From Actinomycetospora termitidis (GTDB lineage: Bacteria; Actinomycetota; Actinomycetes; Mycobacteriales; Pseudonocardiaceae): a DNA stretch of 64,000 nucleotides. The stretch spans positions 434,001 to 498,000 of the forward strand of contig NZ_JASVWF010000002.1 in the NCBI RefSeq assembly GCF_030286555.1, given 5' to 3'. A program made the translations under genes and the position numbers. Positions 1-64,000 of this stretch are shown here, piece by piece (the first letter of the stretch is position 1; each line of letters starts with the position of its first letter). Below the pieces are notes generated by a model that had not been told where the DNA came from, did no database searches, and saw only the letters and a program-made list of their open reading frames with translations.

Positions 1-9
1 TCCGGCGGG

Positions 10-24
10 TTCCCGACGGCGGGT
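10..24 (+). repeat. Dispersed 15-mer, copy 1
   Basis: Exact copy of TTCCCGACGGCGGGT, one of seven copies of a 15-base motif in this window. It lies upstream of the alcohol dehydrogenase, outside any gene I can see. Confidence 0.6.
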
Positions 25-33
25 CGGGTCGTC

Positions 34-43
34 CCGATATCGG
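34..43. promoter_or_regulatory. Palindrome upstream of alcohol dehydrogenase
   Basis: CCGATATCGG is a perfect 10-base palindrome about 25 bases upstream of a TAGCGT -10 candidate. It could be an operator for the dehydrogenase gene. The regulator is not identifiable here. Confidence 0.35.
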
Positions 44-68
44 ACAGTCCGGGTGTGTGCTGCGCCAC

Positions 69-74
69 TAGCGT
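69..74 (+). promoter_or_regulatory. Candidate -10 box for alcohol dehydrogenase
   Basis: TAGCGT fits the actinobacterial TANNNT -10 consensus and lies 36 bases before the ATG at 111. No convincing -35 hexamer is visible. Confidence 0.4.
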
Positions 75-110
75 CGAGGACGCTCAGGTGGCGAACCAGC
101 GGAGGTCGCG

Positions 111-1154
111 ATGAAGGCCCTTGTCTACCACGGTCCCGGTCGGAAGGCCTGGGAGGACGTCCCGGACGCGACGGTGGCGGAACCCACCGACGTCGTCGTC
201 AAGGTCGAGACGACGACGATCTGCGGCACCGACCTGCACATCCTGCAGGGCGACGTGGCGGCCGTGACCGACGGACGCATCCTGGGGCACGAGGCGGTCG
301 GGACGATCACGGCGGTCGGCGACGCGGTCCGCGGGTTCTCGGTGGGCGACCGGGTGCTCGTCCCGGCGATCACCAAGTGCGGTCGCTGCGAGTACTGCCA
401 GCGCGGGATGCCCTCGCACTGCCAGACCGTCGGTGGGATCGGCTGGATCTTCGGCCACCTCATCGACGGCACCCAGGCCGAGTACGTGCGCGTGCCCTAC
501 GCGGACACCTCCCTCTACCTCGTGCCGCCGGAGGTCACCGACGAGCAGGCGATCTTCCTGGCCGACTCCCTGCCCACGGGCTACGAGGTCGGCGTGCTGG
601 CCGGCGGCGTGCGGCCCGGGCACACCGTGGCGGTGGTCGGTGCCGGGGCCGTGGGCCTGTCGGCGGTGCTGACGACGGGTCTGTGGGGCGCCTCCAAGGT
701 GATCGCGATCGACTCGAACAAGTTCCGGCTCGAGAAGGCCCTCGAGTTCGGGGCCACGGACGCGATCGAGGTCGGACCGGGGACGGTGTCGGACGTGGTC
801 GGGCTGACCGACGGGCTCGGCGTCGACGTCGCCATCGAGGCGGTCGGCTACCCGGAGACCCTCCTGACGGCGGCCTCGCTCGTGCGCCCGGGCGGGACGA
901 TCGCCAACGTCGGTGTGCACGGCACCCCGGTGGAGCTGCCGATGCAGGACATGTGGATCGCCAACGTGACGCTGACGATGGGCCTGGTCGACACCGTGTC
1001 GATCCCGACGCTGCTCAAGATGGTCGCGTCGGGCCGCATCCCCGCCGAGAAGATGGGGACGCACTCGTTCACGTTCGACCAGATCGACGAGGCCTACGAC
1101 GTCTTCGCCAACGCCGCGGCCAACCTGGCGCTGAAGGTCGTCATCACGCCCTGA
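111..1154 (+). CDS. Zinc-dependent alcohol dehydrogenase (MDR family)
   Basis: A 347-residue medium-chain dehydrogenase that should oxidise an alcohol or polyol with NAD. The catalytic zinc site is C38 (ICGTD) with H60-E61 (GHE). The structural zinc is held by C90, C93, C96 and C104, all present. The Rossmann loop GAGAVG lies at 177-182, and D201 at the end of the second strand favours NAD over NADP. Length is normal. The ATG is preceded by GGAGGT about six bases away. The gene stands alone, followed by two hairpins and a convergent neighbour, so the substrate cannot be inferred from context. Confidence 0.9.
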   Translation: MKALVYHGPGRKAWEDVPDATVAEPTDVVVKVETTTICGTDLHILQGDVAAVTDGRILGHEAVGTITAVGDAVRGFSVGDRVLVPAITKCGRCEYCQRGMPSHCQTVGGIGWIFGHLIDGTQAEYVRVPYADTSLYLVPPEVTDEQAIFLADSLPTGYEVGVLAGGVRPGHTVAVVGAGAVGLSAVLTTGLWGASKVIAIDSNKFRLEKALEFGATDAIEVGPGTVSDVVGLTDGLGVDVAIEAVGYPETLLTAASLVRPGGTIANVGVHGTPVELPMQDMWIANVTLTMGLVDTVSIPTLLKMVASGRIPAEKMGTHSFTFDQIDEAYDVFANAAANLALKVVITP

Positions 1155-1170
1155 GTGAGCACGCCGTCGA

Positions 1171-1217
1171 GCGAAGGGCACCTTCCGTCGGGTAGACGGG
1201 CCAGGGGCGCCCTTCGC
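1171..1217. terminator. Hairpin after alcohol dehydrogenase
   Basis: A 9-base perfect stem (GCGAAGGGC at 1171-1179 pairs with 1209-1217) with weaker inner pairing lies 16 bases after the stop. Its arm sequence recurs in the stronger hairpin downstream. No T-run follows. Confidence 0.5.
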
Positions 1218-1233
1218 CAGTACGGCCGCCGTC

Positions 1234-1284
1234 GAGCGAAGGGCCCCTCCGGTCGATCTACTCGACCGAAGGGGCCCTTCGCTC
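1234..1284. terminator. Bidirectional terminator hairpin
   Basis: Arms of 23 bases (1234-1256 and 1262-1284) pair with a single mismatch around a 5-base loop. It sits between the converging alcohol dehydrogenase and geranylgeranyl reductase genes and can serve both strands. No T-run is present, as is usual for high-GC actinobacteria. Confidence 0.75.
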
Positions 1285-1302
1285 AGTCCAGGGGGCCTGC
1301 GC

Positions 1303-2553
1303 TCAGCCCGCCGCGACCGGCGTCCGCAGGTCCGCGGCGGGGAACGGCGGCAGGTCGTCGGCGCGCAGCGAGGCCCGGCCGGCCAGCCGCCAGGCCCGCG
1401 CGACGACGTCGTGGTCCTCCTCGGTGACGAGGTTGCCCATGACGCGCAGGGCCACCGTCATCAACGCCTTCGACCGCATGCCGACCGGACCCGCCAGCGG
1501 CAGCAGGCGCGGCATCGTCAGGAGCTTCGCCAACCGGCGCGCGATCGAGAACGCGGAGCCGTAGTGCTCGCGGAGGGTCGCGGGCCAGGCGAGGGACCAG
1601 TCGTCGGTGCCGAGCAGGTCGACCACCAGGCGCCCCGTCTCGAGGCCGTAGTCGATCCCCTCGCCGTTGAGCGGGTTCACGCAGCCGGCGGCGTCGCCGA
1701 CCAGCGCCCAGTTCCGCCCGGCGACACCCGACACCGCGCCGCCCATCGGCAGCAGCGCCGACGCGACGTCGCGGACCTCGCCGTCGAGCTGCCAGTCCTC
1801 GCGGCGCTGGGCGGCGTAGTGCTCGATCAGGGAGCGGAGCCGGACGTTGGCGGGGCGCTTGTCGGTCGCGAGCGTCCCGACCCCGATGTTCACCGACCCG
1901 TCGTGCAGCGGGAACACCCAGCCGTAGCCGGAGAGGACCTCGTCGTCGGTGCCGCGCAGCTCGAGGTGCGAGGAGATCCAGGGGTCGTCGTGGCGCCCGG
2001 AGCGGATGTAGCCGCGGGCGGCGACGCCGTACGCGGTGTCCTTGTGCCACACCCGGCCCAGCACGCGGCCCAGGGTCGAGCGGGCCCCGTCGGCGACGAC
2101 CAGGCAGCGGCAGCCGATGCGCGACCCGTCGTCGAGGACCACGGCCGCGACCCGGTCCCCGGAGAACTCGACGTCGACCGCGCGACGGCCCTCCACGGGG
2201 GACGCCCCGCGCTCCAGCGCGACCGAGCGGATCCGCGCGTCGAGCTCCGTGCGCGCCACCGCCCCGCCGTGCGCGGGGAGCGACCCGCCCGGCCACGGCA
2301 GCGTCAGGAGTTGCCCGAAGCCGGCGGCGCGCAGGCCCCGGTTCTCGCCGCGCCCACGCACCCACTCGCCCAGGCCGAGCTTCGTCAGTTCGGCGATCGC
2401 GCGCGGGGTCAGGCCGTCGCCGCACGCCTTGTCGCGGGGGAAGACGGCGGCGTCGAGCAGCACGACGTCGTGACCCGCCTGCGCGGCCCACGCGGCCGCG
2501 GAGGACCCGGCGGGGCCGGCGCCGACAACGAGGACGTCGGTATTCACGTCCAC
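1303..2553 (-). CDS. Geranylgeranyl reductase family FAD oxidoreductase (MenJ-like)
   Basis: A 416-residue flavoprotein of the family that reduces isoprenoid double bonds. The mycobacterial relative MenJ saturates one double bond of the menaquinone side chain. The N-terminal FAD loop GAGPAG is at 11-16, the family signature PRDKACGDGLTPRA at 40-53, and a second FAD motif (GDAAGCVNPLNGEG) near residue 290. It lies 13 bases downstream of the YjbQ gene, so the two are probably cotranscribed. Quinone is the likely substrate class, but membrane-lipid isoprenoids remain possible. Confidence 0.85.
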   Translation of the reverse strand: MDVNTDVLVVGAGPAGSSAAAWAAQAGHDVVLLDAAVFPRDKACGDGLTPRAIAELTKLGLGEWVRGRGENRGLRAAGFGQLLTLPWPGGSLPAHGGAVARTELDARIRSVALERGASPVEGRRAVDVEFSGDRVAAVVLDDGSRIGCRCLVVADGARSTLGRVLGRVWHKDTAYGVAARGYIRSGRHDDPWISSHLELRGTDDEVLSGYGWVFPLHDGSVNIGVGTLATDKRPANVRLRSLIEHYAAQRREDWQLDGEVRDVASALLPMGGAVSGVAGRNWALVGDAAGCVNPLNGEGIDYGLETGRLVVDLLGTDDWSLAWPATLREHYGSAFSIARRLAKLLTMPRLLPLAGPVGMRSKALMTVALRVMGNLVTEEDHDVVARAWRLAGRASLRADDLPPFPAADLRTPVAAG

Positions 2554-2566
2554 CAGGATGCCTGCT

Positions 2567-2977
2567 TCAGCCCGCGAGGAGGCTGAGACGAATCTTGCGC
2601 GACGGGTTGTCGCCGTTGGTGTCGACCAGGCACACCGACTGCCAGGTCCCGAGCGCCATCCGGCCGCCGAGCACCGGCACGCTCATGGACGGTGCGATCA
2701 GCGCGGGCAGCACGTGGTCGCGCCCGTGGCCGGCGGAGCCGTGGCGGTGGCCCCAGCGGTCGTCCGCAGGGAGGAGTTCCTGCAGCTGGGCGAGCAGGTC
2801 GGAGTCCGAGCCCGCACCGGTCTCGATGATCGCCAGGCCCGCCGTCGCGTGCGGGACGAAGACGTGCAGCAGCCCGTCTCCCGCGTCCGCCTCGCGCAGG
2901 AACCGCTCGCACTCCGCCGTGACGTCGCGCACGGTCTCGTGGCGGCCCGTGCTGACCTCGATCTCCTCGCTGTGCAT
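2567..2977 (-). CDS. YjbQ family protein (UPF0047)
   Basis: A 136-residue protein of the small trimeric YjbQ/UPF0047 family, some members of which show weak thiamine-phosphate synthase activity. Conserved histidine motifs HATAGL and GHGRDH are visible, followed by the usual GTWQSV and DTNGDNPSRKI segments. The start is ATG at 2977, although a GTG lies one codon upstream. A TAGGCT -10 box ends eight bases before the ATG, suggesting a leaderless transcript. The physiological role of the family is unsettled. Confidence 0.85.
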   Translation of the reverse strand: MHSEEIEVSTGRHETVRDVTAECERFLREADAGDGLLHVFVPHATAGLAIIETGAGSDSDLLAQLQELLPADDRWGHRHGSAGHGRDHVLPALIAPSMSVPVLGGRMALGTWQSVCLVDTNGDNPSRKIRLSLLAG

Positions 2978-3025
2978 CACGGGTCAGCCTATGCGCCAGA
3001 CTGCGCGCCGTACCGACGGCGTTTC

Positions 3026-3060
3026 TGACGTCCAGCGTCAGCATGGCCGCACTGCTGACA
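3026..3060. repeat. 35-base repeated element, copy 1 (double palindrome)
   Basis: Identical over 35 bases to 53677-53711. It contains two overlapping inverted repeats: TGACG-N5-CGTCA (first 15 bases) and GTCAGCA-N9-TGCTGAC (bases 12-34). It lies between the divergent YjbQ gene (start 48 bases away) and SDR gene (start 16 bases away). This is probably an operator for a dimeric repressor or activator. Confidence 0.75.
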
Positions 3061-3076
3061 CGACCAGGGAGTCCAC

Positions 3077-3862
3077 ATGACCGACGTCGCCGTCGTGACC
3101 GGCGGGGGACGGGGCATCGGCGCCGGGCTCGCGCGGGCCCTGAGCGAGCGGGGGCTCCACGTCGTGGTCACCGACGTGGACGGCGACGCGGCGCAACGGA
3201 CCGCCGACACGCTCCCCGGACCGGCGACCGCGATGCCGCTGGACGTGCGCGACCCGGGCGCCCACCGGTCCGTCGCCGCCGCGGCCGCGGACCTCGGCGA
3301 GGTCTCGGTGTGGGTCAACAACGCCGGGGTGCTGTCGACCGCGTCGGCGTGGGAGGCGACTGACGCCGAGGTCACGGCCACCGTCGAGATCAACACGCTC
3401 GGCGTCGTCCACGGCTGCCGCGCGGCGGTCGACGTGATGCGGCGCGGCGACATCCTCAACGTCGTCTCCCTGTCCGGGCTCGGCCCGACGCCGGGTCTGG
3501 CCGTCTACGGAGCGTCCAAGGCGGCGGCGCTGTCCTACACGCAGGCCCTGCACACCGAGCTCGGGGGCGCCCGTCGGCCGATCCGTGCCCTGGCCCTGTG
3601 CCCGGACGCGGTCTCCACCGAGCTGCTGCGCGCCGTGTCCGACCGGCCCTCGTCCGCGCTGCTGTTCACCGGCCCGCGGGTGCTGGGGGTCGACGAGGTG
3701 GTCGCCGCCGGGATGGCGATGCTCGACGCGAAGCGCCAGCTCCGGGTGCTGCCGACCTGGCGCGGGTGGCTCACCAGGACGCAGTCGGTGCTCCCCGGGG
3801 TGGCCCGGGTGCTCACCCCGATGGTGGCTCGCATCGGTGAGCGGCGTCGGCCGGGCGGGTGA
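3077..3862 (+). CDS. Short-chain dehydrogenase/reductase
   Basis: A 261-residue classical SDR. The cofactor loop TGGGRGIG is near the N terminus, D38 and D40 follow the second strand (VTDVDGD), NNAG is present, and the catalytic YGASK holds the Tyr-x3-Lys pair. The C-terminal segment after residue 190 carries an arginine-rich stretch typical of lipid-associated SDRs. The ATG is preceded by CCAGGGA. The 35-base element 16 bases upstream is shared with the aromatic operon at 53.7 kb, so a degradative role under the same regulator is possible. The substrate is unknown. Confidence 0.85.
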   Translation: MTDVAVVTGGGRGIGAGLARALSERGLHVVVTDVDGDAAQRTADTLPGPATAMPLDVRDPGAHRSVAAAAADLGEVSVWVNNAGVLSTASAWEATDAEVTATVEINTLGVVHGCRAAVDVMRRGDILNVVSLSGLGPTPGLAVYGASKAAALSYTQALHTELGGARRPIRALALCPDAVSTELLRAVSDRPSSALLFTGPRVLGVDEVVAAGMAMLDAKRQLRVLPTWRGWLTRTQSVLPGVARVLTPMVARIGERRRPGG

Positions 3863-3886
3863 CCGACGCGCCGTCGGGCGGGGGCC

Positions 3887-3917
3887 GTGACGTCCCCGTG
3901 ATCTCTCGGGCTACCGT
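3887..3917 (+). promoter_or_regulatory. Promoter candidate for membrane protein gene
   Basis: GTGACG (3887-3892) and TACCGT (3912-3917) are separated by 19 bases and stand 36 bases before the ATG at 3954. Confidence 0.4.
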
Positions 3918-3953
3918 GAGCGCCGCTCGTCGTCACCCGATCGTGGAGGCCGG

Positions 3954-5252
3954 ATGCTGCTGATCGCCCCCGATCCCCGCCACGGCATCGCGCCGCAACG
4001 GATCGGTCGGGTCCGTCGGCTGCTCGACGGGCTGCCCACCGCGCCCGGGCTGGCCGTGGCCCTCCCCGGTGGTCCGGACGGCGTCCTCGACGCGCTCGTG
4101 CTGCGTCCGGACGGCGTCCTCGGACTCGTCCCGGCGGGTGCCCGGATCCCGGTCCCGACGGCGGGTCCGGCGGGCGGCTCGCAGGAACGGGGAGCCGCGG
4201 AGGTCGACCGGCTGCTCGCCCTCGCCGACCCCACGCCGACCGCCCCCCGGCAGGTCGTCCCGATCGGCGGCCACGAGAACCCCCGGCACGACGACCCGGA
4301 GCGCACCGACGAGGACACGAGCATCGGCATCGCGACCGCCGCCCGCCTCGTCCTGACCGCCTCCGCCGGCCCCGCCGTGCTCGACGCCGCGGAGGTGCGC
4401 CGGCTGTTCGCCGCCTGGCGGCTCGCCGAGTTCCTCCCTCCGTCCGCCGACCTGGCCTCGGCCGGGTTCGCGACGGACGACGAGGCCGCCCTCCCCGGGC
4501 CCGTCCCCACGGCCCGCTCGGCCGCGCTGTCCAACCCCGGCGGCCCGCTCGCCCGGCCCGCCACCGCGCCGTTCGCTCCGGGCGGTGTCGAGGAGTCGCC
4601 GCGTCTCGGCGGCGTCGACCCGTCCGGCTCCGGACGCCGCCGCCGGGCCCGCCGGACCGCCCCCCTCGTGCTGCCCGCGTGGGTCTCGACGTGGCGCGGA
4701 CTGGGGATCGCCGCCGTGGCGGCGTTCGGGATCGCCCTGGGGGTCGCGGTCCTCGTCGTGCGCAGCACCGGTGCGGGCCCGGAGGAGATCGCGGCGGAGC
4801 CGGTGCGCGTCGTCGACGGCGTCTCCTGGACCCAGCGCGTCGTCACGACCGAACCCACCTGCGAGGGGCACGCCTACGGCCTGGCGGTGCAGTTCCTCCG
4901 CGAGCGGCCGTGCGTCCAGCTCGACCGCGCGCTGTGGACCGCGGAGTCGGGGGGCACGCCCGTCGTCGCCTCGGTCGCGGTGGTGCGGATGCACGACGCG
5001 CCGTCGGCCGCCGCGTTCAAGTCCCTCGTCGACTCCTCGGGCACGGGCAACGTCGCGGACCTGCTCCGCGAGGGCCGCGGCTACCCGGGCGCGCCGACCG
5101 GGGTCGCCGGCGGCGGCTACTCCTCGACGCAGCTGGGCGAGACCGTCGTCATCGCCGAGACCGACGCCACCGGCTCCGGGTCGGCCTCGGAGTCCAGCCT
5201 CGACCGCCTCGCCCGCGCGGCGCTCGGGCTGCGGGACACCTCGGGCCAGTAG
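3954..5252 (+). CDS. Hypothetical single-pass membrane protein
   Basis: A 432-residue protein of unknown function. Residues 1-215 are probably cytoplasmic. A basic cluster (GRRRRARR) is followed by one hydrophobic segment near residues 245-265. The C-terminal 165 residues would face outside and contain two cysteines about 18 residues apart (PTCEGH and RPCVQ) that could form a disulfide. The last part is rich in Gly and Ser. The ATG has GGAGG seven bases upstream. The gene stands alone between an SDR and a convergent pair. I recognise no domain. Confidence 0.7.
   Translation: MLLIAPDPRHGIAPQRIGRVRRLLDGLPTAPGLAVALPGGPDGVLDALVLRPDGVLGLVPAGARIPVPTAGPAGGSQERGAAEVDRLLALADPTPTAPRQVVPIGGHENPRHDDPERTDEDTSIGIATAARLVLTASAGPAVLDAAEVRRLFAAWRLAEFLPPSADLASAGFATDDEAALPGPVPTARSAALSNPGGPLARPATAPFAPGGVEESPRLGGVDPSGSGRRRRARRTAPLVLPAWVSTWRGLGIAAVAAFGIALGVAVLVVRSTGAGPEEIAAEPVRVVDGVSWTQRVVTTEPTCEGHAYGLAVQFLRERPCVQLDRALWTAESGGTPVVASVAVVRMHDAPSAAAFKSLVDSSGTGNVADLLREGRGYPGAPTGVAGGGYSSTQLGETVVIAETDATGSGSASESSLDRLARAALGLRDTSGQ
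4153..4166 (+). repeat. Partial copy of dispersed 15-mer
   Basis: TCCCGACGGCGGGT matches 14 of 15 positions of the dispersed motif. It lies inside the membrane-protein gene. Confidence 0.4.
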
Positions 5253-5277
5253 GGCCCTCGGACCACCCGGTCGCCGA

Positions 5278-5736
5278 TCAACCCGTCGGCGCGGCACCCG
5301 GCAGCGAGGGGACCTCGGGCGTGACCCCGGCCAGGCTCCGCCAGCGGCGGCCGACGGTGGCGGACGCGGTCATGGCGGCGACGCCGGTCGTGCGCAGGTC
5401 CCGGTCGTCGGTGCGCTCCAGCACGGCGCGCCAGGCCACGGCCACGTCGTCCTCGGCGACGACGAGCAGCGCGGCCGCGCTCGCGGCGTCGGTGACCGGC
5501 CGCGGGGTCGCGTAGGCCGCGGCGGCGGGTGTCGCGCGCTGCCCGGCGCCCTCGAGCAGCGCGATCAGCGCGTCCCGCCGCTGCCGGTGCGCGAGGGCGG
5601 CGTCGGCCAGGGGCTGCGCGGCCTCGGCGGGCAGGAACGCCGACGCGAGCCCGCAGCACCAGATCGCCGCGTGCTCGGCGCCGAGGGCACCCTGGGCGGC
5701 GTCCCGGGTCGCGGTCGGGTCGAGGGGCGAGGTCAC
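5278..5736 (-). CDS. DUF4439 ferritin-like protein
   Basis: A 152-residue, alanine-rich, all-helical protein of the DUF4439 ferritin-like family found in actinobacteria. It begins at GTG 5736 and overlaps the stop of the upstream lipoprotein gene by four bases (GTGA), so the pair is translationally coupled. In M. tuberculosis a similar alanine-rich pair (Rv2843/Rv2844) also lies next to rimP, which supports the call. No metal-binding residues can be assigned with certainty. Function is unknown. Confidence 0.75.
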   Translation of the reverse strand: MTSPLDPTATRDAAQGALGAEHAAIWCCGLASAFLPAEAAQPLADAALAHRQRRDALIALLEGAGQRATPAAAAYATPRPVTDAASAAALLVVAEDDVAVAWRAVLERTDDRDLRTTGVAAMTASATVGRRWRSLAGVTPEVPSLPGAAPTG

Positions 5737-6212
5737 GTCAGCGCCTCCGCCCATCCCGCGCACGACGCGGCGACCGAGGCGACCAGGCCCGCCCGGTACC
5801 GCGCGGTGGTGACCGCCAGCGTCGACGCGGCGTCCCGGGCGGCGACGAGCGAGGTCCGGAGCGCCGCCACGGGGTCCGCCACCGGCGGGGTCGCCGGTGG
5901 GGGCGCGTCGAGCGCCTCGGCGCGGTCCGGACGGGCACGCCGGATCTCCGCGCCCAGGGCGTCCGCGTGCGCCCGGCGCGCCTCGGCGACCGGGGTCAGC
6001 CGGGTCGCGACGTCTGGGGAGGCGCCCGCCGCGGCGGCCGCCGTCGCGGCGTCGGCCCGGGCCGCCGCCCACGGCGCCTCGAGCTCGTCGGGCCCCTCGT
6101 CGCGGGCGCACCCTGCGGTACCCAGCGCGACCGCACCCGCCGTCAGGAACGCGAAGGAACGGCGGGACAGGGTCGGGGCGAGCGCAGCGACGGGGTGGGG
6201 GACGGAGCGCAT
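5733..6212 (-). CDS. Tat-exported lipoprotein, hypothetical
   Basis: A 159-residue alanine-rich protein starting at ATG 6212, with an alternative GTG one codon upstream. The N terminus carries a twin-arginine motif SRRSFAF, a hydrophobic stretch and a lipobox-like TAGC, so export through Tat and lipid anchoring are likely. The mature part is helical and rich in Ala, Arg and Asp, without a recognised catalytic motif. It is the first gene of a pair with the DUF4439 protein and is divergent from rimP, sharing a 73-base promoter region that holds a TACCCT box on the rimP side. Confidence 0.7.
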   Translation of the reverse strand: MRSVPHPVAALAPTLSRRSFAFLTAGAVALGTAGCARDEGPDELEAPWAAARADAATAAAAAGASPDVATRLTPVAEARRAHADALGAEIRRARPDRAEALDAPPPATPPVADPVAALRTSLVAARDAASTLAVTTARYRAGLVASVAASCAGWAEALT

Positions 6213-6285
6213 CACCGCTCATCGTGCCACCCGGCCCCGGGACTACCCTGGAGCCACCGCTCCCACCGTCCCAGGAGGATCACCC

Positions 6286-6852
6286 GTGCCCGTGGGCTCA
6301 CCCACCGGTGCCGCCGCGACCGCCCTGACGCCCGTCGTCGCCGACGTCGTCGAGCGGGCCGGCTTCGTGCTCGACGACCTCGACGTCCGCCCCGCGGGCC
6401 GTCGCCACGTCGTCCGCGTCACCGTCGACACCCCCGACGCCCCCGCGGTCGACGACGGCCCCGCCGGCGGGGTCGACCTCGACGCCGTCGCCGCCCTGAG
6501 CCGCGACGTCTCGGCCGCCGTCGACGCCCACGAGGAGTCGCACGGCGCCGTGCTCGGGGAGTACACCCTCGAGGTCTCGACCCCCGGCACCGACCGCCCG
6601 CTGACCGAGCCCCGGCACTGGCGCAAGGCCTGGCTGCGGCGCGTGGCGGTCACCCTGGAGGACGGGACGAAGATCTCGGGCCGGGTCGGCGCCGTGACCG
6701 ACGAGGCGGTCACGCTCGCCGTCGAGAAGGGGCTGCAGGAGGTCCCGCTCGCGACGGTGTCGCGGGCCGGCGTCGAGGTCGAGTTCAAGCCCGCGCCCGA
6801 GGCGCAGGTCGAGGCACTGCAGGACGATCGTCGTGAGAAGGAGCAGCGGTGA
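6286..6852 (+). CDS. rimP: Ribosome maturation factor RimP
   Basis: A 188-residue RimP, needed for maturation of the 30S subunit. The N-terminal alpha/beta domain (residues 10-110, with the family segment [12 protein letters not shown]) and the C-terminal SH3-like domain ([13 protein letters not shown]) are both present. The GTG start at 6286 is chosen because AGGAGG stands seven bases upstream; the open frame further upstream is out-of-phase read-through of neighbouring genes. It has an acidic insert near residues 45-65. It overlaps nusA by four bases and opens the rimP-nusA-ylxR-infB operon. Confidence 0.95.
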
Positions 6853-7847
6853 AGGTCGACCTGATGGCCCTGCGTGCGATCGAGCGCGACAAGGACATCT
6901 CCTTCGAGACGGTGGTCTCGGCCATCGAGTCGGCCCTGCTCACCGCCTACCGCCAGACCGGGCGCGACACGCCCGGCGCGCGCGCCGAGGTCGACCGCAC
7001 GTCCGGCGAGATCCGCGTCCTCGTGCCCGAGCAGGGTGAGGACGGCGAGACGGTCGGCGAGGTCGACGACACGCCCGCGGGCTTCGACCGGATCGCGGCG
7101 ACGACCGCGCGGCAGGTCGTGGTCGCCCGGTTGCGCGACGCGGAGAACGACCGGAGCTACGGCGAGTACGCCACCCGCGAGGGCGAGGTCGTGTCCGGCG
7201 TCGTGCAGCGGGACGCCCGGGCCAACGCCCGCGGCGTCGTGGTCGTCGACATCGGCTCCATCGAGGGCGTCATCCCGTCGGCCGAGCAGGTGCCGGGGGA
7301 GAAGCTGGAACACGGCGAGCGGGTGCGGTGTTACGTGATCGGGGTCTCCCGGACCCCGCGCGGCACCGCGGTCACGCTCTCGCGGACCCACCCGAACCTG
7401 GTGCGCAAGCTCTTCGCGTTCGAGGTCCCGGAGATCGCGAGCGGCGCGGTGGAGATCACCGCGATCGCCCGGGAGGCCGGCTACCGCTCCAAGATCGCCG
7501 TCCGCTCGACGGTGCCCGGGCTCAACGCCAAGGGCGCGTGCATCGGCCCCATGGGGGCCCGGGTGCGCGGGGTGATGGACGAGCTGCACGGGGAGAAGAT
7601 CGACATCATCGACCACTCGGACGACCCGGCGGAGTTCGTGGGCAACGCCCTCTCGCCGTCGAAGGTGGTCTCGGTCGAGGTGGTCGACCTCCGTGCGCGG
7701 GCCGCCCGCGTCGTCGTGCCGGACTACCAGCTCTCGCTGGCCATCGGCAAGGAGGGCCAGAACGCCCGCCTCGCGGCCCGGCTCACCGGGTGGCGCATCG
7801 ACATCCGCTCGGACGCCGAGCCCGAGTCGGACCTCGTCGCGCCCTGA
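6849..7847 (+). CDS. nusA: Transcription termination/antitermination factor NusA
   Basis: A 332-residue NusA, which binds RNA polymerase and nascent RNA and tunes pausing and termination. The N-terminal polymerase-binding domain (1-105) is followed by the S1 domain (about 110-185) and two KH domains (about 200-325, including KIAVRS and [19 protein letters not shown]). As in other actinobacteria there are no C-terminal acidic repeats. The GTG start overlaps the rimP stop (GTGA). Confidence 0.96.
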
Positions 7848-7886
7848 GGGTGGGTACGGGGCTTCGGCGGCGATCCCACGACGCGG

Positions 7887-7892
7887 TAGAGT
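7887..7892 (+). promoter_or_regulatory. -10 box implying leaderless ylxR
   Basis: TAGAGT lies five bases before the ylxR ATG at 7898. A transcript from here would begin at or very near the start codon, giving an internal operon promoter upstream of ylxR and infB. Confidence 0.45.
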
Positions 7893-7897
7893 CAGAC

Positions 7898-8287
7898 ATG
7901 GCCCGGACCCGTCCGGCTCACCACGAGGTTCCACCGATCGAAGGACCGGTGCGCACCTGTGTGGGGTGTCGATCGCGGGGGTCGGTGTCGGAACTGCTGC
8001 GAGTGGTGGCCGTGGACGGGACCTGTGTGCCCGATCCGCGGCGTCGTGAGCCGGGGCGGGGTGCGTGGTTGCATCCCGACGCCGACTGTCTGCACCGCGC
8101 GGAGCGCCGGTCGGCGTTCCCCCGGGCGCTGCGCGTCCCGGGGCCGTTGGATCTCGGTGCCCTGCACGCACTGCTCGCCCCGCAGCCCGCACCGTCCGAC
8201 CCGGACCACGGCCCCGACGACCGTCGGAGTCGGAGAACCAGGAAGCAGGTCGACCCCCATGAGCCAGCCGTGAAGCACTCGCGATGA
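7898..8287 (+). CDS. ylxR: YlxR/RnpM family RNA-binding protein
   Basis: A 129-residue DUF448 protein. The family signature RTCVGCR is at residues 19-25, followed by the GRGAWLHPD and RAFPRALR-type segments. In Bacillus the homologue (RnpM) binds and modulates RNase P. The C-terminal 40 residues are a Pro/Asp/Arg-rich tail absent from short homologues. ATG 7898 is preferred because it immediately follows a -10 box and begins just before the conserved core. Its place between nusA and infB is conserved across bacteria. Confidence 0.9.
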
Positions 8288-8348
8288 GCGCGCAGGCGTA
8301 GGACACGAGGTCGCGGGCACGCCGCCGACCTCGAGAATGAGGAGATCA

Positions 8349-11510
<3,162 letters not shown>

Positions 11511-11514
11511 TCTC

Positions 11515-11811
11515 GTGTTCGTAGGTGTGCTCGAGCTCGACCTGCTGCTCGGCGACGTCGGGAGCATCAAGGAGAAGCGCTCCGTGGTGCGACCGGTCGT
11601 CGCCGAGCTCAAGCGGAAGTACGCGGTCTCGGTCGCCGAGGCCGGGCACCTCGACCTCCACCGCCGCGCCCTCGTGGGCGTGGCGGTGGTGGCCGCGGAC
11701 GCCGAGCACGTCTCCGACGTGCTCGACCACTGCGAGCGCCTGGTGAGCTCCCACCCCGAGTTCCAGGTGCTCTCCGCGCGGACCCGCTGGATGGGTCCGC
11801 ACGACGACTGA
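11515..11811 (+). CDS. DUF503 protein
   Basis: A 98-residue DUF503 (YlxP-like) protein, a small ferredoxin-fold family usually encoded between infB and rbfA, as here. The characteristic [16 protein letters not shown] and the C-terminal HPEFQVLSA segments are present. GTG 11515 follows the infB stop by four bases. A role in ribosome assembly is inferred only from location. Confidence 0.88.
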
Positions 11812-11836
11812 TCCGATCGCCTGGAGGAAGGCCGAG

Positions 11837-12331
11837 ATGGCCGATGCACCCCGCGCCCGGCGTCTCGCCAAGCGGGTCGTCCAGATCGTCGCGTCGACGC
11901 TGGAGCACGAGGTCAAGGACCCGAGGCTCAAGCTGGTGACGATCACCGACGCGCGCCTCACCGCGGACCTGCGCGAGGCCACCGTCTACTACACGGTCTA
12001 CGGCGACGAGACCGACCGCACCGCGTCCGCGGCCGCCCTGGCGAGCGCGACCGGCGTCGTCCGCACCGCCGTCGGCCGCCAGACCGGGATCCGGCACACC
12101 CCGTCGATCACCTTCGTCCCCGACGCCGTCCCCGAGGGTGCCGCGCGCATGGAGGAACTGCTCGCGGGCGTGCGGGCGGCGGACGAGGAGGTCGCCTCCC
12201 TCGCCGCCGGCGCGGACTACGCCGGTGAGGCCGACCCGTACCGCAAGCCGCACGAGGACGACGACGAGGACGAGCTCGCCGAAGACCTCGTGGACGTCGA
12301 CGAGGACGACCTCGCCGAGGAGCGTTCCTGA
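11837..12331 (+). CDS. rbfA: Ribosome-binding factor A
   Basis: A 164-residue RbfA, a KH-type 30S maturation and cold-adaptation factor that acts near helix 1 of 16S rRNA. The N terminus ([16 protein letters not shown]), the central [21 protein letters not shown]-like strand region and the RTAVGR segment are typical. The C terminus is extended by about 35 residues of almost pure Asp/Glu (from residue 130). A GGAGG box precedes the ATG. Confidence 0.94.
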
Positions 12332-12360
12332 CGACCTCGCTCGACGCCGGCCCCACCCGG

Positions 12361-13674
12361 GTGCTGTCGCTGTCCGCGGCCGCCCTGGTGGTGCTCGTGG
12401 CGGAGCCGCTCTACCTGCTGGTGGACACCGCCGTCGTCGGGCGACTCGGGGCCCTGCCCCTGGGTGCGCTCGCGGTGGGCGCGGTGGTGCTCGCTCAGGT
12501 GTCCTCGCTGGGCACGTTCCTGGCGTACGGGACGACCGCCCGGGCCGCGCGGGCGTTCGGCGCCGGTCGTCGGGACCGCGCGATCGCCGAGGGCGTGGCG
12601 GCGACGTGGCTGGCGGTGCTCGTCGGGGTCCTGGTGATCGTGGTCGGGCAGCTCGTCGCTCGTCCGGTTGCCGACGCGCTGGGCGGCGGCGGGGTCCTCG
12701 CCGACGAGGCGGTCGACTGGATGCGGATCGCCCTGTGCGGCGCCCCCGGCATCCTCGTCGCGATGGCCGGCAACGGCTGGATGCGCGGCGTGCAGTCGAC
12801 CCGGGCACCCGTCGTCGTCGTGCTGGCCGGCAACGGGGCGTCCGCGATCGCGTGCCCGATCCTGGTGCACGGCGCCGGCCTCGGGCTCGAGGGCTCGGCG
12901 ATCGCGAACGTCGGCGCGCAGACGATCGTGCTGCTGCTGTTCGTGGTCGCGTTGGTGCGCGAGGCCGTGCGCCTCGGCGTGACGGTGCGGCCGGTCCCGG
13001 CCGATCTGCGGGCGCAGCTGGGCCTCGGCCGCGACCTGCTGCTGCGCAGCCTCGCCTTCCAGGCGTGCTTCCTCTCGGCGACGGCGGTGTGCGCCCGGTT
13101 CGGCGCCGCGTCGGTCGCGGCCCACCAGGTCGTCCTGCAGCTGTGGACGTTCATGGCGACGGTGCTGGACTCGCTGGCGATCGCCGCCCAGCAGCTGGTC
13201 GGGGCGGCCCTGGGGGCGTCGGCGGCGTCGTCGGCGCGGACCGTCACCCGCCGCGTGACCTGGTACGGCCTGGCACTGGGCGTCGCCGCCGGCCTGGTGT
13301 TCGCGGCGCTCGCCGGGGTGCTGCCGCGGGTGTTCACCCCGGACGCCGAGGTGCTCGCCACCATCCCCGCCGCGTGGTGGTTCTTCGTGGCCCTGATGCC
13401 GGTCGCCGGGTTTGTGTTCGCGCTGGACGGGGTCCTGCTGGGCGCGGCGGACGCGGCGTTCCTGCGCCGGCTGACGCTGGGCTGCGCGCTGGTGGGCTTC
13501 CTCCCCGCCATCTGGGCCTCGCTGGCGTTCGGCTGGGGACTCGCCGGGGTCTGGGCGGGTTTGTCGCTGTTCATGCTCGGCCGGGCGGTCGGGGTGGGGC
13601 TCCGGGCCCGGGGCGACGCGTGGATGGTGACCGGGGCGAGCGGAGCGGCGGGGAGGGACCAGGACCGGGCGTGA
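12361..13674 (+). CDS. MATE family efflux transporter (DinF type)
   Basis: A MATE exporter of 437 residues with about 12 hydrophobic segments, expected to expel cationic or amphipathic compounds by sodium or proton antiport. The N-terminal AEPLYLLVDTAVVGRLG is the DinF-branch signature. The start is uncertain. GTG 12361 has no Shine-Dalgarno and leaves only about 12 residues before the first helix motif. An in-frame CTG at 12328 overlaps the rbfA stop and would add 11 residues. In M. tuberculosis a DHH phosphoesterase gene separates rbfA and dinF; it is absent here. Confidence 0.85.
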   Translation: MLSLSAAALVVLVAEPLYLLVDTAVVGRLGALPLGALAVGAVVLAQVSSLGTFLAYGTTARAARAFGAGRRDRAIAEGVAATWLAVLVGVLVIVVGQLVARPVADALGGGGVLADEAVDWMRIALCGAPGILVAMAGNGWMRGVQSTRAPVVVVLAGNGASAIACPILVHGAGLGLEGSAIANVGAQTIVLLLFVVALVREAVRLGVTVRPVPADLRAQLGLGRDLLLRSLAFQACFLSATAVCARFGAASVAAHQVVLQLWTFMATVLDSLAIAAQQLVGAALGASAASSARTVTRRVTWYGLALGVAAGLVFAALAGVLPRVFTPDAEVLATIPAAWWFFVALMPVAGFVFALDGVLLGAADAAFLRRLTLGCALVGFLPAIWASLAFGWGLAGVWAGLSLFMLGRAVGVGLRARGDAWMVTGASGAAGRDQDRA

Positions 13675-13681
13675 CCCGCCC

Positions 13682-13708
13682 CACCCGCCGTCGGGAAGGT
13701 GGCGGGTG
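13682..13708. terminator. Weak hairpin after MATE gene
   Basis: CACCCGCC (13682-13689) pairs with GGCGGGTG (13701-13708). It could end the long rimP-to-MATE transcript. Confidence 0.35.
13683..13697 (-). repeat. Dispersed 15-mer, copy 2
   Basis: Reverse complement of TTCCCGACGGCGGGT, intergenic between the MATE and SDR genes. Together with four flanking bases it matches the copy at 23577 over 19 bases. Confidence 0.6.
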
Positions 13709-13752
13709 CAGGATGGGGCGTCTACCGATCAGTACCCGGAGGTCCGCCTGCC

Positions 13753-14514
13753 ATGACCGCTCCCACCACCCGTGTCGCCGTCGTCACCGGTGCCGCCCGC
13801 GGACTCGGTGCCGCGACCGCGCTGCGTCTGGCCGCCGACGGTCTGGCCGTCGCGGTGATCGACCTCGACGAGTCCGCTGCCAAGGGCACCGCGGACGCGA
13901 TCACCGAGGCCGGTGGACGGGCGATCGCGGTCGGCGCGGACGTCTCGGACGCGGACGCGGTGAACGCCGCGGTCGAGCGGATCGTCGCCGAGCTCGGCCC
14001 GCCCACCGTGCTGATCAACAACGCCGGGATCACGCGGGACAACCTGCTGTTCAAGATGAGCGAGTCCGACTGGGACCAGGTCATGGGCGTGCACCTGCGC
14101 GGCTCGTTCCTGATGACCCGCGCGGTGCAGGGGCACATGGTCTCCGAGGGGTTCGGGCGGATCGTGAACCTGTCGTCGACCTCGGCGCTGGGCAACCGTG
14201 GCCAGGTCAACTACTCGGCGGCCAAGGCCGGGCTGCAGGGCTTCACCAAGACCCTGGCGATCGAGCTGGGCCGGTTCGGCATCACGGCCAACTGCGTCGC
14301 CCCGGGCTTCATCGCCTCGGAGATGACGAAGGCCACCGCGGAGCGCCTCGGGCAGGACTGGGACGAGTGGCAGGCCGCCCGCGCGAAGGAGATCCCGGTG
14401 CAGCGCGTCGGGGTCCCGGAGGACATCGCGAACATGGTCTCGTTCTTCGTCGACGAACGGGCCGGCTACGTGTCGGGCCAGGTCATCTACGTCGCGGGCG
14501 GTCCGAAGACCTGA
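13753..14514 (+). CDS. FabG-like SDR (3-oxoacyl-ACP reductase family)
   Basis: A 253-residue classical SDR with TGAARGLG, D41 after the second strand (VIDLDE), NNAG, active-site Ser of NLSSTSA, YSAAK and the PG motif (VAPGFIASEM). The C terminus (GYVSGQVIYVAGG) is the FabG tetramer segment. ATG 13753 has GGAGG ten bases upstream; upstream in-frame codons lack support. It is a single-gene unit within the translation region, so it may be either a fatty-acid reductase or a catabolic dehydrogenase. Confidence 0.85.
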   Translation: MTAPTTRVAVVTGAARGLGAATALRLAADGLAVAVIDLDESAAKGTADAITEAGGRAIAVGADVSDADAVNAAVERIVAELGPPTVLINNAGITRDNLLFKMSESDWDQVMGVHLRGSFLMTRAVQGHMVSEGFGRIVNLSSTSALGNRGQVNYSAAKAGLQGFTKTLAIELGRFGITANCVAPGFIASEMTKATAERLGQDWDEWQAARAKEIPVQRVGVPEDIANMVSFFVDERAGYVSGQVIYVAGGPKT

Positions 14515-14546
14515 GGCTGTCGGGGGGTCGTGCTCTCATCCTGCTC

Positions 14547-15245
14547 ATGAGCGGGACGTGGGACGCCGGAGCGGTTGCCTGGTTGCGCGAGATGCGGGAC
14601 CGGTGGCGCGCGGTCGGCGTGCTCGGGCTGCTCGAGGACGCCGTGGCCGCGGTATGGGAGCGCAATGTCGCCCGGCATGATCCGAGGGTCGCGGGGGACA
14701 CCGCCCTGACGCTCGGGCTGACGTCGTCGGAGAACCTGCGGTCGCGCCTGCTCGCCGCGGCTCCCGAGTGGGCGGAGCGCGACGTGCGGATCGCCGCGCC
14801 GTGGAACTCGCTCGTGCTGTCCCACCGGGAGGTGGCGCTGCACCTGATGAAGGCGCCGCCCGCGCACGACCCGCAGCCCGACTGGGCGGTGCTGCGCTGG
14901 CCCGGGGAGGTGCGCGGCGCCGCGGCGGCCGCGAACGGGGCGGGCTACGTGCCGCTCGGCGGGCAGCTGACGTTCGACGGCGTGCCCGCGCCGCGTCGCC
15001 CACATGAGCAGCCCGCGGGGCTGCGGCACGCCGTACTCGTCTGGACCGGAGATCCAGTCACCGCGACCACCTCGGGGTGGCTCGCCGTGCCGTGGGAGGG
15101 CGCGGGCGGCGCCGATCCTCCGGAGCGGTTCTGGCTCGCCGTGACGCCGGTGTGGCGGCACGGCCCCGACGACGTCCCGGCGCCGCCCCGGGTCCCGGCG
15201 GTGTCGATCCCGTTCAGCGTGCTCGGGGATGATGCCGGGCGATGA
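14547..15245 (+). CDS. Hypothetical protein overlapping truB
   Basis: A 232-residue protein I do not recognise. It has no membrane segment or signal peptide. The middle part (RDVRIAAPWNSLVLSHREVA) looks like a folded, conserved core, and the second half is rich in Trp, Pro and Val. Its stop overlaps the truB ATG by four bases (ATGA), so translation of truB is coupled to it. ATG 14547 is the only plausible start close to the coding core. Confidence 0.65.
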   Translation: MSGTWDAGAVAWLREMRDRWRAVGVLGLLEDAVAAVWERNVARHDPRVAGDTALTLGLTSSENLRSRLLAAAPEWAERDVRIAAPWNSLVLSHREVALHLMKAPPAHDPQPDWAVLRWPGEVRGAAAAANGAGYVPLGGQLTFDGVPAPRRPHEQPAGLRHAVLVWTGDPVTATTSGWLAVPWEGAGGADPPERFWLAVTPVWRHGPDDVPAPPRVPAVSIPFSVLGDDAGR

Positions 15246-16174
15246 ACGCCCGAACGTCGCAGCGCCGACAGAGCCCACCTCCTCCGCCCGGCCTGCTGGT
15301 CGTCGACAAGCCGGCCGGCTGGACCTCGCACGACGTCGTCGGCAAGGTGCGCCGCCTCGTGGGCACCCGCAAGGTCGGGCACGCCGGCACGCTCGACCCG
15401 ATGGCCACCGGCGTGCTCGTGCTCGGCGTGGAGCGGGCGACCAAGCTGCTCGGGCACCTGGCGCTGGACACCAAGACCTACCTGGCCACGATCCGGCTCG
15501 GTGCGGCGACCACCACGGACGACGCCGAGGGCGAGGTCGTCTCCACGGCCGACGCGAGCGGGGTGGACGAGGCCGCGGTCGATGCCGGTGTCGCGGCACT
15601 GACCGGCGACATCGAGCAGGTGCCGAGCTCGGTCTCCGCGATCAAGGTGGACGGGCGGCGGGCCTACGAGCGGGCGCGGGCCGGCGAGGAGGTCACGCTG
15701 GCGGCCCGGCCGGTGCGGGTCGGGCGGTTCGACGTCCTCGTACGGCGCCCCGGGGACGCGGTGCTCGACCTCGACGTGCTGGTCGACTGCTCGTCGGGCA
15801 CCTACGTGCGGGCGCTGGCCCGGGACCTGGGCGCGGGCCTCGGGGTCGGGGGACATCTCACGGCCCTGCGCCGCACGCGCGTCGGCCCGTTCACCCTCGA
15901 GCACGCCCGCGACGTGGACACACTCGTCGCCGAGGCGGAGGGCGAGGCGGGCCGGGCGAGCCTGTCGCTGGACCTCGACGCCGCCACGGCCACCGCCTTC
16001 CCACGGCGCGACGTCGACGCCGCGGAGGCGGCCGACCTCGCCCACGGCCGCCCGCTGCCGCCCGGTGGCGCGCCGGGGACGTCCGCGGTGTTCGGCCCGG
16101 ACGGGCACGTGATCGGGCTGGTCGCCGACTCCGAGGGCCGGGCCCGCCCGGTCCTGGTGCTCGCGCCGGCGTGA
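15242..16174 (+). CDS. truB: tRNA pseudouridine(55) synthase TruB
   Basis: A 310-residue TruB that makes pseudouridine 55 in the T loop of tRNA. The catalytic aspartate is D52 in GHAGTLDPMATGVL. The YLATIRLG, KVDGRRAYERAR and CSSGTYVRALARDLG motifs are all present, and a PUA-like C-terminal domain (about residues 240-310) follows. The N terminus is extended by a Pro/Arg-rich stretch of about 15 residues. Confidence 0.95.
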   Translation: MNARTSQRRQSPPPPPGLLVVDKPAGWTSHDVVGKVRRLVGTRKVGHAGTLDPMATGVLVLGVERATKLLGHLALDTKTYLATIRLGAATTTDDAEGEVVSTADASGVDEAAVDAGVAALTGDIEQVPSSVSAIKVDGRRAYERARAGEEVTLAARPVRVGRFDVLVRRPGDAVLDLDVLVDCSSGTYVRALARDLGAGLGVGGHLTALRRTRVGPFTLEHARDVDTLVAEAEGEAGRASLSLDLDAATATAFPRRDVDAAEAADLAHGRPLPPGGAPGTSAVFGPDGHVIGLVADSEGRARPVLVLAPA

Positions 16175-16292
16175 GGCGGCGCCGAGGGCGACATGACGCA
16201 GGTCCGGGCGCCGCGGGAGCTGCGTGACGTCGCACTCGCGGCCGGACGCCACGCGGAGGTGACGGTGGCCCGGCCGTCGGGAACCCGGGGAC

Positions 16293-16315
16293 GCGCGCCC
16301 GTAGTCTGGGCGCGC
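16293..16315 (+). promoter_or_regulatory. Hairpin and -10 candidate before ribF
   Basis: GCGCGCCC (16293-16300) and GGGCGCGC (16308-16315) flank GTAGTCT, which holds a TAGTCT -10 candidate (16302-16307). The ribF GTG lies 50 bases after the -10 box. The remaining truB-ribF gap shows no gene I can support. Confidence 0.35.
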
Positions 16316-16356
16316 ACCCGACGAGACCGCACACGCACAGGAGAGGCGCGACGCAC

Positions 16357-17298
16357 GTGCAACGTTGGCGCGGTCGAGACGGCGTCCCCCCCGGCTGGGG
16401 CCGCTGCGTGGTGACGATCGGCGTGTTCGACGGTGTGCACCGCGGCCACCAGCAGCTGATCGGGCACGCGGTGGAGCGGGCCCGGGAGCTGGGCGGGCTG
16501 CCGACCACCCTGATCACCTTCGACCCGCACCCGAGCGAGGTCCTCCGCCCGGGCACGCACCCCGCGCAGCTGACCACACTGGCCCGGCGCGCCGACCTGG
16601 TCGCCGAGCTCGGGGTCGACGCCTTCTGGGTGCTGCCGTTCACCCCGGAGTTCGCCCGGGTCGAGCCGGACGAGTTCGTGCACGAGCTGCTGGTGGACCG
16701 GCTGCACGCGTCCGCGGTGGTGGTCGGGAAGAACTTCACCTACGGCTACCGCGCGGCCGGGGACGTCCCCGAGCTGGAGCGGCTCGGGGCGCGGTTCGGG
16801 TTCGAGGCGATGGGGCTGGACCTGATGGCCGACGGCGACCGGGGCCGCACCGTGACCTTCTCCTCGACCTACATCCGCAGCTGCATCGCCGCCGGCGACG
16901 TCGAGGCCGCCGCCGACGCCCTGGGGCGGCCGCACCGGGTCGAGGGCGTCGTGGTCAAGGGCGACCAGCGGGGACGCGAGCTCGGCTACCCGACGGCGAA
17001 CGTCGCCCCGACGGCCCACGCGGCGATCCCGGCCGACGGGGTGTACGCGGGCTGGTTCGTCCGCGACGAGCAGCGGTGGCCGACGGCGGTCTCGGTCGGG
17101 ACCAACCCCACCTTCTCCGGGCAGGTCCGCACGGTCGAGGCGTTCGTGCTGGACCACTCCGAGGACCTCTACGGGCAGCGGGTCGGCGTCGAGTTCGTCG
17201 GCCGGGTCCGCGGGATGGAGCGCTTCGACTCGATCGAGGAACTGATCACCGCGATGGACTCCGACGTGGCCACGACGCGGAAGCTGCTCGGTCTCTGA
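16357..17298 (+). CDS. ribF: Bifunctional riboflavin kinase/FAD synthetase
   Basis: A 313-residue RibF that phosphorylates riboflavin to FMN and adenylylates FMN to FAD. The N-terminal nucleotidyltransferase domain carries GVFDGVHRGHQQL, FDPHPSEVL and, later, TFSSTYIRS. The C-terminal riboflavin kinase domain (from about residue 185) carries GYPTANV and DGVYAGW. The GTG start has AGGAGAGG 13 bases upstream. It abuts thpR. Confidence 0.95.
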   Translation: MQRWRGRDGVPPGWGRCVVTIGVFDGVHRGHQQLIGHAVERARELGGLPTTLITFDPHPSEVLRPGTHPAQLTTLARRADLVAELGVDAFWVLPFTPEFARVEPDEFVHELLVDRLHASAVVVGKNFTYGYRAAGDVPELERLGARFGFEAMGLDLMADGDRGRTVTFSSTYIRSCIAAGDVEAAADALGRPHRVEGVVVKGDQRGRELGYPTANVAPTAHAAIPADGVYAGWFVRDEQRWPTAVSVGTNPTFSGQVRTVEAFVLDHSEDLYGQRVGVEFVGRVRGMERFDSIEELITAMDSDVATTRKLLGL

Positions 17299-17820
17299 GT
17301 GCGGCTGTTCGTCGCCGTCCTCCCGGACGAGGCCGCGAACGCGGCGGCGGACACCGACCTCGAGCTCGCCCTGCGGCGCGATCCCCACGGCGGCCGGTGG
17401 CGGGCGGTCGCGCGGGAGCGCCGGCACGTGACCCTGCGCTTCCACGCCGATGCCGATCCCGACGAGGTCGCGGCCGAGCTGGGGGAGCGTCTCGCCGGTG
17501 GTGAGCGGCCGGCCCTGCGGTGCGCCGGAGCGGGGAGGTTCGGCACCGCGCTGTGGCTCGGGGTCGAGACCGTCGGTGCCGCGGCCGCCTGGGACCGCCT
17601 GCTGGTCGCGGCCGGCGCGGACCCCGCCGAGCACGTCGCGCACCTCACGGTCGCCCGCGCCCGCGGCCGGTCGCCCTCCGTCCCGCCCGGCCTTGCGGAG
17701 CACCGTGGACCCGTGTGGACGCCCGACGAGGTCGTGGTCGTCGCGAGCGGAACGCCCTACCGGGTGGTGGCGAGGTTCCCGCTGGTGGGCGGGGACGAGG
17801 CCGTCGGACCCGGCCGGTAG
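17299..17820 (+). CDS. thpR: RNA 2',3'-cyclic phosphodiesterase (2H family)
   Basis: A 173-residue 2H phosphoesterase of the ThpR/LigT type, which opens 2',3'-cyclic phosphates on RNA ends. Both catalytic HxT motifs are present: H43-V-T45 and H115-L-T117. The GTG start directly follows the ribF stop with no spacer. The location between ribF and rpsO fits RNA metabolism. Confidence 0.88.
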
Positions 17821-17953
17821 ACTCGTCGACGATCCGGCTGCGGTCCGTGGCGGCCGGGTCCTCGGACGTGCCCCGACAGGGCGCACCGGGACGGCACACG
17901 GTACCGGGCGCACGAGCCCGGGTACGACGAAGAACACGAGGAGCACCACCGAC

Positions 17954-18223
17954 GTGGCCCTGACCACCGAGCAGAAGCGCTCGATCCTCTCCGAGTACGG
18001 CGTGCACACCACCGACACGGGTTCGCCCGAGGCCCAGGTGGCGCTGCTGACCCAGCGGATCATCCAGCTCACCGAGCACCTGAAGATGCACAAGCACGAC
18101 CACCACTCCCGCCGCGGCCTGCTGCTGCTGGTGGGCCGTCGCCGCCGGCTGCTGAAGTACGTGGCGTCGGTGGACATCTCGCGCTACCGGTCGTTGATCG
18201 AGCGTCTCGGCCTGCGCCGCTGA
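17954..18223 (+). CDS. rpsO: 30S ribosomal protein S15
   Basis: An 89-residue S15, the standard length, with [13 protein letters not shown], the [22 protein letters not shown] helix region and C-terminal [14 protein letters not shown]15 binds 16S rRNA early in 30S assembly. GTG 17954 has AGGAG about nine bases upstream. A 133-base leader separates it from thpR. Confidence 0.97.
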
Positions 18224-18229
18224 CATCCC

Positions 18230-18258
18230 GGGCCGCCCGCGATCATCGCGGGCGGCCC
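18230..18258. terminator. Hairpin between rpsO and pnp
   Basis: Perfect 14-base arms (18230-18243 and 18245-18258) form a GC-rich hairpin seven bases after the rpsO stop. In Escherichia coli too, a terminator separates rpsO and pnp. The remaining 182 bases before pnp could be a regulated leader. Confidence 0.75.
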
Positions 18259-18440
18259 GACCCACATCGGGACACCTGAACAACCGAGCCCCGCCCCGCG
18301 GCGGCTCGTCCGAACAGGCCCGGTCCTCGACAGTGGCTCCCGGAACGGGCGTTCCGGGCGCTTCGATCGAAGACCGGTCAGGTCGGTGGAGCCGCGGAGG
18401 CCGCGGGGACTCGTCATCCGAATCCCCCGGAGGGACACCC

Positions 18441-20771
18441 ATGGCGAACTCCGCCACCCCCGCCGCCGTCGACACCGAGACCGGGGTCCACGAGACCACG
18501 GCCGTGCTCGACAACGGCACGTACGGCACCCGCACGATCCGCTTCGAGTCCGGCCGGCTGGCCCGGCAGGCCGCCGGCGCCGTCGTCGCCTACCTCGACG
18601 AGGAGACGATGCTCCTCTCGGCGACGACCGCCTCGAAGCGCCCGAAGGACAACTTCGACTTCTTCCCGCTGACGGTGGACGTCGAGGAGCGCATGTACGC
18701 GGTCGGGCGCATCCCCGGCTCGTTCTTCCGCCGCGAGGGTCGTCCGTCGACCGACGCGATCCTCACCTGCCGCCTGATCGACCGGCCGCTGCGCCCGACG
18801 TTCGCCGCGAACCTGCGCAACGAGGTCCAGGTCGTCGTCACGGTCCAGAGCCTGGACCCGAAGGACCCCTACGACGTCCTCGCGATCAACGCCGCGTCGG
18901 CCTCCACCCAGATCTCCGGCCTGCCCTTCGAGGGTCCGGTCGGCGCCACCCGCGTCGCGCTGATCGACGGGCAGTGGGTCGCGTTCCCGACCTGGGACCA
19001 GCTCGAGCACGCCGTCTTCGACATGGTGATCGCCGGCTCGATCACCTCCGACGGCTCCGACGTCGCCATCTCGATGGTCGAGGCCGAGGCGACCGACAAG
19101 GCCGTCTCGCTCGTCGCCGGGGGCGCCCAGGCTCCCACCGAGGAGATCGTGGCCGCCGGCATGGAGGCCGCGAAGCCGTTCCTGCGCACCCTGTGCGAGG
19201 CGCAGCAGAACCTCTACACCTCGCTCGGGACGACCACGAAGGACTACCCGACCTTCCCGCCGTACCAGTCCGACGTCCTCGACGCCGTGACCTCCGCGGC
19301 GGGCGAGGACCTGGACAAGGCCCTCGCGATCGCGGGCAAGCAGGAGCGCGACACCGCCCAGGACGCCGTCAAGGAGCGCCTGGTCACCGAGCTCGCCCCG
19401 AAGTTCGAGGGTCGCGAGAAGGAGATCGGCGAGGCGTTCCGGTCGCTGACCAAGTCGACCGTCCGGAAGAAGATCCTCACCGAGGGCTTCCGCATCGACG
19501 GCCGCGGCGTCACCGACATCCGGCCGCTCGCCGCCGAGGTCGAGGTCATCCCGCGGGCGCACGGCTCGGCGCTGTTCGAGCGCGGCGAGACCCAGATCCT
19601 CGGCGTCACCACGCTGAACATGCTGCGCATGGAGCAGTCGATCGACTCCCTCACTCCGGAGACGACGAAGCGCTACATGCACCACTACAACTTCCCGCCG
19701 TTCTCCACCGGCGAGACCGGGCGCGTCGGCTCGCCGAAGCGCCGCGAGATCGGGCACGGCGCCCTGGCCGAGCGCGCGCTCGTGCCGGTCCTGCCGACCC
19801 GCGAGGAGTTCCCCTACGCGATCCGTCAGGTCTCCGAGGCCCTCGGCTCCAACGGGTCGACGTCGATGGGCTCGGTCTGCGCCTCGACGATGTCGCTGCT
19901 CAACGCCGGCGTGCCGCTGAAGGCGCCGGTCGCCGGCATCGCGATGGGCCTCGTGTCCGGCGAGGTCGACGGCAAGGAGACCTTCGTCGCCCTGACCGAC
20001 ATCCTCGGCGCCGAGGACGCGTTCGGTGACATGGACTTCAAGGTCGCCGGCACCAAGGACTTCGTGACGGCGCTGCAGCTCGACACGAAGCTCGACGGCA
20101 TCCCCTCCGAGGTGCTCGCCCAGGCGCTCACCCAGGCCCGCGGCGCCCGGCTCGCGATCCTCGACGTCATGGCCGAGGCCATCGACGCGCCCGACGAGAT
20201 GAGCGACTACGCGCCGCGCATCACCACGGTGAAGGTGCCGACCGACAAGATCGGCGAGGTCATCGGGCCGAAGGGCAAGATGATCAACTCGATCACCGAG
20301 GAGACCGGCGCCGACATCTCCATCGAGGACGACGGCACGATCTACGTCGGTGCGGCCGACGGGCCCAGCGCCCAGGCGGCGGTCGACAGGATCAACGCCA
20401 TCGCCAACCCGCAGATGCCGAAGATCGGCGAGCGCTACCTCGGCACCGTCGTCAAGACGGCCGCCTTCGGCGCGTTCGTCTCGCTGGTGCCGGGCCGTGA
20501 CGGCCTCGTCCACATCTCGAAGCTGGGCGGCGGCAAGCGGATCGGCAAGGTCGAGGACGTCGTGAACGTCGGTGACAAGATCCGCGTCGAGATCACCGAC
20601 ATCGACAACCGCGGCAAGATCAGCCTCCTGCCCGTCAAGGAGGAGGACGCCTCGAACGGCGCGGAGACCCCGGCCGACGGCGCCCCGCAGGGCACCGGCG
20701 CCGAGGGCGCGGGCGCCCCGCCCGCCGAGGAGGCGTCGGTGTCCGGCGCCATCGGCGGAGGCCGTTCCTGA
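18441..20771 (+). CDS. pnp: Polyribonucleotide nucleotidyltransferase
   Basis: A 776-residue PNPase, a phosphorolytic 3'-5' exoribonuclease. Two RNase PH domains (about 20-230 and 345-560), the KH domain (about 590-650, [18 protein letters not shown]) and the S1 domain (about 665-735) are in the usual order. The acidic Ala/Gly tail is typical of actinobacteria. ATG 18441 has GGAGGGA seven bases upstream; the in-frame extension to 18333 has no ribosome binding site and is not homologous. Confidence 0.97.
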
Positions 20772-20815
20772 GCACGGAAGCACGGTCCCTCGCGACCGAG
20801 CACCCGGCCCCCGGC

Positions 20816-22851
<2,036 letters not shown>

Positions 22852-22868
22852 GGCCGCTCCCGATCCGT

Positions 22869-22916
22869 ACGAGCGGGCCGTTCGTCACGGTAGATCGTGA
22901 CGAACGGCCCGTTCGT
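22869..22916. terminator. Bidirectional terminator hairpin
   Basis: Arms of 21 bases (22869-22889 and 22896-22916) pair fully except for one G-U wobble around a 6-base loop. It lies between the convergent dapB and acetyltransferase genes. Confidence 0.8.
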
Positions 22917-22936
22917 GGTTTCAGGGGTGCCGCCGA

Positions 22937-23521
22937 TCAGAGCAGCGGCAGGCCCAGGTCCTCGGCGGTGGGACGCACGGCGAACTCGAGGTCCAGCGGG
23001 CCGCCGAGGCGCACCTCGCGCAGCGGGCGCCCGCCGGCGTCGAGGGTGCGGACGGTGCCGTCCGGCTCCCACCCCGCGCGGGCGTAGAAGGCGCGCGACG
23101 CCCGGTCGCGCTCCGGCACCCACGTGATCCCCCGCGTGGCGCCGCTCCCGTGCAGCGCCCCTGCCGCCGTCACCAGGAGCCGGCCCCCGTGCCCGCGACG
23201 GCCCCAGCGCGGCGAGACCAGCAGGGTCGCGACCAGACCGACGGACCCGGCGTCGTCGGGCAGGGCGCCGACCGCGTCGGCCAGGTCCTCCTCGGGCGCG
23301 GGGCCGGCGAGCGCGAAGCCCGCGACCGCGTCGCCCTCGGTGGCCACCAGGAGCCCGTCGGCCGCGCGCGCCCAGGCCGCGGCCACGGCCTCGTCGTCGA
23401 ACCCCTCGGTGAGGCCGGGCGGCAGGAAGGCGGCGTAGGCGGTCGTCCAGACCTCCCGTTGCACCGCGGTGACGGCCGGGGCGTCGTCGGGGGTCGCCGG
23501 GCGGACGTGCGCGATCGCCAT
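22937..23521 (-). CDS. GNAT family N-acetyltransferase
   Basis: A 194-residue GNAT acyltransferase. The acetyl-CoA loop is VSPRWGRRGHGGRLL (Q/RxxGxG/A type), followed by RDRASRAFYARAGW, the usual fourth motif. ATG 23521 is chosen because the conserved HVRPATPDDAPAV core begins there and a TAGTGT -10 box lies seven bases upstream, implying a leaderless message. The longer in-frame extension lacks homology features. Substrate unknown. Confidence 0.85.
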   Translation of the reverse strand: MAIAHVRPATPDDAPAVTAVQREVWTTAYAAFLPPGLTEGFDDEAVAAAWARAADGLLVATEGDAVAGFALAGPAPEEDLADAVGALPDDAGSVGLVATLLVSPRWGRRGHGGRLLVTAAGALHGSGATRGITWVPERDRASRAFYARAGWEPDGTVRTLDAGGRPLREVRLGGPLDLEFAVRPTAEDLGLPLL

Positions 23522-23528
23522 ACCCGCG

Positions 23529-23534
23529 ACACTA
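23529..23534 (-). promoter_or_regulatory. -10 box for leaderless acetyltransferase gene
   Basis: TAGTGT on the minus strand, seven bases before the ATG at 23521. GTGACC lies about 19 bases further upstream. Confidence 0.45.
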
Positions 23535-23576
23535 GGACAGGCGCTGGGACACCGGTCACGCCCCGACATCGACCCC

Positions 23577-23591
23577 ACCCGCCGTCGGGAA
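23577..23591 (-). repeat. Dispersed 15-mer, copy 3
   Basis: Reverse complement of TTCCCGACGGCGGGT, intergenic between the acetyltransferase and the carbonic anhydrase. Confidence 0.6.
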
Positions 23592-23633
23592 TGATCACTC
23601 CTGACGCATACGCCGAGAGAACAGGAGAGGCCG

Positions 23634-24125
23634 TTGTCCGTCACCGACGAACTGGTCGCCGCCAACGAGTCCTTCGCCGCGGGCTTCACCGACGGTGGGC
23701 AGCCGGGGCCGCCCTCGCGTCAGGTCGCCGTGGTCGCCTGCATGGACGCGCGACTCGACGTCTACCGCACCCTCGGTCTGGGGCCGGGCGAGGCGCACGT
23801 GATCCGCAACGCCGGCGGCGTCGTCACCGACGACGTGCTGCGCTCGCTCACGATCAGCCAGCGCAAGCTGGGGACGACGGAGGTCGTGCTCGTCCACCAC
23901 ACCAAGTGCGGGATGGCGACGTTCGCCGACGACGATTTCGTCGGCGAGCTGGAGCAGGAGTGCGGACAGAAGCCGGGGTGGGCGCCCGGGGCGTTCTCCG
24001 ACACCGAGCAGGACGTCCGCGACTCGCTCACCGCGGTCCGCGCGAACCCGTTCCTGCTGCACACCGACGCGGTGCGCGGGTTCGTCTACGACGTCGACGC
24101 GGGCACGCTGACCGAGGTGTCGTGA
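23634..24125 (+). CDS. Beta-carbonic anhydrase
   Basis: A 163-residue beta-class carbonic anhydrase, the same length as mycobacterial Rv1284. Zinc ligands C36, H89 and C92 and the catalytic Asp-Arg dyad D38/R40 (CMDAR, HHTKCG) are all present. It starts at TTG 23634 with AGGAGAGG just upstream. It overlaps the next gene by four bases, so the two are coupled. Confidence 0.93.
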   Translation: MSVTDELVAANESFAAGFTDGGQPGPPSRQVAVVACMDARLDVYRTLGLGPGEAHVIRNAGGVVTDDVLRSLTISQRKLGTTEVVLVHHTKCGMATFADDDFVGELEQECGQKPGWAPGAFSDTEQDVRDSLTAVRANPFLLHTDAVRGFVYDVDAGTLTEVS

Positions 24126-24886
24126 CGTTCGAGGTCGTCGCCGAGATCGACGTCCCGCACCGCCCGGACCTCGACCCGGTCCGGCGGCAGGTGGCGGACC
24201 TCGCCCCGCTGACCGACCACGTCCTCGCCCCCGACAACCCGACCGGGCGGGCCGCGGTGTCGGGCGTCGCCGTGACCGCGGCGGCCCGCGCCACGGGCGC
24301 TCGGGTGACGGCGGTGCTCAACGCCCGCGACCGCAACCGGCTCGGGCTGCGCCGCGACCTGCTCGGACTGGTGGCGCTGGGCGTGCGCGAGGTGCTGCTG
24401 CTGCGCGGTGACCCGCCCGACGACGACGCCGAGGACGGCCCGCTCGGGGTGCGCGCGATGCTGGACGAGGCCCGGGCGTTCGCCGACGAGCACGAGGTGG
24501 CGCTGCGGGTCGGGGTGGTGGCGCCGCTGGGGAAGCCGCTCGCGCGGTGGAAGCGGGCGGCCGACGTGCTGTGGCTGCCGCCGGCGTTCTCGGTCGGGGC
24601 GGTGGAGCAGTGGCGCTCCGACGCGCAGGTCGAGGTACCGGTCCGGGCGGGCGTGCTGGTACCGACCGGACCACGGATGGCCGACGGGGTGGCGCGGGCG
24701 ATCCCGGACCTCGAGCTGCCCGCGGGGCTGCTGGACGCGCTGGACGACGATCCAGACGCCGGGGTCGACGCCGCCTGCGAGCACGTCGTCGCGCTGCGGG
24801 ACTCCGGGCTCGTCGACGGCGTGCACCTGGTGGCGGTCAGCCGGGCGGGCGAGACGGCGCGGCGCCTCGCTCCGCTGCTGGCGTGA
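24122..24886 (+). CDS. Methylenetetrahydrofolate reductase-like protein
   Basis: A 254-residue TIM-barrel protein resembling MetF but shorter than the usual 290-300 residues. It keeps the NARDRNRLGLRRDLLGLVALGVREVLLLRGD-type core strand region typical of the family and the C-terminal LVAVSRAGETARRL segment. It may use a folate or a different one-carbon carrier. GTG 24122 overlaps the carbonic anhydrase stop (GTGA), suggesting a link between CO2/bicarbonate supply and its reaction, though this is only inference. Confidence 0.7.
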   Translation: MTFEVVAEIDVPHRPDLDPVRRQVADLAPLTDHVLAPDNPTGRAAVSGVAVTAAARATGARVTAVLNARDRNRLGLRRDLLGLVALGVREVLLLRGDPPDDDAEDGPLGVRAMLDEARAFADEHEVALRVGVVAPLGKPLARWKRAADVLWLPPAFSVGAVEQWRSDAQVEVPVRAGVLVPTGPRMADGVARAIPDLELPAGLLDALDDDPDAGVDAACEHVVALRDSGLVDGVHLVAVSRAGETARRLAPLLA

Positions 24887-25156
24887 TCAGGCCGGACGCG
24901 GCAGGGGCAGGACGGGCGGCTCGTCGTCGGCCTGGCGGACGGTCGCCGCGGCGGGGTGCTCGACGAGGGCCAGCACGCGCGAGGACATGAACCGCGCGGT
25001 GCGCACCGGGGTGCCCCCGCGCGTCACCTCGCTGACCTCGACGACGCCGCGCCCGTGCGCGACCTCCACCCGGCGACCGGCGCGGGTGGCCTCCACGTCC
25101 CAGCTACGGGTGGTGCCGCCGGCGTCCACGACGATCTCGACGCGATCTCCGATCAT
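24887..25156 (-). CDS. Hypothetical protein, small beta-rich
   Basis: An 89-residue protein of unknown function with an alternating hydrophobic pattern suggesting a small beta barrel (IGDRVEIVVDAGG, VEVAHGRGVVEVSEVTR). ATG 25156 is preferred because AAGGAGA lies just upstream; the longer frame to 25255 reads through the divergent promoter region. Its stop abuts the stop of the convergent MTHFR-like gene with no spacer. Confidence 0.65.
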   Translation of the reverse strand: MIGDRVEIVVDAGGTTRSWDVEATRAGRRVEVAHGRGVVEVSEVTRGGTPVRTARFMSSRVLALVEHPAAATVRQADDEPPVLPLPRPA

Positions 25157-25245
25157 GACTTCTCCTTCACTGTTCTCCCTGGTCAACGCCGGTGTGGCCG
25201 CTCCTGTTCCGGTGGTTGTCGGGGGTGGCTGGCACGATCCCGGGC

Positions 25246-26517
25246 GTGGGATCACCGGAGCGGATGGGTGCGGCGGCGGCGCGGCGGGCGGTGCTCGGCG
25301 CGCAGGGGCTGGACGCTCCGCCGCGGTCGGTCCCGCCGAACCGCGGCGGGCTCACGCGGCTCGTGCGGCACCTCGGGCTGCTGCAGCTCGACTCGGTCAA
25401 CGTCGCGGTGCGGGCGCACTACGCGCCGGTGTTCGCCCGGCTCGGCGCCTACGATCGTGACCTCCTCGACGCGCTGGCCTGGCCGCAGACCGCGGCCGAC
25501 CGTCGGCGCCGGGCGTTCGTCGAGTTCTGGGCGCACGAGGCGAGCCTGATCCCGGTGGAGGACTGGCCGTTGCTGCGCTGGCGGATGCGGGACAACACCG
25601 CGCGCACCAACCGGTGGCTGGGCACGGCGCTGGACCACCGGCCGGACATCCTCGACGCGGTGCACGACGCGGTCGCCGCTCACGGCCCGATGGAGGCGCG
25701 GCAGGTCGAGGAGGTGCTCGGTCACGGGGGCGAGCGGCGCGCCCGGGCACACGGCGGGTGGTGGACCCGGTCGGACGTCAAGGTCGCCTGCGAGCACCTG
25801 TTCGCCACCGGGGTCCTGACGACGGGGACGCGGCGCGGTTTCCGCCGGGCGTACGCGGTGAGCGAGGACGTCATCCCGCCCGGGGTCCACGCCCGGGAAC
25901 CCGATCGAGCGGAGTCGATGCGAGCGTTGACCCTGCGGGCGGCGGCCGCGCACGGCGTGGCCACGGAACCCGACCTGCGCGACCACTACCGGCTGCCGCC
26001 CGCGGAGAGCCGGGTCGCGGTCGCGGAGCTCGTCGACGCGGGGGAGCTGGAAGAGGTCGAGGTCGACGGGTGGGGTGCGCCCGCGTACCGATTGCCCGGT
26101 CTCCGGGTGCCGCGTCGGGTCACGGGGCGGGCCCTGCTCGCGCCGTTCGACCCGCTGATCTGGTTCCGCCCGCGCACCGAACGGATCTTCGGCTTCACCT
26201 ACCGGATCGGCATCTACACCCCGGCCGAGCGGCGCACCCACGGCTACTACGTCTTCCCGTTCCTGCTCGACGGGCAGCTGGTCGGCCGGGTCGACCTCAA
26301 GACCGACCGTGCCGCGGGCGTGCTGCGGGTGCCCGCCGCCTTCGCAGAGCCGGAGTGCATCGAGCGCGGCGCCGACGAGGCCCGGGTGGCCGCCGAACTC
26401 GCGGGCGCGCTGCGCGACATGGCGGCGTGGCTGGGGGTCGGCGACGTCGTCGTCGAGGGTGGTCCACTGGCGCCGGCGCTGTCCCGTGCCCTCCTCGCGG
26501 GGGCTCCGCTCGTCTGA
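25246..26517 (+). CDS. YcaQ-like winged-helix DNA glycosylase family protein
   Basis: A protein of about 423 residues of the HTH_42/YcaQ family. E. coli YcaQ (AlkX) and Streptomyces AlkZ unhook interstrand crosslinks. The family segments LLQLDSVNVAVRAHYAPVF and FVEFWAHEASLIP are visible near residues 45 and 90. The C-terminal winged-helix region ends with LLAPFDPLIWFRPRTERIFGF. The start is uncertain between GTG 25246 and ATG 25264. AlkZ proteins often protect producers of DNA-alkylating metabolites, but no such cluster is evident nearby. Confidence 0.8.
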   Translation: MGSPERMGAAAARRAVLGAQGLDAPPRSVPPNRGGLTRLVRHLGLLQLDSVNVAVRAHYAPVFARLGAYDRDLLDALAWPQTAADRRRRAFVEFWAHEASLIPVEDWPLLRWRMRDNTARTNRWLGTALDHRPDILDAVHDAVAAHGPMEARQVEEVLGHGGERRARAHGGWWTRSDVKVACEHLFATGVLTTGTRRGFRRAYAVSEDVIPPGVHAREPDRAESMRALTLRAAAAHGVATEPDLRDHYRLPPAESRVAVAELVDAGELEEVEVDGWGAPAYRLPGLRVPRRVTGRALLAPFDPLIWFRPRTERIFGFTYRIGIYTPAERRTHGYYVFPFLLDGQLVGRVDLKTDRAAGVLRVPAAFAEPECIERGADEARVAAELAGALRDMAAWLGVGDVVVEGGPLAPALSRALLAGAPLV

Positions 26518-26596
26518 GGCGCTCGACGATGTCCCGCTACCGGCACTGGATGTGTGCAGGTCGCCATCGTCGGTGCGGGGCCGCCGCCCGCGGACC

Positions 26597-27583
26597 TCAG
26601 CAGCCGGCGATCAGGGCGCGCTCGAACGACGGGTCCAGGCCCGCCGCCAGGTCCGAGCGGCCCTCCGCGCGGACCTGCGCCAGCACGTCCCGCGCGGTCT
26701 CGGCCACCGGCCGGAACCGCAGGCCCGCCGCGATCGCGGACGAGGAGTCGATCGCGTCCTGCGGGATCTGGTCCTCCGGGAACCACAGCGGCCGGGCCTC
26801 CTCCTCGACGTCGGCCAGCGACTCCCGCAGGTACTGCTCCCCGGCCCAGGCCCACGAGACGTCCTCCGGCCGACCCCCGACCCCGAGGAGGCACTCCGAG
26901 AGCACCGCCGACAGCGGCTGCGCCCGCCCCGGGCCCACGGTGTCGAACACGCCGTCGAGCCGCCGGTCGAGCGCCGAGACCATGAACGCCGCGATGTCGC
27001 GGGCGTCGCTGTACTGGACGACGCGACCGGGGTCGCCCGGCGCCAACACCTCACGGTCCGCGTCACCGGCGAGGGCCCGGGCGAGGCGGACGGGCCACCA
27101 GGTGAAGCGGTCGGTGGGGTCGTGGGGCCCGACCATGATCCCCACCCGGAACACCGGCGCGGGCCCGTCGAAGTGTCGGGCGATCGCCGCCTCGGCCTCC
27201 AGCTTCTCCAGCGAGCGCTCCTGCAACGCGTCGTCGGCGTCGCCGGGACGGCGCACCGGGTCCCCGGCGCCCGGCACCGCCGGCCCGTCCGGGTGGTACA
27301 CGCTCATGCCCGACACGTAGCCGTACGCGCCCGCCGCACCGTCGAGCAGCTCAGCCGTGCGCGCCACCGCGTCGGGGTCGGAGAAGGTGTCGAGCACCGC
27401 GTCGAAGCGGCGCCCGTCCAGGGCGGAGAGGTCGCCCTGCCGGTCGCCGGCGAGCGCCTCGACCCCGTCCACCGGGGCCGACCCGCGTCGGGAGAGAACG
27501 GTCACGTCGTGGCCGGCGGCGAGCCCGGCGGCGGCCAGGTGGCGGCCGAGGAAGCCGCCGCCACCCAGGACGAGCAGGTGCAT
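26597..27583 (-). CDS. NAD-dependent epimerase/dehydratase family protein
   Basis: A 328-residue extended SDR. The loop GGGGFLGRHLA is at residues 6-16, and a YVSGMSVY segment sits where the catalytic Ser and Tyr occur, but no clear YxxxK is visible. It resembles the reductase-like epimerases that lack the canonical dyad. ATG 27583 is the start of the Rossmann strand. It is divergent from the nine-gene cyclitol/YcaO cluster across a 152-base gap, so it may share its regulation. Confidence 0.8.
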   Translation of the reverse strand: MHLLVLGGGGFLGRHLAAAGLAAGHDVTVLSRRGSAPVDGVEALAGDRQGDLSALDGRRFDAVLDTFSDPDAVARTAELLDGAAGAYGYVSGMSVYHPDGPAVPGAGDPVRRPGDADDALQERSLEKLEAEAAIARHFDGPAPVFRVGIMVGPHDPTDRFTWWPVRLARALAGDADREVLAPGDPGRVVQYSDARDIAAFMVSALDRRLDGVFDTVGPGRAQPLSAVLSECLLGVGGRPEDVSWAWAGEQYLRESLADVEEEARPLWFPEDQIPQDAIDSSSAIAAGLRFRPVAETARDVLAQVRAEGRSDLAAGLDPSFERALIAGC

Positions 27584-27735
27584 CGGCGCGGCTACCCGCT
27601 CGGCGCGGAGGCACACCGCCGCGCACCGACCGGACGTCCCGCAGAACCTGCCGTTTGCCGACGAGGACCGGCCGGGGAGCACACCTGGAGTCGGCCCGCG
27701 GACGCGCCGGGGCCTGGCAACGAGGAGGACGTCGG
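27584..27735. promoter_or_regulatory. Divergent promoter region of the YcaO cluster
   Basis: A 152-base gap between the epimerase and the first gene of the nine-gene cluster. GAGGAGG (27722-27728) is a strong ribosome binding site for the GTG at 27736. I see no clear TANNNT box on the plus strand and no obvious operator palindrome. Confidence 0.4.
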
Positions 27736-28914
27736 GTGTCGGACGAGCAGCGCAAGGTCGGGGTGGCCGTCGTCGGGGTGGGCGGCGCGGTATCGACCAC
27801 CGCGATCGCGGGGGTCGAGCTGCTGAAGGTCGGCGCGTGCGGGACCGAGGGCCTCCCGTTCGCCGACGTCGAGTCGCTGGTGCCCTACACGTCGCTCGTG
27901 TTCGGCGGGTGGGACCTCGACGGGGACGACCTCGCGAAGGCCGCCCACCTCCACCGGGTGCTCGAGCCGGGGGTCATCGAGGCGTCGGGGGCCGGGCTCG
28001 CGGCCGTGACGCCGTGGCCCGCCGTGGCCGACCCGGACTACTGCCGCAACGCCGTCGGCGCGAACGTCGTCCCGATCTCGTCGCTGCGCGGGCGGGTCGA
28101 CCACATCCGCACCGACATCGAGCGCTTCCGCACCGAGCACGACCTCGATCGCGTCGTCGTCGTGAACCTCGCCTCGACCGAGCGCTGGCCGGACCTGACG
28201 CTGCCGTCGCTTCAGACGCCGGAGGCGTTCGAGGAGGCCCTCGACGCCGACGACCCGGTGATCAGCCCGAGCATGATCTACGCCTACGCCGCGATCGTCT
28301 CCGGCTCGCCGTACGTGAACTTCACGCCGAGCGCGTCGGCCGACATCCCGGCCCTCCTCGAGCTCGCGCTGCAGCGCAGCGTCCCGGTCGCCGGCAAGGA
28401 CGGCAAGACGGGGCAGACCATGATCAAGACGGTGCTCGCGCCGGCGTTCGCGTCCCGCTCGCTGCACGTCGACGGCTGGTACTCCACGAACATCCTCGGC
28501 AACCGCGACGGCCAGGTCCTCGACGACGCCGACTCGCTGCAGGCCAAGCTCCAGACCAAGGGCAACGTCCTCGACGAGTGCCTCGGCTACCACGTCGAGG
28601 ACCACCAGGTCCGGATCGACTACTACAAGCCGCGCGGGGACGAGAAGGAGGCCTGGGACAACATCGACCTGACCGGCTTCCTCGGCCAGAAGATGCAGGT
28701 CAAGGTCGACTTCCTGTGCCGCGACTCGATCCTGGCCGCGCCGCTGGTGCTCGAGCTGGCGCGCATGGTCGACGAGGCCGCCCGCCGCAAGGAGGGCGGG
28801 GCGCAGGAGCAGCTCGGCTACTTCTTCAAGGCGCCGATCACCCGCGACGGCTCGGAGCCCGTGCACGCCCTCTACCGGCAGGAGCAGGTCCTGCGGGAGT
28901 GGCTCGCGCGGTGA
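27736..28914 (+). CDS. Inositol-3-phosphate synthase-like protein
   Basis: A 392-residue member of the myo-inositol-1-phosphate synthase family, which cyclises glucose 6-phosphate with catalytic NAD. The NAD loop GVGGAVST is at 14-21 and the family active-site strand GKDGKTGQT at 220-228, followed by IKTVLAPAFASR and LGNRDGQVL. The GKDGKTG form differs from the primary mycobacterial Ino1 as I remember it, so this is a divergent paralogue that may act on another sugar phosphate. It opens the nine-gene cluster. Confidence 0.85.
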   Translation: MSDEQRKVGVAVVGVGGAVSTTAIAGVELLKVGACGTEGLPFADVESLVPYTSLVFGGWDLDGDDLAKAAHLHRVLEPGVIEASGAGLAAVTPWPAVADPDYCRNAVGANVVPISSLRGRVDHIRTDIERFRTEHDLDRVVVVNLASTERWPDLTLPSLQTPEAFEEALDADDPVISPSMIYAYAAIVSGSPYVNFTPSASADIPALLELALQRSVPVAGKDGKTGQTMIKTVLAPAFASRSLHVDGWYSTNILGNRDGQVLDDADSLQAKLQTKGNVLDECLGYHVEDHQVRIDYYKPRGDEKEAWDNIDLTGFLGQKMQVKVDFLCRDSILAAPLVLELARMVDEAARRKEGGAQEQLGYFFKAPITRDGSEPVHALYRQEQVLREWLAR

Positions 28915-29801
28915 GTCTCGCGCAGCTCGTCGGGCCCTTCCGCGAGATCGGCGACCTCAAGCGGGTCCACGTGGCCGGCCGGGCCGGGTCGATCGCCGAC
29001 CACGCGTTCGTGCGCGCCTGGTCGGCGCTGGCCGGCGGAGCCGACCCGACGACCGTGGCCGACGCCGAGTGCGCGGCCGCGGTGGCCGGTGCCCGGCTCG
29101 CCGGGCTGGACGCCACGGTGCTGCACGACGCCGGCCTGACCCGCGACGAGGCCCGGGCGGTGCGGACCCGCGCGATCGACGAGGTCGGCGCGGCGCTCAC
29201 CGACGACACGCGGCGGCGCCTGGTCGAGGCCCCGGACCCCGTCGAGGACCTCGCGCACGTCCCGCCGTTCGCCCACACGCTCGTCGACCAGCCCCGCGCC
29301 GGCGCGACCGCGCCCGGCCGGCCCCGGATGATCGTCGAGCCGCCGGAGGACCACGGCGAACACTGCTGGGCGGTCGCGGTGTACGGCGCGCTGGTGGCCG
29401 AGGACCTCGGCGCCGACCCGGGCGAGGCCTTCCTGCTCGGGCTCGCCCACCACCTGCACAACGTCGCCGTGCCCGACGCCGGGTTCGCGGGAGAGATCCT
29501 GCTCGGCGACCACCTCGGGTCGATGCTCGAGCGGCTGACCGAGCGCGAGCTCGCCACGCTGCCGACGGCGCTCGCCGACCGGGTGCGCGGCCTGCTCACC
29601 GCCCGCGCCGACGCCGACACCCCGCTCGGTCGCGCCTTCCACGCCGCGGACGTGCTCGACCGCGTGCTGCAGGTCCACCACCACGCCCGTGCGGCCGCGT
29701 TCACCGCGAAGGACGCGCTGGTCGACCTCGAACTCGTCCACGAGTCGCCGGTCTCGGCCTACCACGACGCCGTGCTGACCGAGGCGGGCCTGCTGCCGTG
29801 A
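28911..29801 (+). CDS. HD-domain-like protein with altered metal ligands
   Basis: A 296-residue protein whose second half resembles an HD phosphohydrolase. H148/H151 (DHGEHCW) precede a motif LAHHLHN at 178-184, where the usual His-Asp pair reads H180-H181, and D247 (HAADVLD) could be the final ligand. The replacement of Asp by His makes the catalytic metal site uncertain. The first 130 residues are helical and not recognised. GTG 28911 overlaps the upstream stop by four bases. Confidence 0.6.
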   Translation: MSLAQLVGPFREIGDLKRVHVAGRAGSIADHAFVRAWSALAGGADPTTVADAECAAAVAGARLAGLDATVLHDAGLTRDEARAVRTRAIDEVGAALTDDTRRRLVEAPDPVEDLAHVPPFAHTLVDQPRAGATAPGRPRMIVEPPEDHGEHCWAVAVYGALVAEDLGADPGEAFLLGLAHHLHNVAVPDAGFAGEILLGDHLGSMLERLTERELATLPTALADRVRGLLTARADADTPLGRAFHAADVLDRVLQVHHHARAAAFTAKDALVDLELVHESPVSAYHDAVLTEAGLLP

Positions 29802-30928
29802 TCGACCCCCACTCCCGCCGGCCGTTGACGGCGGACACCCCGCACTCGGTGTCCGACGGCGAGCGGCGGTGGCCGGTGCTGGACGGGATCCCGTACCTGC
29901 GGGTCGGGCGGGGGGAGCTCGTCGAGCGGGCCCTGACGGCGCTCGACGACGGGCGGGTCCGTGACGCGGCCGCGATCCTGCTCGCGGACAACGACGACTG
30001 GTGGGACCAGCCGCCGCCCCCGCCCCAGGTGCTCGCGGAGGCCTACGACGCCGCCGCCGACCCGCGGACCACCCTGCGCGACGCGGTGACCGCCCTGGGC
30101 CTCGGGCGCGTCGGGGACTACTTCCTGCACCGCGACCACGACCCGTCCGGCCTCGCCGTCACCGCGCTCGTGGCCACGCACCCACCCGCGGGACGGCCCG
30201 TCGTCGACCTCGCCTGCGGCGCCGGGCACCTGCTGCGTCGGCTCGTCCGGGAACCGGGGGAGACGGGCGGAGCCACCGGGATCGACATCGTCTTCGCGAA
30301 GCTCTGGCTCGCGCGCCGGTTCGTGCTCCCCGCCGAGGGCGGGGTCGACCTCGTCTGCGCCGACCTCCGCGCCCCGTGGCCGCTCGCTCCCGACGGCGAC
30401 CGCTGGGTCTGCTGCCACGACACGCTGTACTTCCTCGACGACCCCGGCGACGTGCTGCACCGGGCGGTCGAGCTCGCGGGCCCCGGCGGCGCCGTCCTCG
30501 CGGGGCACTGCCACAACGCCGAGCACCCGCTCGGGGCCGCCGGGCACCCGTTGACCACCGACGAGTGGGCGGGCCTGCTGCCGGGCGCCCTCACCTACCC
30601 CGAGGAGGAGCTGACCGACGCCGCGCTGCAGGGCCGCCGGGCCCGACCCGTCGTCGGGACGGAACTGGAGCGGACCGAGGCGGTCGCGCTGGCGTTCGAC
30701 CACGTCGCCGCGCTGCCGCAGCCGGCCCTGCTCGACCCGTCGCCCGGCGCGACGCTGCGGCCGAACCCGCTCTACCGCGACGGGGTGCGGGAGTGGCCGA
30801 ACCCGCGCTGGGCCGCCGAGTACGGCGCGCGGGCGGCGGTCTACCTGCCGGAGACCCTGCCCACGGACCTGTCCGACGACCGGGCGGCCCGCCGCCGCGT
30901 GCTCGTCGAGCTGCCGGAGCGCTGGTGA
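29798..30928 (+). CDS. SAM-dependent methyltransferase with Trm112-like N terminus
   Basis: A 376-residue protein. Residues 1-35 form a Trm112/UPF0434-like strand pattern (RRPLTAD then RRWPVLDGIPYL) that lacks the usual cysteines. A class I methyltransferase fold follows, with motif I VVDLACGAGHL at 135-145 and an acidic residue ending strand 2 (GIDIVFAK). The C-terminal 110 residues contain a long Pro-rich extension. It overlaps both neighbours by four bases. The acceptor is probably a small molecule of the pathway. Confidence 0.75.
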   Translation: MIDPHSRRPLTADTPHSVSDGERRWPVLDGIPYLRVGRGELVERALTALDDGRVRDAAAILLADNDDWWDQPPPPPQVLAEAYDAAADPRTTLRDAVTALGLGRVGDYFLHRDHDPSGLAVTALVATHPPAGRPVVDLACGAGHLLRRLVREPGETGGATGIDIVFAKLWLARRFVLPAEGGVDLVCADLRAPWPLAPDGDRWVCCHDTLYFLDDPGDVLHRAVELAGPGGAVLAGHCHNAEHPLGAAGHPLTTDEWAGLLPGALTYPEEELTDAALQGRRARPVVGTELERTEAVALAFDHVAALPQPALLDPSPGATLRPNPLYRDGVREWPNPRWAAEYGARAAVYLPETLPTDLSDDRAARRRVLVELPERW

Positions 30929-31956
30929 GCACCGGGTGGGGCGTGGTCGGCCTGGGGTGGGTGGCCCGCGACCACGCGCTCCCCGCGATCGCCGCCGACC
31001 CGGACGCCCGCCTCGTCGCGGTGTGCGACCGCGACCCGGACGCCCTCGCCGCAGCCGGCCCGGGCGTGACCGCGACCGACGACCTGGACGCCTTCCTCGC
31101 CGTCGACGGGCTGGACGCGGTCTACGTCGCGACCCCGAACCACGCCCACCTGCCCGTCGTGCGCGCGGTCGCCGCCGCCGGGGTGCCCGTGCTGTGCGAG
31201 AAGCCGATGGCCCACACCGTCGACGACGCGTGCGCGATGGTCGACGCGGTCGGTGCCGGGCTCGCCGGCACGGCCTTCGACCAGCGGTTCCACCCCGCGC
31301 ACACCCGCATCCGGGAGCTCGTGGCCGAGGGGCGGATCGGCGCCGTCACCGCGGTCCGGATCGTCTATGGCTGCTGGCTGCCGCCCGGCTGGTTGCCCCC
31401 GCACACCGCGACCGACGGCGCGAACTGGCGGGTCGACACCGCCCTGGCCGGCGGCGGCGCCGCGATCGACCTCGCCCCGCACGGCATCGACCTCGTCGGC
31501 ACCCTTCTGGGCGAGGACCTCGCCACCCTGCAGGCCCTCACCCGCCGTCGGGTGCACGACTACGTCGACCCCGCGGCCGACGACGGCGCCGTGCTCGTCG
31601 GGGCGACCCGCTCCGGCACGCTCGTCGACGCCCACGTCAGCTTCTGTCTGCCCGACGCCCTGCCGCGGCGTCGTCTGGAACTGGTCGGCACCCGCGGCCA
31701 GCTGGTCGCCGAGAACACCCTGGGCCAGGTCGCGGGCGGCACGCTGACGTTCCTCGACGCCGCCACCGGCGCGGCGGAGGCGGTCGCGTTCGACCCGGAC
31801 GGGCCGTTCGAGCGCCAGCTCGCCGCGTTCGGCGCGGCCGTCCGCGGGGAGCGCCCGTGGCCCTACCCGCTCGCCCGCGACCTCGCGCTCCACGAGCTGC
31901 TGCTCGGCGCCCTCGACACCGCCGGCCCCGTCCTCAAGGAGATGCCGTGCCCCTGA
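30925..31956 (+). CDS. Gfo/Idh/MocA family oxidoreductase
   Basis: A 343-residue NAD(P)-dependent sugar or cyclitol dehydrogenase. The Rossmann loop GLGWVA is at 9-14, the family EKP motif at 92-94 (CEKPMAH), and the histidine-bearing GGGAAIDLAPHGIDL gives the catalytic Lys/Asp-His set. The inositol-phosphate-synthase partner makes a keto-cyclitol or inosose reaction plausible. GTG 30925 overlaps the methyltransferase stop by four bases. Confidence 0.85.
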   Translation: MSTGWGVVGLGWVARDHALPAIAADPDARLVAVCDRDPDALAAAGPGVTATDDLDAFLAVDGLDAVYVATPNHAHLPVVRAVAAAGVPVLCEKPMAHTVDDACAMVDAVGAGLAGTAFDQRFHPAHTRIRELVAEGRIGAVTAVRIVYGCWLPPGWLPPHTATDGANWRVDTALAGGGAAIDLAPHGIDLVGTLLGEDLATLQALTRRRVHDYVDPAADDGAVLVGATRSGTLVDAHVSFCLPDALPRRRLELVGTRGQLVAENTLGQVAGGTLTFLDAATGAAEAVAFDPDGPFERQLAAFGAAVRGERPWPYPLARDLALHELLLGALDTAGPVLKEMPCP

Positions 31957-32777
31957 GCCCCTGGACCTGCTCGAACTGCGGCCACTGGCAGCGCTGGTTC
32001 GACGTGCCGCCCGCGTGCCCGGTGTGCACCGACGTCCGCAACGCCCTGCCCGACGACGGGTGGGACTTCCGTCCGCTCGCCGAGATCGCCGAGGGCCGCG
32101 AGGCGCGCTGGACCGAGGTGCGGCCCGGCATCACGGGGTTCTGGTGCGAGCCGCAGGTCGGGCTGGGCACGTGCGGGTGGGTCATCGAGACCGATCACGG
32201 CCTCGTCGGCTGGGAGGGCGCGGGGTTCTACCCCGACGAGGGCCTCGCCGAGATCCGTCGCCGCGGGGGCCTGATCGCGCTCGCCGCCAGCCACGTCCAC
32301 GGCTACGGCGCGCTCTTCCAGCTCCAGGACGCCCTGCAACCGCCGGTCATGGCGATCGGCGTCCGCGACCTGGAGTGGACGAAGGCCTTCCGCGTGACCT
32401 GGCCGCTCGACGACCGGCACGAGTTCGCCCCCAGTCTGGTCGCGCACCGCACCGGCGGCCACTTCGACGGGCACATGGTGCTGCACGACGAACGCCGCCG
32501 GGTCCTGTTCTGCGGCGACATGCTCAAGGCCGCGCTGGACGACGAGGGCCGCGCCACCGGGTTGTCGGCCCACAAGGCCTACCACGCCCAGATCCCCCTC
32601 TCGCACCAGGAGATCCGGGATGCCTACAAGGTCATCGGGAACCTGGACTTCGACGCCGTCGCCACCCCGTTCGAGTTCGTCGAGGGCGTCACCACGGCCC
32701 ACGTGCTCGCGCTCTACGACCGGCTGCTGTCCGCGCAACCGGTCGCCGGCGCGATCCCGCTGGACGAGCTCTCGTGA
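31947..32777 (+). CDS. Zinc-ribbon metallo-beta-lactamase-like protein
   Basis: A 276-residue protein. The N terminus is a zinc ribbon with C8, C11, C24 and C27. The rest is a metallo-beta-lactamase fold, but the usual HxHxDH reads HVHGYG at 116-121, losing the Asp and third His. Later ligands H172 or H176 (GGHFDGH) and D191 (FCGDML) are kept. It could bind a single metal or act non-hydrolytically. GTG 31947 overlaps the previous gene by ten bases and has AAGGAGA upstream; it overlaps the YcaO gene by four. Confidence 0.7.
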   Translation: MPLSPWTCSNCGHWQRWFDVPPACPVCTDVRNALPDDGWDFRPLAEIAEGREARWTEVRPGITGFWCEPQVGLGTCGWVIETDHGLVGWEGAGFYPDEGLAEIRRRGGLIALAASHVHGYGALFQLQDALQPPVMAIGVRDLEWTKAFRVTWPLDDRHEFAPSLVAHRTGGHFDGHMVLHDERRRVLFCGDMLKAALDDEGRATGLSAHKAYHAQIPLSHQEIRDAYKVIGNLDFDAVATPFEFVEGVTTAHVLALYDRLLSAQPVAGAIPLDELS

Positions 32778-34291
32778 GCCTCGACGCCGTCGCGCAGGAC
32801 TACACCGACGCCCTGCCACCCGGTGAGACCGACGAGATCGAGCTCCGCGACGCCGACCGCACCGGGGTGCACGTCGTCGCCGCCGACTTCGCCGACCCGT
32901 CGGGTCACTGGCCGCGCTCCGGCTCGTTCGGCTACGGGCTCTCCGTCGAGCGCGCCCGGGTGGCGGCCCGCGCCGAGCTCGCCGAGGAGATGCTGCTCTC
33001 CCGGCACCTGCGCACCCTGGAGCGCACGCGCGACTCGTACACCGCGCTGCGGGGACGACTGGGCGACGGCGGAGTCGTCGACCCGGTCCGGCTGACGCTC
33101 CCCGCGGGCAGTGCCTACGACCCGGACGCGCCGCGGTGGTGGCTCCCGGCCACCCGCGTCCGCACCGGCGAGACGGTGCTGGTGCCGGCCGAGTTCGCCG
33201 CCGCGTACCCCGTCGACCTGCCCTGGCAGGACCCCGCCGAGCGGCTCACCACCGTCATCACCAACGGCTGCGGCGCGGGCGACACCGTCGAACGCGCGCT
33301 GGGCCACGCGCTCGGCGAGCTGCTGCAGCGCGACGGCAACGCGACCGCCTTCCGCGCCCTGGACCGGGGGATCGTCATCGACACCGGTCCCGACGACGAG
33401 CTGGTCGCCGACCCGGACACCCGGGCCCTGCTCGCGCACCTGCGCGGGGTCGGCGTCCGGGTCGTGCCGAAGCTCGCGTCCACCGCGTTCGGCGTCACCG
33501 ACCTGCACGTCGTCGGGTACGACGCCGTGGGGGACCCGCCGCACCCGATCGCCCTGACCGCCTGCGGGGAGGCCGCCCACCCGGACCGCGAGGTCGCGCT
33601 GCAGAAGGCGCTGCTCGAGTTCTGCTCGGCCCGCGTGCGCAAGACGTTCGCCCACGCCGACCTCGCGACGGTGCACCCGCTCGCCCCCGCGAGCTACTGG
33701 GACCGCGAGTTCGCCCAGCCGCTCCCGCCGCAGGAGGCCCGGGCCTTCCGGGCGATGCAGGACTGGACGGCCCGCGACGCCGACGACCTGCGAGGCCTGC
33801 TGGAGCCCGTCCTCGCCGAGCACACGCGGGTGCGGTTCGACGAGCTGCCGACCACGGCCGTCGGGCACCCCGTCGCGGTGCTCGACGACCTCATGGGCCG
33901 GCTCGCGGAGTTCGACGTGCTCGCCGTGCTCGCGGACGAGGGGCCGGCGTGCACGGTGAAGGTGCTCGTGCCGGGCCTCGAGGTCGAGACGATGTCCTAC
34001 GGGCGCATCGGTCGCCGGGGCGTCGACCGGCTGCTCGACCGTGCGGCCGACCCGCACGACCCCGCCTTCGGCCTCGTCGGGCTCGGCGACCCGCCCCACG
34101 CCGGCGCGCTGCCGGTGCTCCTTCCCGACGACGAGGCGGCTCGGCTCGCCGACGAGCGCGGCAGCGACCGCGCGTGGCTGGACCGCGACCGCGTCGACGC
34201 GGTCGTCGGCGACCTCTACCCGCTCTACCGCGAGCCGTCCCGGCACGCGGTCGCCCGCGTGGCGGCGGGGGAGGAGGTGGAGCTGACATGA
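32774..34291 (+). CDS. YcaO-domain protein, non-RiPP context
   Basis: A 505-residue YcaO protein. The family ATP-binding helix reads E173-RALGHALG-E182-LLQR-D187, and the second helix runs from E273 to E282 (EVALQKALLE). YcaO enzymes use ATP to activate amide oxygens for cyclodehydration or thioamide formation. There is no terminal PxPxP tail, no fused E1-like or TfuA partner, and no short precursor gene in the tightly packed cluster. It may therefore act on a small molecule, as the YcaO of 6-thioguanine synthesis is thought to. Confidence 0.8.
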   Translation: MSLDAVAQDYTDALPPGETDEIELRDADRTGVHVVAADFADPSGHWPRSGSFGYGLSVERARVAARAELAEEMLLSRHLRTLERTRDSYTALRGRLGDGGVVDPVRLTLPAGSAYDPDAPRWWLPATRVRTGETVLVPAEFAAAYPVDLPWQDPAERLTTVITNGCGAGDTVERALGHALGELLQRDGNATAFRALDRGIVIDTGPDDELVADPDTRALLAHLRGVGVRVVPKLASTAFGVTDLHVVGYDAVGDPPHPIALTACGEAAHPDREVALQKALLEFCSARVRKTFAHADLATVHPLAPASYWDREFAQPLPPQEARAFRAMQDWTARDADDLRGLLEPVLAEHTRVRFDELPTTAVGHPVAVLDDLMGRLAEFDVLAVLADEGPACTVKVLVPGLEVETMSYGRIGRRGVDRLLDRAADPHDPAFGLVGLGDPPHAGALPVLLPDDEAARLADERGSDRAWLDRDRVDAVVGDLYPLYREPSRHAVARVAAGEEVELT

Positions 34292-35127
34292 GTCTCCGCT
34301 GGGCCTACAACACCAACGGCCTGTCCTCCCACCGGCTCGACGACGCCCTCGCCCTGCTCGCCGACCACGGCTACGCCGGGGTGGCGCTGACCCTCGACGT
34401 CGCCCACCACGACCCGTTCGCCCCGGACCTCGCCCGGCGCACCGCCGCGCTGGCGGAGCGGCTGCGCGACCTCGGGCTGGCGAGCGTCGTCGAGACCGGG
34501 GCGCGCTTCCTGCTCGACCCGCGCCGCAAGCACCACCCCACCCTGGTCAGTGCGGACGCCTCGGACCGCGCGCGTCGGATCGACTTCCTGCGGTTGTGCG
34601 TGGACGTCGCCGCTGACCTCGGCAGCGAGGCGGTCTCGTTCTGGGCGGGGGTCCTGGCGGAGGGCCTGGACCCGGACGAGGCGTGGAAGCACCTGGTGCA
34701 CGGGGTCGCCTCGGTCGCCGGGCACGCGCGGTGGCGGGACGTCCCGGTCGCCGTCGAGCCCGAGCCGGGGATGCTGGTCGACGACCTGGACGACTGGAGC
34801 GAACTGCAGGGCGAGGTCCCCGACATCACGCTCGCGCTCGACACCGGCCACTGCATCGTCTCGGGCCGCTGGGAACCCGCCGACGCGGTGCGGGCGTTCG
34901 CCCCGCACCTCGGGGCGGTCGCCGTGGAGGACATGCCCCGCGGCGTGCACGACCACCGCACACCCGGCGAGGGCGACATGGACCTGCCCGCCGTCGTGAC
35001 CGCGCTGCGCGACGTCGGCCACCGCGGGCTGGTCAGCCTCGAGCTCTCCCGCGACTCCCACCGCGCCGACCGCCTCGTGCCGGAGGCGATCGCGACGCTG
35101 CGCGCCATGGAAGGAGTGGACGAGTGA
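34288..35127 (+). CDS. Sugar phosphate isomerase/epimerase-like TIM barrel
   Basis: A 279-residue AP-endonuclease-2-type TIM barrel. Likely metal ligands are the Glu of VAVEPEPG, the Asp of LALDTGH with its His, and the Glu of LVSLELSRD. The N-terminal YNTNGLSSHRL and ETGARFLLDPRRKHHPTL segments resemble barrels of the ebo metabolite clusters (EboE type), as far as I can judge from memory. ATG 34288 overlaps the YcaO stop (ATGA). It could isomerise a keto-cyclitol or ketose intermediate. Confidence 0.78.
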   Translation: MSLRWAYNTNGLSSHRLDDALALLADHGYAGVALTLDVAHHDPFAPDLARRTAALAERLRDLGLASVVETGARFLLDPRRKHHPTLVSADASDRARRIDFLRLCVDVAADLGSEAVSFWAGVLAEGLDPDEAWKHLVHGVASVAGHARWRDVPVAVEPEPGMLVDDLDDWSELQGEVPDITLALDTGHCIVSGRWEPADAVRAFAPHLGAVAVEDMPRGVHDHRTPGEGDMDLPAVVTALRDVGHRGLVSLELSRDSHRADRLVPEAIATLRAMEGVDE

Positions 35128-36368
35128 GGATCTGTTTCGTCTCCCGCCGCTACTGGCCGGCGGTGTCCGGGATGAGCGCGTACGCGGAGAACCTGCTGCG
35201 CCACCTCGTCCGGGCCGGTCACGACGTCACGATGATCTCCCAGTACCGCGGCGACCCGGCCGGACGCGCGGTGTACGGCGGCGGCCCGCCGCCGCCCGAG
35301 CGGGTCCCCGACGGCGTCGAGGTGGTGGCGCTCGAGGCGCACGGCGAGCAGGAGGTCGTCCACGACCGCCCCGCCGACTTCGAGGCCGACGTCGAGACGA
35401 TGCGCGCGACGATCGCCCGGTTGCACGCGCAGCGGCCCTTCGACGTGCTGCACGCGCAGTACGCCTACCCCAACGGCCTGGCCGTGCTGCGCGCCGCGCA
35501 CGAGCTGCGCCTGCCCGCCGTCGTCAGCGTGCAGGGCGGCGACGGGCACTGGGTCGGCACCTGCTGCGACACGCACCGCGAGCTGATCCGGGCGGTGTTC
35601 GCGCATGCACCCGCACTGGTGATCGGCTCGCCGTCGTTCGCGGGCGAGGTGTCGGCGCGCCACGAGGTCGACCCGGCCCGGTGGACGATCGTCTCCGGCG
35701 CCACGGACACCGAGCGATTCACGCCCGCCCGCGAGCCCGGGACCCTCGGCGACCCGCCGACGTTGCTCTACCACGGTCGCGTCGACGCCCGGAAGGGCGT
35801 GCTCGACCTGCTCGAGGCGCACCGGATGCTGCTCGACGGCGGCCGGGACGTCCGCCTGGTCGTCTCCGGGATCGGGCCGGACACCACCCTGGTCGCGGAG
35901 CGCGTGACCGAGCTGGGTCTGGACGACCACGTCTCCCAGCTCGGCTACACCCCGTACGAGCGGGCGCACGAGGTCTACGGCCGCGGCGACGTGTTCGTGA
36001 GCCCGACCTACGCCGAGGGCTTCTCCAACACGGTCCTCGAGGCGATGGCGTCGGGGCTGCCGGTGGTGTCCACCGACGTCGTCGGCGTCCGCGACTGCGT
36101 GCGTCCCGACGACAACGGCGTGCTCGTCCCGGCGAAGGACCCGGCCGCGCTGGCCGCCGGGATCGGGCGGGTCCTCGACGACGACGGACTCCGGGTCGGC
36201 ATGGCCCGGCGCGCGCTGGACGAGGTCCGCGCGGTGTGGTCCTGGCCGGTGATCGCCGACCGGGTCACGGACGTCTACGACGTGGTGCGGGACGTCCCGG
36301 TCCCCGCCATCCCCGACCCGCCCGTGGACCCGTCGTGTCGGTTCCGCGCGGCGCCGCACCTGCTGTGA
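35124..36368 (+). CDS. Glycosyltransferase family 4
   Basis: A 414-residue retaining GT4 enzyme. The N-terminal Rossmann half has VSGMSAYAENLLRHL and a long DVLHAQYAYPNG acceptor region. The donor half carries HGRVDARKGVLDLL and the EX7E motif E298-GFSNTVL-E306. MshA of mycothiol synthesis belongs to the same family and transfers GlcNAc to inositol phosphate. Pairing with an inositol-phosphate-synthase-like gene and a PIG-L deacetylase makes an MshA-like reaction attractive. GTG 35124 overlaps the upstream stop. Confidence 0.88.
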   Translation: MRICFVSRRYWPAVSGMSAYAENLLRHLVRAGHDVTMISQYRGDPAGRAVYGGGPPPPERVPDGVEVVALEAHGEQEVVHDRPADFEADVETMRATIARLHAQRPFDVLHAQYAYPNGLAVLRAAHELRLPAVVSVQGGDGHWVGTCCDTHRELIRAVFAHAPALVIGSPSFAGEVSARHEVDPARWTIVSGATDTERFTPAREPGTLGDPPTLLYHGRVDARKGVLDLLEAHRMLLDGGRDVRLVVSGIGPDTTLVAERVTELGLDDHVSQLGYTPYERAHEVYGRGDVFVSPTYAEGFSNTVLEAMASGLPVVSTDVVGVRDCVRPDDNGVLVPAKDPAALAAGIGRVLDDDGLRVGMARRALDEVRAVWSWPVIADRVTDVYDVVRDVPVPAIPDPPVDPSCRFRAAPHLL

Positions 36369-37150
36369 GGGTCGTGGCGGTCAGCCCGCACCTCGACGAC
36401 GCGGTGTTCTCGGTCGGCGGCACGCTCGAGCGGCTGGGGGCCGACACGCTCGTCGTCACCTGCTTCACGGGCTCCACGGACCCGGCGACCGTGACGCCGT
36501 TCGGGCTCTCGACCCAGCTCGACAAGGGCCTGTCGGCCGACGTGGACTACATGGCGCTGCGCCGCGAGGAGGACCGCCGGGCGTTGGCGGTCCTCGGGGT
36601 CACCGGTCGGCACCTGGACCTGCTCGAGGCCCCGCATCGCGGCTACGACAGCCCGGCCGAGCTCTTCGCGGGGCGGCACGACGACGACGCCGTGGCCGGC
36701 CCCCTGGCCGACGCGCTCGGGCCGCTGCTCGCCGACGCCGACCTCGTCCTCGCCCCGCAGGCGCTCGGCGACCACGTCGACCACCAGTGGGTCGGCGCGG
36801 TCGTCGCCGACCTCGTGGACCCCGGGCGCGTGGCGTGGTGGCGCGACACCCCGTACGTGCTGCGCCGGCCCGACGCCGCGCCGATGGAGCACGTGGCCGG
36901 GCAGGAGCTCGCCGTCGACGTCACCGCGGAGCTGGATCGCAAGGTCGCGGCGGTGCGCTGCTACGTCACGCAGGTGCCGTTCCAGTTCGGGACGGCGGAG
37001 GCGGCCGGCCCGGCGCTGACCGGGCTCGCGCGCGACGAGGCCGCCCGGTCCGGTGCCGCGGCGCCCGTCGAGGTGCTGCGCGCCGGGGTTCGGGCCGCCG
37101 AGGTGCTGGCGCCGCTCGGCGGGAAGCGGGACCGGGAGCCGTCGCGATGA
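36365..37150 (+). CDS. PIG-L family deacetylase
   Basis: A 261-residue zinc deacetylase of the PIG-L/MshB family. The zinc motif is S7-P-H9-L-D-D12-A (the common PHLDDA variant of PHPDDE) and the partner histidines are H137/H140 in GDHVDH. MshB removes acetyl from GlcNAc-inositol, and this enzyme follows the glycosyltransferase directly, overlapping it by four bases. It is the last gene of the cluster and is followed by a hairpin. Confidence 0.87.
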   Translation: MRVVAVSPHLDDAVFSVGGTLERLGADTLVVTCFTGSTDPATVTPFGLSTQLDKGLSADVDYMALRREEDRRALAVLGVTGRHLDLLEAPHRGYDSPAELFAGRHDDDAVAGPLADALGPLLADADLVLAPQALGDHVDHQWVGAVVADLVDPGRVAWWRDTPYVLRRPDAAPMEHVAGQELAVDVTAELDRKVAAVRCYVTQVPFQFGTAEAAGPALTGLARDEAARSGAAAPVEVLRAGVRAAEVLAPLGGKRDREPSR

Positions 37151-37155
37151 TCAAC

Positions 37156-37202
37156 GGACCCTCATCGGGATCTGCGACCGCCTCCCAGCCCCATGAGGGT
37201 CC
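37156..37202. terminator. Hairpin ending the YcaO cluster
   Basis: GGACCCTCAT (37156-37165) pairs perfectly with 37193-37202 across a 27-base loop. It lies between the convergent PIG-L and LysR genes. Confidence 0.6.
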
Positions 37203-37221
37203 TTTCGACGACCGCAGCCGC

Positions 37222-38262
37222 TCAAGCGCCCGGGTGGATGAACCGCACGCCCGGCGGGAGTCCGCCGGTGCGCGAGGTGCGGGCCAGGACGGCGAGCAGG
37301 GTCTCCCGGAACGCCTCCGCGGCGCGGGTCGGGGAGACGTCCGTGCGGTGGGCCAGCGCGATCGTGCGGTGAGTCCAGCCGGAGCCGTCCAGGCGGGTCG
37401 TGCGCAGGCCCGACCGCCCGGCCAGCACCAGGCTCGGCACGATCGCGACCCCGAGGCCGCGCTCCACCATGCGCAGCACCGCGTCCATCTCGCCGCCCTC
37501 GACCGCGATCCGCGGCGTCACGCCGGCCGCGGCGCAGGCGGACAGGATCGCCTCGCGCAGCTCGTAGCCGGGGCGGTTGATCACCAGCGGGTGCCGGGCG
37601 ATCTCCGCGATGCCGGCGTGGTCGCCGAGCACGTCGTCGAGCGGGGCGTGGCCCGCCGTTGCCGACACCGCGACCAGCTCCTCGCGCAGCACCGGCGTCA
37701 GCCCGAGGGTGCCGCCGGCATGTGCGGACGACCCCGGCGCGGACCCGGCCCGGCCCCGCAGGGAGCCGGCGGGCAGCGGGCCGCCGTTGCCACCCGTCGT
37801 CGTGAACCGGTCGGCCTGGTGGATGACCAGCGCGAGGTCGAGCTGGCCGTCCTCCAGGTCGGTCACGAGGTCCTGCGACCCGCCCTCGGAGATCTGCAGC
37901 GAGATGCCGGGATAGGAGTCGTGGAAGACGGCCAGCACGTCCGCCACGACGCTCACGCACAACGACGGCGTGGCGCCCAGGCGGAGGCGTCCGCGGCGCA
38001 GGTCGGCGAGCTCCGCGATCTCCAGCCGGGCCGTCTCGACGTCGGCGACGATGCGCCGCGCGAGGGGCAGGAGGGTCTCACCCGCCGATGTGAGTGTGAC
38101 GTGATCCCTACCCCGGGTGAACAACGTCTCACCGAGATCATCTTCCAGGGCCTGCACCTGGCGGCTGAGTGTCGGCTGGGCGACCCGCGCCTCCGCCGCT
38201 GCCTGCACGAACCGGCCCGTGTCCGCCACAGCGAGGAAGTAGATGAGCTGTTTGAGGGTCAC
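37222..38262 (-). CDS. LysR family regulator divergent from sdhCAB
   Basis: A 346-residue LTTR. The N-terminal winged helix (about 1-60, ARVAQPTLSRQVQALEDDLG) and the effector-binding domain are clear. The protein has an extra Gly/Ser/Pro-rich insertion of about 35 residues near 150-185, inside the first effector subdomain. It starts at GTG 38262, and a TACGCT box six bases upstream implies a leaderless message. Its divergence from sdhC makes control of the succinate dehydrogenase genes likely. Confidence 0.87.
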   Translation of the reverse strand: MTLKQLIYFLAVADTGRFVQAAAEARVAQPTLSRQVQALEDDLGETLFTRGRDHVTLTSAGETLLPLARRIVADVETARLEIAELADLRRGRLRLGATPSLCVSVVADVLAVFHDSYPGISLQISEGGSQDLVTDLEDGQLDLALVIHQADRFTTTGGNGGPLPAGSLRGRAGSAPGSSAHAGGTLGLTPVLREELVAVSATAGHAPLDDVLGDHAGIAEIARHPLVINRPGYELREAILSACAAAGVTPRIAVEGGEMDAVLRMVERGLGVAIVPSLVLAGRSGLRTTRLDGSGWTHRTIALAHRTDVSPTRAAEAFRETLLAVLARTSRTGGLPPGVRFIHPGA

Positions 38263-38268
38263 CTCAAT

Positions 38269-38285
38269 AGCGTACGAGCATCGCT
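38269..38285. promoter_or_regulatory. LysR -10 box and inverted repeat
   Basis: TACGCT on the minus strand (38269-38274) is the LysR -10 box. It overlaps an AGCG-N9-CGCT inverted repeat (38269-38285) that could be an autoregulatory site. Confidence 0.4.
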
Positions 38286-38302
38286 GAACCGACTTGCATG
38301 CA

Positions 38303-38333
38303 TTGGCAGTCGGCGTGTTCGCAGGCTTAGCGT
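38303..38333 (+). promoter_or_regulatory. sdhC promoter, leaderless
   Basis: TTGGCA (38303-38308) and TAGCGT (38328-38333) are spaced by 19 bases. The GTG of sdhC follows the -10 box after six bases, so the transcript probably starts at the start codon. Confidence 0.55.
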
Positions 38334-38339
38334 GTCGTC

Positions 38340-39029
38340 GTGGTCCTGACCCAGCAGCGCAACATCGTGACGAGGACGTGGGGATCGTCCGTCGGCAAGA
38401 AGTTCGTCATGGCCGTCACCGGCGTGATCTTCTTGCTGTACGTGATCGCCCACATGATCGGGAACCTGAAGATCTTCTTCGGGCAGGAGACGTTCGACGC
38501 GTACTCCGAGCACCTCCGCACACTCGGTGCCGAGATCTTCGGCTACGAGGGCGTGCTGTGGATCATCCGCGTCGTGCTGCTCGCGTCGGTGGTCCTGCAC
38601 ATGGTCGCCGCGTTCAGCCTCTGGTACCGCGCCAAGCGCGCGCGGCCGGTGGGCTACCAGCACAAGGGGCACCAGGGCAGCTACGCCGCCCGGACCATGC
38701 GCTGGGGCGGCGTGATCATCGCGCTGTTCGTGATCTGGCACATCCTCGACCTGACGACCGGGACCGTGAACCCGGACCCGGCGGGCGGGGCGTACGCCAA
38801 GCTGGTGGCGAGCTTCGACCGGCCCGTCGTCGCGATCTTCTACATCGTCGCGATGGTGGCGCTGAGCTTCCACATCAGCCACGGTCTGTGGTCGGCCACG
38901 CAGACGTTCGGCGGCAACAGCGCCGTGCGTCAGCACGCCTTCAAGACGTTCTCCATCGGCGTGGGAGTCGTCATCGCCGTCGGCTTCGCGATCATCCCGG
39001 TGTCCGTCATGTTCGGTCTGGTGAGGTGA
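38340..39029 (+). CDS. sdhC: Succinate dehydrogenase cytochrome b subunit
   Basis: A 229-residue membrane anchor with five hydrophobic segments, of the single-subunit diheme type (Bacillus SdhC, mycobacterial Sdh1). Conserved histidines in the helices (IAHMIG, VVLHMVA, IWHILD, SFHISHG) can bind two hemes and menaquinone. GTG 38340 is the start next to the -10 box. It begins the sdhCAB operon, three bases before sdhA. Confidence 0.9.
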   Translation: MVLTQQRNIVTRTWGSSVGKKFVMAVTGVIFLLYVIAHMIGNLKIFFGQETFDAYSEHLRTLGAEIFGYEGVLWIIRVVLLASVVLHMVAAFSLWYRAKRARPVGYQHKGHQGSYAARTMRWGGVIIALFVIWHILDLTTGTVNPDPAGGAYAKLVASFDRPVVAIFYIVAMVALSFHISHGLWSATQTFGGNSAVRQHAFKTFSIGVGVVIAVGFAIIPVSVMFGLVR

Positions 39030-39032
39030 GGA

Positions 39033-41006
39033 ATGTCAGAGCTGCAGCAGGAGCCCACGTCGGTCCAGGGCGAGGGCCGCTGGTTGCTCGGTGACCCGAT
39101 CGCCGACAACCGCGCGCCGGACAGCCCCATCGGCGACCGGTGGAGCGACCGCAAGTTCTCCGCGCGGCTGGTCAACCCGGCCAACCGCCGCAAGATGACC
39201 GCGATCATCGTCGGCACCGGCCTGGCCGGTGGCGCCGCCGCGGCGACGCTCGGCGAGGCCGGCTACCACGTCAAGTCGTTCTGCTTCCAGGACTCGCCGC
39301 GGCGCGCGCACTCGATCGCCGCGCAGGGCGGGATCAACGCCGCCAAGAACTACCGCAACGACGGCGACTCGGTGCACCGGCTGTTCTACGACACCGTCAA
39401 GGGCGGCGACTTCCGCTCGCGCGAGTCGAACGTGCACCGTCTCGCCGAGGCGTCGGTCAACATCATCGACCAGTGCGTCGCGCAGGGGGTCCCGTTCGCC
39501 CGCGAGTACTCCGGCCTGCTCGACACCCGGTCGTTCGGTGGCACGCAGGTCTCGCGCACCTTCTACGCCCGCGGTCAGACGGGGCAGCAGCTGCTGCTGG
39601 GGGCGTACCAGGCCCTGGAGCGCCAGATCGCGGCCGGCACGGTCGAGATGCACCCGCGCACCGAGATGCTCGACCTGATCGTCGCCGACGGCCGCGCCCG
39701 CGGCATCGTCACGCGCAGCGTGCTCACGGGGCAGCTCGAGACCCACCTGGCCGACGTCGTGGTGCTCTGCACCGGCGGCTACGGCAACGTCTACTACCTG
39801 TCGACGAACGCCAAGGGCTCGAACGTCACGGCCGCGTGGCGGGCGCACAAGCGGGGCGCGCTGTTCGCGAACCCCTGCTACACCCAGATCCACCCGACCT
39901 GCATCCCGGTCTCCGGCGAGTACCAGTCGAAGCTGACCCTGATGTCGGAGTCGCTGCGCAACGACGGCCGCGTCTGGGTGCCGAAGGAGCGGGGCGACTC
40001 CCGCCCGCCGAACACCATCCCCGAGGACGAGCGGGACTACTACCTGGAGCGCCAGTACCCGGCGTTCGGCAACCTGGTGCCGCGCGACATCGCCTCGCGC
40101 GCCGCGAAGAACATGTGCGACGCCGAGCACGGCGTCGGCCCCGGCGGGCTGGGCGTGTACCTGGACTTCAAGGACGCGATCGGCCGCCTCGGCCGCCACG
40201 CCGTCGAGGCCAAGTACGGGAACCTCTTCGAGATGTACCAGCGCATCACCGGGGACGACCCGTACGAGACGCCGATGCGCATCTACCCGGCCATCCACTA
40301 CACGATGGGCGGGCTGTGGGTCGACTACGACCTGCGCTCGACGATCCCGGGCCTGTTCGTGGGCGGCGAGGCCAACTTCTCCGACCACGGCGCGAACCGC
40401 CTCGGCGCGTCCGCCCTGATGCAGGGTCTCGCCGACGGCTACTTCGTGCTCCCCACGACGGTGCCGAACTACCTCGCCGACGGGCCGTTCGACCCGATCG
40501 ACGAGTCGCACCCCGCCGTCGTCGAGGCCGTCGAGTCGACCCGGAACCGGATCGACACGCTGCTCTCGGCCAACGGCAACCGCACCGTCGACTCGTTCCA
40601 CCGCGAGCTGGGTCAGCTCGTGTGGGACCAGTGCGGGATGGCCCGCAGCAAGGAGGGCCTGGAGAAGGCCCTCGACCGGATCCCCTCGCTGCGCGAGGAG
40701 TTCTGGCGCGACGTCAAGATCGTCGGCACCGGCGACGGGTTCAACCAGTCCCTGGAGAAGGCCGGCCGCGTCGCCGACTTCATGGAGCTCGCCGAGCTCA
40801 TGTGCACCGACGCCCTGCACCGCGAGGAGTCCTGCGGCGGGCACTTCCGCGTCGAGCACCAGACCGAGGACGGCGAGGCGCAGCGCGACGACGAGAACTT
40901 CTCCTACGTCGCCGCCTGGGAGTACGGGGACGGCGGCAAGCCGGTCCTGCACAAGGAGGACCTCGAGTTCTCCTACGTCCACCCGAGTCAGCGGAGTTAC
41001 AAGTGA
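39033..41006 (+). CDS. sdhA: Succinate dehydrogenase flavoprotein subunit
   Basis: A 657-residue flavoprotein that oxidises succinate. The FAD loop [10 protein letters not shown] and the flavinylation signature [14 protein letters not shown] with its histidine are present. The catalytic region has HPTCIP, and the dinucleotide-end motif is [19 protein letters not shown]. It fits the long Sdh1-type SdhA (646 residues in M. tuberculosis). It overlaps sdhB by four bases. Confidence 0.95.
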
Positions 41007-41758
41007 AGCTCACACTGCGCGTGTGGCGTCAGAAGAACGCTGACGCCAAGGGCAAGATGGTCAAGTACCCGATGGACGACGTCGACGAGGACATGTCGTT
41101 CCTCGAGATGCTCGACGTGCTCAACGAGAAGCTGCAGCTCGCCGGTGAGGACCCGGTGTCGTTCGACCACGACTGTCGCGAGGGCATCTGCGGCTCGTGC
41201 GCCATGGTCATCAACGGCACCCCGCACGGCCCGCAGAAGAACACCACGACCTGCCAGCTGCACATGCGGCACTTCCGCGACGGCGACACGATCGACATCG
41301 AGCCGTGGCGGGCGCGGGCGTTCCCGGTGATCAAGGACCTGGTGACCGACCGGTCGGCCTTCGACCAGATCATCCAGGCCGGCGGCTACGTCAGCGTCAA
41401 CACCGGCTCGGCGCCCGAGGCGCACGCGACGCCGGTGGACAAGGTCTCGGCCGACGACGCGTTCGACGCCGCGACCTGCATCGGCTGCGGCGCCTGCGTC
41501 GCGGCGTGCCCGAACGGCAGCTCGATGCTGTTCACGGCCGCGAAGATCACGCACCTCGGCCTGCTGCCGCAGGGTCAGCCGGAGCGCCAGACCCGCGCGA
41601 TCAGCATGTTGTCCAAGCAGGACGAGCTCGACTTCGGTGGCTGCACCAACGTCGGGGCCTGCGCGGAGGTCTGCCCCAAGGGCATCCCGCTGGCGTCGAT
41701 CTCGCAGCTGAACCACGACGTCCTCGGCGCCACCCTCGCGGGGGCACGCGCGGACTAG
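41003..41758 (+). CDS. sdhB: Succinate dehydrogenase iron-sulfur subunit
   Basis: A 251-residue ferredoxin-like subunit. The [2Fe-2S] cluster is held by C58, C63, C66 and C84. The [4Fe-4S] and [3Fe-4S] clusters use C159, C162, C165, C169, C214, C220 and C224. The third cluster group reads [12 protein letters not shown]. It starts at GTG 41003 inside the sdhA stop. A strong hairpin follows. Confidence 0.95.
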
Positions 41759-41773
41759 GGTTCCGCCCGATGT

Positions 41774-41824
41774 GAACGAACGGCACTCTCGCGCACGTAG
41801 AAGCTGCGAGGGTGCCGTTCGTTC
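41774..41824. terminator. Bidirectional terminator hairpin
   Basis: Arms of 19 bases (41774-41792 and 41806-41824) pair fully apart from one T-G wobble around a 13-base loop, between the convergent sdhB and DUF4097 genes. Confidence 0.8.
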
Positions 41825-41838
41825 GTTCGGGGGCGGGG

Positions 41839-42771
41839 TCAGGCGCGGACGACCCGGGTGTCCCCGGCCGCGGCACGGCCGCGGATCCGGACCGTTCCCG
41901 ACGACGGGTCCTCGGTCGACCGGGTCGCGTTGACCGGCAGATCCGACGACGCGGAGCCCGCCGCCGACCGGAGGTCGACCGACGCGTCGACGCCCGCGTG
42001 CACCCCGACCTGGATGGTCCCGGCGCCCGTGGAGAGGTCGAGGTCGCCGGCGGAGGCGTCGCGCACCGTCACGTTGCCGCTGCCGCAGCGCACCGCGAGG
42101 TCGGCGGCGACCCGGCCGGCGGTGACCGACCCGCTGCCCGTCACGACCTCGACACCGGCGTGCACCTCGTCGAGGAACACGTCACCCGCGCCGCCCTTGA
42201 CCCGCAACGCGCCGTCGACGCGGCCGACGGTGACGTCGCCGGCGCCGCAGCGGACCCGGGAGCGCTCGGAGGTGCGGTCGAGCGAGACAGCGCCGGTGGT
42301 GGAGACCTCGACGGTGCCCGGGCGGCCCGCGACGTCCACCGGGGCCGCGCCCGCGCGCACCGTGCCCGCCGAACCCTCCGGGGCGTGCACGACCACGGCC
42401 AGCGGCACGGTGCGCAGGGCGACCTCCCGCGGCGAGCGGACCCGCAGCGCGCCGGCCTCCCACGCGATCTCGGTCTCGGCCACCGCGCGGGCGGCCCGCT
42501 CCTCGGGGGACTCGTCGCGACGCACGCCCAGACCGGCGAGGGCGCTCAGGTCGACGCCGAACCGCTTCTCCAGACCGCCGGCGGCGTCGACGAGGCCGGC
42601 CAGGCCCTGGACCCAGCCGGGCGCGCCCTCGACGTCGGAGGCGACCTCGACGGTGACGGCGTCGGTCGCGTCGAGGCGCAGGTCGACCCGGCCGGCGTCG
42701 ATCTCGATCGTCAGGTCCGCGGCACCGGTGGCGGGAAACCGCTCGGTGCGGGACGTCTCCGGCGCGATCAT
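41839..42771 (-). CDS. DUF4097 beta-strand repeat protein
   Basis: A 310-residue protein whose C-terminal 170 residues repeat a short pattern (GAGDVTVGRVDG, GAGDVFLDEVHAG, GSGSVTAGRVAA, GSGNVTVRDASAG), predicting a right-handed beta solenoid of the DUF4097/DUF2807 adhesin type. No signal peptide or membrane helix is seen, so it is probably cytoplasmic. ATG 42771 overlaps the stop of the ribbon-helix-helix gene upstream (ATGA), so the two are coupled. Confidence 0.8.
   Translation of the reverse strand: MIAPETSRTERFPATGAADLTIEIDAGRVDLRLDATDAVTVEVASDVEGAPGWVQGLAGLVDAAGGLEKRFGVDLSALAGLGVRRDESPEERAARAVAETEIAWEAGALRVRSPREVALRTVPLAVVVHAPEGSAGTVRAGAAPVDVAGRPGTVEVSTTGAVSLDRTSERSRVRCGAGDVTVGRVDGALRVKGGAGDVFLDEVHAGVEVVTGSGSVTAGRVAADLAVRCGSGNVTVRDASAGDLDLSTGAGTIQVGVHAGVDASVDLRSAAGSASSDLPVNATRSTEDPSSGTVRIRGRAAAGDTRVVRA
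41895..41909 (+). repeat. Dispersed 15-mer, copy 4 (A variant)
   Basis: TTCCCGACGACGGGT inside the DUF4097 coding region, one base different from the main form. Confidence 0.55.
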
Positions 42772-43427
42772 CCCCGCACCCACCCGGAGACGCCGGAGCC
42801 GCCCTCGTCGTCGGGACCCCGGTCGGAGGAGTCGGAGGAGTCCTTCGGAGTCTCGGATGGGCCCTCGGGACCGTGCTCCGGGCCCCACGAGCCCTCCCAG
42901 CGACGGTGGCTCCGACGCAGGTTGTCGTGCAGAGCACCCTGGACCGCCTGGGAGATCCAGGAGTTCAGCGACATCCCCTGCGAGGCCGCGGCCTGCTCGG
43001 CCTGGCCCTTGATCTGGTCGACCAGGCGCAGGGTCATCCGGGAGATGTCACCCATGTCCGCGCCGGGGCGTCCGGGCGGGGCGAAGCCGGGCTGCTCCCC
43101 GGGCCGGCGGAAGGGGCCGCCGGGGCCGGCGAACGGGCTGGACGAGGGACCGGCGAAGAAGCCGGCCTGCTCGTCGGCGGCGGGGGCAGCGCGATCGACG
43201 ACCACCTCCACCTCCCGCCCGCGCAGGCGCAGGGAGACCGAGTGGTCGTCGAGCTTCTCGGAGATCTCGGCGGTGAGGTCGGACAGGGCGTTCTGCAGCG
43301 CGAGACGGACGGCGGGCTCGAGGGCCCCGGCCAGCGCGGTGCCGGCCCGGGCGGTCTGCTCGTCGCCCACCGACGACGCGGCGGCGAGGTCGTCCCGCAG
43401 CGCGGTGACGTAGGGCGTGAGGTCCAT
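42768..43427 (-). CDS. Ribbon-helix-helix (HicB/Arc-like) protein
   Basis: A 219-residue protein. Residues 135-175 (RMTLRLVDQIKGQAEQAAASQG then LNSWISQAVQGAL) form a typical Arc/HicB ribbon-helix-helix DNA-binding domain. The N-terminal 100 residues are a separate alpha/beta region, linked by a Pro/Gly-rich stretch, and the C-terminal tail is Ser/Asp-rich. ATG 43427 starts the folded region. Two direct 9-base repeats lie 13 bases upstream and may be its own operator. Confidence 0.75.
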   Translation of the reverse strand: MDLTPYVTALRDDLAAASSVGDEQTARAGTALAGALEPAVRLALQNALSDLTAEISEKLDDHSVSLRLRGREVEVVVDRAAPAADEQAGFFAGPSSSPFAGPGGPFRRPGEQPGFAPPGRPGADMGDISRMTLRLVDQIKGQAEQAAASQGMSLNSWISQAVQGALHDNLRRSHRRWEGSWGPEHGPEGPSETPKDSSDSSDRGPDDEGGSGVSGWVRG

Positions 43428-43439
43428 GGGCACCACAGT

Positions 43440-43459
43440 GACACCATGAAGACACCATG
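43440..43459. promoter_or_regulatory. Direct repeats upstream of RHH gene
   Basis: GACACCATG occurs twice (43440-43448 and 43451-43459), one DNA turn (11 bases) apart, immediately upstream of the ribbon-helix-helix gene. This spacing suits side-by-side RHH dimers, so autoregulation is likely. Confidence 0.5.
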
Positions 43460-43525
43460 GCAAGGAGTTCTGCTGTCGGAGAACGACACCACGCGGTGTC
43501 TGCCGTGACTGTCGGGGGCGGCGGT

Positions 43526-43531
43526 TACCGT
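43526..43531 (+). promoter_or_regulatory. -10 box for leaderless thyX
   Basis: TACCGT ends six bases before the thyX GTG at 43538, so transcription would start at the start codon. Confidence 0.5.
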
Positions 43532-43537
43532 GGCCGC

Positions 43538-44290
43538 GTGGCGCAGACGGTGACCCCGCGGGTGCAGTTGATCGCGAAGACGGAGTTCCTCCCGCCGGCG
43601 GACGTGCCGTGGGAGACCGACGCGGACGGTGGGCAGGCGCTCGCGGAGTTCGCGGGCCGGGCGTGCTACCAGTCGTGGAGCAAGCCCAACCCGGCGACGG
43701 CGTCGAACGCGGGCTACCTGCGGCACATCCTCGAGGTCGGACACCTGTCGGTGCTCGAACACGGCACGGTGAGCTTCTACCTCACCGGGATGTCCCGGAG
43801 CCTGACCCACGAGCTGATCCGGCACCGCCACTTCTCGTACTCGCAGCTCTCCCAGCGCTACGTGCCGGAGTCCGACGCAGCGATGGTCGAGCCGACCGTC
43901 ATCGCGGACGACCCGGAGCTGCATGCCCTGTTCGAGGAGGCGTCCGCGGCGGCGCTGGCCTCCTACGAGAAGCTGCTCGCGGGCCTGGAGGAGCGGTTCG
44001 CCGATGAGTCGAACCGCACCCTGCGCCGCAAGCAGGCCCGGCAGGCGGCGCGGGCGGTGCTCCCGAACGCGACCGAGACCCGCATCGTCGTCACCGGGAA
44101 CTACCGCGCCTGGCGGCACTTCGTCGCGATGCGCGCCTCAGAGCACGCCGACGTCGAGATCCGGGACCTCGCGATCCTCTGCCTCGAGGCGCTGCAGGCC
44201 GAGGTGCCCAACGTGTTCGCCGACTTCGTGATCTCGGAGCTGCCGAACGGCTCGCGGGTCGCCTCCAGCCCGTTCGTCGCCGAAGGGTGA
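43538..44290 (+). CDS. thyX: Flavin-dependent thymidylate synthase
   Basis: A 250-residue ThyX, the same length as in M. tuberculosis. It methylates dUMP using methylenetetrahydrofolate and FAD. The family motif [14 protein letters not shown] starts at R95, and [20 protein letters not shown] and GNYRAWRHF are conserved. GTG 43538 is chosen by homology and the adjacent -10 box. In mycobacteria thyX is followed by dapA; here a TIGR03085 gene follows. Confidence 0.96.
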
Positions 44291-44319
44291 TCGGGCGGTC
44301 CACCGGGTAGGACACGCCC

Positions 44320-44952
44320 ATGAGTGGAGCCTCCGTCGCCGCCGCCGAGCGCAACGCCCTCGCTGACTCACTGCTGCGCGAGGGGCCCGACGCGCCGACC
44401 CTGTGCGGGGACTGGACCACGCGGGACCTGCTCGCCCACCTGGTGATCCGCGAGCGCCGGCCGGACGCCGCGCCCGGCATCCTGGTCAAGCCGCTGTCGT
44501 TCTGGACCGAGCGGGTGCAGTCGCGCCAGGCCGCGCACGACTACGGCGAGAACATCGCGCTGGTCCGCAGCGGCCCGCCGCTGTGGAGCCCGATCGCGCT
44601 GCCGTTCCTCGTCGGGGTCGACGTGCAGGAGTACTTCATCCACCACGAGGACGTCCGGCGGGCGCAGGAGAGCTGGTCTCCGCGGCCCGCCGACGAGGCC
44701 CGCGACGCGATCCTGTGGTCGCAGCTCGGCATGCTCGGCAAGCTGGCTTTCCGCTCCAGCCCGCAGGGCGTGACGTTGCGCCGCCCGGACGGGGCCGAGC
44801 ACGCCGTGAAGGCGGGCCCGCGCACCGTCACGATCACCGGTGAGCCGGGCGAGCTGGTGCTCTACGCCAGCGGACGCGAGCAGGCCGTCGTCTCCTTCGA
44901 CGGCGAGCCGGCCGACGTGGCCGCGGTCAAGGCGACCGACCGGGGCCTGTGA
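44320..44952 (+). CDS. TIGR03085 family metal-binding protein
   Basis: A 210-residue actinobacterial protein of the TIGR03085 type, related to the DinB/maleylpyruvate isomerase-like four-helix fold. The DLLAHLVIRERRPDAAPGI segment and the later EYFIHHEDVRRAQ give three histidines in the DinB arrangement. The biological role is unknown; many relatives are mycothiol-dependent. It overlaps the next gene by four bases. Confidence 0.8.
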   Translation: MSGASVAAAERNALADSLLREGPDAPTLCGDWTTRDLLAHLVIRERRPDAAPGILVKPLSFWTERVQSRQAAHDYGENIALVRSGPPLWSPIALPFLVGVDVQEYFIHHEDVRRAQESWSPRPADEARDAILWSQLGMLGKLAFRSSPQGVTLRRPDGAEHAVKAGPRTVTITGEPGELVLYASGREQAVVSFDGEPADVAAVKATDRGL

Positions 44953-45368
44953 TGGTCGAGTGGGTCCAGGCGACACCGCTGGCGCCGGCCACCGACGCGG
45001 AGGTCCGCGAGCACGAGGACGCGCTGCGCGTCGACCTGCCGCGCGACTTCCTGGCGGTCGCCCAACACCGGCAGGGAGCGTCGCCGGTGCCCGCCCGGGT
45101 GACGCTCCCGAACGGTTTCGGCACGGCGGTCGGCTCGCTCCTGCACTTCGCCGACGGCTTCCACAACATCGTCACCCGCCGGTTCCCGCTCGAGGGCGTC
45201 CTGGAGAAGGGCGTGATCCCCTTCGCCGAGGACATCGGCGGCGACGTCTACTGCTTCTCCTACCGCGAGGACTACGACCACCCGCCGGTCGTGTTCTGGA
45301 GTGTCGACGACGGCGCGGTGCGGCTCGCGCCGGACTTCACCGCCTTCGTGGCGATGCTGCACGACTGA
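44949..45368 (+). CDS. SMI1/KNR4 family protein
   Basis: A 139-residue SUKH-type protein. The pattern EVREHEDALRVDLPRDFLAVAQHRQG is the SMI1/KNR4 N-terminal signature, followed by PFAEDIGGDVYCFSYR. Such proteins often act as immunity proteins for polymorphic toxins, but no toxin gene is nearby. The start is GTG 44949 (overlapping the upstream stop) or ATG 44952. Confidence 0.8.
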   Translation: MMVEWVQATPLAPATDAEVREHEDALRVDLPRDFLAVAQHRQGASPVPARVTLPNGFGTAVGSLLHFADGFHNIVTRRFPLEGVLEKGVIPFAEDIGGDVYCFSYREDYDHPPVVFWSVDDGAVRLAPDFTAFVAMLHD

Positions 45369-45673
45369 CACGCGCCCGGACGTGAGCACGCGCTCACGAC
45401 CCGACGGTCGTCGGCGCGGTACGGTGACGCTCGGCATGAGTGCGAGCGTGGACCCCGGCCCGAGGCGGCCGACGAGGCGCGACCCCGCAGCGTGCCACCC
45501 GAGACTTCCCGCGGCTGCCGAGCAGCCGCACCCGCGGGCGGCTGCCCGCGTACCCGGCGTCCCGAAGACGTCCGCCGGGAGCCGCCCCCTGACCAGGAGG
45601 AACCCATCTCCCACCGAATGACTCAGCCCGATGGTCGAGCTCCGCTCCGCTGCGTCCCTTCCGGGGCTGCCCG
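45369..45673 (+). promoter_or_regulatory. Structured leader before RNase J
   Basis: A 305-base gap with no gene I can support. It holds a GTGAGC-N4-GCTCAC palindrome (45382-45397) and a TACGGT -10 candidate (45420-45425), implying a long leader of about 240 bases. Two hairpins follow: CGGCTG/CAGCCG (45512-45528) and CGGGC/GCCCG (45535-45548). Confidence 0.4.
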
Positions 45674-47473
45674 GTGAGCCGATCGACCGCCCAGCGCCGT
45701 AAGAACGGCGGCGGCCAGCAACAGCAACAGCAGCAGGCCCCGAAGCCCGACCACCAGCACGACTGCGGCGCCACCGGGACCCCGACCCAGTCCGTGCCCG
45801 CGCCCGACGCGCTCCCGAAGCCCCTCGCGGAGGGTGCCCTCCGCGTCGTCGCGCTCGGCGGCGTCGGCGAGGTCGGCCGCAACATGACCGTGCTCGAGTA
45901 CGGCGGGCGACTGCTGATCGTCGACTGCGGCGTGCTCTTCCCCTCGGAGGACTCGCCCGGCGTCGACCTGATCCTGCCCGACTTCCGGGCCATCGAGGAC
46001 CGCCTCGACGACGTCGACGCCCTCGTGCTCACCCACGGCCACGAGGACCACATCGGCGCCGTGCCGTTCCTGCTGCGGCAGAAGCCGGACCTGCTGATCG
46101 TCGGGTCGCGCTTCACGCTCGCCCTGGTCGAGGCCAAGTGCAAGGAGCACCGCCTCACCCCGCGCCTGCTCGAGGTCCGCGAGGGCGAGCGCAGCCACTA
46201 CGGCACGTTCGACTGCGAGTTCTTCGCGGTGAACCACTCGATCCCCGACGCCCTGGCGGTCGCGGTGCGCACGCCCGGCGGCACCGTGCTGCACACCGGG
46301 GACATCAAGCTCGACCAACTGCCCCTCGACGGGCGCCTCACCGACCTCGCCGGTTTCTCCCGGCTCGGCGACGAGGGCGTCGACCTGCTGCTGGTCGACT
46401 CGACGAACGCCGAGGTCCCCGGCTTCGTCACCCCGGAGCGCGACATCGCCCCGGTCATCGACGACGTGTTCCGCAAGGCCCCGTCGCGTCTCATCGTGGC
46501 CTGCTTCGCCAGCCACGTGCACCGCGTCCAGCAGGTGCTCAGCGCGGCGCAGGCCCACAAGCGCAAGGTGTGCTTCACCGGGCGCTCCATGGTCCGCAAC
46601 ATGGGCATCGCCGCCGACCTCGGGCTGCTCGACATCCCCGAGGGCCTGCTCGTCGACCTCGACGACGCCCTGGCGATGCCCGAGCGCGACGTCGTCCTGG
46701 TCTCGACCGGGTCGCAGGGCGAGCCGCTCTCCGCCCTCGGCCGCATGGCGCGCGGGGACCACCGCCAGATCACGATCACGCCGGGCGACACGGTCGTCCT
46801 GCTCTCGTCGCTGATCCCGGGCAACGAGACCGCAGTGTTCGCCGTCATCAACGGGCTGACCCGTCTCGGCGCCGAGGTGGTCCACTCCGGCGTCGCCAAG
46901 GTCCACGTCTCCGGGCACGCGAGTGCCGGTGAGCTGCTGTTCCTGTACAACGCCCTGCGCCCGCGCAACGTCATGCCGGTGCACGGCGAGTGGCGCCACC
47001 TGCGGGCCAACGCGGCGATCGCCCGCCGCACCGGCGTCCCCGCCGAGCGCGTGGTGATCGCCGAGGACGGCGTCGTGGTCGACCTGGTCGAGAAGAAGGC
47101 CGCGATCGCGGGCCGCGTCGAGGTCGGGCACGTCTACGTCGACGGCAACCAGGTCGGCGACGTCGGCGAGACGACGCTGTCGGACCGCCTGGTGCTCGGT
47201 GAGGGCGGGTTCATCGCGATCACCGTGGCCGTCGAGGCGGCGACCGGACGGGCCGTCGCCCCGCCGCGCATCAGCGGCCGCGGGTTCTCCGACGACCCGA
47301 AGGCACTCGAGGACGTCGTCTCGCTCGTCGAGATGGAGCTCTCCCGCACCGAGGCCGAGGGGATCACCGACACCCACCGGATCGCCCAGTCGGTGCGCCG
47401 GGTGGTCGGCAAGTGGGTCGGTGAGACCTACCGCCGCCGGCCCATGATCGTCCCGACGGTCCTGCCCGTGTGA
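45674..47473 (+). CDS. rnj: Ribonuclease J
   Basis: A 599-residue beta-CASP RNase with endo- and 5'-3' exonuclease activity. The metallo-beta-lactamase motif HGHEDH is at 121-126, with later VNHSIPDA and HTGDIKLD. The N terminus is extended by about 45 residues rich in Gln, as in other actinobacterial homologues. GTG 45674 is the annotated start; AAGAACGG follows directly. In M. tuberculosis rnj also follows thyX and dapA. Confidence 0.94.
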   Translation: MSRSTAQRRKNGGGQQQQQQQAPKPDHQHDCGATGTPTQSVPAPDALPKPLAEGALRVVALGGVGEVGRNMTVLEYGGRLLIVDCGVLFPSEDSPGVDLILPDFRAIEDRLDDVDALVLTHGHEDHIGAVPFLLRQKPDLLIVGSRFTLALVEAKCKEHRLTPRLLEVREGERSHYGTFDCEFFAVNHSIPDALAVAVRTPGGTVLHTGDIKLDQLPLDGRLTDLAGFSRLGDEGVDLLLVDSTNAEVPGFVTPERDIAPVIDDVFRKAPSRLIVACFASHVHRVQQVLSAAQAHKRKVCFTGRSMVRNMGIAADLGLLDIPEGLLVDLDDALAMPERDVVLVSTGSQGEPLSALGRMARGDHRQITITPGDTVVLLSSLIPGNETAVFAVINGLTRLGAEVVHSGVAKVHVSGHASAGELLFLYNALRPRNVMPVHGEWRHLRANAAIARRTGVPAERVVIAEDGVVVDLVEKKAAIAGRVEVGHVYVDGNQVGDVGETTLSDRLVLGEGGFIAITVAVEAATGRAVAPPRISGRGFSDDPKALEDVVSLVEMELSRTEAEGITDTHRIAQSVRRVVGKWVGETYRRRPMIVPTVLPV

Positions 47474-47481
47474 GCCGAGCT

Positions 47482-47527
47482 CAGGTGAGTACTTGATGTC
47501 GCTATAACGACATCAAGTACTCACCTG
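47482..47527. terminator. Perfect 20-base hairpin, AT-rich
   Basis: Arms 47482-47501 and 47508-47527 pair perfectly over 20 bases around a CTATAA loop. It is strikingly AT-rich for this genome. It lies between the convergent rnj and Nudix genes, and the right arm contains the last five codons and stop of the Nudix gene. Confidence 0.8.
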
Positions 47528-47890
47528 GCGCAGCCACATCCGGACGAACGACGGCAGGTCCGGCAGCACCAGGTCGACCTGCTCCGGGCGGTACCAGGCG
47601 ACGTGCAGGCTCACCGCGACGTCGCCCGGGGCCGGCTCGACGACGGGACGCGCGGCCACGTAGGTGGTCGCGATCCCGTCGACGACGTCGCGCCCGAGCA
47701 CCTTCCTCGCCCGGATCCGCACCCGGGTCTCCTCCGCACAGCCGCGCTCGGCCGTCGCGCCGACCGACTCGCGCGGCTCGGGACGCCCGCCGGGCAGCAC
47801 GGCGGGCGGCGTCTCGCCGGGCCGGTGCAGCAGCAGCACGCCCGGCGCGGCCGTGACGACCGCGAGCACGAGGTGGCTGTCGCGGCTCAT
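47513..47890 (-). CDS. Nudix hydrolase, slightly degenerate box
   Basis: A 125-residue Nudix-fold protein. The box begins GRPEPRESVGATAE and reads RGCAEE where REUXEE is usual, so one catalytic-region Glu is replaced by Gly while the two terminal Glu residues stay. It may hydrolyse a nucleoside diphosphate derivative with reduced activity. The gene terminus lies inside the 20-base hairpin. It is downstream of the TetR gene by nine bases, probably in the same transcript. Confidence 0.75.
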   Translation of the reverse strand: MSRDSHLVLAVVTAAPGVLLLHRPGETPPAVLPGGRPEPRESVGATAERGCAEETRVRIRARKVLGRDVVDGIATTYVAARPVVEPAPGDVAVSLHVAWYRPEQVDLVLPDLPSFVRMWLRQVST

Positions 47891-47899
47891 GGGGCCTTC

Positions 47900-48463
47900 C
47901 TACCGCGCGGCGGCCGCGTGCAGCAGGTCCACCACGCGTTCCCGACGGCGGGTCTCGCCCGCCGCGGGCACGCGGCCGGCCCGGCGCAGGGTCGCCAGGC
48001 CGTGCAGGGCCGCCCACCCGACCTCCGCGAGCTCGTCGTCGCCCCCGAGCGTCGACCGGACCGCCCCGAACCCCGCCCGCAGCGCGGCCGGGGTGTCGTC
48101 GGCCGCGAAGGGGATCGCGGCGAGGTCGAACATCGCGGCGTAGACGGCCGGACGCTCCGCGGCGAAGTCCAGGTAGGCGTCGGTCAGGGCCGCCACCGCC
48201 GCCCGCCCCCGCCGCCCGTCGACGGCCGCCTCCAGGGCCTCCGCCAGCTCCCCGAACCCGGCGAGCGCGACCGCGGCGACGATCTCGTCCTTCCCGCCGG
48301 GGAAGTGGCCGTAGAGCACCGGCTGGCTGTACTCGATCCGGTCGGCCAGCCGCCGGGTCGTCACCGCCTCCCAGCCCTGCTCCTCGGCCAGGTCGCGGGC
48401 CGACGCGACGATCCGCGCGTGTCGGTCCGCCCGCTCGCGGGCCTTGCGCTCCTGGATCGCCAC
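47900..48463 (-). CDS. TetR family regulator
   Basis: A 187-residue TetR repressor. The helix-turn-helix (residues about 15-60) reads IVASARDLAEEQGWEAVTT then RLADRIEYSQPVLYGHF. A TetR C-terminal ligand domain follows. It is divergent from the DUF1772 gene, and both promoters carry the same CTAGCAGTGCTAG palindrome over the -10 boxes. It should repress itself and the membrane protein. Confidence 0.9.
   Translation of the reverse strand: MAIQERKARERADRHARIVASARDLAEEQGWEAVTTRRLADRIEYSQPVLYGHFPGGKDEIVAAVALAGFGELAEALEAAVDGRRGRAAVAALTDAYLDFAAERPAVYAAMFDLAAIPFAADDTPAALRAGFGAVRSTLGGDDELAEVGWAALHGLATLRRAGRVPAAGETRRRERVVDLLHAAAAR
47939..47953 (+). repeat. Dispersed 15-mer, copy 5
   Basis: Exact TTCCCGACGGCGGGT inside the TetR coding region near its C terminus. 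Confidence 0.6.
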
Positions 48464-48472
48464 GCTCCGACC

Positions 48473-48485
48473 CTAGCAGTGCTAG
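48473..48485. promoter_or_regulatory. TetR operator, proximal to tetR
   Basis: CTAGCAGTGCTAG, a perfect 6-1-6 palindrome. It overlaps the minus-strand -10 box TAGGGT (48470-48475) of the TetR gene. Confidence 0.8.
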
Positions 48486-48522
48486 AACTTCGAGCATGAG
48501 CCGTGTAGCGTCGGCCGTGTTC

Positions 48523-48535
48523 CTAGCAGTGCTAG
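48523..48535. promoter_or_regulatory. TetR operator, proximal to DUF1772 gene
   Basis: A second identical CTAGCAGTGCTAG, 50 bases from the first. It overlaps the plus-strand -10 box TAGATT (48533-48538), which precedes a GGAGG ribosome binding site and ATG 48551. Confidence 0.8.
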
Positions 48536-48550
48536 ATTCCGGAGGTCCCG

Positions 48551-49000
48551 ATGGACGTGCTCGCGGTCGCGACGGTCGTGGTGATCGGTCTGCTGGTGGG
48601 GGTGGAGTTCGCGGTGGCGGTCTTCGTCAACCCGATCTTCGACCGCCTCCCGGGTACGGCGGGTCTCACGGCCCGCACCGATGGGGCGCGCGTGCTCGGG
48701 CGCCTCATGCCGTTCTGGTACGTCGGTGCGCTCGCTCTCGCCGTGGTGTGGGGGGTCCTGGTGTGGGGGAGCGGGGCCGTCGCGGCCATCGGGGTCGGCG
48801 CCGCGCTGCTCGTCGTCACGGTGGTCATGTCGGTGGTGTTCCTCGTGCCGATCAACGACCGGGTGCGCACCTGGAGCGAGGGAGACGCCCCGGCCGACTG
48901 GCGGGACCAGGTCTCGCGCTGGGACCGGCTGCACCACGGCCGGACGGCCCTGCTGGTCGCGGCCTTCGCCGCGGTGGCGACCGGTCTGCTGCTGTCGTGA
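48551..49000 (+). CDS. DUF1772 membrane protein
   Basis: A 149-residue protein with four hydrophobic segments, of the DUF1772/anthrone-oxygenase-like family. The NPIFDRLPG, PFWYVGAL and VPINDRVRTW motifs typical of the family are present. The gene is controlled by the divergent TetR. Function in this family ranges from unknown to polyketide oxidation; no polyketide cluster is seen here. Confidence 0.8.
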   Translation: MDVLAVATVVVIGLLVGVEFAVAVFVNPIFDRLPGTAGLTARTDGARVLGRLMPFWYVGALALAVVWGVLVWGSGAVAAIGVGAALLVVTVVMSVVFLVPINDRVRTWSEGDAPADWRDQVSRWDRLHHGRTALLVAAFAAVATGLLLS

Positions 49001-49001
49001 G

Positions 49002-49838
49002 TCAGACGGTGCCGACCGCGCCGAGGTAGCCCATCCGGTGCCGGCCGCCGGCGCCGGCGTGCGGCCAGTCGACGACGTCGACGACCGGCCCGACGACCGC
49101 GAGGGCGTCGCCGACCTCGGCGGGGTCCCGCAGGGCGAGCCCGGCCAGGCCCCGCGAGTACATGCGGTCGACGGTCGTCACGGCGGCCGACCGGGCCGCG
49201 GTCCGGGGCGCCGTCACGTGCGTGGCGGCGACGACGCTGCCCGGGGCGAGGAGCTCGCGCCAGCGGGAGAGCAGTGTGGTGAGGTCGTCGTGGACGAAGT
49301 GCAGCACGCCGCAGGCCAGGAGCGCGATCGGGCGCGAGGGGTCCAGGCGGCCCGCGATCTCGGCGGCGTCGAGCACACAGCCGGGGGAGCGCAGGTCGGC
49401 CCAGGTCACCGACACCCCGGGCAGGTCAGCGACGAGCTCGCGGGCGTGGGCGACGACCACCGGGTCGAGGTCGACGTAGGCGACCCGGGCGTGCGGGTTC
49501 ACGGCGTGCACGAAGCCGTGCACCGACTGGATCGACGGGATGCCGCACCCGAGGTCGAGGAACTGGTCGATGCCGCGGGCGTGCGCGTCGCGCACGACCC
49601 GGCGGACGAACGCCCGGTTGGCCCGGGCGCGGACCTCGACGAGCCGGTCGATGCGCCGGAGCTCGGCGGCGGCCGCGCGGTCGACCGCGAAGTTGGCGCT
49701 GCCCCCGAGGAGGGCGTCGACCGTGCGGGCGTAGTTCGGCAGCTCCAGGTCCGCGGCGCTGGCCAGGATCGCGTCGAGCTCGAGGCCCGCGACGCGCGGC
49801 CCCGGTGGCGGTGGGGCGGGGTAGTACTCGACCTGCAT
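49002..49838 (-). CDS. DUF574/PF04672 SAM methyltransferase
   Basis: A 278-residue actinobacteria-specific S-adenosylmethionine methyltransferase. The signature PNYARTVDALLGGSANF and RANRAFVRRVVRDAHARGI precede motif I FLDLGCGIPS. The late ACGVLHFVHDD is typical. ATG 49838 has GGAGGAG upstream. The substrate is unknown. It converges with the DUF1772 gene, with stops one base apart. Confidence 0.85.
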   Translation of the reverse strand: MQVEYYPAPPPPGPRVAGLELDAILASAADLELPNYARTVDALLGGSANFAVDRAAAAELRRIDRLVEVRARANRAFVRRVVRDAHARGIDQFLDLGCGIPSIQSVHGFVHAVNPHARVAYVDLDPVVVAHARELVADLPGVSVTWADLRSPGCVLDAAEIAGRLDPSRPIALLACGVLHFVHDDLTTLLSRWRELLAPGSVVAATHVTAPRTAARSAAVTTVDRMYSRGLAGLALRDPAEVGDALAVVGPVVDVVDWPHAGAGGRHRMGYLGAVGTV

Positions 49839-49875
49839 GCTCACTCCTCCGGACGCACTCGACGACTCTGTCGGT

Positions 49876-49892
49876 ACGACGCGCCGCGTCGT
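49876..49892. promoter_or_regulatory. Palindrome in divergent promoter region
   Basis: ACGACGC-GCC-GCGTCGT, a 7-3-7 inverted repeat between the divergent DUF574 methyltransferase and PAP2-like genes. Possible operator. Confidence 0.35.
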
Positions 49893-49949
49893 GAGCCCAC
49901 GACCAGGTGAATCCGGCGGGCGGGAGCGTGGTGGCGGACACTGACCGGC

Positions 49950-50525
49950 GTGACGACGGCGGCGACGCGGATCAGCACGGTGACCTCTCCGACCCTCCTG
50001 CTGGCCGTCCTCTACCCCGTGGTCGGCGCGCTCGCCGCCGGCCCGCCCGGGATCGCGTGGTCGCTGCTGGGCATGGTCTTCACGGTCGTGATCCCCGCGG
50101 CGATCGTCGACGTGGGCGTCCGGCGCGGCCGCTACGCCGATCACCACCTCTCCCGCCGCGAGCAGCGCGCGGTCCCGCTCGGGCTGGCGGCGCTCTCGGT
50201 GCTGGTCGGGCTGCTCGTCCTGTGGCTCGCGGGCGCCCCGCGCGCGATCGTGGCGCTGCAGGTGGCGGTGCTCGCGACGACCGTCGTCGCCACCACGGTC
50301 ACGCTGTGGTGGAAGGTCAGCTTCCACGTCGCCGTGGTCTCCGCCGCGGCCTGCGTGTTGACGCTGCTCGGCGGCGGGTGGTGGGCGCTGTCGTGGCTCG
50401 CGGTCCCGGCGGTGGGCTGGGCCCGGCTACGCCTCACCGCGCACGACCTCGCCCAGGTCGTCGTCGGGGGCCTCCTCGGCGCCGGCGTGAGCGGACTGGT
50501 GCTGATCATCGCGGGAGTAGCGTGA
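49950..50525 (+). CDS. PAP2-like membrane protein
   Basis: A 191-residue integral membrane protein with about five hydrophobic segments. The motifs KVSFHVAVV and RLRLTAHDLAQVVVGG match the second and third phosphatase motifs of PAP2 (SxxxH and RxxxxxHxxxxV), although the first motif KxxxxxxRP is not visible. It may be a lipid phosphatase or an inactive relative. GTG 49950 is the start. Its stop overlaps the -10 box of the next gene. Confidence 0.65.
   Translation: MTTAATRISTVTSPTLLLAVLYPVVGALAAGPPGIAWSLLGMVFTVVIPAAIVDVGVRRGRYADHHLSRREQRAVPLGLAALSVLVGLLVLWLAGAPRAIVALQVAVLATTVVATTVTLWWKVSFHVAVVSAAACVLTLLGGGWWALSWLAVPAVGWARLRLTAHDLAQVVVGGLLGAGVSGLVLIIAGVA
50518..50523 (+). promoter_or_regulatory. 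-10 box for leaderless tam
   Basis: TAGCGT ends six bases before GTG 50530. It overlaps the stop region of the PAP2-like gene. Confidence 0.45.
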
Positions 50526-50529
50526 CCTC

Positions 50530-51270
50530 GTGAGCACGACCTGGGACCCCGCGCTCTACCTGGACTTCGACGACCTGCGCAGCCGCCCGTTCCTCGACCT
50601 CCTCGCCCGCGTCCGGGCGAGCGCCCCGCGCCACGTCGTCGACGCCGGGTGCGGTCCGGGCCACCTCACCCAGGTGCTCGGGCAGCGCTGGCCGGACGCC
50701 CGCGTCACCGCGTTCGACTCCTCGGCCGAGATGGTGGCCGCCGCCCGCGAGCTGGGGATCGACGCGGTGCAGGAGTCGGTGACCGACTGGCGGCCGGAGG
50801 GGGACGTCGTCGTCACGAACGCCGTCCTGCAGTGGGTCCCCGGGCACCGTGCGCTGCTGCGCCGGTGGCTGCAGGCCCTTCCCGACGGCGGGTGGCTCGC
50901 GATGCAGGTCCCCGGCAACTTCACCGCGCCGTCGCACGAGCTCGCCCGCGAGGTCGCCGACCGGTTCGACGTCGACCTGCGCGACGCCGCGACCGTCGCC
51001 GAGCCGGCCGCGTACGCCGACGACCTCGCCGGGGCGTCGTCGGTCGACGTCTGGGAGACCACCTACCTGCAGCGCCTGACCGGCGAGGACCCGGTACTGC
51101 ACTGGATCTCCGGGACGGCCCTGCGCCCTGTCCGCGACGCCCTGTCCGACGCCGCGTACCGCGACTTCACCGCCGACCTCGCGCCCCGGCTGCGCGAGGC
51201 CTACCCGGCGAACGCCGACGGCTCGACCTGGTTCCCGTTCCGCCGGATCTTCGCGGTCGCCCGGCGGTGA
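50530..51270 (+). CDS. tam: Trans-aconitate 2-methyltransferase
   Basis: A 246-residue class I methyltransferase of the Tam family, which esterifies trans-aconitate formed by spontaneous isomerisation of the citric-cycle intermediate. It has WDPALYLDFDD at the N terminus, motif I VVDAGCGPGHL at 36-46, FDSSAEM and NAVLQWVPGH. The length is normal. It overlaps the MFS gene by four bases. Confidence 0.9.
   Translation: MSTTWDPALYLDFDDLRSRPFLDLLARVRASAPRHVVDAGCGPGHLTQVLGQRWPDARVTAFDSSAEMVAAARELGIDAVQESVTDWRPEGDVVVTNAVLQWVPGHRALLRRWLQALPDGGWLAMQVPGNFTAPSHELAREVADRFDVDLRDAATVAEPAAYADDLAGASSVDVWETTYLQRLTGEDPVLHWISGTALRPVRDALSDAAYRDFTADLAPRLREAYPANADGSTWFPFRRIFAVARR
50879..50893 (+). repeat. Dispersed 15-mer, copy 6
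   Basis: Exact TTCCCGACGGCGGGT inside the tam coding region. Confidence 0.6.
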
Positions 51271-52631
51271 CCGACGCGCGCTCCGCCGCGGCGTTCGACC
51301 GCCGCCTGCTCGCCCCGATGGTGCTCGGGTCGATCCTCAACCCGGTCAACTCGTCGCTGATCGCCGTCGCCCTCGTCCCGATCGGGATGGCCCTGGGCGC
51401 CCCGGCCTCGCAGACCGCGTGGCTGGTGTCCGGGCTGTACCTGGCGACGGCGGTCGGCCAGCCGGTGACCGGGCGGCTCGTCGACCTCTACGGTCCGCGC
51501 CCGCTGTACCTGGTCGGGACGGCGCTCGTCGGGATCGGCGGTGTGCTCGGCGTGGTCGCGCCCGACATCGGCACGCTGACCGCGGCGCGCGTGGTGATCG
51601 GGCTCGGGACGTGCGCGGGCTACCCGGCGGCGATGGCGCTGGTGCGCCGGGAGGCCGACCGGACGGGCCGGGACAGCCCGGAGTCGGTGCTCACCGCGCT
51701 GTCGGTGTCGACGCAGACGATCGCGGTGGTCGGCCCGACGCTCGGCGGCCTGCTCATCGGTCTCGGCGGGTGGCGCACCACGTTCGCGGTCAACGTGCCG
51801 CTGGCCGTCGTCGCGCTGGCCGTGGGGTGGTGGGCGATGCCCCGCGCGCTCGGCCGGGAGCGTTCGAGCGACTCCGTGGTCTCTCTCGTCGACCCGCTGG
51901 GCATCGGCCTGTTCACCGCCGCGCTGGTGTCGCTCCTGCTCGTGCTCGAACGGCCGTCGTGGTGGCCGCTCGCCGCCGTCACCGTGGTCGCCGGGGCGGC
52001 GCTCGTGCGGTGGGAGCTGCGGGCCCGGCACCCCTTCCTCGACCTGCGGGTGCTCGCCGGCAACGGCCCGCTGCTGCTGACGTTCCTGCGGGCCCTGCTC
52101 GGTGCGACGGTGTCCTACGCGATCCTCTACGGCTACACCCAGTGGCTCGAGCAGGGCCGCGGGCTCTCGGCGTCGGCGGCCGGCCTCGCCCTGCTGCCGA
52201 TCTTCCTGGCCGGCATCGGGGTCGCCGCGCTGACCGGCCGCCGCCGGGAGATCCGCGGGAAGCTGCTCGTCGGCGCGGCCGGGCAGGTCGTGCTGGCCGT
52301 GCTGCTGCTGTTCCTGTCCTCGGCCAGCCCGATCTGGCTCCTCGTGGTGGTGGCCCTCGTCGCGGGGGTCCCGCAGGGCCTGAACAACCTCGCGGTGCAG
52401 AACGCGGTGTACCGCCAGGCCGACCCGGAGCGGGTCGCGTCCTCGGCCGGCCTGATGCGCACCTTCTTCTACCTCGGCGCGATCGTCGCCGGCACCACCG
52501 GTGGGCTGGCCTACTCCGGGGGCGCGACCACGCAGGGCCTGCACGTCCTCGCGTTCGTCATGCTCGGGGCCGCCATGGTGTTCCTCCTCGTGACCGTTCT
52601 CGACCGATCGCTCGTCCGGCTCGAAGCCTGA
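51267..52631 (+). CDS. MFS drug:H+ antiporter-type transporter
   Basis: A 454-residue MFS exporter, probably of the 14-helix DHA2 type. The N-terminal LNPVNSSLIAVALVPIG and GRLVDLYGPRPLYLVG (motif A) are typical, and motif C appears as GPTLGGLLIG. It follows tam with a GTGA overlap, and its stop abuts the convergent amidohydrolase gene. The exported compound is unknown. Confidence 0.85.
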   Translation: MTDARSAAAFDRRLLAPMVLGSILNPVNSSLIAVALVPIGMALGAPASQTAWLVSGLYLATAVGQPVTGRLVDLYGPRPLYLVGTALVGIGGVLGVVAPDIGTLTAARVVIGLGTCAGYPAAMALVRREADRTGRDSPESVLTALSVSTQTIAVVGPTLGGLLIGLGGWRTTFAVNVPLAVVALAVGWWAMPRALGRERSSDSVVSLVDPLGIGLFTAALVSLLLVLERPSWWPLAAVTVVAGAALVRWELRARHPFLDLRVLAGNGPLLLTFLRALLGATVSYAILYGYTQWLEQGRGLSASAAGLALLPIFLAGIGVAALTGRRREIRGKLLVGAAGQVVLAVLLLFLSSASPIWLLVVVALVAGVPQGLNNLAVQNAVYRQADPERVASSAGLMRTFFYLGAIVAGTTGGLAYSGGATTQGLHVLAFVMLGAAMVFLLVTVLDRSLVRLEA

Positions 52632-53642
52632 TCAGGCGGGTGACCGCACGGGCGCCAGCAGCTCGGCGGCGTTCCCGCCGCGGATACGCTCGGCGTCCTC
52701 GGGGGCCAGGCCCGCGGCGGCGAGCCGGTCGAGCGGGTCGGTGACGCTCATGTCGAACGGGTAATCGGTGCCGAGCACGACCCGGTCCGCGCCCGCGACC
52801 GCCACCAGGTGCCGCAGCGCGTCCGGGGTGTAGACCAGCGCGTCGAACCACATCCGGCGCAGCGCCTCGCTCGGCGGGGCGGCGGCCGCGCGGTCGCCGG
52901 GTCGGGCGTGCCACGCGTGGTCCTGGCGGGCGGTGCCGTACGGGAAGAAGCCGCCGCCGTGGGCGGCGAGCAACCGGCAGCCGTCGTCCGGAAGGCCCGC
53001 TGCGACGAGCCGCGAGAGCGCCACCGTCGTCTCGACCGGGTTCCCGACCGTGTTCGACAGGTACCCGACGTCCAGCCGCTCGCCGAGCGTGCAGCCCCAC
53101 GGGTGGACGAAGACGACCGCCTCGAGTTCGGCCGCGGCGGCCCAGAACGGGGCGAGGTCGGGGTCGTCCAGTTCTCGACGACGACCGTCGGGTCCGGTCA
53201 CGTGGGTGGAGACCTCGACGCCGCGCAGGCCGTCGCGGACCGCCCGCCGCAGGACGTCCACGGCGAGGTCCGGGTGCTGCAGGGGCGCGGTGCCGAGGCC
53301 GAGGAGGCGGTCGGGCGCGCCGGCGCAGTGCTCGAGGAGCCCGTTGTTCACGGCCTCGGCGTACCGGACGGCGAGGTCCTTGTCGGCCCACGGGTGGTGG
53401 ATCGGCATCGGGCTGACCAGCTGCACCTCGATGCCGGCGGCGTCCATGGCGGCGAGCCGGTGGTCGAGGCGGGTCAGCGCCGGGCCGAGCGCCCCGATCT
53501 GCTCGCGGTTGACCCGACTGCTGGCCTCACCCGCCGCGCGCGCCTCGACGGCCCGGGCGGCGCCCAGTTCCGGTCGGTCGGCGACGAGGCCCTCGGCCGC
53601 GGGCACGAGCAGGTGGGCGTGGACGTCGGTCGTGGGGCTCAT
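52632..53642 (-). CDS. ACMSD-like amidohydrolase
   Basis: A 336-residue amidohydrolase-2 protein related to ACMSD and aromatic acid decarboxylases. Metal ligands H8 and H10 (VHAH), a later His (FVHPWG), AAHGGGFF and GTDYPFD with the Asp are all present. It is the last gene of the six-gene aromatic operon. It begins at ATG 53642, 34 bases after the 35-base repeated element, so it may also have its own promoter. Confidence 0.88.
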   Translation of the reverse strand: MSPTTDVHAHLLVPAAEGLVADRPELGAARAVEARAAGEASSRVNREQIGALGPALTRLDHRLAAMDAAGIEVQLVSPMPIHHPWADKDLAVRYAEAVNNGLLEHCAGAPDRLLGLGTAPLQHPDLAVDVLRRAVRDGLRGVEVSTHVTGPDGRRRELDDPDLAPFWAAAAELEAVVFVHPWGCTLGERLDVGYLSNTVGNPVETTVALSRLVAAGLPDDGCRLLAAHGGGFFPYGTARQDHAWHARPGDRAAAAPPSEALRRMWFDALVYTPDALRHLVAVAGADRVVLGTDYPFDMSVTDPLDRLAAAGLAPEDAERIRGGNAAELLAPVRSPA

Positions 53643-53676
53643 GGGGTCGCTCCGTGCCTCGTACCGGGTCCGATTG

Positions 53677-53711
53677 TGACGTCCAGCGTCAGCATGGCCG
53701 CACTGCTGACA
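53677..53711. repeat. 35-base repeated element, copy 2 (double palindrome)
   Basis: Identical to 3026-3060. Here it overlaps the last codons and stop of the FAH-family gene (stop at 53689) and lies directly upstream of the amidohydrolase start. Conservation across coding and non-coding contexts points to selection on DNA. Confidence 0.75.
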
Positions 53712-54660
53712 GGGAGGGGCGGGGACGCGTCCGCGGGCGCACCCGGGCGGGCGGGATCGGCGTGGGCTCGGCGCCCGGGACCACGCGGTTGGTCATCGTG
53801 CCGATGCCCTCCACCTCCAGGGTCACCACGCTCCCCGGTCGCAGCGGCGGGAGCTCGTCGCGCGACACCCCGCGGCCCCACAGCTCGCCCAGGCAGCCGC
53901 CGTGGCCGCAGGTCCCGGAGCCCAGGACGTCGCCGGGTCGGACCTCGGTGCCCCGCGAGGCGTAGGCGACGAGATCGCCGAAGGGCCAGCCCATGTTGGA
54001 GAGCAGGTCGCTGCCGACGACCGTCCCGTCGACGGACGCCGTCAGCGCCAGGTCGAGGAACCCTTCGGAGTCCGGCGTGAACTCGTCCGCGGTGACGAGC
54101 CACGGTCCGAGCGTCGTCGCCGTGTCCTTCCCCTTCGCCGGCCCGAGGCCGACCTGCATCTCGGCGAACTGCAGGTCACGCGCCGACCAGTCGTTGAGGA
54201 TGGTGAACCCGGCGATCGCGGCCGTGCCCTGCTCCGGGGTGAGATCGCGGCCGCCCCGTCCGATGACCGCGGCCACCTCGAGCTCGAAGTCCAGGACGGC
54301 CGACCCGGGCGGCATCGGCACGTCGTCGGCCGGGCCGAGCGTGGCGTACGGGTTGGAGAAGTAGAACGCGGGCGCGGCGTACCAGGCCTCGGGCACGCCG
54401 GTCAGGTTCCGCATCCCCTCGACGTGCTCCTCGAACGAGACGAAGTCCCGCACCGTCGGCGGCTGCAGCGGCGCGAGCAGGCGCACGGAGTCCAGGGCGA
54501 CCGGCCGCGCCGACAGCGCGTCGCGGCCGGCGTCGAGCAGGGTCCCGTCCCGCAGCAGGTCCAGCACCGTGGTCGGGGCGTCGAGCAGGTGCACGGCGTC
54601 GTCGACCACCCGCCCGACCCGCACCGACCCGTCGTCGAGAAGGGCCGTGGCGATCCGCAT
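53689..54660 (-). CDS. Fumarylacetoacetate hydrolase family protein 1
   Basis: A 323-residue FAH-fold enzyme that hydrolyses or decarboxylates ring-fission products. The metal-binding E-x-E reads LDFELEVAAVIG, with NDWSARDLQ and GTCGHGGCLGELWGRG following. ATG 54660 overlaps the dioxygenase stop by one base (TGATG). Its last seven codons lie in the 35-base element and end in a basic Arg/Pro tail, which may be an added C terminus. Confidence 0.88.
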   Translation of the reverse strand: MRIATALLDDGSVRVGRVVDDAVHLLDAPTTVLDLLRDGTLLDAGRDALSARPVALDSVRLLAPLQPPTVRDFVSFEEHVEGMRNLTGVPEAWYAAPAFYFSNPYATLGPADDVPMPPGSAVLDFELEVAAVIGRGGRDLTPEQGTAAIAGFTILNDWSARDLQFAEMQVGLGPAKGKDTATTLGPWLVTADEFTPDSEGFLDLALTASVDGTVVGSDLLSNMGWPFGDLVAYASRGTEVRPGDVLGSGTCGHGGCLGELWGRGVSRDELPPLRPGSVVTLEVEGIGTMTNRVVPGAEPTPIPPARVRPRTRPRPSLSAVRPC

Positions 54661-55595
54661 CAGACCGGGGGAGCGACGAAGACGCCGCGGTCGGGGTCGT
54701 TGAACGACTTCTTCGCGACGAACTCGCTCATCGGGTTCGCGGTGCCCCACTGGTCGGAGACCTCGGGGTTCGTGAAGTCGTAGAGCGACGGGTGCCAGGT
54801 GTCCTCGTCCAGGCACTCCAGCTCCGTCGTGTACTCGACGGTGTTGCCGTGCGGGTCGAGGAAGTAGGAGAACGTGTTGTTCCCGGCCATGTGCCGGCCT
54901 GGGCCCCAGACCTTCTCGACGCCGGCGCGGAGCAGCCGACCGGTGCCGCGCATGTACTCGTCGATGCCGCGCAGCTCGAAGCTCGCGTGGTGCAGCGACA
55001 CGTGCGGGCAGCGCGCGATCGCGAGCGAGTGGTGCTGGGGGTTGCAGCGCAGGAACCACATCATCTCGCCCATGTGCGGGGAGAAGAGCGTGTCGGAGAG
55101 CGTGAAGTCGAGGTGGCGGTCGTACCAGGCGACCAGTGCCTCGGGCTGCGGCGAGTTGATGACGACGTGCGACAGCTTGACGGGCGCCGACTCGCCCTCC
55201 TCGAGCTTCCGGTGCACGCGCGTCGCGACGTCGGCGGACACCTCGATCGTGCGGCCCTCGAGGTCGAAGAAGCGGAAGCCGTAGCCGCCGCCGGGGGTCT
55301 GCAGCTTGTCCGGGGTCGACACGAGCGTGACGCCCTCGCGGCCGAGCTTCTCGGCGAGCGCGTCGACGTCGGCCGGCGTCCCGGCGCCGAACGCGATCAG
55401 GTCGACGCGCTTCTCGGCGTCCGCGCGGAGCCGCACCTGGTACTGCTCGGGCGAGCCCTGCGCGGCCAGGAACGCGATGCCGGTGTCGGTGGTCTCGGGG
55501 GAGAGCTGCCAGAGGTCGCGGTAGAACTCCAGCTGGCGGTCGAAGTCGGGCACGGCGAGATCGACGTGCCGGAGGTGGGTGATCAGGCGGTCCAT
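54660..55595 (-). CDS. Extradiol ring-cleavage dioxygenase (VOC family)
   Basis: A 311-residue type I extradiol dioxygenase with two vicinal-oxygen-chelate repeats. Probable iron ligands are H143, H203 and E254, with Y256 and H235 nearby, all in the second repeat as is usual for catechol 2,3-dioxygenases. It should cleave a substituted catechol made by the neighbouring monooxygenase. The preferred ring substituent cannot be told from sequence. Confidence 0.88.
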   Translation of the reverse strand: MDRLITHLRHVDLAVPDFDRQLEFYRDLWQLSPETTDTGIAFLAAQGSPEQYQVRLRADAEKRVDLIAFGAGTPADVDALAEKLGREGVTLVSTPDKLQTPGGGYGFRFFDLEGRTIEVSADVATRVHRKLEEGESAPVKLSHVVINSPQPEALVAWYDRHLDFTLSDTLFSPHMGEMMWFLRCNPQHHSLAIARCPHVSLHHASFELRGIDEYMRGTGRLLRAGVEKVWGPGRHMAGNNTFSYFLDPHGNTVEYTTELECLDEDTWHPSLYDFTNPEVSDQWGTANPMSEFVAKKSFNDPDRGVFVAPPV

Positions 55596-55606
55596 GTCTG
55601 GTCCTC

Positions 55607-56716
55607 TCAGGGACGCTGCGCGAGCAGCGCGGAGGTGCGGGCCATCAGCCCGGGGACGTCGGCGGTGCGGTCGTGGTCGAGCAACCAGCGCGCGAGCTGC
55701 ACCGAGCCCGCCACCACCGCTCCGGCCCGTTCCCGACGACGGGTGGCGTAGCTCGTGAGCGCGGCGTCCAGGTCGTCGGTGTCACGCACGAGCTCGGCCA
55801 GGACCGAGGCGTCCTCGAGCGCCATGGCCGCGCCCTGGGCGAGGGTGGGCGGGCAGGAGTGCGCGGCGTCGCCGACGAGCACGACCCGCCCGCGGTGCCA
55901 CGGCCCGTCGACCAGGTGGTGGGTGAACCAGGTGTAGTTGACGCGGGCCGCGTCCGTCATGCGCTCGCGGATCTCCGTCCACGGCCCGCCGTAGTGCGCG
56001 GCGAGGTCGCGCATCGTCGCGAGCCGGGCGTCCGGGTCGAGCCCGGTCCGGTCGGCCGCGTCCTCGACGAGGTAGGCGTAGATCGAGTCGTCGCCGGTGG
56101 GGCAGTAGCCGGCGATGTACGCGGCGCCGCCGTAGACGAGGTCGGTGCGGGTGATGCTCTCCGGCCGCGTCGTGAAGACCCGCCAGATGCCCATGCCGAC
56201 CGGCTCCGGACGGGTCTCGATCCCCAGCGACGCGCGGATGCCGGAGTTGAGGCCGTCGGCCGCGACGACGAGGTCCCAGGTGCCGGTGGTGCCGTCGTCC
56301 AGCGTGGCGCGGCCGTCGGCGTGGACCTCCGTGACGCGGGTCCCGGTACGCACCTTCGCGCCGACGGCGGTGGCCTGCTCCAGCAGCAGCGCGGCCATCA
56401 CCGCGCGGGGCATGCCGACGGTGGCCGGGAGGTCGTCGCCGCCGGTCCGGGCATCCGGGATGACGGCGAGGACGGTGCCGTCGGGAGCACGCAGGCCGAC
56501 CTCGTCGAACGCGTAGCCGTGGGCGAGGATCGCGTCGAGGACGCCGAGCTCGCGGAACACCCGCAGCGCGTTGCCCTGCAGCGTGATCCCGGAGCCGGCG
56601 GTCCCGACGTCGGGCGTGGCCTCGACCAGGTCGACGGCCACCCCGGCGCGGGCGAGCAGGATCGCGGCCGCCGCGCCGGCGGCTCCGCCTCCGACGATCA
56701 ACGCGTTGGAGATCAT
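55607..56716 (-). CDS. FAD-dependent aromatic monooxygenase
   Basis: A 369-residue group A flavin monooxygenase. GGGAAG is at 9-14, the DG motif reads VAADGLNSGIR, and GDAAHSCPPTLAQGAAMALEDA sits near residue 290. It likely hydroxylates an aromatic ring to a catechol. ATG 56716 overlaps the cyclase-family stop by one base (TGATG); 11 bases separate it from the dioxygenase. Confidence 0.88.
   Translation of the reverse strand: MISNALIVGGGAAGAAAAILLARAGVAVDLVEATPDVGTAGSGITLQGNALRVFRELGVLDAILAHGYAFDEVGLRAPDGTVLAVIPDARTGGDDLPATVGMPRAVMAALLLEQATAVGAKVRTGTRVTEVHADGRATLDDGTTGTWDLVVAADGLNSGIRASLGIETRPEPVGMGIWRVFTTRPESITRTDLVYGGAAYIAGYCPTGDDSIYAYLVEDAADRTGLDPDARLATMRDLAAHYGGPWTEIRERMTDAARVNYTWFTHHLVDGPWHRGRVVLVGDAAHSCPPTLAQGAAMALEDASVLAELVRDTDDLDAALTSYATRRRERAGAVVAGSVQLARWLLDHDRTADVPGLMARTSALLAQRP
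55730..55744 (+). repeat. Dispersed 15-mer, copy 7 (A variant)
   Basis: TTCCCGACGACGGGT inside the monooxygenase coding region. Confidence 0.55.
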
Positions 56717-57708
56717 CAGCGCACCGCGATCGGGTTGACGGGGGAGCCGACGGCACCCGTGATCCGGAGCGGGGCCGCCGTCAGGAAGAAGTCGTAGCGC
56801 CCGTCGGCCGCGCAGTGGGCTGCGAGACCGTCGAGGTCCCACATCTCGCCGAGGAACAGGCCCAGGTGCGGGATCGCGACCTGGTGCAGCGGCTGGAACG
56901 CGACCTCGAACTCGTTCGGCCGGACCTCCACGCCCCAGGTGTCGGTGGCGATCGCGGCGACGTCGGAGTCGTGCAGCCAGTCCAGCGTGGTGAACGACAG
57001 GCCGGGCGCCGGGCCGCCGGCGTACCCGCCCCAGCCCTCCCGGCGGGTCCGGGCGTACTGGCCGGTGCGGACGCAGACGATGTCCCCGGGCCGCACCTCG
57101 ACCCCCTGGACGCGGGCGATCTCGTCCAGTTCCTCGGCGGTGATCGGGTAGGAGTCGGGGAGTTCGCCCCGGTCGTCGCCGAGCACGCGGCCGGCGTCCA
57201 GGAGCACGCCGCGTCCCGCGAGGTGGGCCGCCGCGGTCTCGATCCCGGTGACGGCGTCGCCGCCGCTCGTGACGACGTCGGCCGCCTCGCGGCCGTTCCA
57301 GGCCTTGCCGTGGTCGAAGATGTGGCCGAGACCGTCCCACTGCGTGGAGCACTGCAGCGGCATCGCGATGACGTCGTCCGCGCCGCCGATGCCGTGCGGG
57401 AACACACCGTCCAGGGCCTCGCGGCCGGTGTCGAGCATGGTGTGCACCGGGTTGGTGCGCCGCCGCCAGCCCGACTGCGGGCCGTCCATGTCGAAGGCCT
57501 GCGACAGCGAGAACGTCGTCCCGGTCCGCACGCAGGCCGCGCCCTCGAGCCGCTTGGCCGGGGTGAGCAGGTTGAGCGAGCCGAGGACGTCGTCGGCGCC
57601 CCAGCGGCCCCAGCGGGAGACGCGGGCGACGGCGGCCGCCACCGCCTCCTCGGGCTTGGCCGGGTCGTACCCGGCGGCGACGACGGCGCTGGTGTCGGTG
57701 CTCGTCAC
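56716..57708 (-). CDS. Cyclase-family (kynurenine formamidase-like) hydrolase
   Basis: A 330-residue metal hydrolase of the PF04199 type. The metal motif reads STQWDGLGH, a family variant of HxGTHxDxPxH, with GRGVLLDAGR and DTWGVEVRPNE later. It may open an ester, lactone or amide in the pathway. GTG 57708 overlaps the FAH-2 stop (GTGA). Confidence 0.82.
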   Translation of the reverse strand: MTSTDTSAVVAAGYDPAKPEEAVAAAVARVSRWGRWGADDVLGSLNLLTPAKRLEGAACVRTGTTFSLSQAFDMDGPQSGWRRRTNPVHTMLDTGREALDGVFPHGIGGADDVIAMPLQCSTQWDGLGHIFDHGKAWNGREAADVVTSGGDAVTGIETAAAHLAGRGVLLDAGRVLGDDRGELPDSYPITAEELDEIARVQGVEVRPGDIVCVRTGQYARTRREGWGGYAGGPAPGLSFTTLDWLHDSDVAAIATDTWGVEVRPNEFEVAFQPLHQVAIPHLGLFLGEMWDLDGLAAHCAADGRYDFFLTAAPLRITGAVGSPVNPIAVR

Positions 57709-58637
57709 GGTGCCACCGTCCGCGTGCGCTGGGTGCCGAGGTCGACGCCCGGGCCGGTGATGGAGCCGGTCATGAGGTCGCCGTCGCGCAGCAGTCGCCC
57801 GCGGGCCATGCCGTTGCCGGCCGGGCTGCCGGTCAGCACGAGGTCGCCCGGTCGCAGCGGCGTGACCTCCGAGGCCGCGGCGACGAGCGCCGCGACGTCG
57901 AAGAGCATGTCCTTGGTGGTCTCGTCCTGCATCACCTCGCCGTTGAGGTCGAGGCGGATGCGCAGGTCGGCCGGGTCGACGTCGCGGGCCGGGACCAACC
58001 ACGGGCCGAGCGGGGTGAAGCCGGGGCCGTTCTTGGCGCGGAACCAGTCGGTGCCGATCTCGGGCATGTCGCGGCGGAAGACGTGGTCGCGGGCGGTGAG
58101 GTCGTTGGCGATCGTGTAGGCGGCGACGTGGTCCAGGGCCTGTGCTCGCCCGACCCGGAACGCCTCGCGTCCGATGACGGCGGCGAGCTCGAGCTCCCAG
58201 TCGAACTGCTGCGTCCAGGCCGGGATCGTGACGTCGTCGTCGGGGCCGGTGACCGCGCTCGGCAGCCCGACGAACAGGTACGGCGTGCCCTCGGCGGCGC
58301 GGCGGTCCATCAGCTCCGCGACCTCGGCCCGGATCTCGTCGTCGGGACGCGTGCCGCGCTCGGCGTGGTGGGCGGCGGCGAGGTCGATGACGTGGGTGCG
58401 GTAGTTCGCGCCGGACTGCAGGATCTGTCCGGGCTCGACCGGCGCGTGCACGGCGAGCTCCGCGAGCGGCGTGCCGTCCTCGTCGGCGCGGGCGTCCAGC
58501 CCGGCCAGCGCGGTGTCCCAGTCGGCGAGCAGGTCCCGCGTGGTGGTACCGAGGTCGACGACGGTGCCGGCGTCGGTGACGAGGCCCGCGAACCGCCGGT
58601 CGTCCCCGGGGCGCGAGAACGTCCCCAGCCTGATCAT
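57705..58637 (-). CDS. Fumarylacetoacetate hydrolase family protein 2
   Basis: A 310-residue FAH-fold protein and the first gene of the operon. The metal-binding E-x-E is FDWELELAAVIG, with ANDLTARD, NGPGFTPLGPWLV and LTGSPAGNGMAR. ATG 58637 has TGGAGGG upstream. A near-perfect inverted repeat lies 17 bases before the start. The presence of two FAH enzymes suggests successive steps of ring-fission product processing. Confidence 0.87.
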   Translation of the reverse strand: MIRLGTFSRPGDDRRFAGLVTDAGTVVDLGTTTRDLLADWDTALAGLDARADEDGTPLAELAVHAPVEPGQILQSGANYRTHVIDLAAAHHAERGTRPDDEIRAEVAELMDRRAAEGTPYLFVGLPSAVTGPDDDVTIPAWTQQFDWELELAAVIGREAFRVGRAQALDHVAAYTIANDLTARDHVFRRDMPEIGTDWFRAKNGPGFTPLGPWLVPARDVDPADLRIRLDLNGEVMQDETTKDMLFDVAALVAAASEVTPLRPGDLVLTGSPAGNGMARGRLLRDGDLMTGSITGPGVDLGTQRTRTVAP

Positions 58638-58653
58638 GCGCCCTCCACGGTGA

Positions 58654-58677
58654 GAGTCGGTGTGGTGCACACGACTC
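58654..58677. promoter_or_regulatory. Near-palindrome before aromatic operon
   Basis: A 24-base near-palindrome with GAGTCG and CGACTC outer arms and GTGTG/CACAC inner arms. It sits 17 bases before the first gene of the catabolic operon and is a likely operator. Confidence 0.5.
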
Positions 58678-58752
58678 TGCGGGCGCGGCGCGGAGGCCGG
58701 AAGGCCGAACTGCTGATGGTGGGCATCGACGGGATCGATCCCCACCCGGACC

Positions 58753-60186
58753 TCAGTCGGAGCGCTCCGAGGAGCGGTGGTCGCGGTGCTGCCGGTCGTC
58801 GTCGGCGCCGCGATCCGCGTCCCGGCCGGAGTCGCCGTCGAGCCGGTCGACGAGGCGGCCGAGCAGCCCGGCTCGGTCGCCGTCGTCCCGGTCGGCGGCG
58901 TCCGCCCTGTCGTCAGCCCTCTCGTCGCGGTCGGTGACCTGCTCGTCGGACGACCGGTCGTCGCGAGCGGCCTCCCGGTCCGGACGGTGCCCGGTGCCGT
59001 CCCGTCGGTCGTCGTCGGCGGAGGGCGTGGGGGCCTCCGTGGTCTCCGGGGCCTCCGTCGTCTCCGGCGGCGACCAGGACGACGCACGGTGCGAGCCGGC
59101 GCGGCCACCGTGGGCGCTGCCCTCGTCGTCGGTCGCCGGGGTGACGCCGGTCCGACCGGCCGGGGCGCGGACCTCGCCGACGTCCCCGGTGCCATCCTCG
59201 TCGGACACGTCGTCGGAGCCGCTGCCGTCGGTGTCCTCACCGCCCGGCGGCGCCGGCCGGTCGGGCAGCAGCGGGACCCCGGGCACACCGGCGTCGCCCG
59301 CCACCACCGCGGCGCGGTGCCCGCCGTCGGACGCGGCCGAGCTCGCCATGGCACCCAGTCCGAGGCCCCCCGCCAGAACGGCGCACGCCGCCGCGACGAC
59401 GGCCGCACGCCGGGTGCGGGTCCCCGGGCGGAGCACGGTGCGTAGCCGGGACGACCGGGCGGGCCCGGCGCCGAGGCGGCGCAGCACCTCCTCGAGCCCG
59501 GGACGGGCCTCCGGGGACGCGCGGGTCATGTCGGTGAGCAGGGCCCGGACGTCCCGACGCACACCGTGGGCCGGGGACACCTCGGTGAGCAGCCGTCCGA
59601 GGGCGTACACGTCGGTGGCCGGGCCCGACCCGGCGGCACGGCCGTCCTGCTCCGGGGCGGGGAACGGCGGGGCCACGTCCAGGTCCGACCACCGGTCCAG
59701 CCACGGCAGCAGCCCGACGTCGGAGAAGGTCGCGCCGTGCGGCGACCACGAGATCGTGCTGGCGCCGAGCCCGCCGTGTCCCCGGCCCTGCCGGTGGAGG
59801 GGCAGCAGGGCGGTCGCGACGGCGACCCCCAGGTCCCGCACCCCGACCGCGGGCAGCCCGGCCGGCGGGGTGGTCTCGGCCAGGGTCGGCAGCTCCGGGT
59901 GGTGGGTGACGTAGAACAGCTGCCCGTGGTCCCGGCCGCCGTCGAACAGCTCGGCGGTGTCGGGCTCCCGGCCCTGCCACGACTGCTCCGGCAGTGCCAG
60001 GGTGTCCGACTCGTCCGCGCCGCCGTCGACGAGCGTGAGGCTCACCGAGCGCTGCAGCAGCTCGTCGTAGGCGCGGTGGGTGCAGCCACGTGACGTGGTC
60101 CGCAGAGCCGGCCCGAGCTGGTACCGCCCGGCGATCTCGCTGCGGTGCTCGCAGCACGTGGCACGGTCGGGCACGAGACTGGTCAC
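58753..60186 (-). CDS. Membrane-bound Ser/Thr pseudokinase
   Basis: A 477-residue protein. Residues 20-240 have a PknB-like fold but not the catalytic set. The region of the usual Lys (QRSVSLTLV, 46-54) has none. The HRDLKPxN loop reads HGGLGAST at 137-144. D156 of DVG survives, as does APEQ. A membrane helix (about 260-285) precedes an external, highly acidic Asp/Ser/Glu/Arg-rich tail of about 190 residues. It is probably a regulatory scaffold. GTG 60186 is the start. Confidence 0.8.
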   Translation of the reverse strand: MTSLVPDRATCCEHRSEIAGRYQLGPALRTTSRGCTHRAYDELLQRSVSLTLVDGGADESDTLALPEQSWQGREPDTAELFDGGRDHGQLFYVTHHPELPTLAETTPPAGLPAVGVRDLGVAVATALLPLHRQGRGHGGLGASTISWSPHGATFSDVGLLPWLDRWSDLDVAPPFPAPEQDGRAAGSGPATDVYALGRLLTEVSPAHGVRRDVRALLTDMTRASPEARPGLEEVLRRLGAGPARSSRLRTVLRPGTRTRRAAVVAAACAVLAGGLGLGAMASSAASDGGHRAAVVAGDAGVPGVPLLPDRPAPPGGEDTDGSGSDDVSDEDGTGDVGEVRAPAGRTGVTPATDDEGSAHGGRAGSHRASSWSPPETTEAPETTEAPTPSADDDRRDGTGHRPDREAARDDRSSDEQVTDRDERADDRADAADRDDGDRAGLLGRLVDRLDGDSGRDADRGADDDRQHRDHRSSERSD

Positions 60187-60352
60187 GGATTCCCCGTCCG
60201 GTCGAGGTCGGATGGGCGCTGGCCCGGCGGACGACGGCCGCGCTGATGGACCCGGGTCGGGGTTTGCCCACCCGACGAAGTTCCAATCACCCGATCGGGG
60301 CGCGCCGAGGTGCCCGATTCACCGGGCCCGCGGGCCGGGCACCCGCACCGTC

Positions 60353-61009
60353 ATGGCCGACACCGTCATCCTCGACGTCGACGGGACCCTGGTGGACTCG
60401 AACTACCAGCACGCTCTCGCCTGGTACCGGGCGTTCCGCCGCCACGACGTCACCGTCCCCGTCTGGCACCTGCACCGGGCGATCGGCATGGGCGGGGACC
60501 AGCTCGTCGCCCACGTGTCGAGCCAGGAGGTCGAGGACGCCCACGGCGACGACCTGCGCGCACAGCACTCCGAGGAGTTCGACGCCCTGATCGACGAGGT
60601 CGCGGCGTTCGCCGACACGCAGGCGCTGCTCTCCGGGCTGCGGGAGCAGGGCCTGCGCCTGGTCCTCGCGACGTCGGGCGGGAGCAAGCACGCCGAGCAC
60701 TTCCTCGACCTGATCGACGGGCGCTCGTACGCCGACGACGTCATCACCTCCGGCGACGTCGAGGCCAGCAAGCCCGCGCCGGATCTTATCGAGCTCGCCC
60801 TCGAGCGGGAGCACACGCGTGACGCGGTCCTCGTCGGCGACTCGGTGTGGGACGGGCAGGCCGGCGTGCGCGCCGGGGTGCCGTTCATCGCGGTCCGCAC
60901 CGGCGGCTTCTCCGACGACGAGCTCGTCGAGGCCGGGGCCGGGTACGTCGCGCACGACCTGTCGGAGCTGCTCGACCACGTGCGGCGCGAGGTCGCGAGC
61001 CCGCAGTAG
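60353..61009 (+). CDS. HAD superfamily phosphatase
   Basis: A 218-residue HAD hydrolase of the phosphoglycolate-phosphatase/beta-phosphoglucomutase-like type. The nucleophile motif DVDGT holds D8 and D10, the second motif is ATSGGS, the Lys motif is SKPAPD, and the acidic end is VGDSVWD. ATG 60353 is chosen by the conserved N terminus; upstream codons run into the divergent promoter region. Substrate unknown. Confidence 0.9.
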   Translation: MADTVILDVDGTLVDSNYQHALAWYRAFRRHDVTVPVWHLHRAIGMGGDQLVAHVSSQEVEDAHGDDLRAQHSEEFDALIDEVAAFADTQALLSGLREQGLRLVLATSGGSKHAEHFLDLIDGRSYADDVITSGDVEASKPAPDLIELALEREHTRDAVLVGDSVWDGQAGVRAGVPFIAVRTGGFSDDELVEAGAGYVAHDLSELLDHVRREVASPQ

Positions 61010-61076
61010 GGGCCGGATGCGGTATGCCTGTCCGATGCGCACCGGGGCGGGGTCACCGGAGGACCAGCGGGCGGGG

Positions 61077-61991
61077 GTGACCCGCCTGGTCAACCTCGAC
61101 CTGAACCTGTTGCTCTCGCTACGGGCACTGCTCGCCGAGCGCAACGTCACCCGGGCCGCGGCCGCGCTGGGCCTCTCCCAGCCCGCCGTCAGCGCCGCGC
61201 TGGCCCGGCTGCGCCGGCACTTCGGCGACGAGCTGCTGACCCGGGTCGGCAACCGCTACGAGCTGACCGCCCTGGCCGCCCTGCTGGTCGACCGCACCGA
61301 GACCGCCGTGGCCGGGATCGAACGGGTGTTCTCCGCGGCGCCGGACTTCGACCCCGCCGCCACGACCCGCGAGTTCACCCTGCTGGTCTCCGACTACGCG
61401 ACCAGCGTGCTCGGCGCGCCGCTGGCCGCGGCCTTCGCCGAGGCCGCCCCGGCCGCGCGCCTGCGCCTGTCTCCGCACCGCCCGGACGACATCGCGGGCG
61501 CCGTGGACCGCCTGCGCGTGGTCGACGGCCTCCTGGTGCCGCACGGGTTCGTCGACGACCTGCCCTACCTCGACCTCTATTCCGACCACTGGGTCGTCGC
61601 GGTCGCGACGACGAACTCCCGCGTGGGGGAGACGGTCACCCTCGACGACCTCGCCGCCCTGCCCTGGGTCACCGTCTACCACCGCCCGACGGCGTTCACC
61701 CCGGCGGCCCAGCAGCTGCGCGCGCACGGGATCGAGCCGCGCACGCAGGTCGTCGTGGAGTCCTTCCTGCCCATCCCGGACCTGATCGCGGGCACCGACC
61801 GGGTCGCGCTGCTGCAGGGCCGGCTCGCGGCGCGGCTCCGGCCCGACGACGGGGTGCGGGTGCTGCCCTGCCCGTTCAGCGCCTCGAAGCTGGTCGAGGC
61901 GATGTGGTGGCACCCGATGTACGACACCGACCCGGCGCACCGCTGGCTGCGGGCCCTGCTCGCCGAGGTGGGTGCGGGCCTCACCCCCTGA
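61077..61991 (+). CDS. LysR family regulator (NodD-like)
   Basis: A 304-residue LTTR. The winged helix reads NLDLNLLLSLRALLAERN then RAAAALGLSQPAVSAALARLR, a pattern of the NodD/aromatic branch. GTG 61077 is chosen by homology over upstream ATG codons. It converges with the C-glycoside cleavage gene with an 11-base overlap of coding ends, and is the likely controller of that locus or of the aromatic operon. Confidence 0.88.
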   Translation: MTRLVNLDLNLLLSLRALLAERNVTRAAAALGLSQPAVSAALARLRRHFGDELLTRVGNRYELTALAALLVDRTETAVAGIERVFSAAPDFDPAATTREFTLLVSDYATSVLGAPLAAAFAEAAPAARLRLSPHRPDDIAGAVDRLRVVDGLLVPHGFVDDLPYLDLYSDHWVVAVATTNSRVGETVTLDDLAALPWVTVYHRPTAFTPAAQQLRAHGIEPRTQVVVESFLPIPDLIAGTDRVALLQGRLAARLRPDDGVRVLPCPFSASKLVEAMWWHPMYDTDPAHRWLRALLAEVGAGLTP

Positions 61992-63276
61992 GCAGGCCGC
62001 GCAGCAGGGCGTGCTGCCGGCGGACCTGGTCGCGGCCGCGGTAGGGCTCGCGGCGGCCCTCGTACTCGCTGGAGAGCCAGCCGTCCCAGCCGGTGCGCCG
62101 CAGCACGTCGACGATCGGTTCCCAGGGGATGTGCAGGTCCCGCCCGGCGTCGTCGATCTCGAAGAACTTCGTCTGGATGAACGCGACGTCGTCGATCATC
62201 TCCTCGAGGTCGGACACCGGCACCGCCAGCGGTTCGAGGAACGCGGGCCGCTTGCCCTTCGCGAAGCCCTCGTGGCCGTCGTCCACGGGAACGGTCTGGA
62301 AGATTCCCGTGTCGACCATCAGCCGGAAGTGCTTGGAGCCGGTCCGCCGCATGAACTCCCGGTAGCCGTCGACGACGGGGTGGTGCAACGGGGTCGGGCT
62401 GTGGATCTCGGGGCAGATGACGACGTCGAGGTCCGCGGCCAGATCCAGCACCTTCTCGACGGCGGGTGCCCAGATCGGGTGCGGGTCCAGCTCGGCGGAG
62501 ACGACGCCGAACTTGGGCCGGAGGAAGCCGAAGCCGAGCCGGTGGGCCAGGCGGAGGTCCCGGGCGAGCTGCGCCGCGCCCTCGTCGACGGTGAGGTCGC
62601 GGTCGCGCCACATCGCCGTGTCGACCCAGGCCCCGAGGTTCGTCGGCACCAGGCCGTGGCGCTCGAGGCTGGCGTGCCAGGTGTCGATCCACGCCGACGA
62701 CGGCTCGGGGTAGCCCGGCACGTGGGCCTCCCCGAGGATCTCGATCCCGGTGGCGCCGAGGTCGGCGATGTCGGCCATCGCGTCCTCGAGCGTCATCGAG
62801 GTGAACATGTCCCCGGCGTAGCTGTAGAGGGACACGCCCAGCCGGGGCCCGGTGATCGGTGCGTCCGGCACGACGACCCGCACTCCCTCGGCCCGGAAGA
62901 CCGAGGGCTGGGCGAACGCCGGGATGTACGGCGCGCGGAGCCGGACGGCCACCGCCACCTGGTGCGGGCCGAGGCGCAGCCCGCCGGGACGCGGGACGGT
63001 GACGGTCGCGAGCTCGTCGGCGGCCCAGCGGACGTCGGTCGAGGCGCGGAGCTCGTCGAGGGTGAACGTGCGGCCCTGCAGGGTCCAGACGCCGGCCTCG
63101 GGCGGGAAGCTCTCGCCGTCGACGACGACCTCGACCCCCTCGACGAGGCTGCCCGCGATCCCGCGGTAGTTGGGCATCCGCAGGTCCATGCGGAAGCCGG
63201 TGACGGTCCCGTCGGCGGCGGCGACGTTGGCGAAGCCGCGGCGCTGGACGAGGTCGCGTTCGAGCACGGTGGTCAC
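61981..63276 (-). CDS. Fused C-glycoside deglycosidase (DUF6379 + TIM barrel)
   Basis: A 431-residue protein. Residues 1-135 match the DUF6379 beta-subunit of C-glycoside deglycosidases: YRGIAGSLVEGVEVVVDGE, FTLDEL, DVRW and VPRPGGLRLGPHQVAV. Residues 146-431 are the sugar-phosphate-isomerase-like alpha barrel, with metal-binding Glu of CPEIH, Asp of MVDTG and Glu of SSEYEG. In known systems alpha and beta are separate chains. GTG 63276 overlaps the oxidoreductase stop (GTGA). Confidence 0.85.
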   Translation of the reverse strand: MTTVLERDLVQRRGFANVAAADGTVTGFRMDLRMPNYRGIAGSLVEGVEVVVDGESFPPEAGVWTLQGRTFTLDELRASTDVRWAADELATVTVPRPGGLRLGPHQVAVAVRLRAPYIPAFAQPSVFRAEGVRVVVPDAPITGPRLGVSLYSYAGDMFTSMTLEDAMADIADLGATGIEILGEAHVPGYPEPSSAWIDTWHASLERHGLVPTNLGAWVDTAMWRDRDLTVDEGAAQLARDLRLAHRLGFGFLRPKFGVVSAELDPHPIWAPAVEKVLDLAADLDVVICPEIHSPTPLHHPVVDGYREFMRRTGSKHFRLMVDTGIFQTVPVDDGHEGFAKGKRPAFLEPLAVPVSDLEEMIDDVAFIQTKFFEIDDAGRDLHIPWEPIVDVLRRTGWDGWLSSEYEGRREPYRGRDQVRRQHALLRGLLRG

Positions 63277-64000
63277 GCTCCCTGGGCGGGTCGGGCACCG
63301 GTGAGGGTGCGGGTCAGGTCGGCGGCGATCGCGCGGGCGCCCGCGACGGCGAGCGCGAGCGCGGTGAGGGTGGGGTTGGCGGCGATCTCGGTGCCGATCA
63401 CGCCGTTGCCGGCGACGCGGAGGTGCTCGACTCCCCACACCTGCGACGTCGGGTCGCAGACGCTGGTCCCGTCGTCGGCGCGGCCGAGGCGCACCGTGCC
63501 CTGGTAGTGCAGCGAGGCGCCGGCGGACAACACGACCGGCGCGGGGTCCAGGGGCTCGCCGAGCGCGTGCGCGGCGCGGCGCACCGCGGCCGTCGCGGCC
63601 TCGGTCCGTTCCCGGTCGACCGCGGACAGCCCGTAGTGGATCGTCGGCGCGGGCAGGCCGTAGGCGTCGAGGTCACCCGCGTCGAAGGTCACGCGGTCCT
63701 CGGCGCGGACGTCCTTCGCGCAGAACCAGCCGAGGCCGACGATCGACCCCGGGGCCGCGTCCTGCGCCACGAACGGGATCGGCGAGGCGTCGAGCTGCAT
63801 CATCTGGCCGTGGAAGGGCTCGGAGCGGGTGTACGGCACCCAGCTCACGCCCGCGGACGCCGCGGCGGGCGGGCGTCCGGCCACGTCGCGCAACCGGACG
63901 GCGTACACGATCTGCGGCTGGTCGTTCAGGTACCGGCCCAGGGCGGCGGGCCGGACGCCGGAGGCCCACAGCAGCTGGGGGGTGCGCAGGGCGTCCGCCG
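63273..64000 (-). CDS. GMC oxidoreductase, C-terminal part (runs off window)
   Basis: The last 242 codons of a GMC/pyranose-oxidase-like flavoprotein that continues past the window end. The segment ALRTPQLLWASGVRP is the GMC substrate-loop signature. The C terminus contains SLHYQGT with the catalytic His and AANPTLT with the paired Asn. Enzymes of this type (CarA) oxidise the 3-hydroxyl of the sugar of C-glycosides before cleavage, and it is coupled directly to the fused deglycosidase. Confidence 0.85.
   Translation of the reverse strand, partial: ADALRTPQLLWASGVRPAALGRYLNDQPQIVYAVRLRDVAGRPPAAASAGVSWVPYTRSEPFHGQMMQLDASPIPFVAQDAAPGSIVGLGWFCAKDVRAEDRVTFDAGDLDAYGLPAPTIHYGLSAVDRERTEAATAAVRRAAHALGEPLDPAPVVLSAGASLHYQGTVRLGRADDGTSVCDPTSQVWGVEHLRVAGNGVIGTEIAANPTLTALALAVAGARAIAADLTRTLTGARPAQGA

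Follow-up and report, generated by a model that had tools for sequence, protein, structure and literature searches.

A nine-gene overlapping cluster of Actinomycetospora termitidis combines inositol, aminosugar, and YcaO enzyme families and is conserved across three phyla

Introduction

What is made by a gene cluster that places an inositol-phosphate synthase, a GT4 glycosyltransferase, and a PIG-L deacetylase in one line with a YcaO enzyme? This question is raised by a locus of Actinomycetospora termitidis, which we analysed within a window of 64,000 nucleotides (the whole stretch of DNA under analysis).

Architecture of the locus

The locus (27736–37150) comprises nine genes (g1–g9) on the + strand, joined by eight successive overlaps of 4, 4, 4, 10, 4, 4, 4, and 4 bases from g1 to g9. 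The coordinates, strand, and overlap count of the original prediction (seven of 4, one of 10) were exact to the base. Its calls for all nine families were recovered by Pfam, except that the Trm112 part it had ascribed to g3 had no Pfam match at E up to 0.1. The features, with gene products as predicted from these matches, are:

27722..27728, + strand: Shine-Dalgarno-like GAGGAGG, read in the sequence 7 bases upstream of the GTG start of g1
27736..28914, + strand: g1, myo-inositol-1-phosphate synthase, 392 aa (PF07994 7e-64, PF01658 7e-34)
28911..29801, + strand: g2, HD_3 protein with a helical N-terminal part (Pfam HD_3 2e-6)
29798..30928, + strand: g3, SAM-dependent methyltransferase (PF13649 1.4e-7)
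30925..31956, + strand: g4, Gfo/Idh/MocA sugar or cyclitol dehydrogenase (Pfam 1.5e-22)
31947..32777, + strand: g5, metallo-beta-lactamase-fold hydrolase with an N-terminal zinc ribbon (Pfam 2e-7; fold predicted)
31968..32027, + strand: zinc ribbon of g5, C8 C11 C24 C27 (all four Cys conserved in each of the 23 aligned sequences)
32774..34291, + strand: g6, YcaO enzyme, 505 aa (PF02624 5e-43, 148.2 bits vs cut-off 25.7)
34288..35127, + strand: g7, xylose-isomerase-like TIM barrel, an isomerase, epimerase, or dehydratase (AP_endonuc_2, PF01261 2.3e-36)
35124..36368, + strand: g8, GT4 glycosyltransferase (GT4 Pfam 3e-34)
36365..37150, + strand: g9, PIG-L de-N-acetylase (PF02585, 3e-14)

Outside the cluster, 11 of 34 same-strand neighbour pairs overlap, 8 of these by exactly 4 bases; eight consecutive overlaps exceed this background, since (11/34)^8 is ~1e-4 (a hand estimate, uncorrected for how many places such a run could occupy). 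The run is as expected from a tight operon, and there is no intergenic space between any of the nine genes for a precursor peptide. Conservation in other genomes is stronger evidence for a unit than the run of overlaps.

Distribution and co-inheritance

The nine genes behave as one co-inherited pathway. All nine occur in the same order in Pseudonocardia, Micromonospora, Streptomyces, Rubrobacteraceae, and Roseomonas; the Hymenobacter cluster is without g3 only; and Methylobacterium has eight genes in line, with g5 elsewhere in the genome. The cluster spans bacteria of three phyla. The original view of the genes as one co-inherited unit is upheld by this order in other genera and phyla, and the nine families were found together elsewhere, where their failure to co-occur would have spoken against it. 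The cluster YcaO is carried by 108 of the 111 genomes of the genus Methylobacterium and by 10 of the 396 Actinomycetota genomes. Among loci of at least 6 kb (n = 82), all nine genes stand in order in 12, the eight other than g5 do so in 59, and 5 have g1–g6 only; these synteny counts are conditional on a g1 relative because loci L018–L097 were picked by g1 similarity (the best 80 of at least 525 relatives). In genomes G005, G008, G010, and G011, which have the g1–g6 group, g7 shares a contig with g6 at a distance of ~15 kb. g3 was not found in line in loci L003, L034, and L096. Among 17 congeners, g1 is present in 11 and g7 in 10, every g7 carrier also having g1. For six genes, the pairwise identities show correlations of 0.88–0.96 across the 25 rows (of 30) in which all six are available; Hymenobacter, R. 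marinus, two Micromonospora, and G560 (5 of 30 rows) were omitted from the joint tree, each having a gene absent from the set used or of insufficient length.

All 21 cluster genomes examined have g5, and in the 15 that belong to the Methylobacterium group it lies outside the cluster. Its standing as a strict companion of the cluster is weakened by two genomes without the YcaO that keep g5 (G685 and G705) and one with the YcaO and no g5 match (G732). The flanks share three families in all, none of them common to more than two host groups; in locus L027, an MFS gene follows the cluster.

Enzymes encoded by the cluster

The named active-site residues of g1, g2, g6, g7, and g9 are almost unbroken across loci; the counts below are of loci, so that one genome may appear twice, and orthologues with internal stops or low coverage were dropped. 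Like the conservation as a unit, the family matches and these residues are direct observations. The closest solved relatives of g1 are 7nwr (3.5e-83) and 1u1i (1.7e-57). K271, K275, K304, and K365, the four catalytic lysines of myo-inositol-1-phosphate synthase, are present in 95 of 95 loci (some genomes counted twice), and with these lysines and both Pfam families g1 qualifies as such a synthase, judged by its sequence. Two relatives of g1 with ~46% identity occur on plasmids in other contexts: one on Hymenobacter volaticus unnamed1, close to genes for a phosphatidylglycerophosphatase, a CDP-alcohol transferase, and PAP2, and one in Runella, beside an annotated methyltransferase.

The folds of g2 and g5 are predicted. 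g2 agrees with HD phosphohydrolases of the YfbR/HDDC2 type in family match and predicted fold, and such enzymes head the list of structures matching its model; g2 is a probable phosphomonoesterase. The canonical H...HD...D metal site of YfbR/HDDC2-type enzymes is not present in g2, where the HD motif reads HH (H180-H181) in 89 of 89 loci. Because of this motif, an HD-domain oxygenase (MIOX/PhnZ type) was weighed and judged less likely, given the phosphohydrolases at the head of the list and no MIOX/PhnZ chain among the 50 rows listed. The sole match to a defence system, of g3 with the methyltransferase part of mad2 (PADLOC), was weak (27.6 bits), and this candidate was discarded. Solved relatives of g4 are 1,5-anhydro-D-fructose reductase, aldose-aldose oxidoreductase, inositol 2-dehydrogenase, and glucuronide-3-dehydrogenase. 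E157, D185, H188, and E252 of g7 are present in 96 of 96 loci. Solved relatives of g8 include 3c48 (MshA) and BshA 5d00. H9, D11, and D12 of g9 are present in 65 of 65 loci, and its four solved matches are deacetylase 6iiy and the pseudoaglycone deacetylases Dbv21 and Orf2; g9 is thus nearest to deacetylases acting on aminosugars of small molecules.

The family match of g6, together with the ATP/Mg residues E68, E71, N164, E182, and Q185 (112 of 112 loci), identifies it as a YcaO enzyme. Sixteen of its 19 checked positions are identical in 112 of 112 loci and the other three in 111, 111, and 98; the stand-alone YcaO copy L157 differs at four of the 19. Profile comparison gave 6pe3 (MJ1094) and 6ci7 as best matches, both thioamidation-type enzymes, and among NCBIfam models SagD (68.8 bits) outscores McrA thioamidation (49.9 bits). 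A C-terminal PxPxP marks TOMM azoline-forming YcaOs and is absent from the YcaO C-termini examined. Neither an RRE/E1-like partner nor a precursor peptide was found within the nine-gene cluster by families and spacing. Cluster-type YcaOs also occur beside sugar importers and glycosidases. In two Rubrobacteraceae genomes, one lies in an SBP-permease-permease-YcaO-polysaccharide-deacetylase operon and nests inside the cluster YcaO tree. This sugar-import context therefore ties the YcaO to carbohydrate substrates.

Proposed pathway and product

We give roughly even chances to the reading that the nine genes form an operon dedicated to making a small and very polar conjugate of inositol and an aminosugar, which most likely protects the cell from a stress of surface life. 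For this pathway we infer the substrates, order of steps, sugar donor, and nucleophile as follows: (i) g1 would convert glucose 6-phosphate to inositol 1-phosphate, from which g2 would take off the phosphate; (ii) g4 would form a ketone by oxidising a hydroxyl of the ring or the sugar, and g7 would isomerise, epimerise, or dehydrate the product; (iii) g3 would methylate; (iv) g8 would transfer an N-acetylhexosamine, likely GlcNAc, whose amine g9 would free; (v) g6, acting as a peptide-independent YcaO, would phosphorylate, at the expense of ATP, an oxygen belonging to an amide, vinylogous amide, or acid, which an amine (or sulfide) would then replace; and (vi) g5 may hydrolyse a late intermediate. 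The evidence agrees with the methylated, YcaO-modified amino-sugar cyclitol first proposed for this locus.

A protective role, and perhaps absorption of UVA by the product, is hinted at by the range of hosts and by the losses. Hosts include Rubrobacter, Hymenobacter, and Micromonospora endolithica. NodA is carried by 3 of the 111 Methylobacterium-genus genomes, among them 2 of the 3 YcaO-less ones, and the third NodA genome keeps the YcaO, in a comparison that is small, post hoc, and uncorrected for kinship; the two YcaO-less genomes with this nodulation gene therefore probably belong to bacteria living shielded in nodules. A UV link through neighbours is weak, because only two host lineages, Roseomonas and Rubrobacter marinus, have a gene for spore photoproduct lyase close to the cluster, and the UDG-like gene is confined to the Methylobacterium group.

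A bolder version, tentative and on balance unlikely, is that a UVA sunscreen resembling mycosporines is made here by a separate route starting from inositol, in which case the cluster would make the UVA-absorbing compounds of Methylobacterium (methylobamine), reportedly described in Yoshida 2017 and Kamo 2018. Such a product would be a UV-absorbing cyclohexenone or cyclohexenimine. Besides the hosts, the NodA genomes, and the lyase neighbours, the near-core standing of the YcaO in that genus (108 of 111) points this way. Inositol would be oxidised, dehydrated, and methylated to an enone; the YcaO would replace the ATP-grasp enzyme, phosphorylating the oxygen of a (vinylogous) amide to let an amine add; and the aminosugar would render the product very polar. 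In the mycosporine pathway, an oxidised cyclitol is methylated, a carbonyl oxygen is activated with ATP, and an amine is added. The likeness lies in the proposed chemistry only: no sugar-phosphate cyclase of the mycosporine (MAA) type and no ATP-grasp enzyme is among the nine families, and the core would be C6 inositol instead of C7 sedoheptulose.

Comparison with known systems and alternative explanations

Like mycothiol biosynthesis (Ino1, MshA, MshB, MshC, and MshD), the cluster has an inositol-phosphate synthase, a GT4 glycosyltransferase, and a PIG-L deacetylase, with a plausible GlcN-inositol intermediate; the parallel in logic originally drawn is supported. By contrast, kinship with the mycothiol enzymes themselves did not hold: (i) g8 scores 80.8 bits against a cut-off of 462.5 for MshA (TIGR03449); (ii) g1 scores 32 bits against 638 for mycothiol Ino1 (TIGR03450); and (iii) the NCBIfam hits of g9 include no MshB model. 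Because g1 and g8 fall so far below these cut-offs and a genuine MshA (635.5 bits) lies outside the cluster at G000:C1:987026, the cluster is not that of mycothiol. Furthermore, it adds enzymes including the YcaO, has neither the MshC cysteine ligase nor the MshD acetyltransferase family among its nine genes, and occurs in two Methylobacterium-group genomes (G460 and G467) without an MshA match at E 1e-60. Bacillithiol (BshA, BshB, and BshC) shares the GT4 and PIG-L pair, and BshB1 is the best NCBIfam match of g9, but at 24.8 bits against a cut-off of 182.5; BshC is not among the nine, and the cluster has an inositol synthase. With g1, g8, and g9 below the family cut-offs and the true MshA elsewhere, membership of either pathway was rejected. 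For the resemblance of the barrel and the synthase to ebo-cluster proteins noted originally (EboA, EboC, EboD, and EboE being the families of that cluster), the NCBIfam hits at E up to 0.1 (for g8, the best 25 of 41) gave no support, none of them being an ebo-named model, in a library that presumably contains such models.

The parallel in Ino1, GT4, and PIG-L, the thioamidation type of the two nearest solved YcaOs, and the match of the McrA model to g6 would also suit a redox buffer of a new kind, a low-molecular-weight thiol or thioamide that has a glucosamine conjugate as its base, as in mycothiol and bacillithiol, and receives its sulfur from the YcaO. We consider this unlikely: cysteine ligase, acetyltransferase, desulfurase, ThiF, and TfuA are all absent from the nine; MshA is kept above cut-off in 6 of 9 cluster genomes tested (G000, G003, and G469–G472); bshB1 adjoins the Hymenobacter cluster, so that this host keeps its own thiol gene; and the SagD model is the better match to g6. 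Stand-alone YcaOs outside classical RiPPs have a precedent in YcfA of 6-thioguanine. The thioamidating McrA YcaO is another (PMC5589413). Unlike these, g6 is embedded in sugar/cyclitol enzymes, with no TfuA or sulfur gene among the nine.

It is quite improbable that the product is an antibiotic or signalling molecule of the aminocyclitol kind. Gene sets for aminocyclitols are similar in their synthase, dehydrogenase, methyltransferase, glycosyltransferase, and deacetylase, but the nine include no aminotransferase or resistance gene, the flanks have no family common to more than two host groups, and near-core presence throughout the genus Methylobacterium (108 of 111) is unusual for an antibiotic. 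We regard it as very doubtful that the operon breaks down or salvages an inositol glycoside instead of making one, as the occurrence of cluster-type YcaOs beside importers and glycosidases might suggest. Gfo/Idh and TIM-barrel pairs are common in sugar breakdown, as in inositol catabolism (IolG, IolE, and IolI); however, the cluster scores 95.8 bits against 355 for IolG and 24.5 against 290 for IolE, has no importer or glycosidase among the nine, and includes synthetic types, namely g8 and g1 with all four lysines. A RiPP pathway with a peptide encoded elsewhere is most improbable: most YcaOs modify peptides and the SagD-type model matches g6, but the cluster has no precursor gap and no partner protein, g6 is surrounded by carbohydrate-type enzymes, and its close relatives stand in a sugar-importer context.

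Significance

Literature searches found no description of the cluster or of a pathway with these nine families, in line with the initial statement that no nameable known pathway has this composition; the pathway is apparently undescribed. Near-intact retention over three phyla and almost universal presence in the leaf genus Methylobacterium imply that the product must be useful. The inositol-aminosugar pathway would take YcaO chemistry beyond peptides, to metabolites that join a sugar and a cyclitol. Should its product be the UVA absorber of Methylobacterium, the cluster would provide a genetic basis for photoprotection on leaf surfaces.

Organization of the operon

The original prediction placed nine genes joined by overlaps at positions 27736–37150 of the window, and re-reading the sequence reproduced these coordinates and overlaps to the base. 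The genes (g1, myo-inositol-1-phosphate synthase; g2, HD_3; g3, SAM methyltransferase; g4, Gfo/Idh/MocA; g5, zinc-ribbon metallo-β-lactamase fold; g6, YcaO; g7, TIM barrel; g8, GT4; g9, PIG-L) form a single unbroken plus-strand operon, the first gene of which starts with GTG, preceded by GAGGAGG. The window lies on contig C11 of a 6.6-Mb genome of the genus Actinomycetospora; contig and coordinates equate the congener G010 with A. succinea at locus L020. The nearest flanking genes are ordinary, with an AlkZ-like glycosylase and an epimerase-family gene upstream, and LysR (opposite orientation, 71 bases past the cluster end) and succinate dehydrogenase genes downstream.

Window 25291–26517: AlkZ-like DNA glycosylase gene, second gene upstream of the cluster

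Conservation of gene order

A g1 similarity scan with one genome per species yielded at least 525 relatives, of which the best 80 were retained. Methylobacterium or Methylorubrum accounted for 58 of these 80 and related alphaproteobacterial MAGs for 3; the rest were 7 Actinomycetospora, 4 Micromonospora, 4 Streptomyces, 2 Rubrobacter, 1 Pseudonocardia, and 1 Quadrisphaera MAG. Of the 82 loci spanning 6 kb or more, 12 had the order 123456789 (g1 to g9 in line), 59 had 12346789, and 5 had 123456; the remaining 6 showed six further patterns, one locus each, and 4 of these loci end early.

All nine genes, in unchanged order and with MdoH, are present on plasmid p546-2 of Roseomonas haemaphysalidis, and a Hymenobacter volaticus plasmid carries the set without g3, with g4 annotated as two pieces. 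On the latter, the split Gfo/Idh annotation and bshB1, which immediately adjoins the cluster on the opposite strand, were read at L003:10072–11120 and 16507–17241. In the Rubrobacteraceae regions read, five genomes (R. marinus counted again among them) have all nine genes, and one more has the cluster on a cut contig. In R. marinus (L054:13400–15302), g4 consists of two overlapping calls, a TGA lies inside the g5 match, and g9 is called short; these irregularities may reflect sequencing error or decay. In the family of the Methylobacterium-group genome G460, eleven genomes have cluster genes, with g5 within the stretch read in 4.

After g9, Methylobacterium-group loci encode a UDG-superfamily-like protein (54/62) and an MprF-flippase-like membrane protein (56/62; L060:18861–20669, L004:16555–18493); the total of 62, counted by hand, takes in loci truncated at contig ends. 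Genes of the spore photoproduct lyase family lie near the cluster in Roseomonas (two, L005:17720–19841) and R. marinus (one, L054:6437–7486).

Displaced genes and co-inheritance

In one Actinomycetospora subclade, g7 shares a contig with g6 at a distance of approximately 15 kb in four genomes (G005, G008, G010, and G011) and sits on a different contig in two (G004 and G006); in G007, whose genome is 84% complete, no g7 was found. Among 17 congeners of the window, g1 occurs in 11 and g7 in 10, all 10 of which have g1. In the Methylobacterium group, g5 lies outside the cluster; all 21 of the cluster-bearing genomes checked, including 15 from this group, contain it. Across 111 Methylobacterium-genus genomes, YcaO was found in 108 and g5 in 109: both genes are missing from G689, YcaO alone is missing from G685 and G705, and the g5 search gave no match in G732. 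The exceptions differ in part, and g5 is therefore not strictly tied to YcaO in this genus. Pairwise identities of six cluster genes correlate at 0.88–0.96, and their joint tree sets Actinomycetota apart from Alphaproteobacteria (both from 25 of 30 rows).

Distribution and other contexts of the YcaO

At E 1e-40, YcaO was present in 10/396 sampled Actinomycetota (the window's own genome counted), 9/39 Rubrobacteraceae (the family of G111, assigned because G294 matches R. marinus), 22/199 genomes of G460's family, and the 108/111 given above for G460's genus. Two of the nine Rubrobacteraceae hits (L154 and L156) are YcaO alone, the other cluster genes being absent from the 20 kb read, and a third (G337) is 96% identical to the L156 YcaO. 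The same absence over 20 kb was seen in G054, from the window's taxonomic order. The L154/L156 importer operon is a second carbohydrate context for YcaO.

L154:7136–12815 and L156:7975–13583 (Rubrobacteraceae): operon of a sugar ABC importer in which cluster-type YcaO follows SBP and two permeases and precedes a polysaccharide deacetylase
L157:8989–10482, minus strand: cluster-type YcaO, in convergent orientation with genes for sugar ABC permeases, GH4, and an IlvD/EDD dehydratase; transposase nearby

Possible product

Combined, the nine functions would yield inositol phosphate, inositol, and a keto-cyclitol or keto-sugar; methylation, an aminosugar, and a single activation of a carbonyl at the expense of ATP would complete the set. 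Mycosporine chemistry offers an analogy, in that an enaminone is a vinylogous amide and YcaOs activate amide oxygens.

The product might be imagined as an inositol-based, mycosporine-like UVA sunscreen, with YcaO replacing ATP-grasp. Excerpts of the literature report specific UVA-absorbing compounds in Methylobacterium (PMC12573535, citing Yoshida 2017) and name methylobamine (PMC9664959), which favors this proposal, as does the near-universal YcaO of the genus. Also in its favor, NodA occurs in 3/111 of these genomes, and two of the three without YcaO (G689 and G705, not G685) carry it (hypergeometric 0.0015, calculated by hand, post hoc, kinship ignored). Against the proposal, the third NodA genome keeps YcaO; M. 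jeotgali, reported in PMC8561711 to be without a full carotenoid cluster, retains the YcaO cluster (L060); and a light-exposed life is not known for every host.

Among the open-access titles and abstract openings listed, one of the lists being capped, none described this cluster; a description may exist elsewhere, for example in subscription papers or preprints. A YcaO gene cluster, which may or may not be this one, is noted for one Roseomonas species in PMC8776678. A putative sunscreen, drawn by analogy, appears an unlikely product, and the chances are about even that the cluster encodes a general small-molecule pathway.
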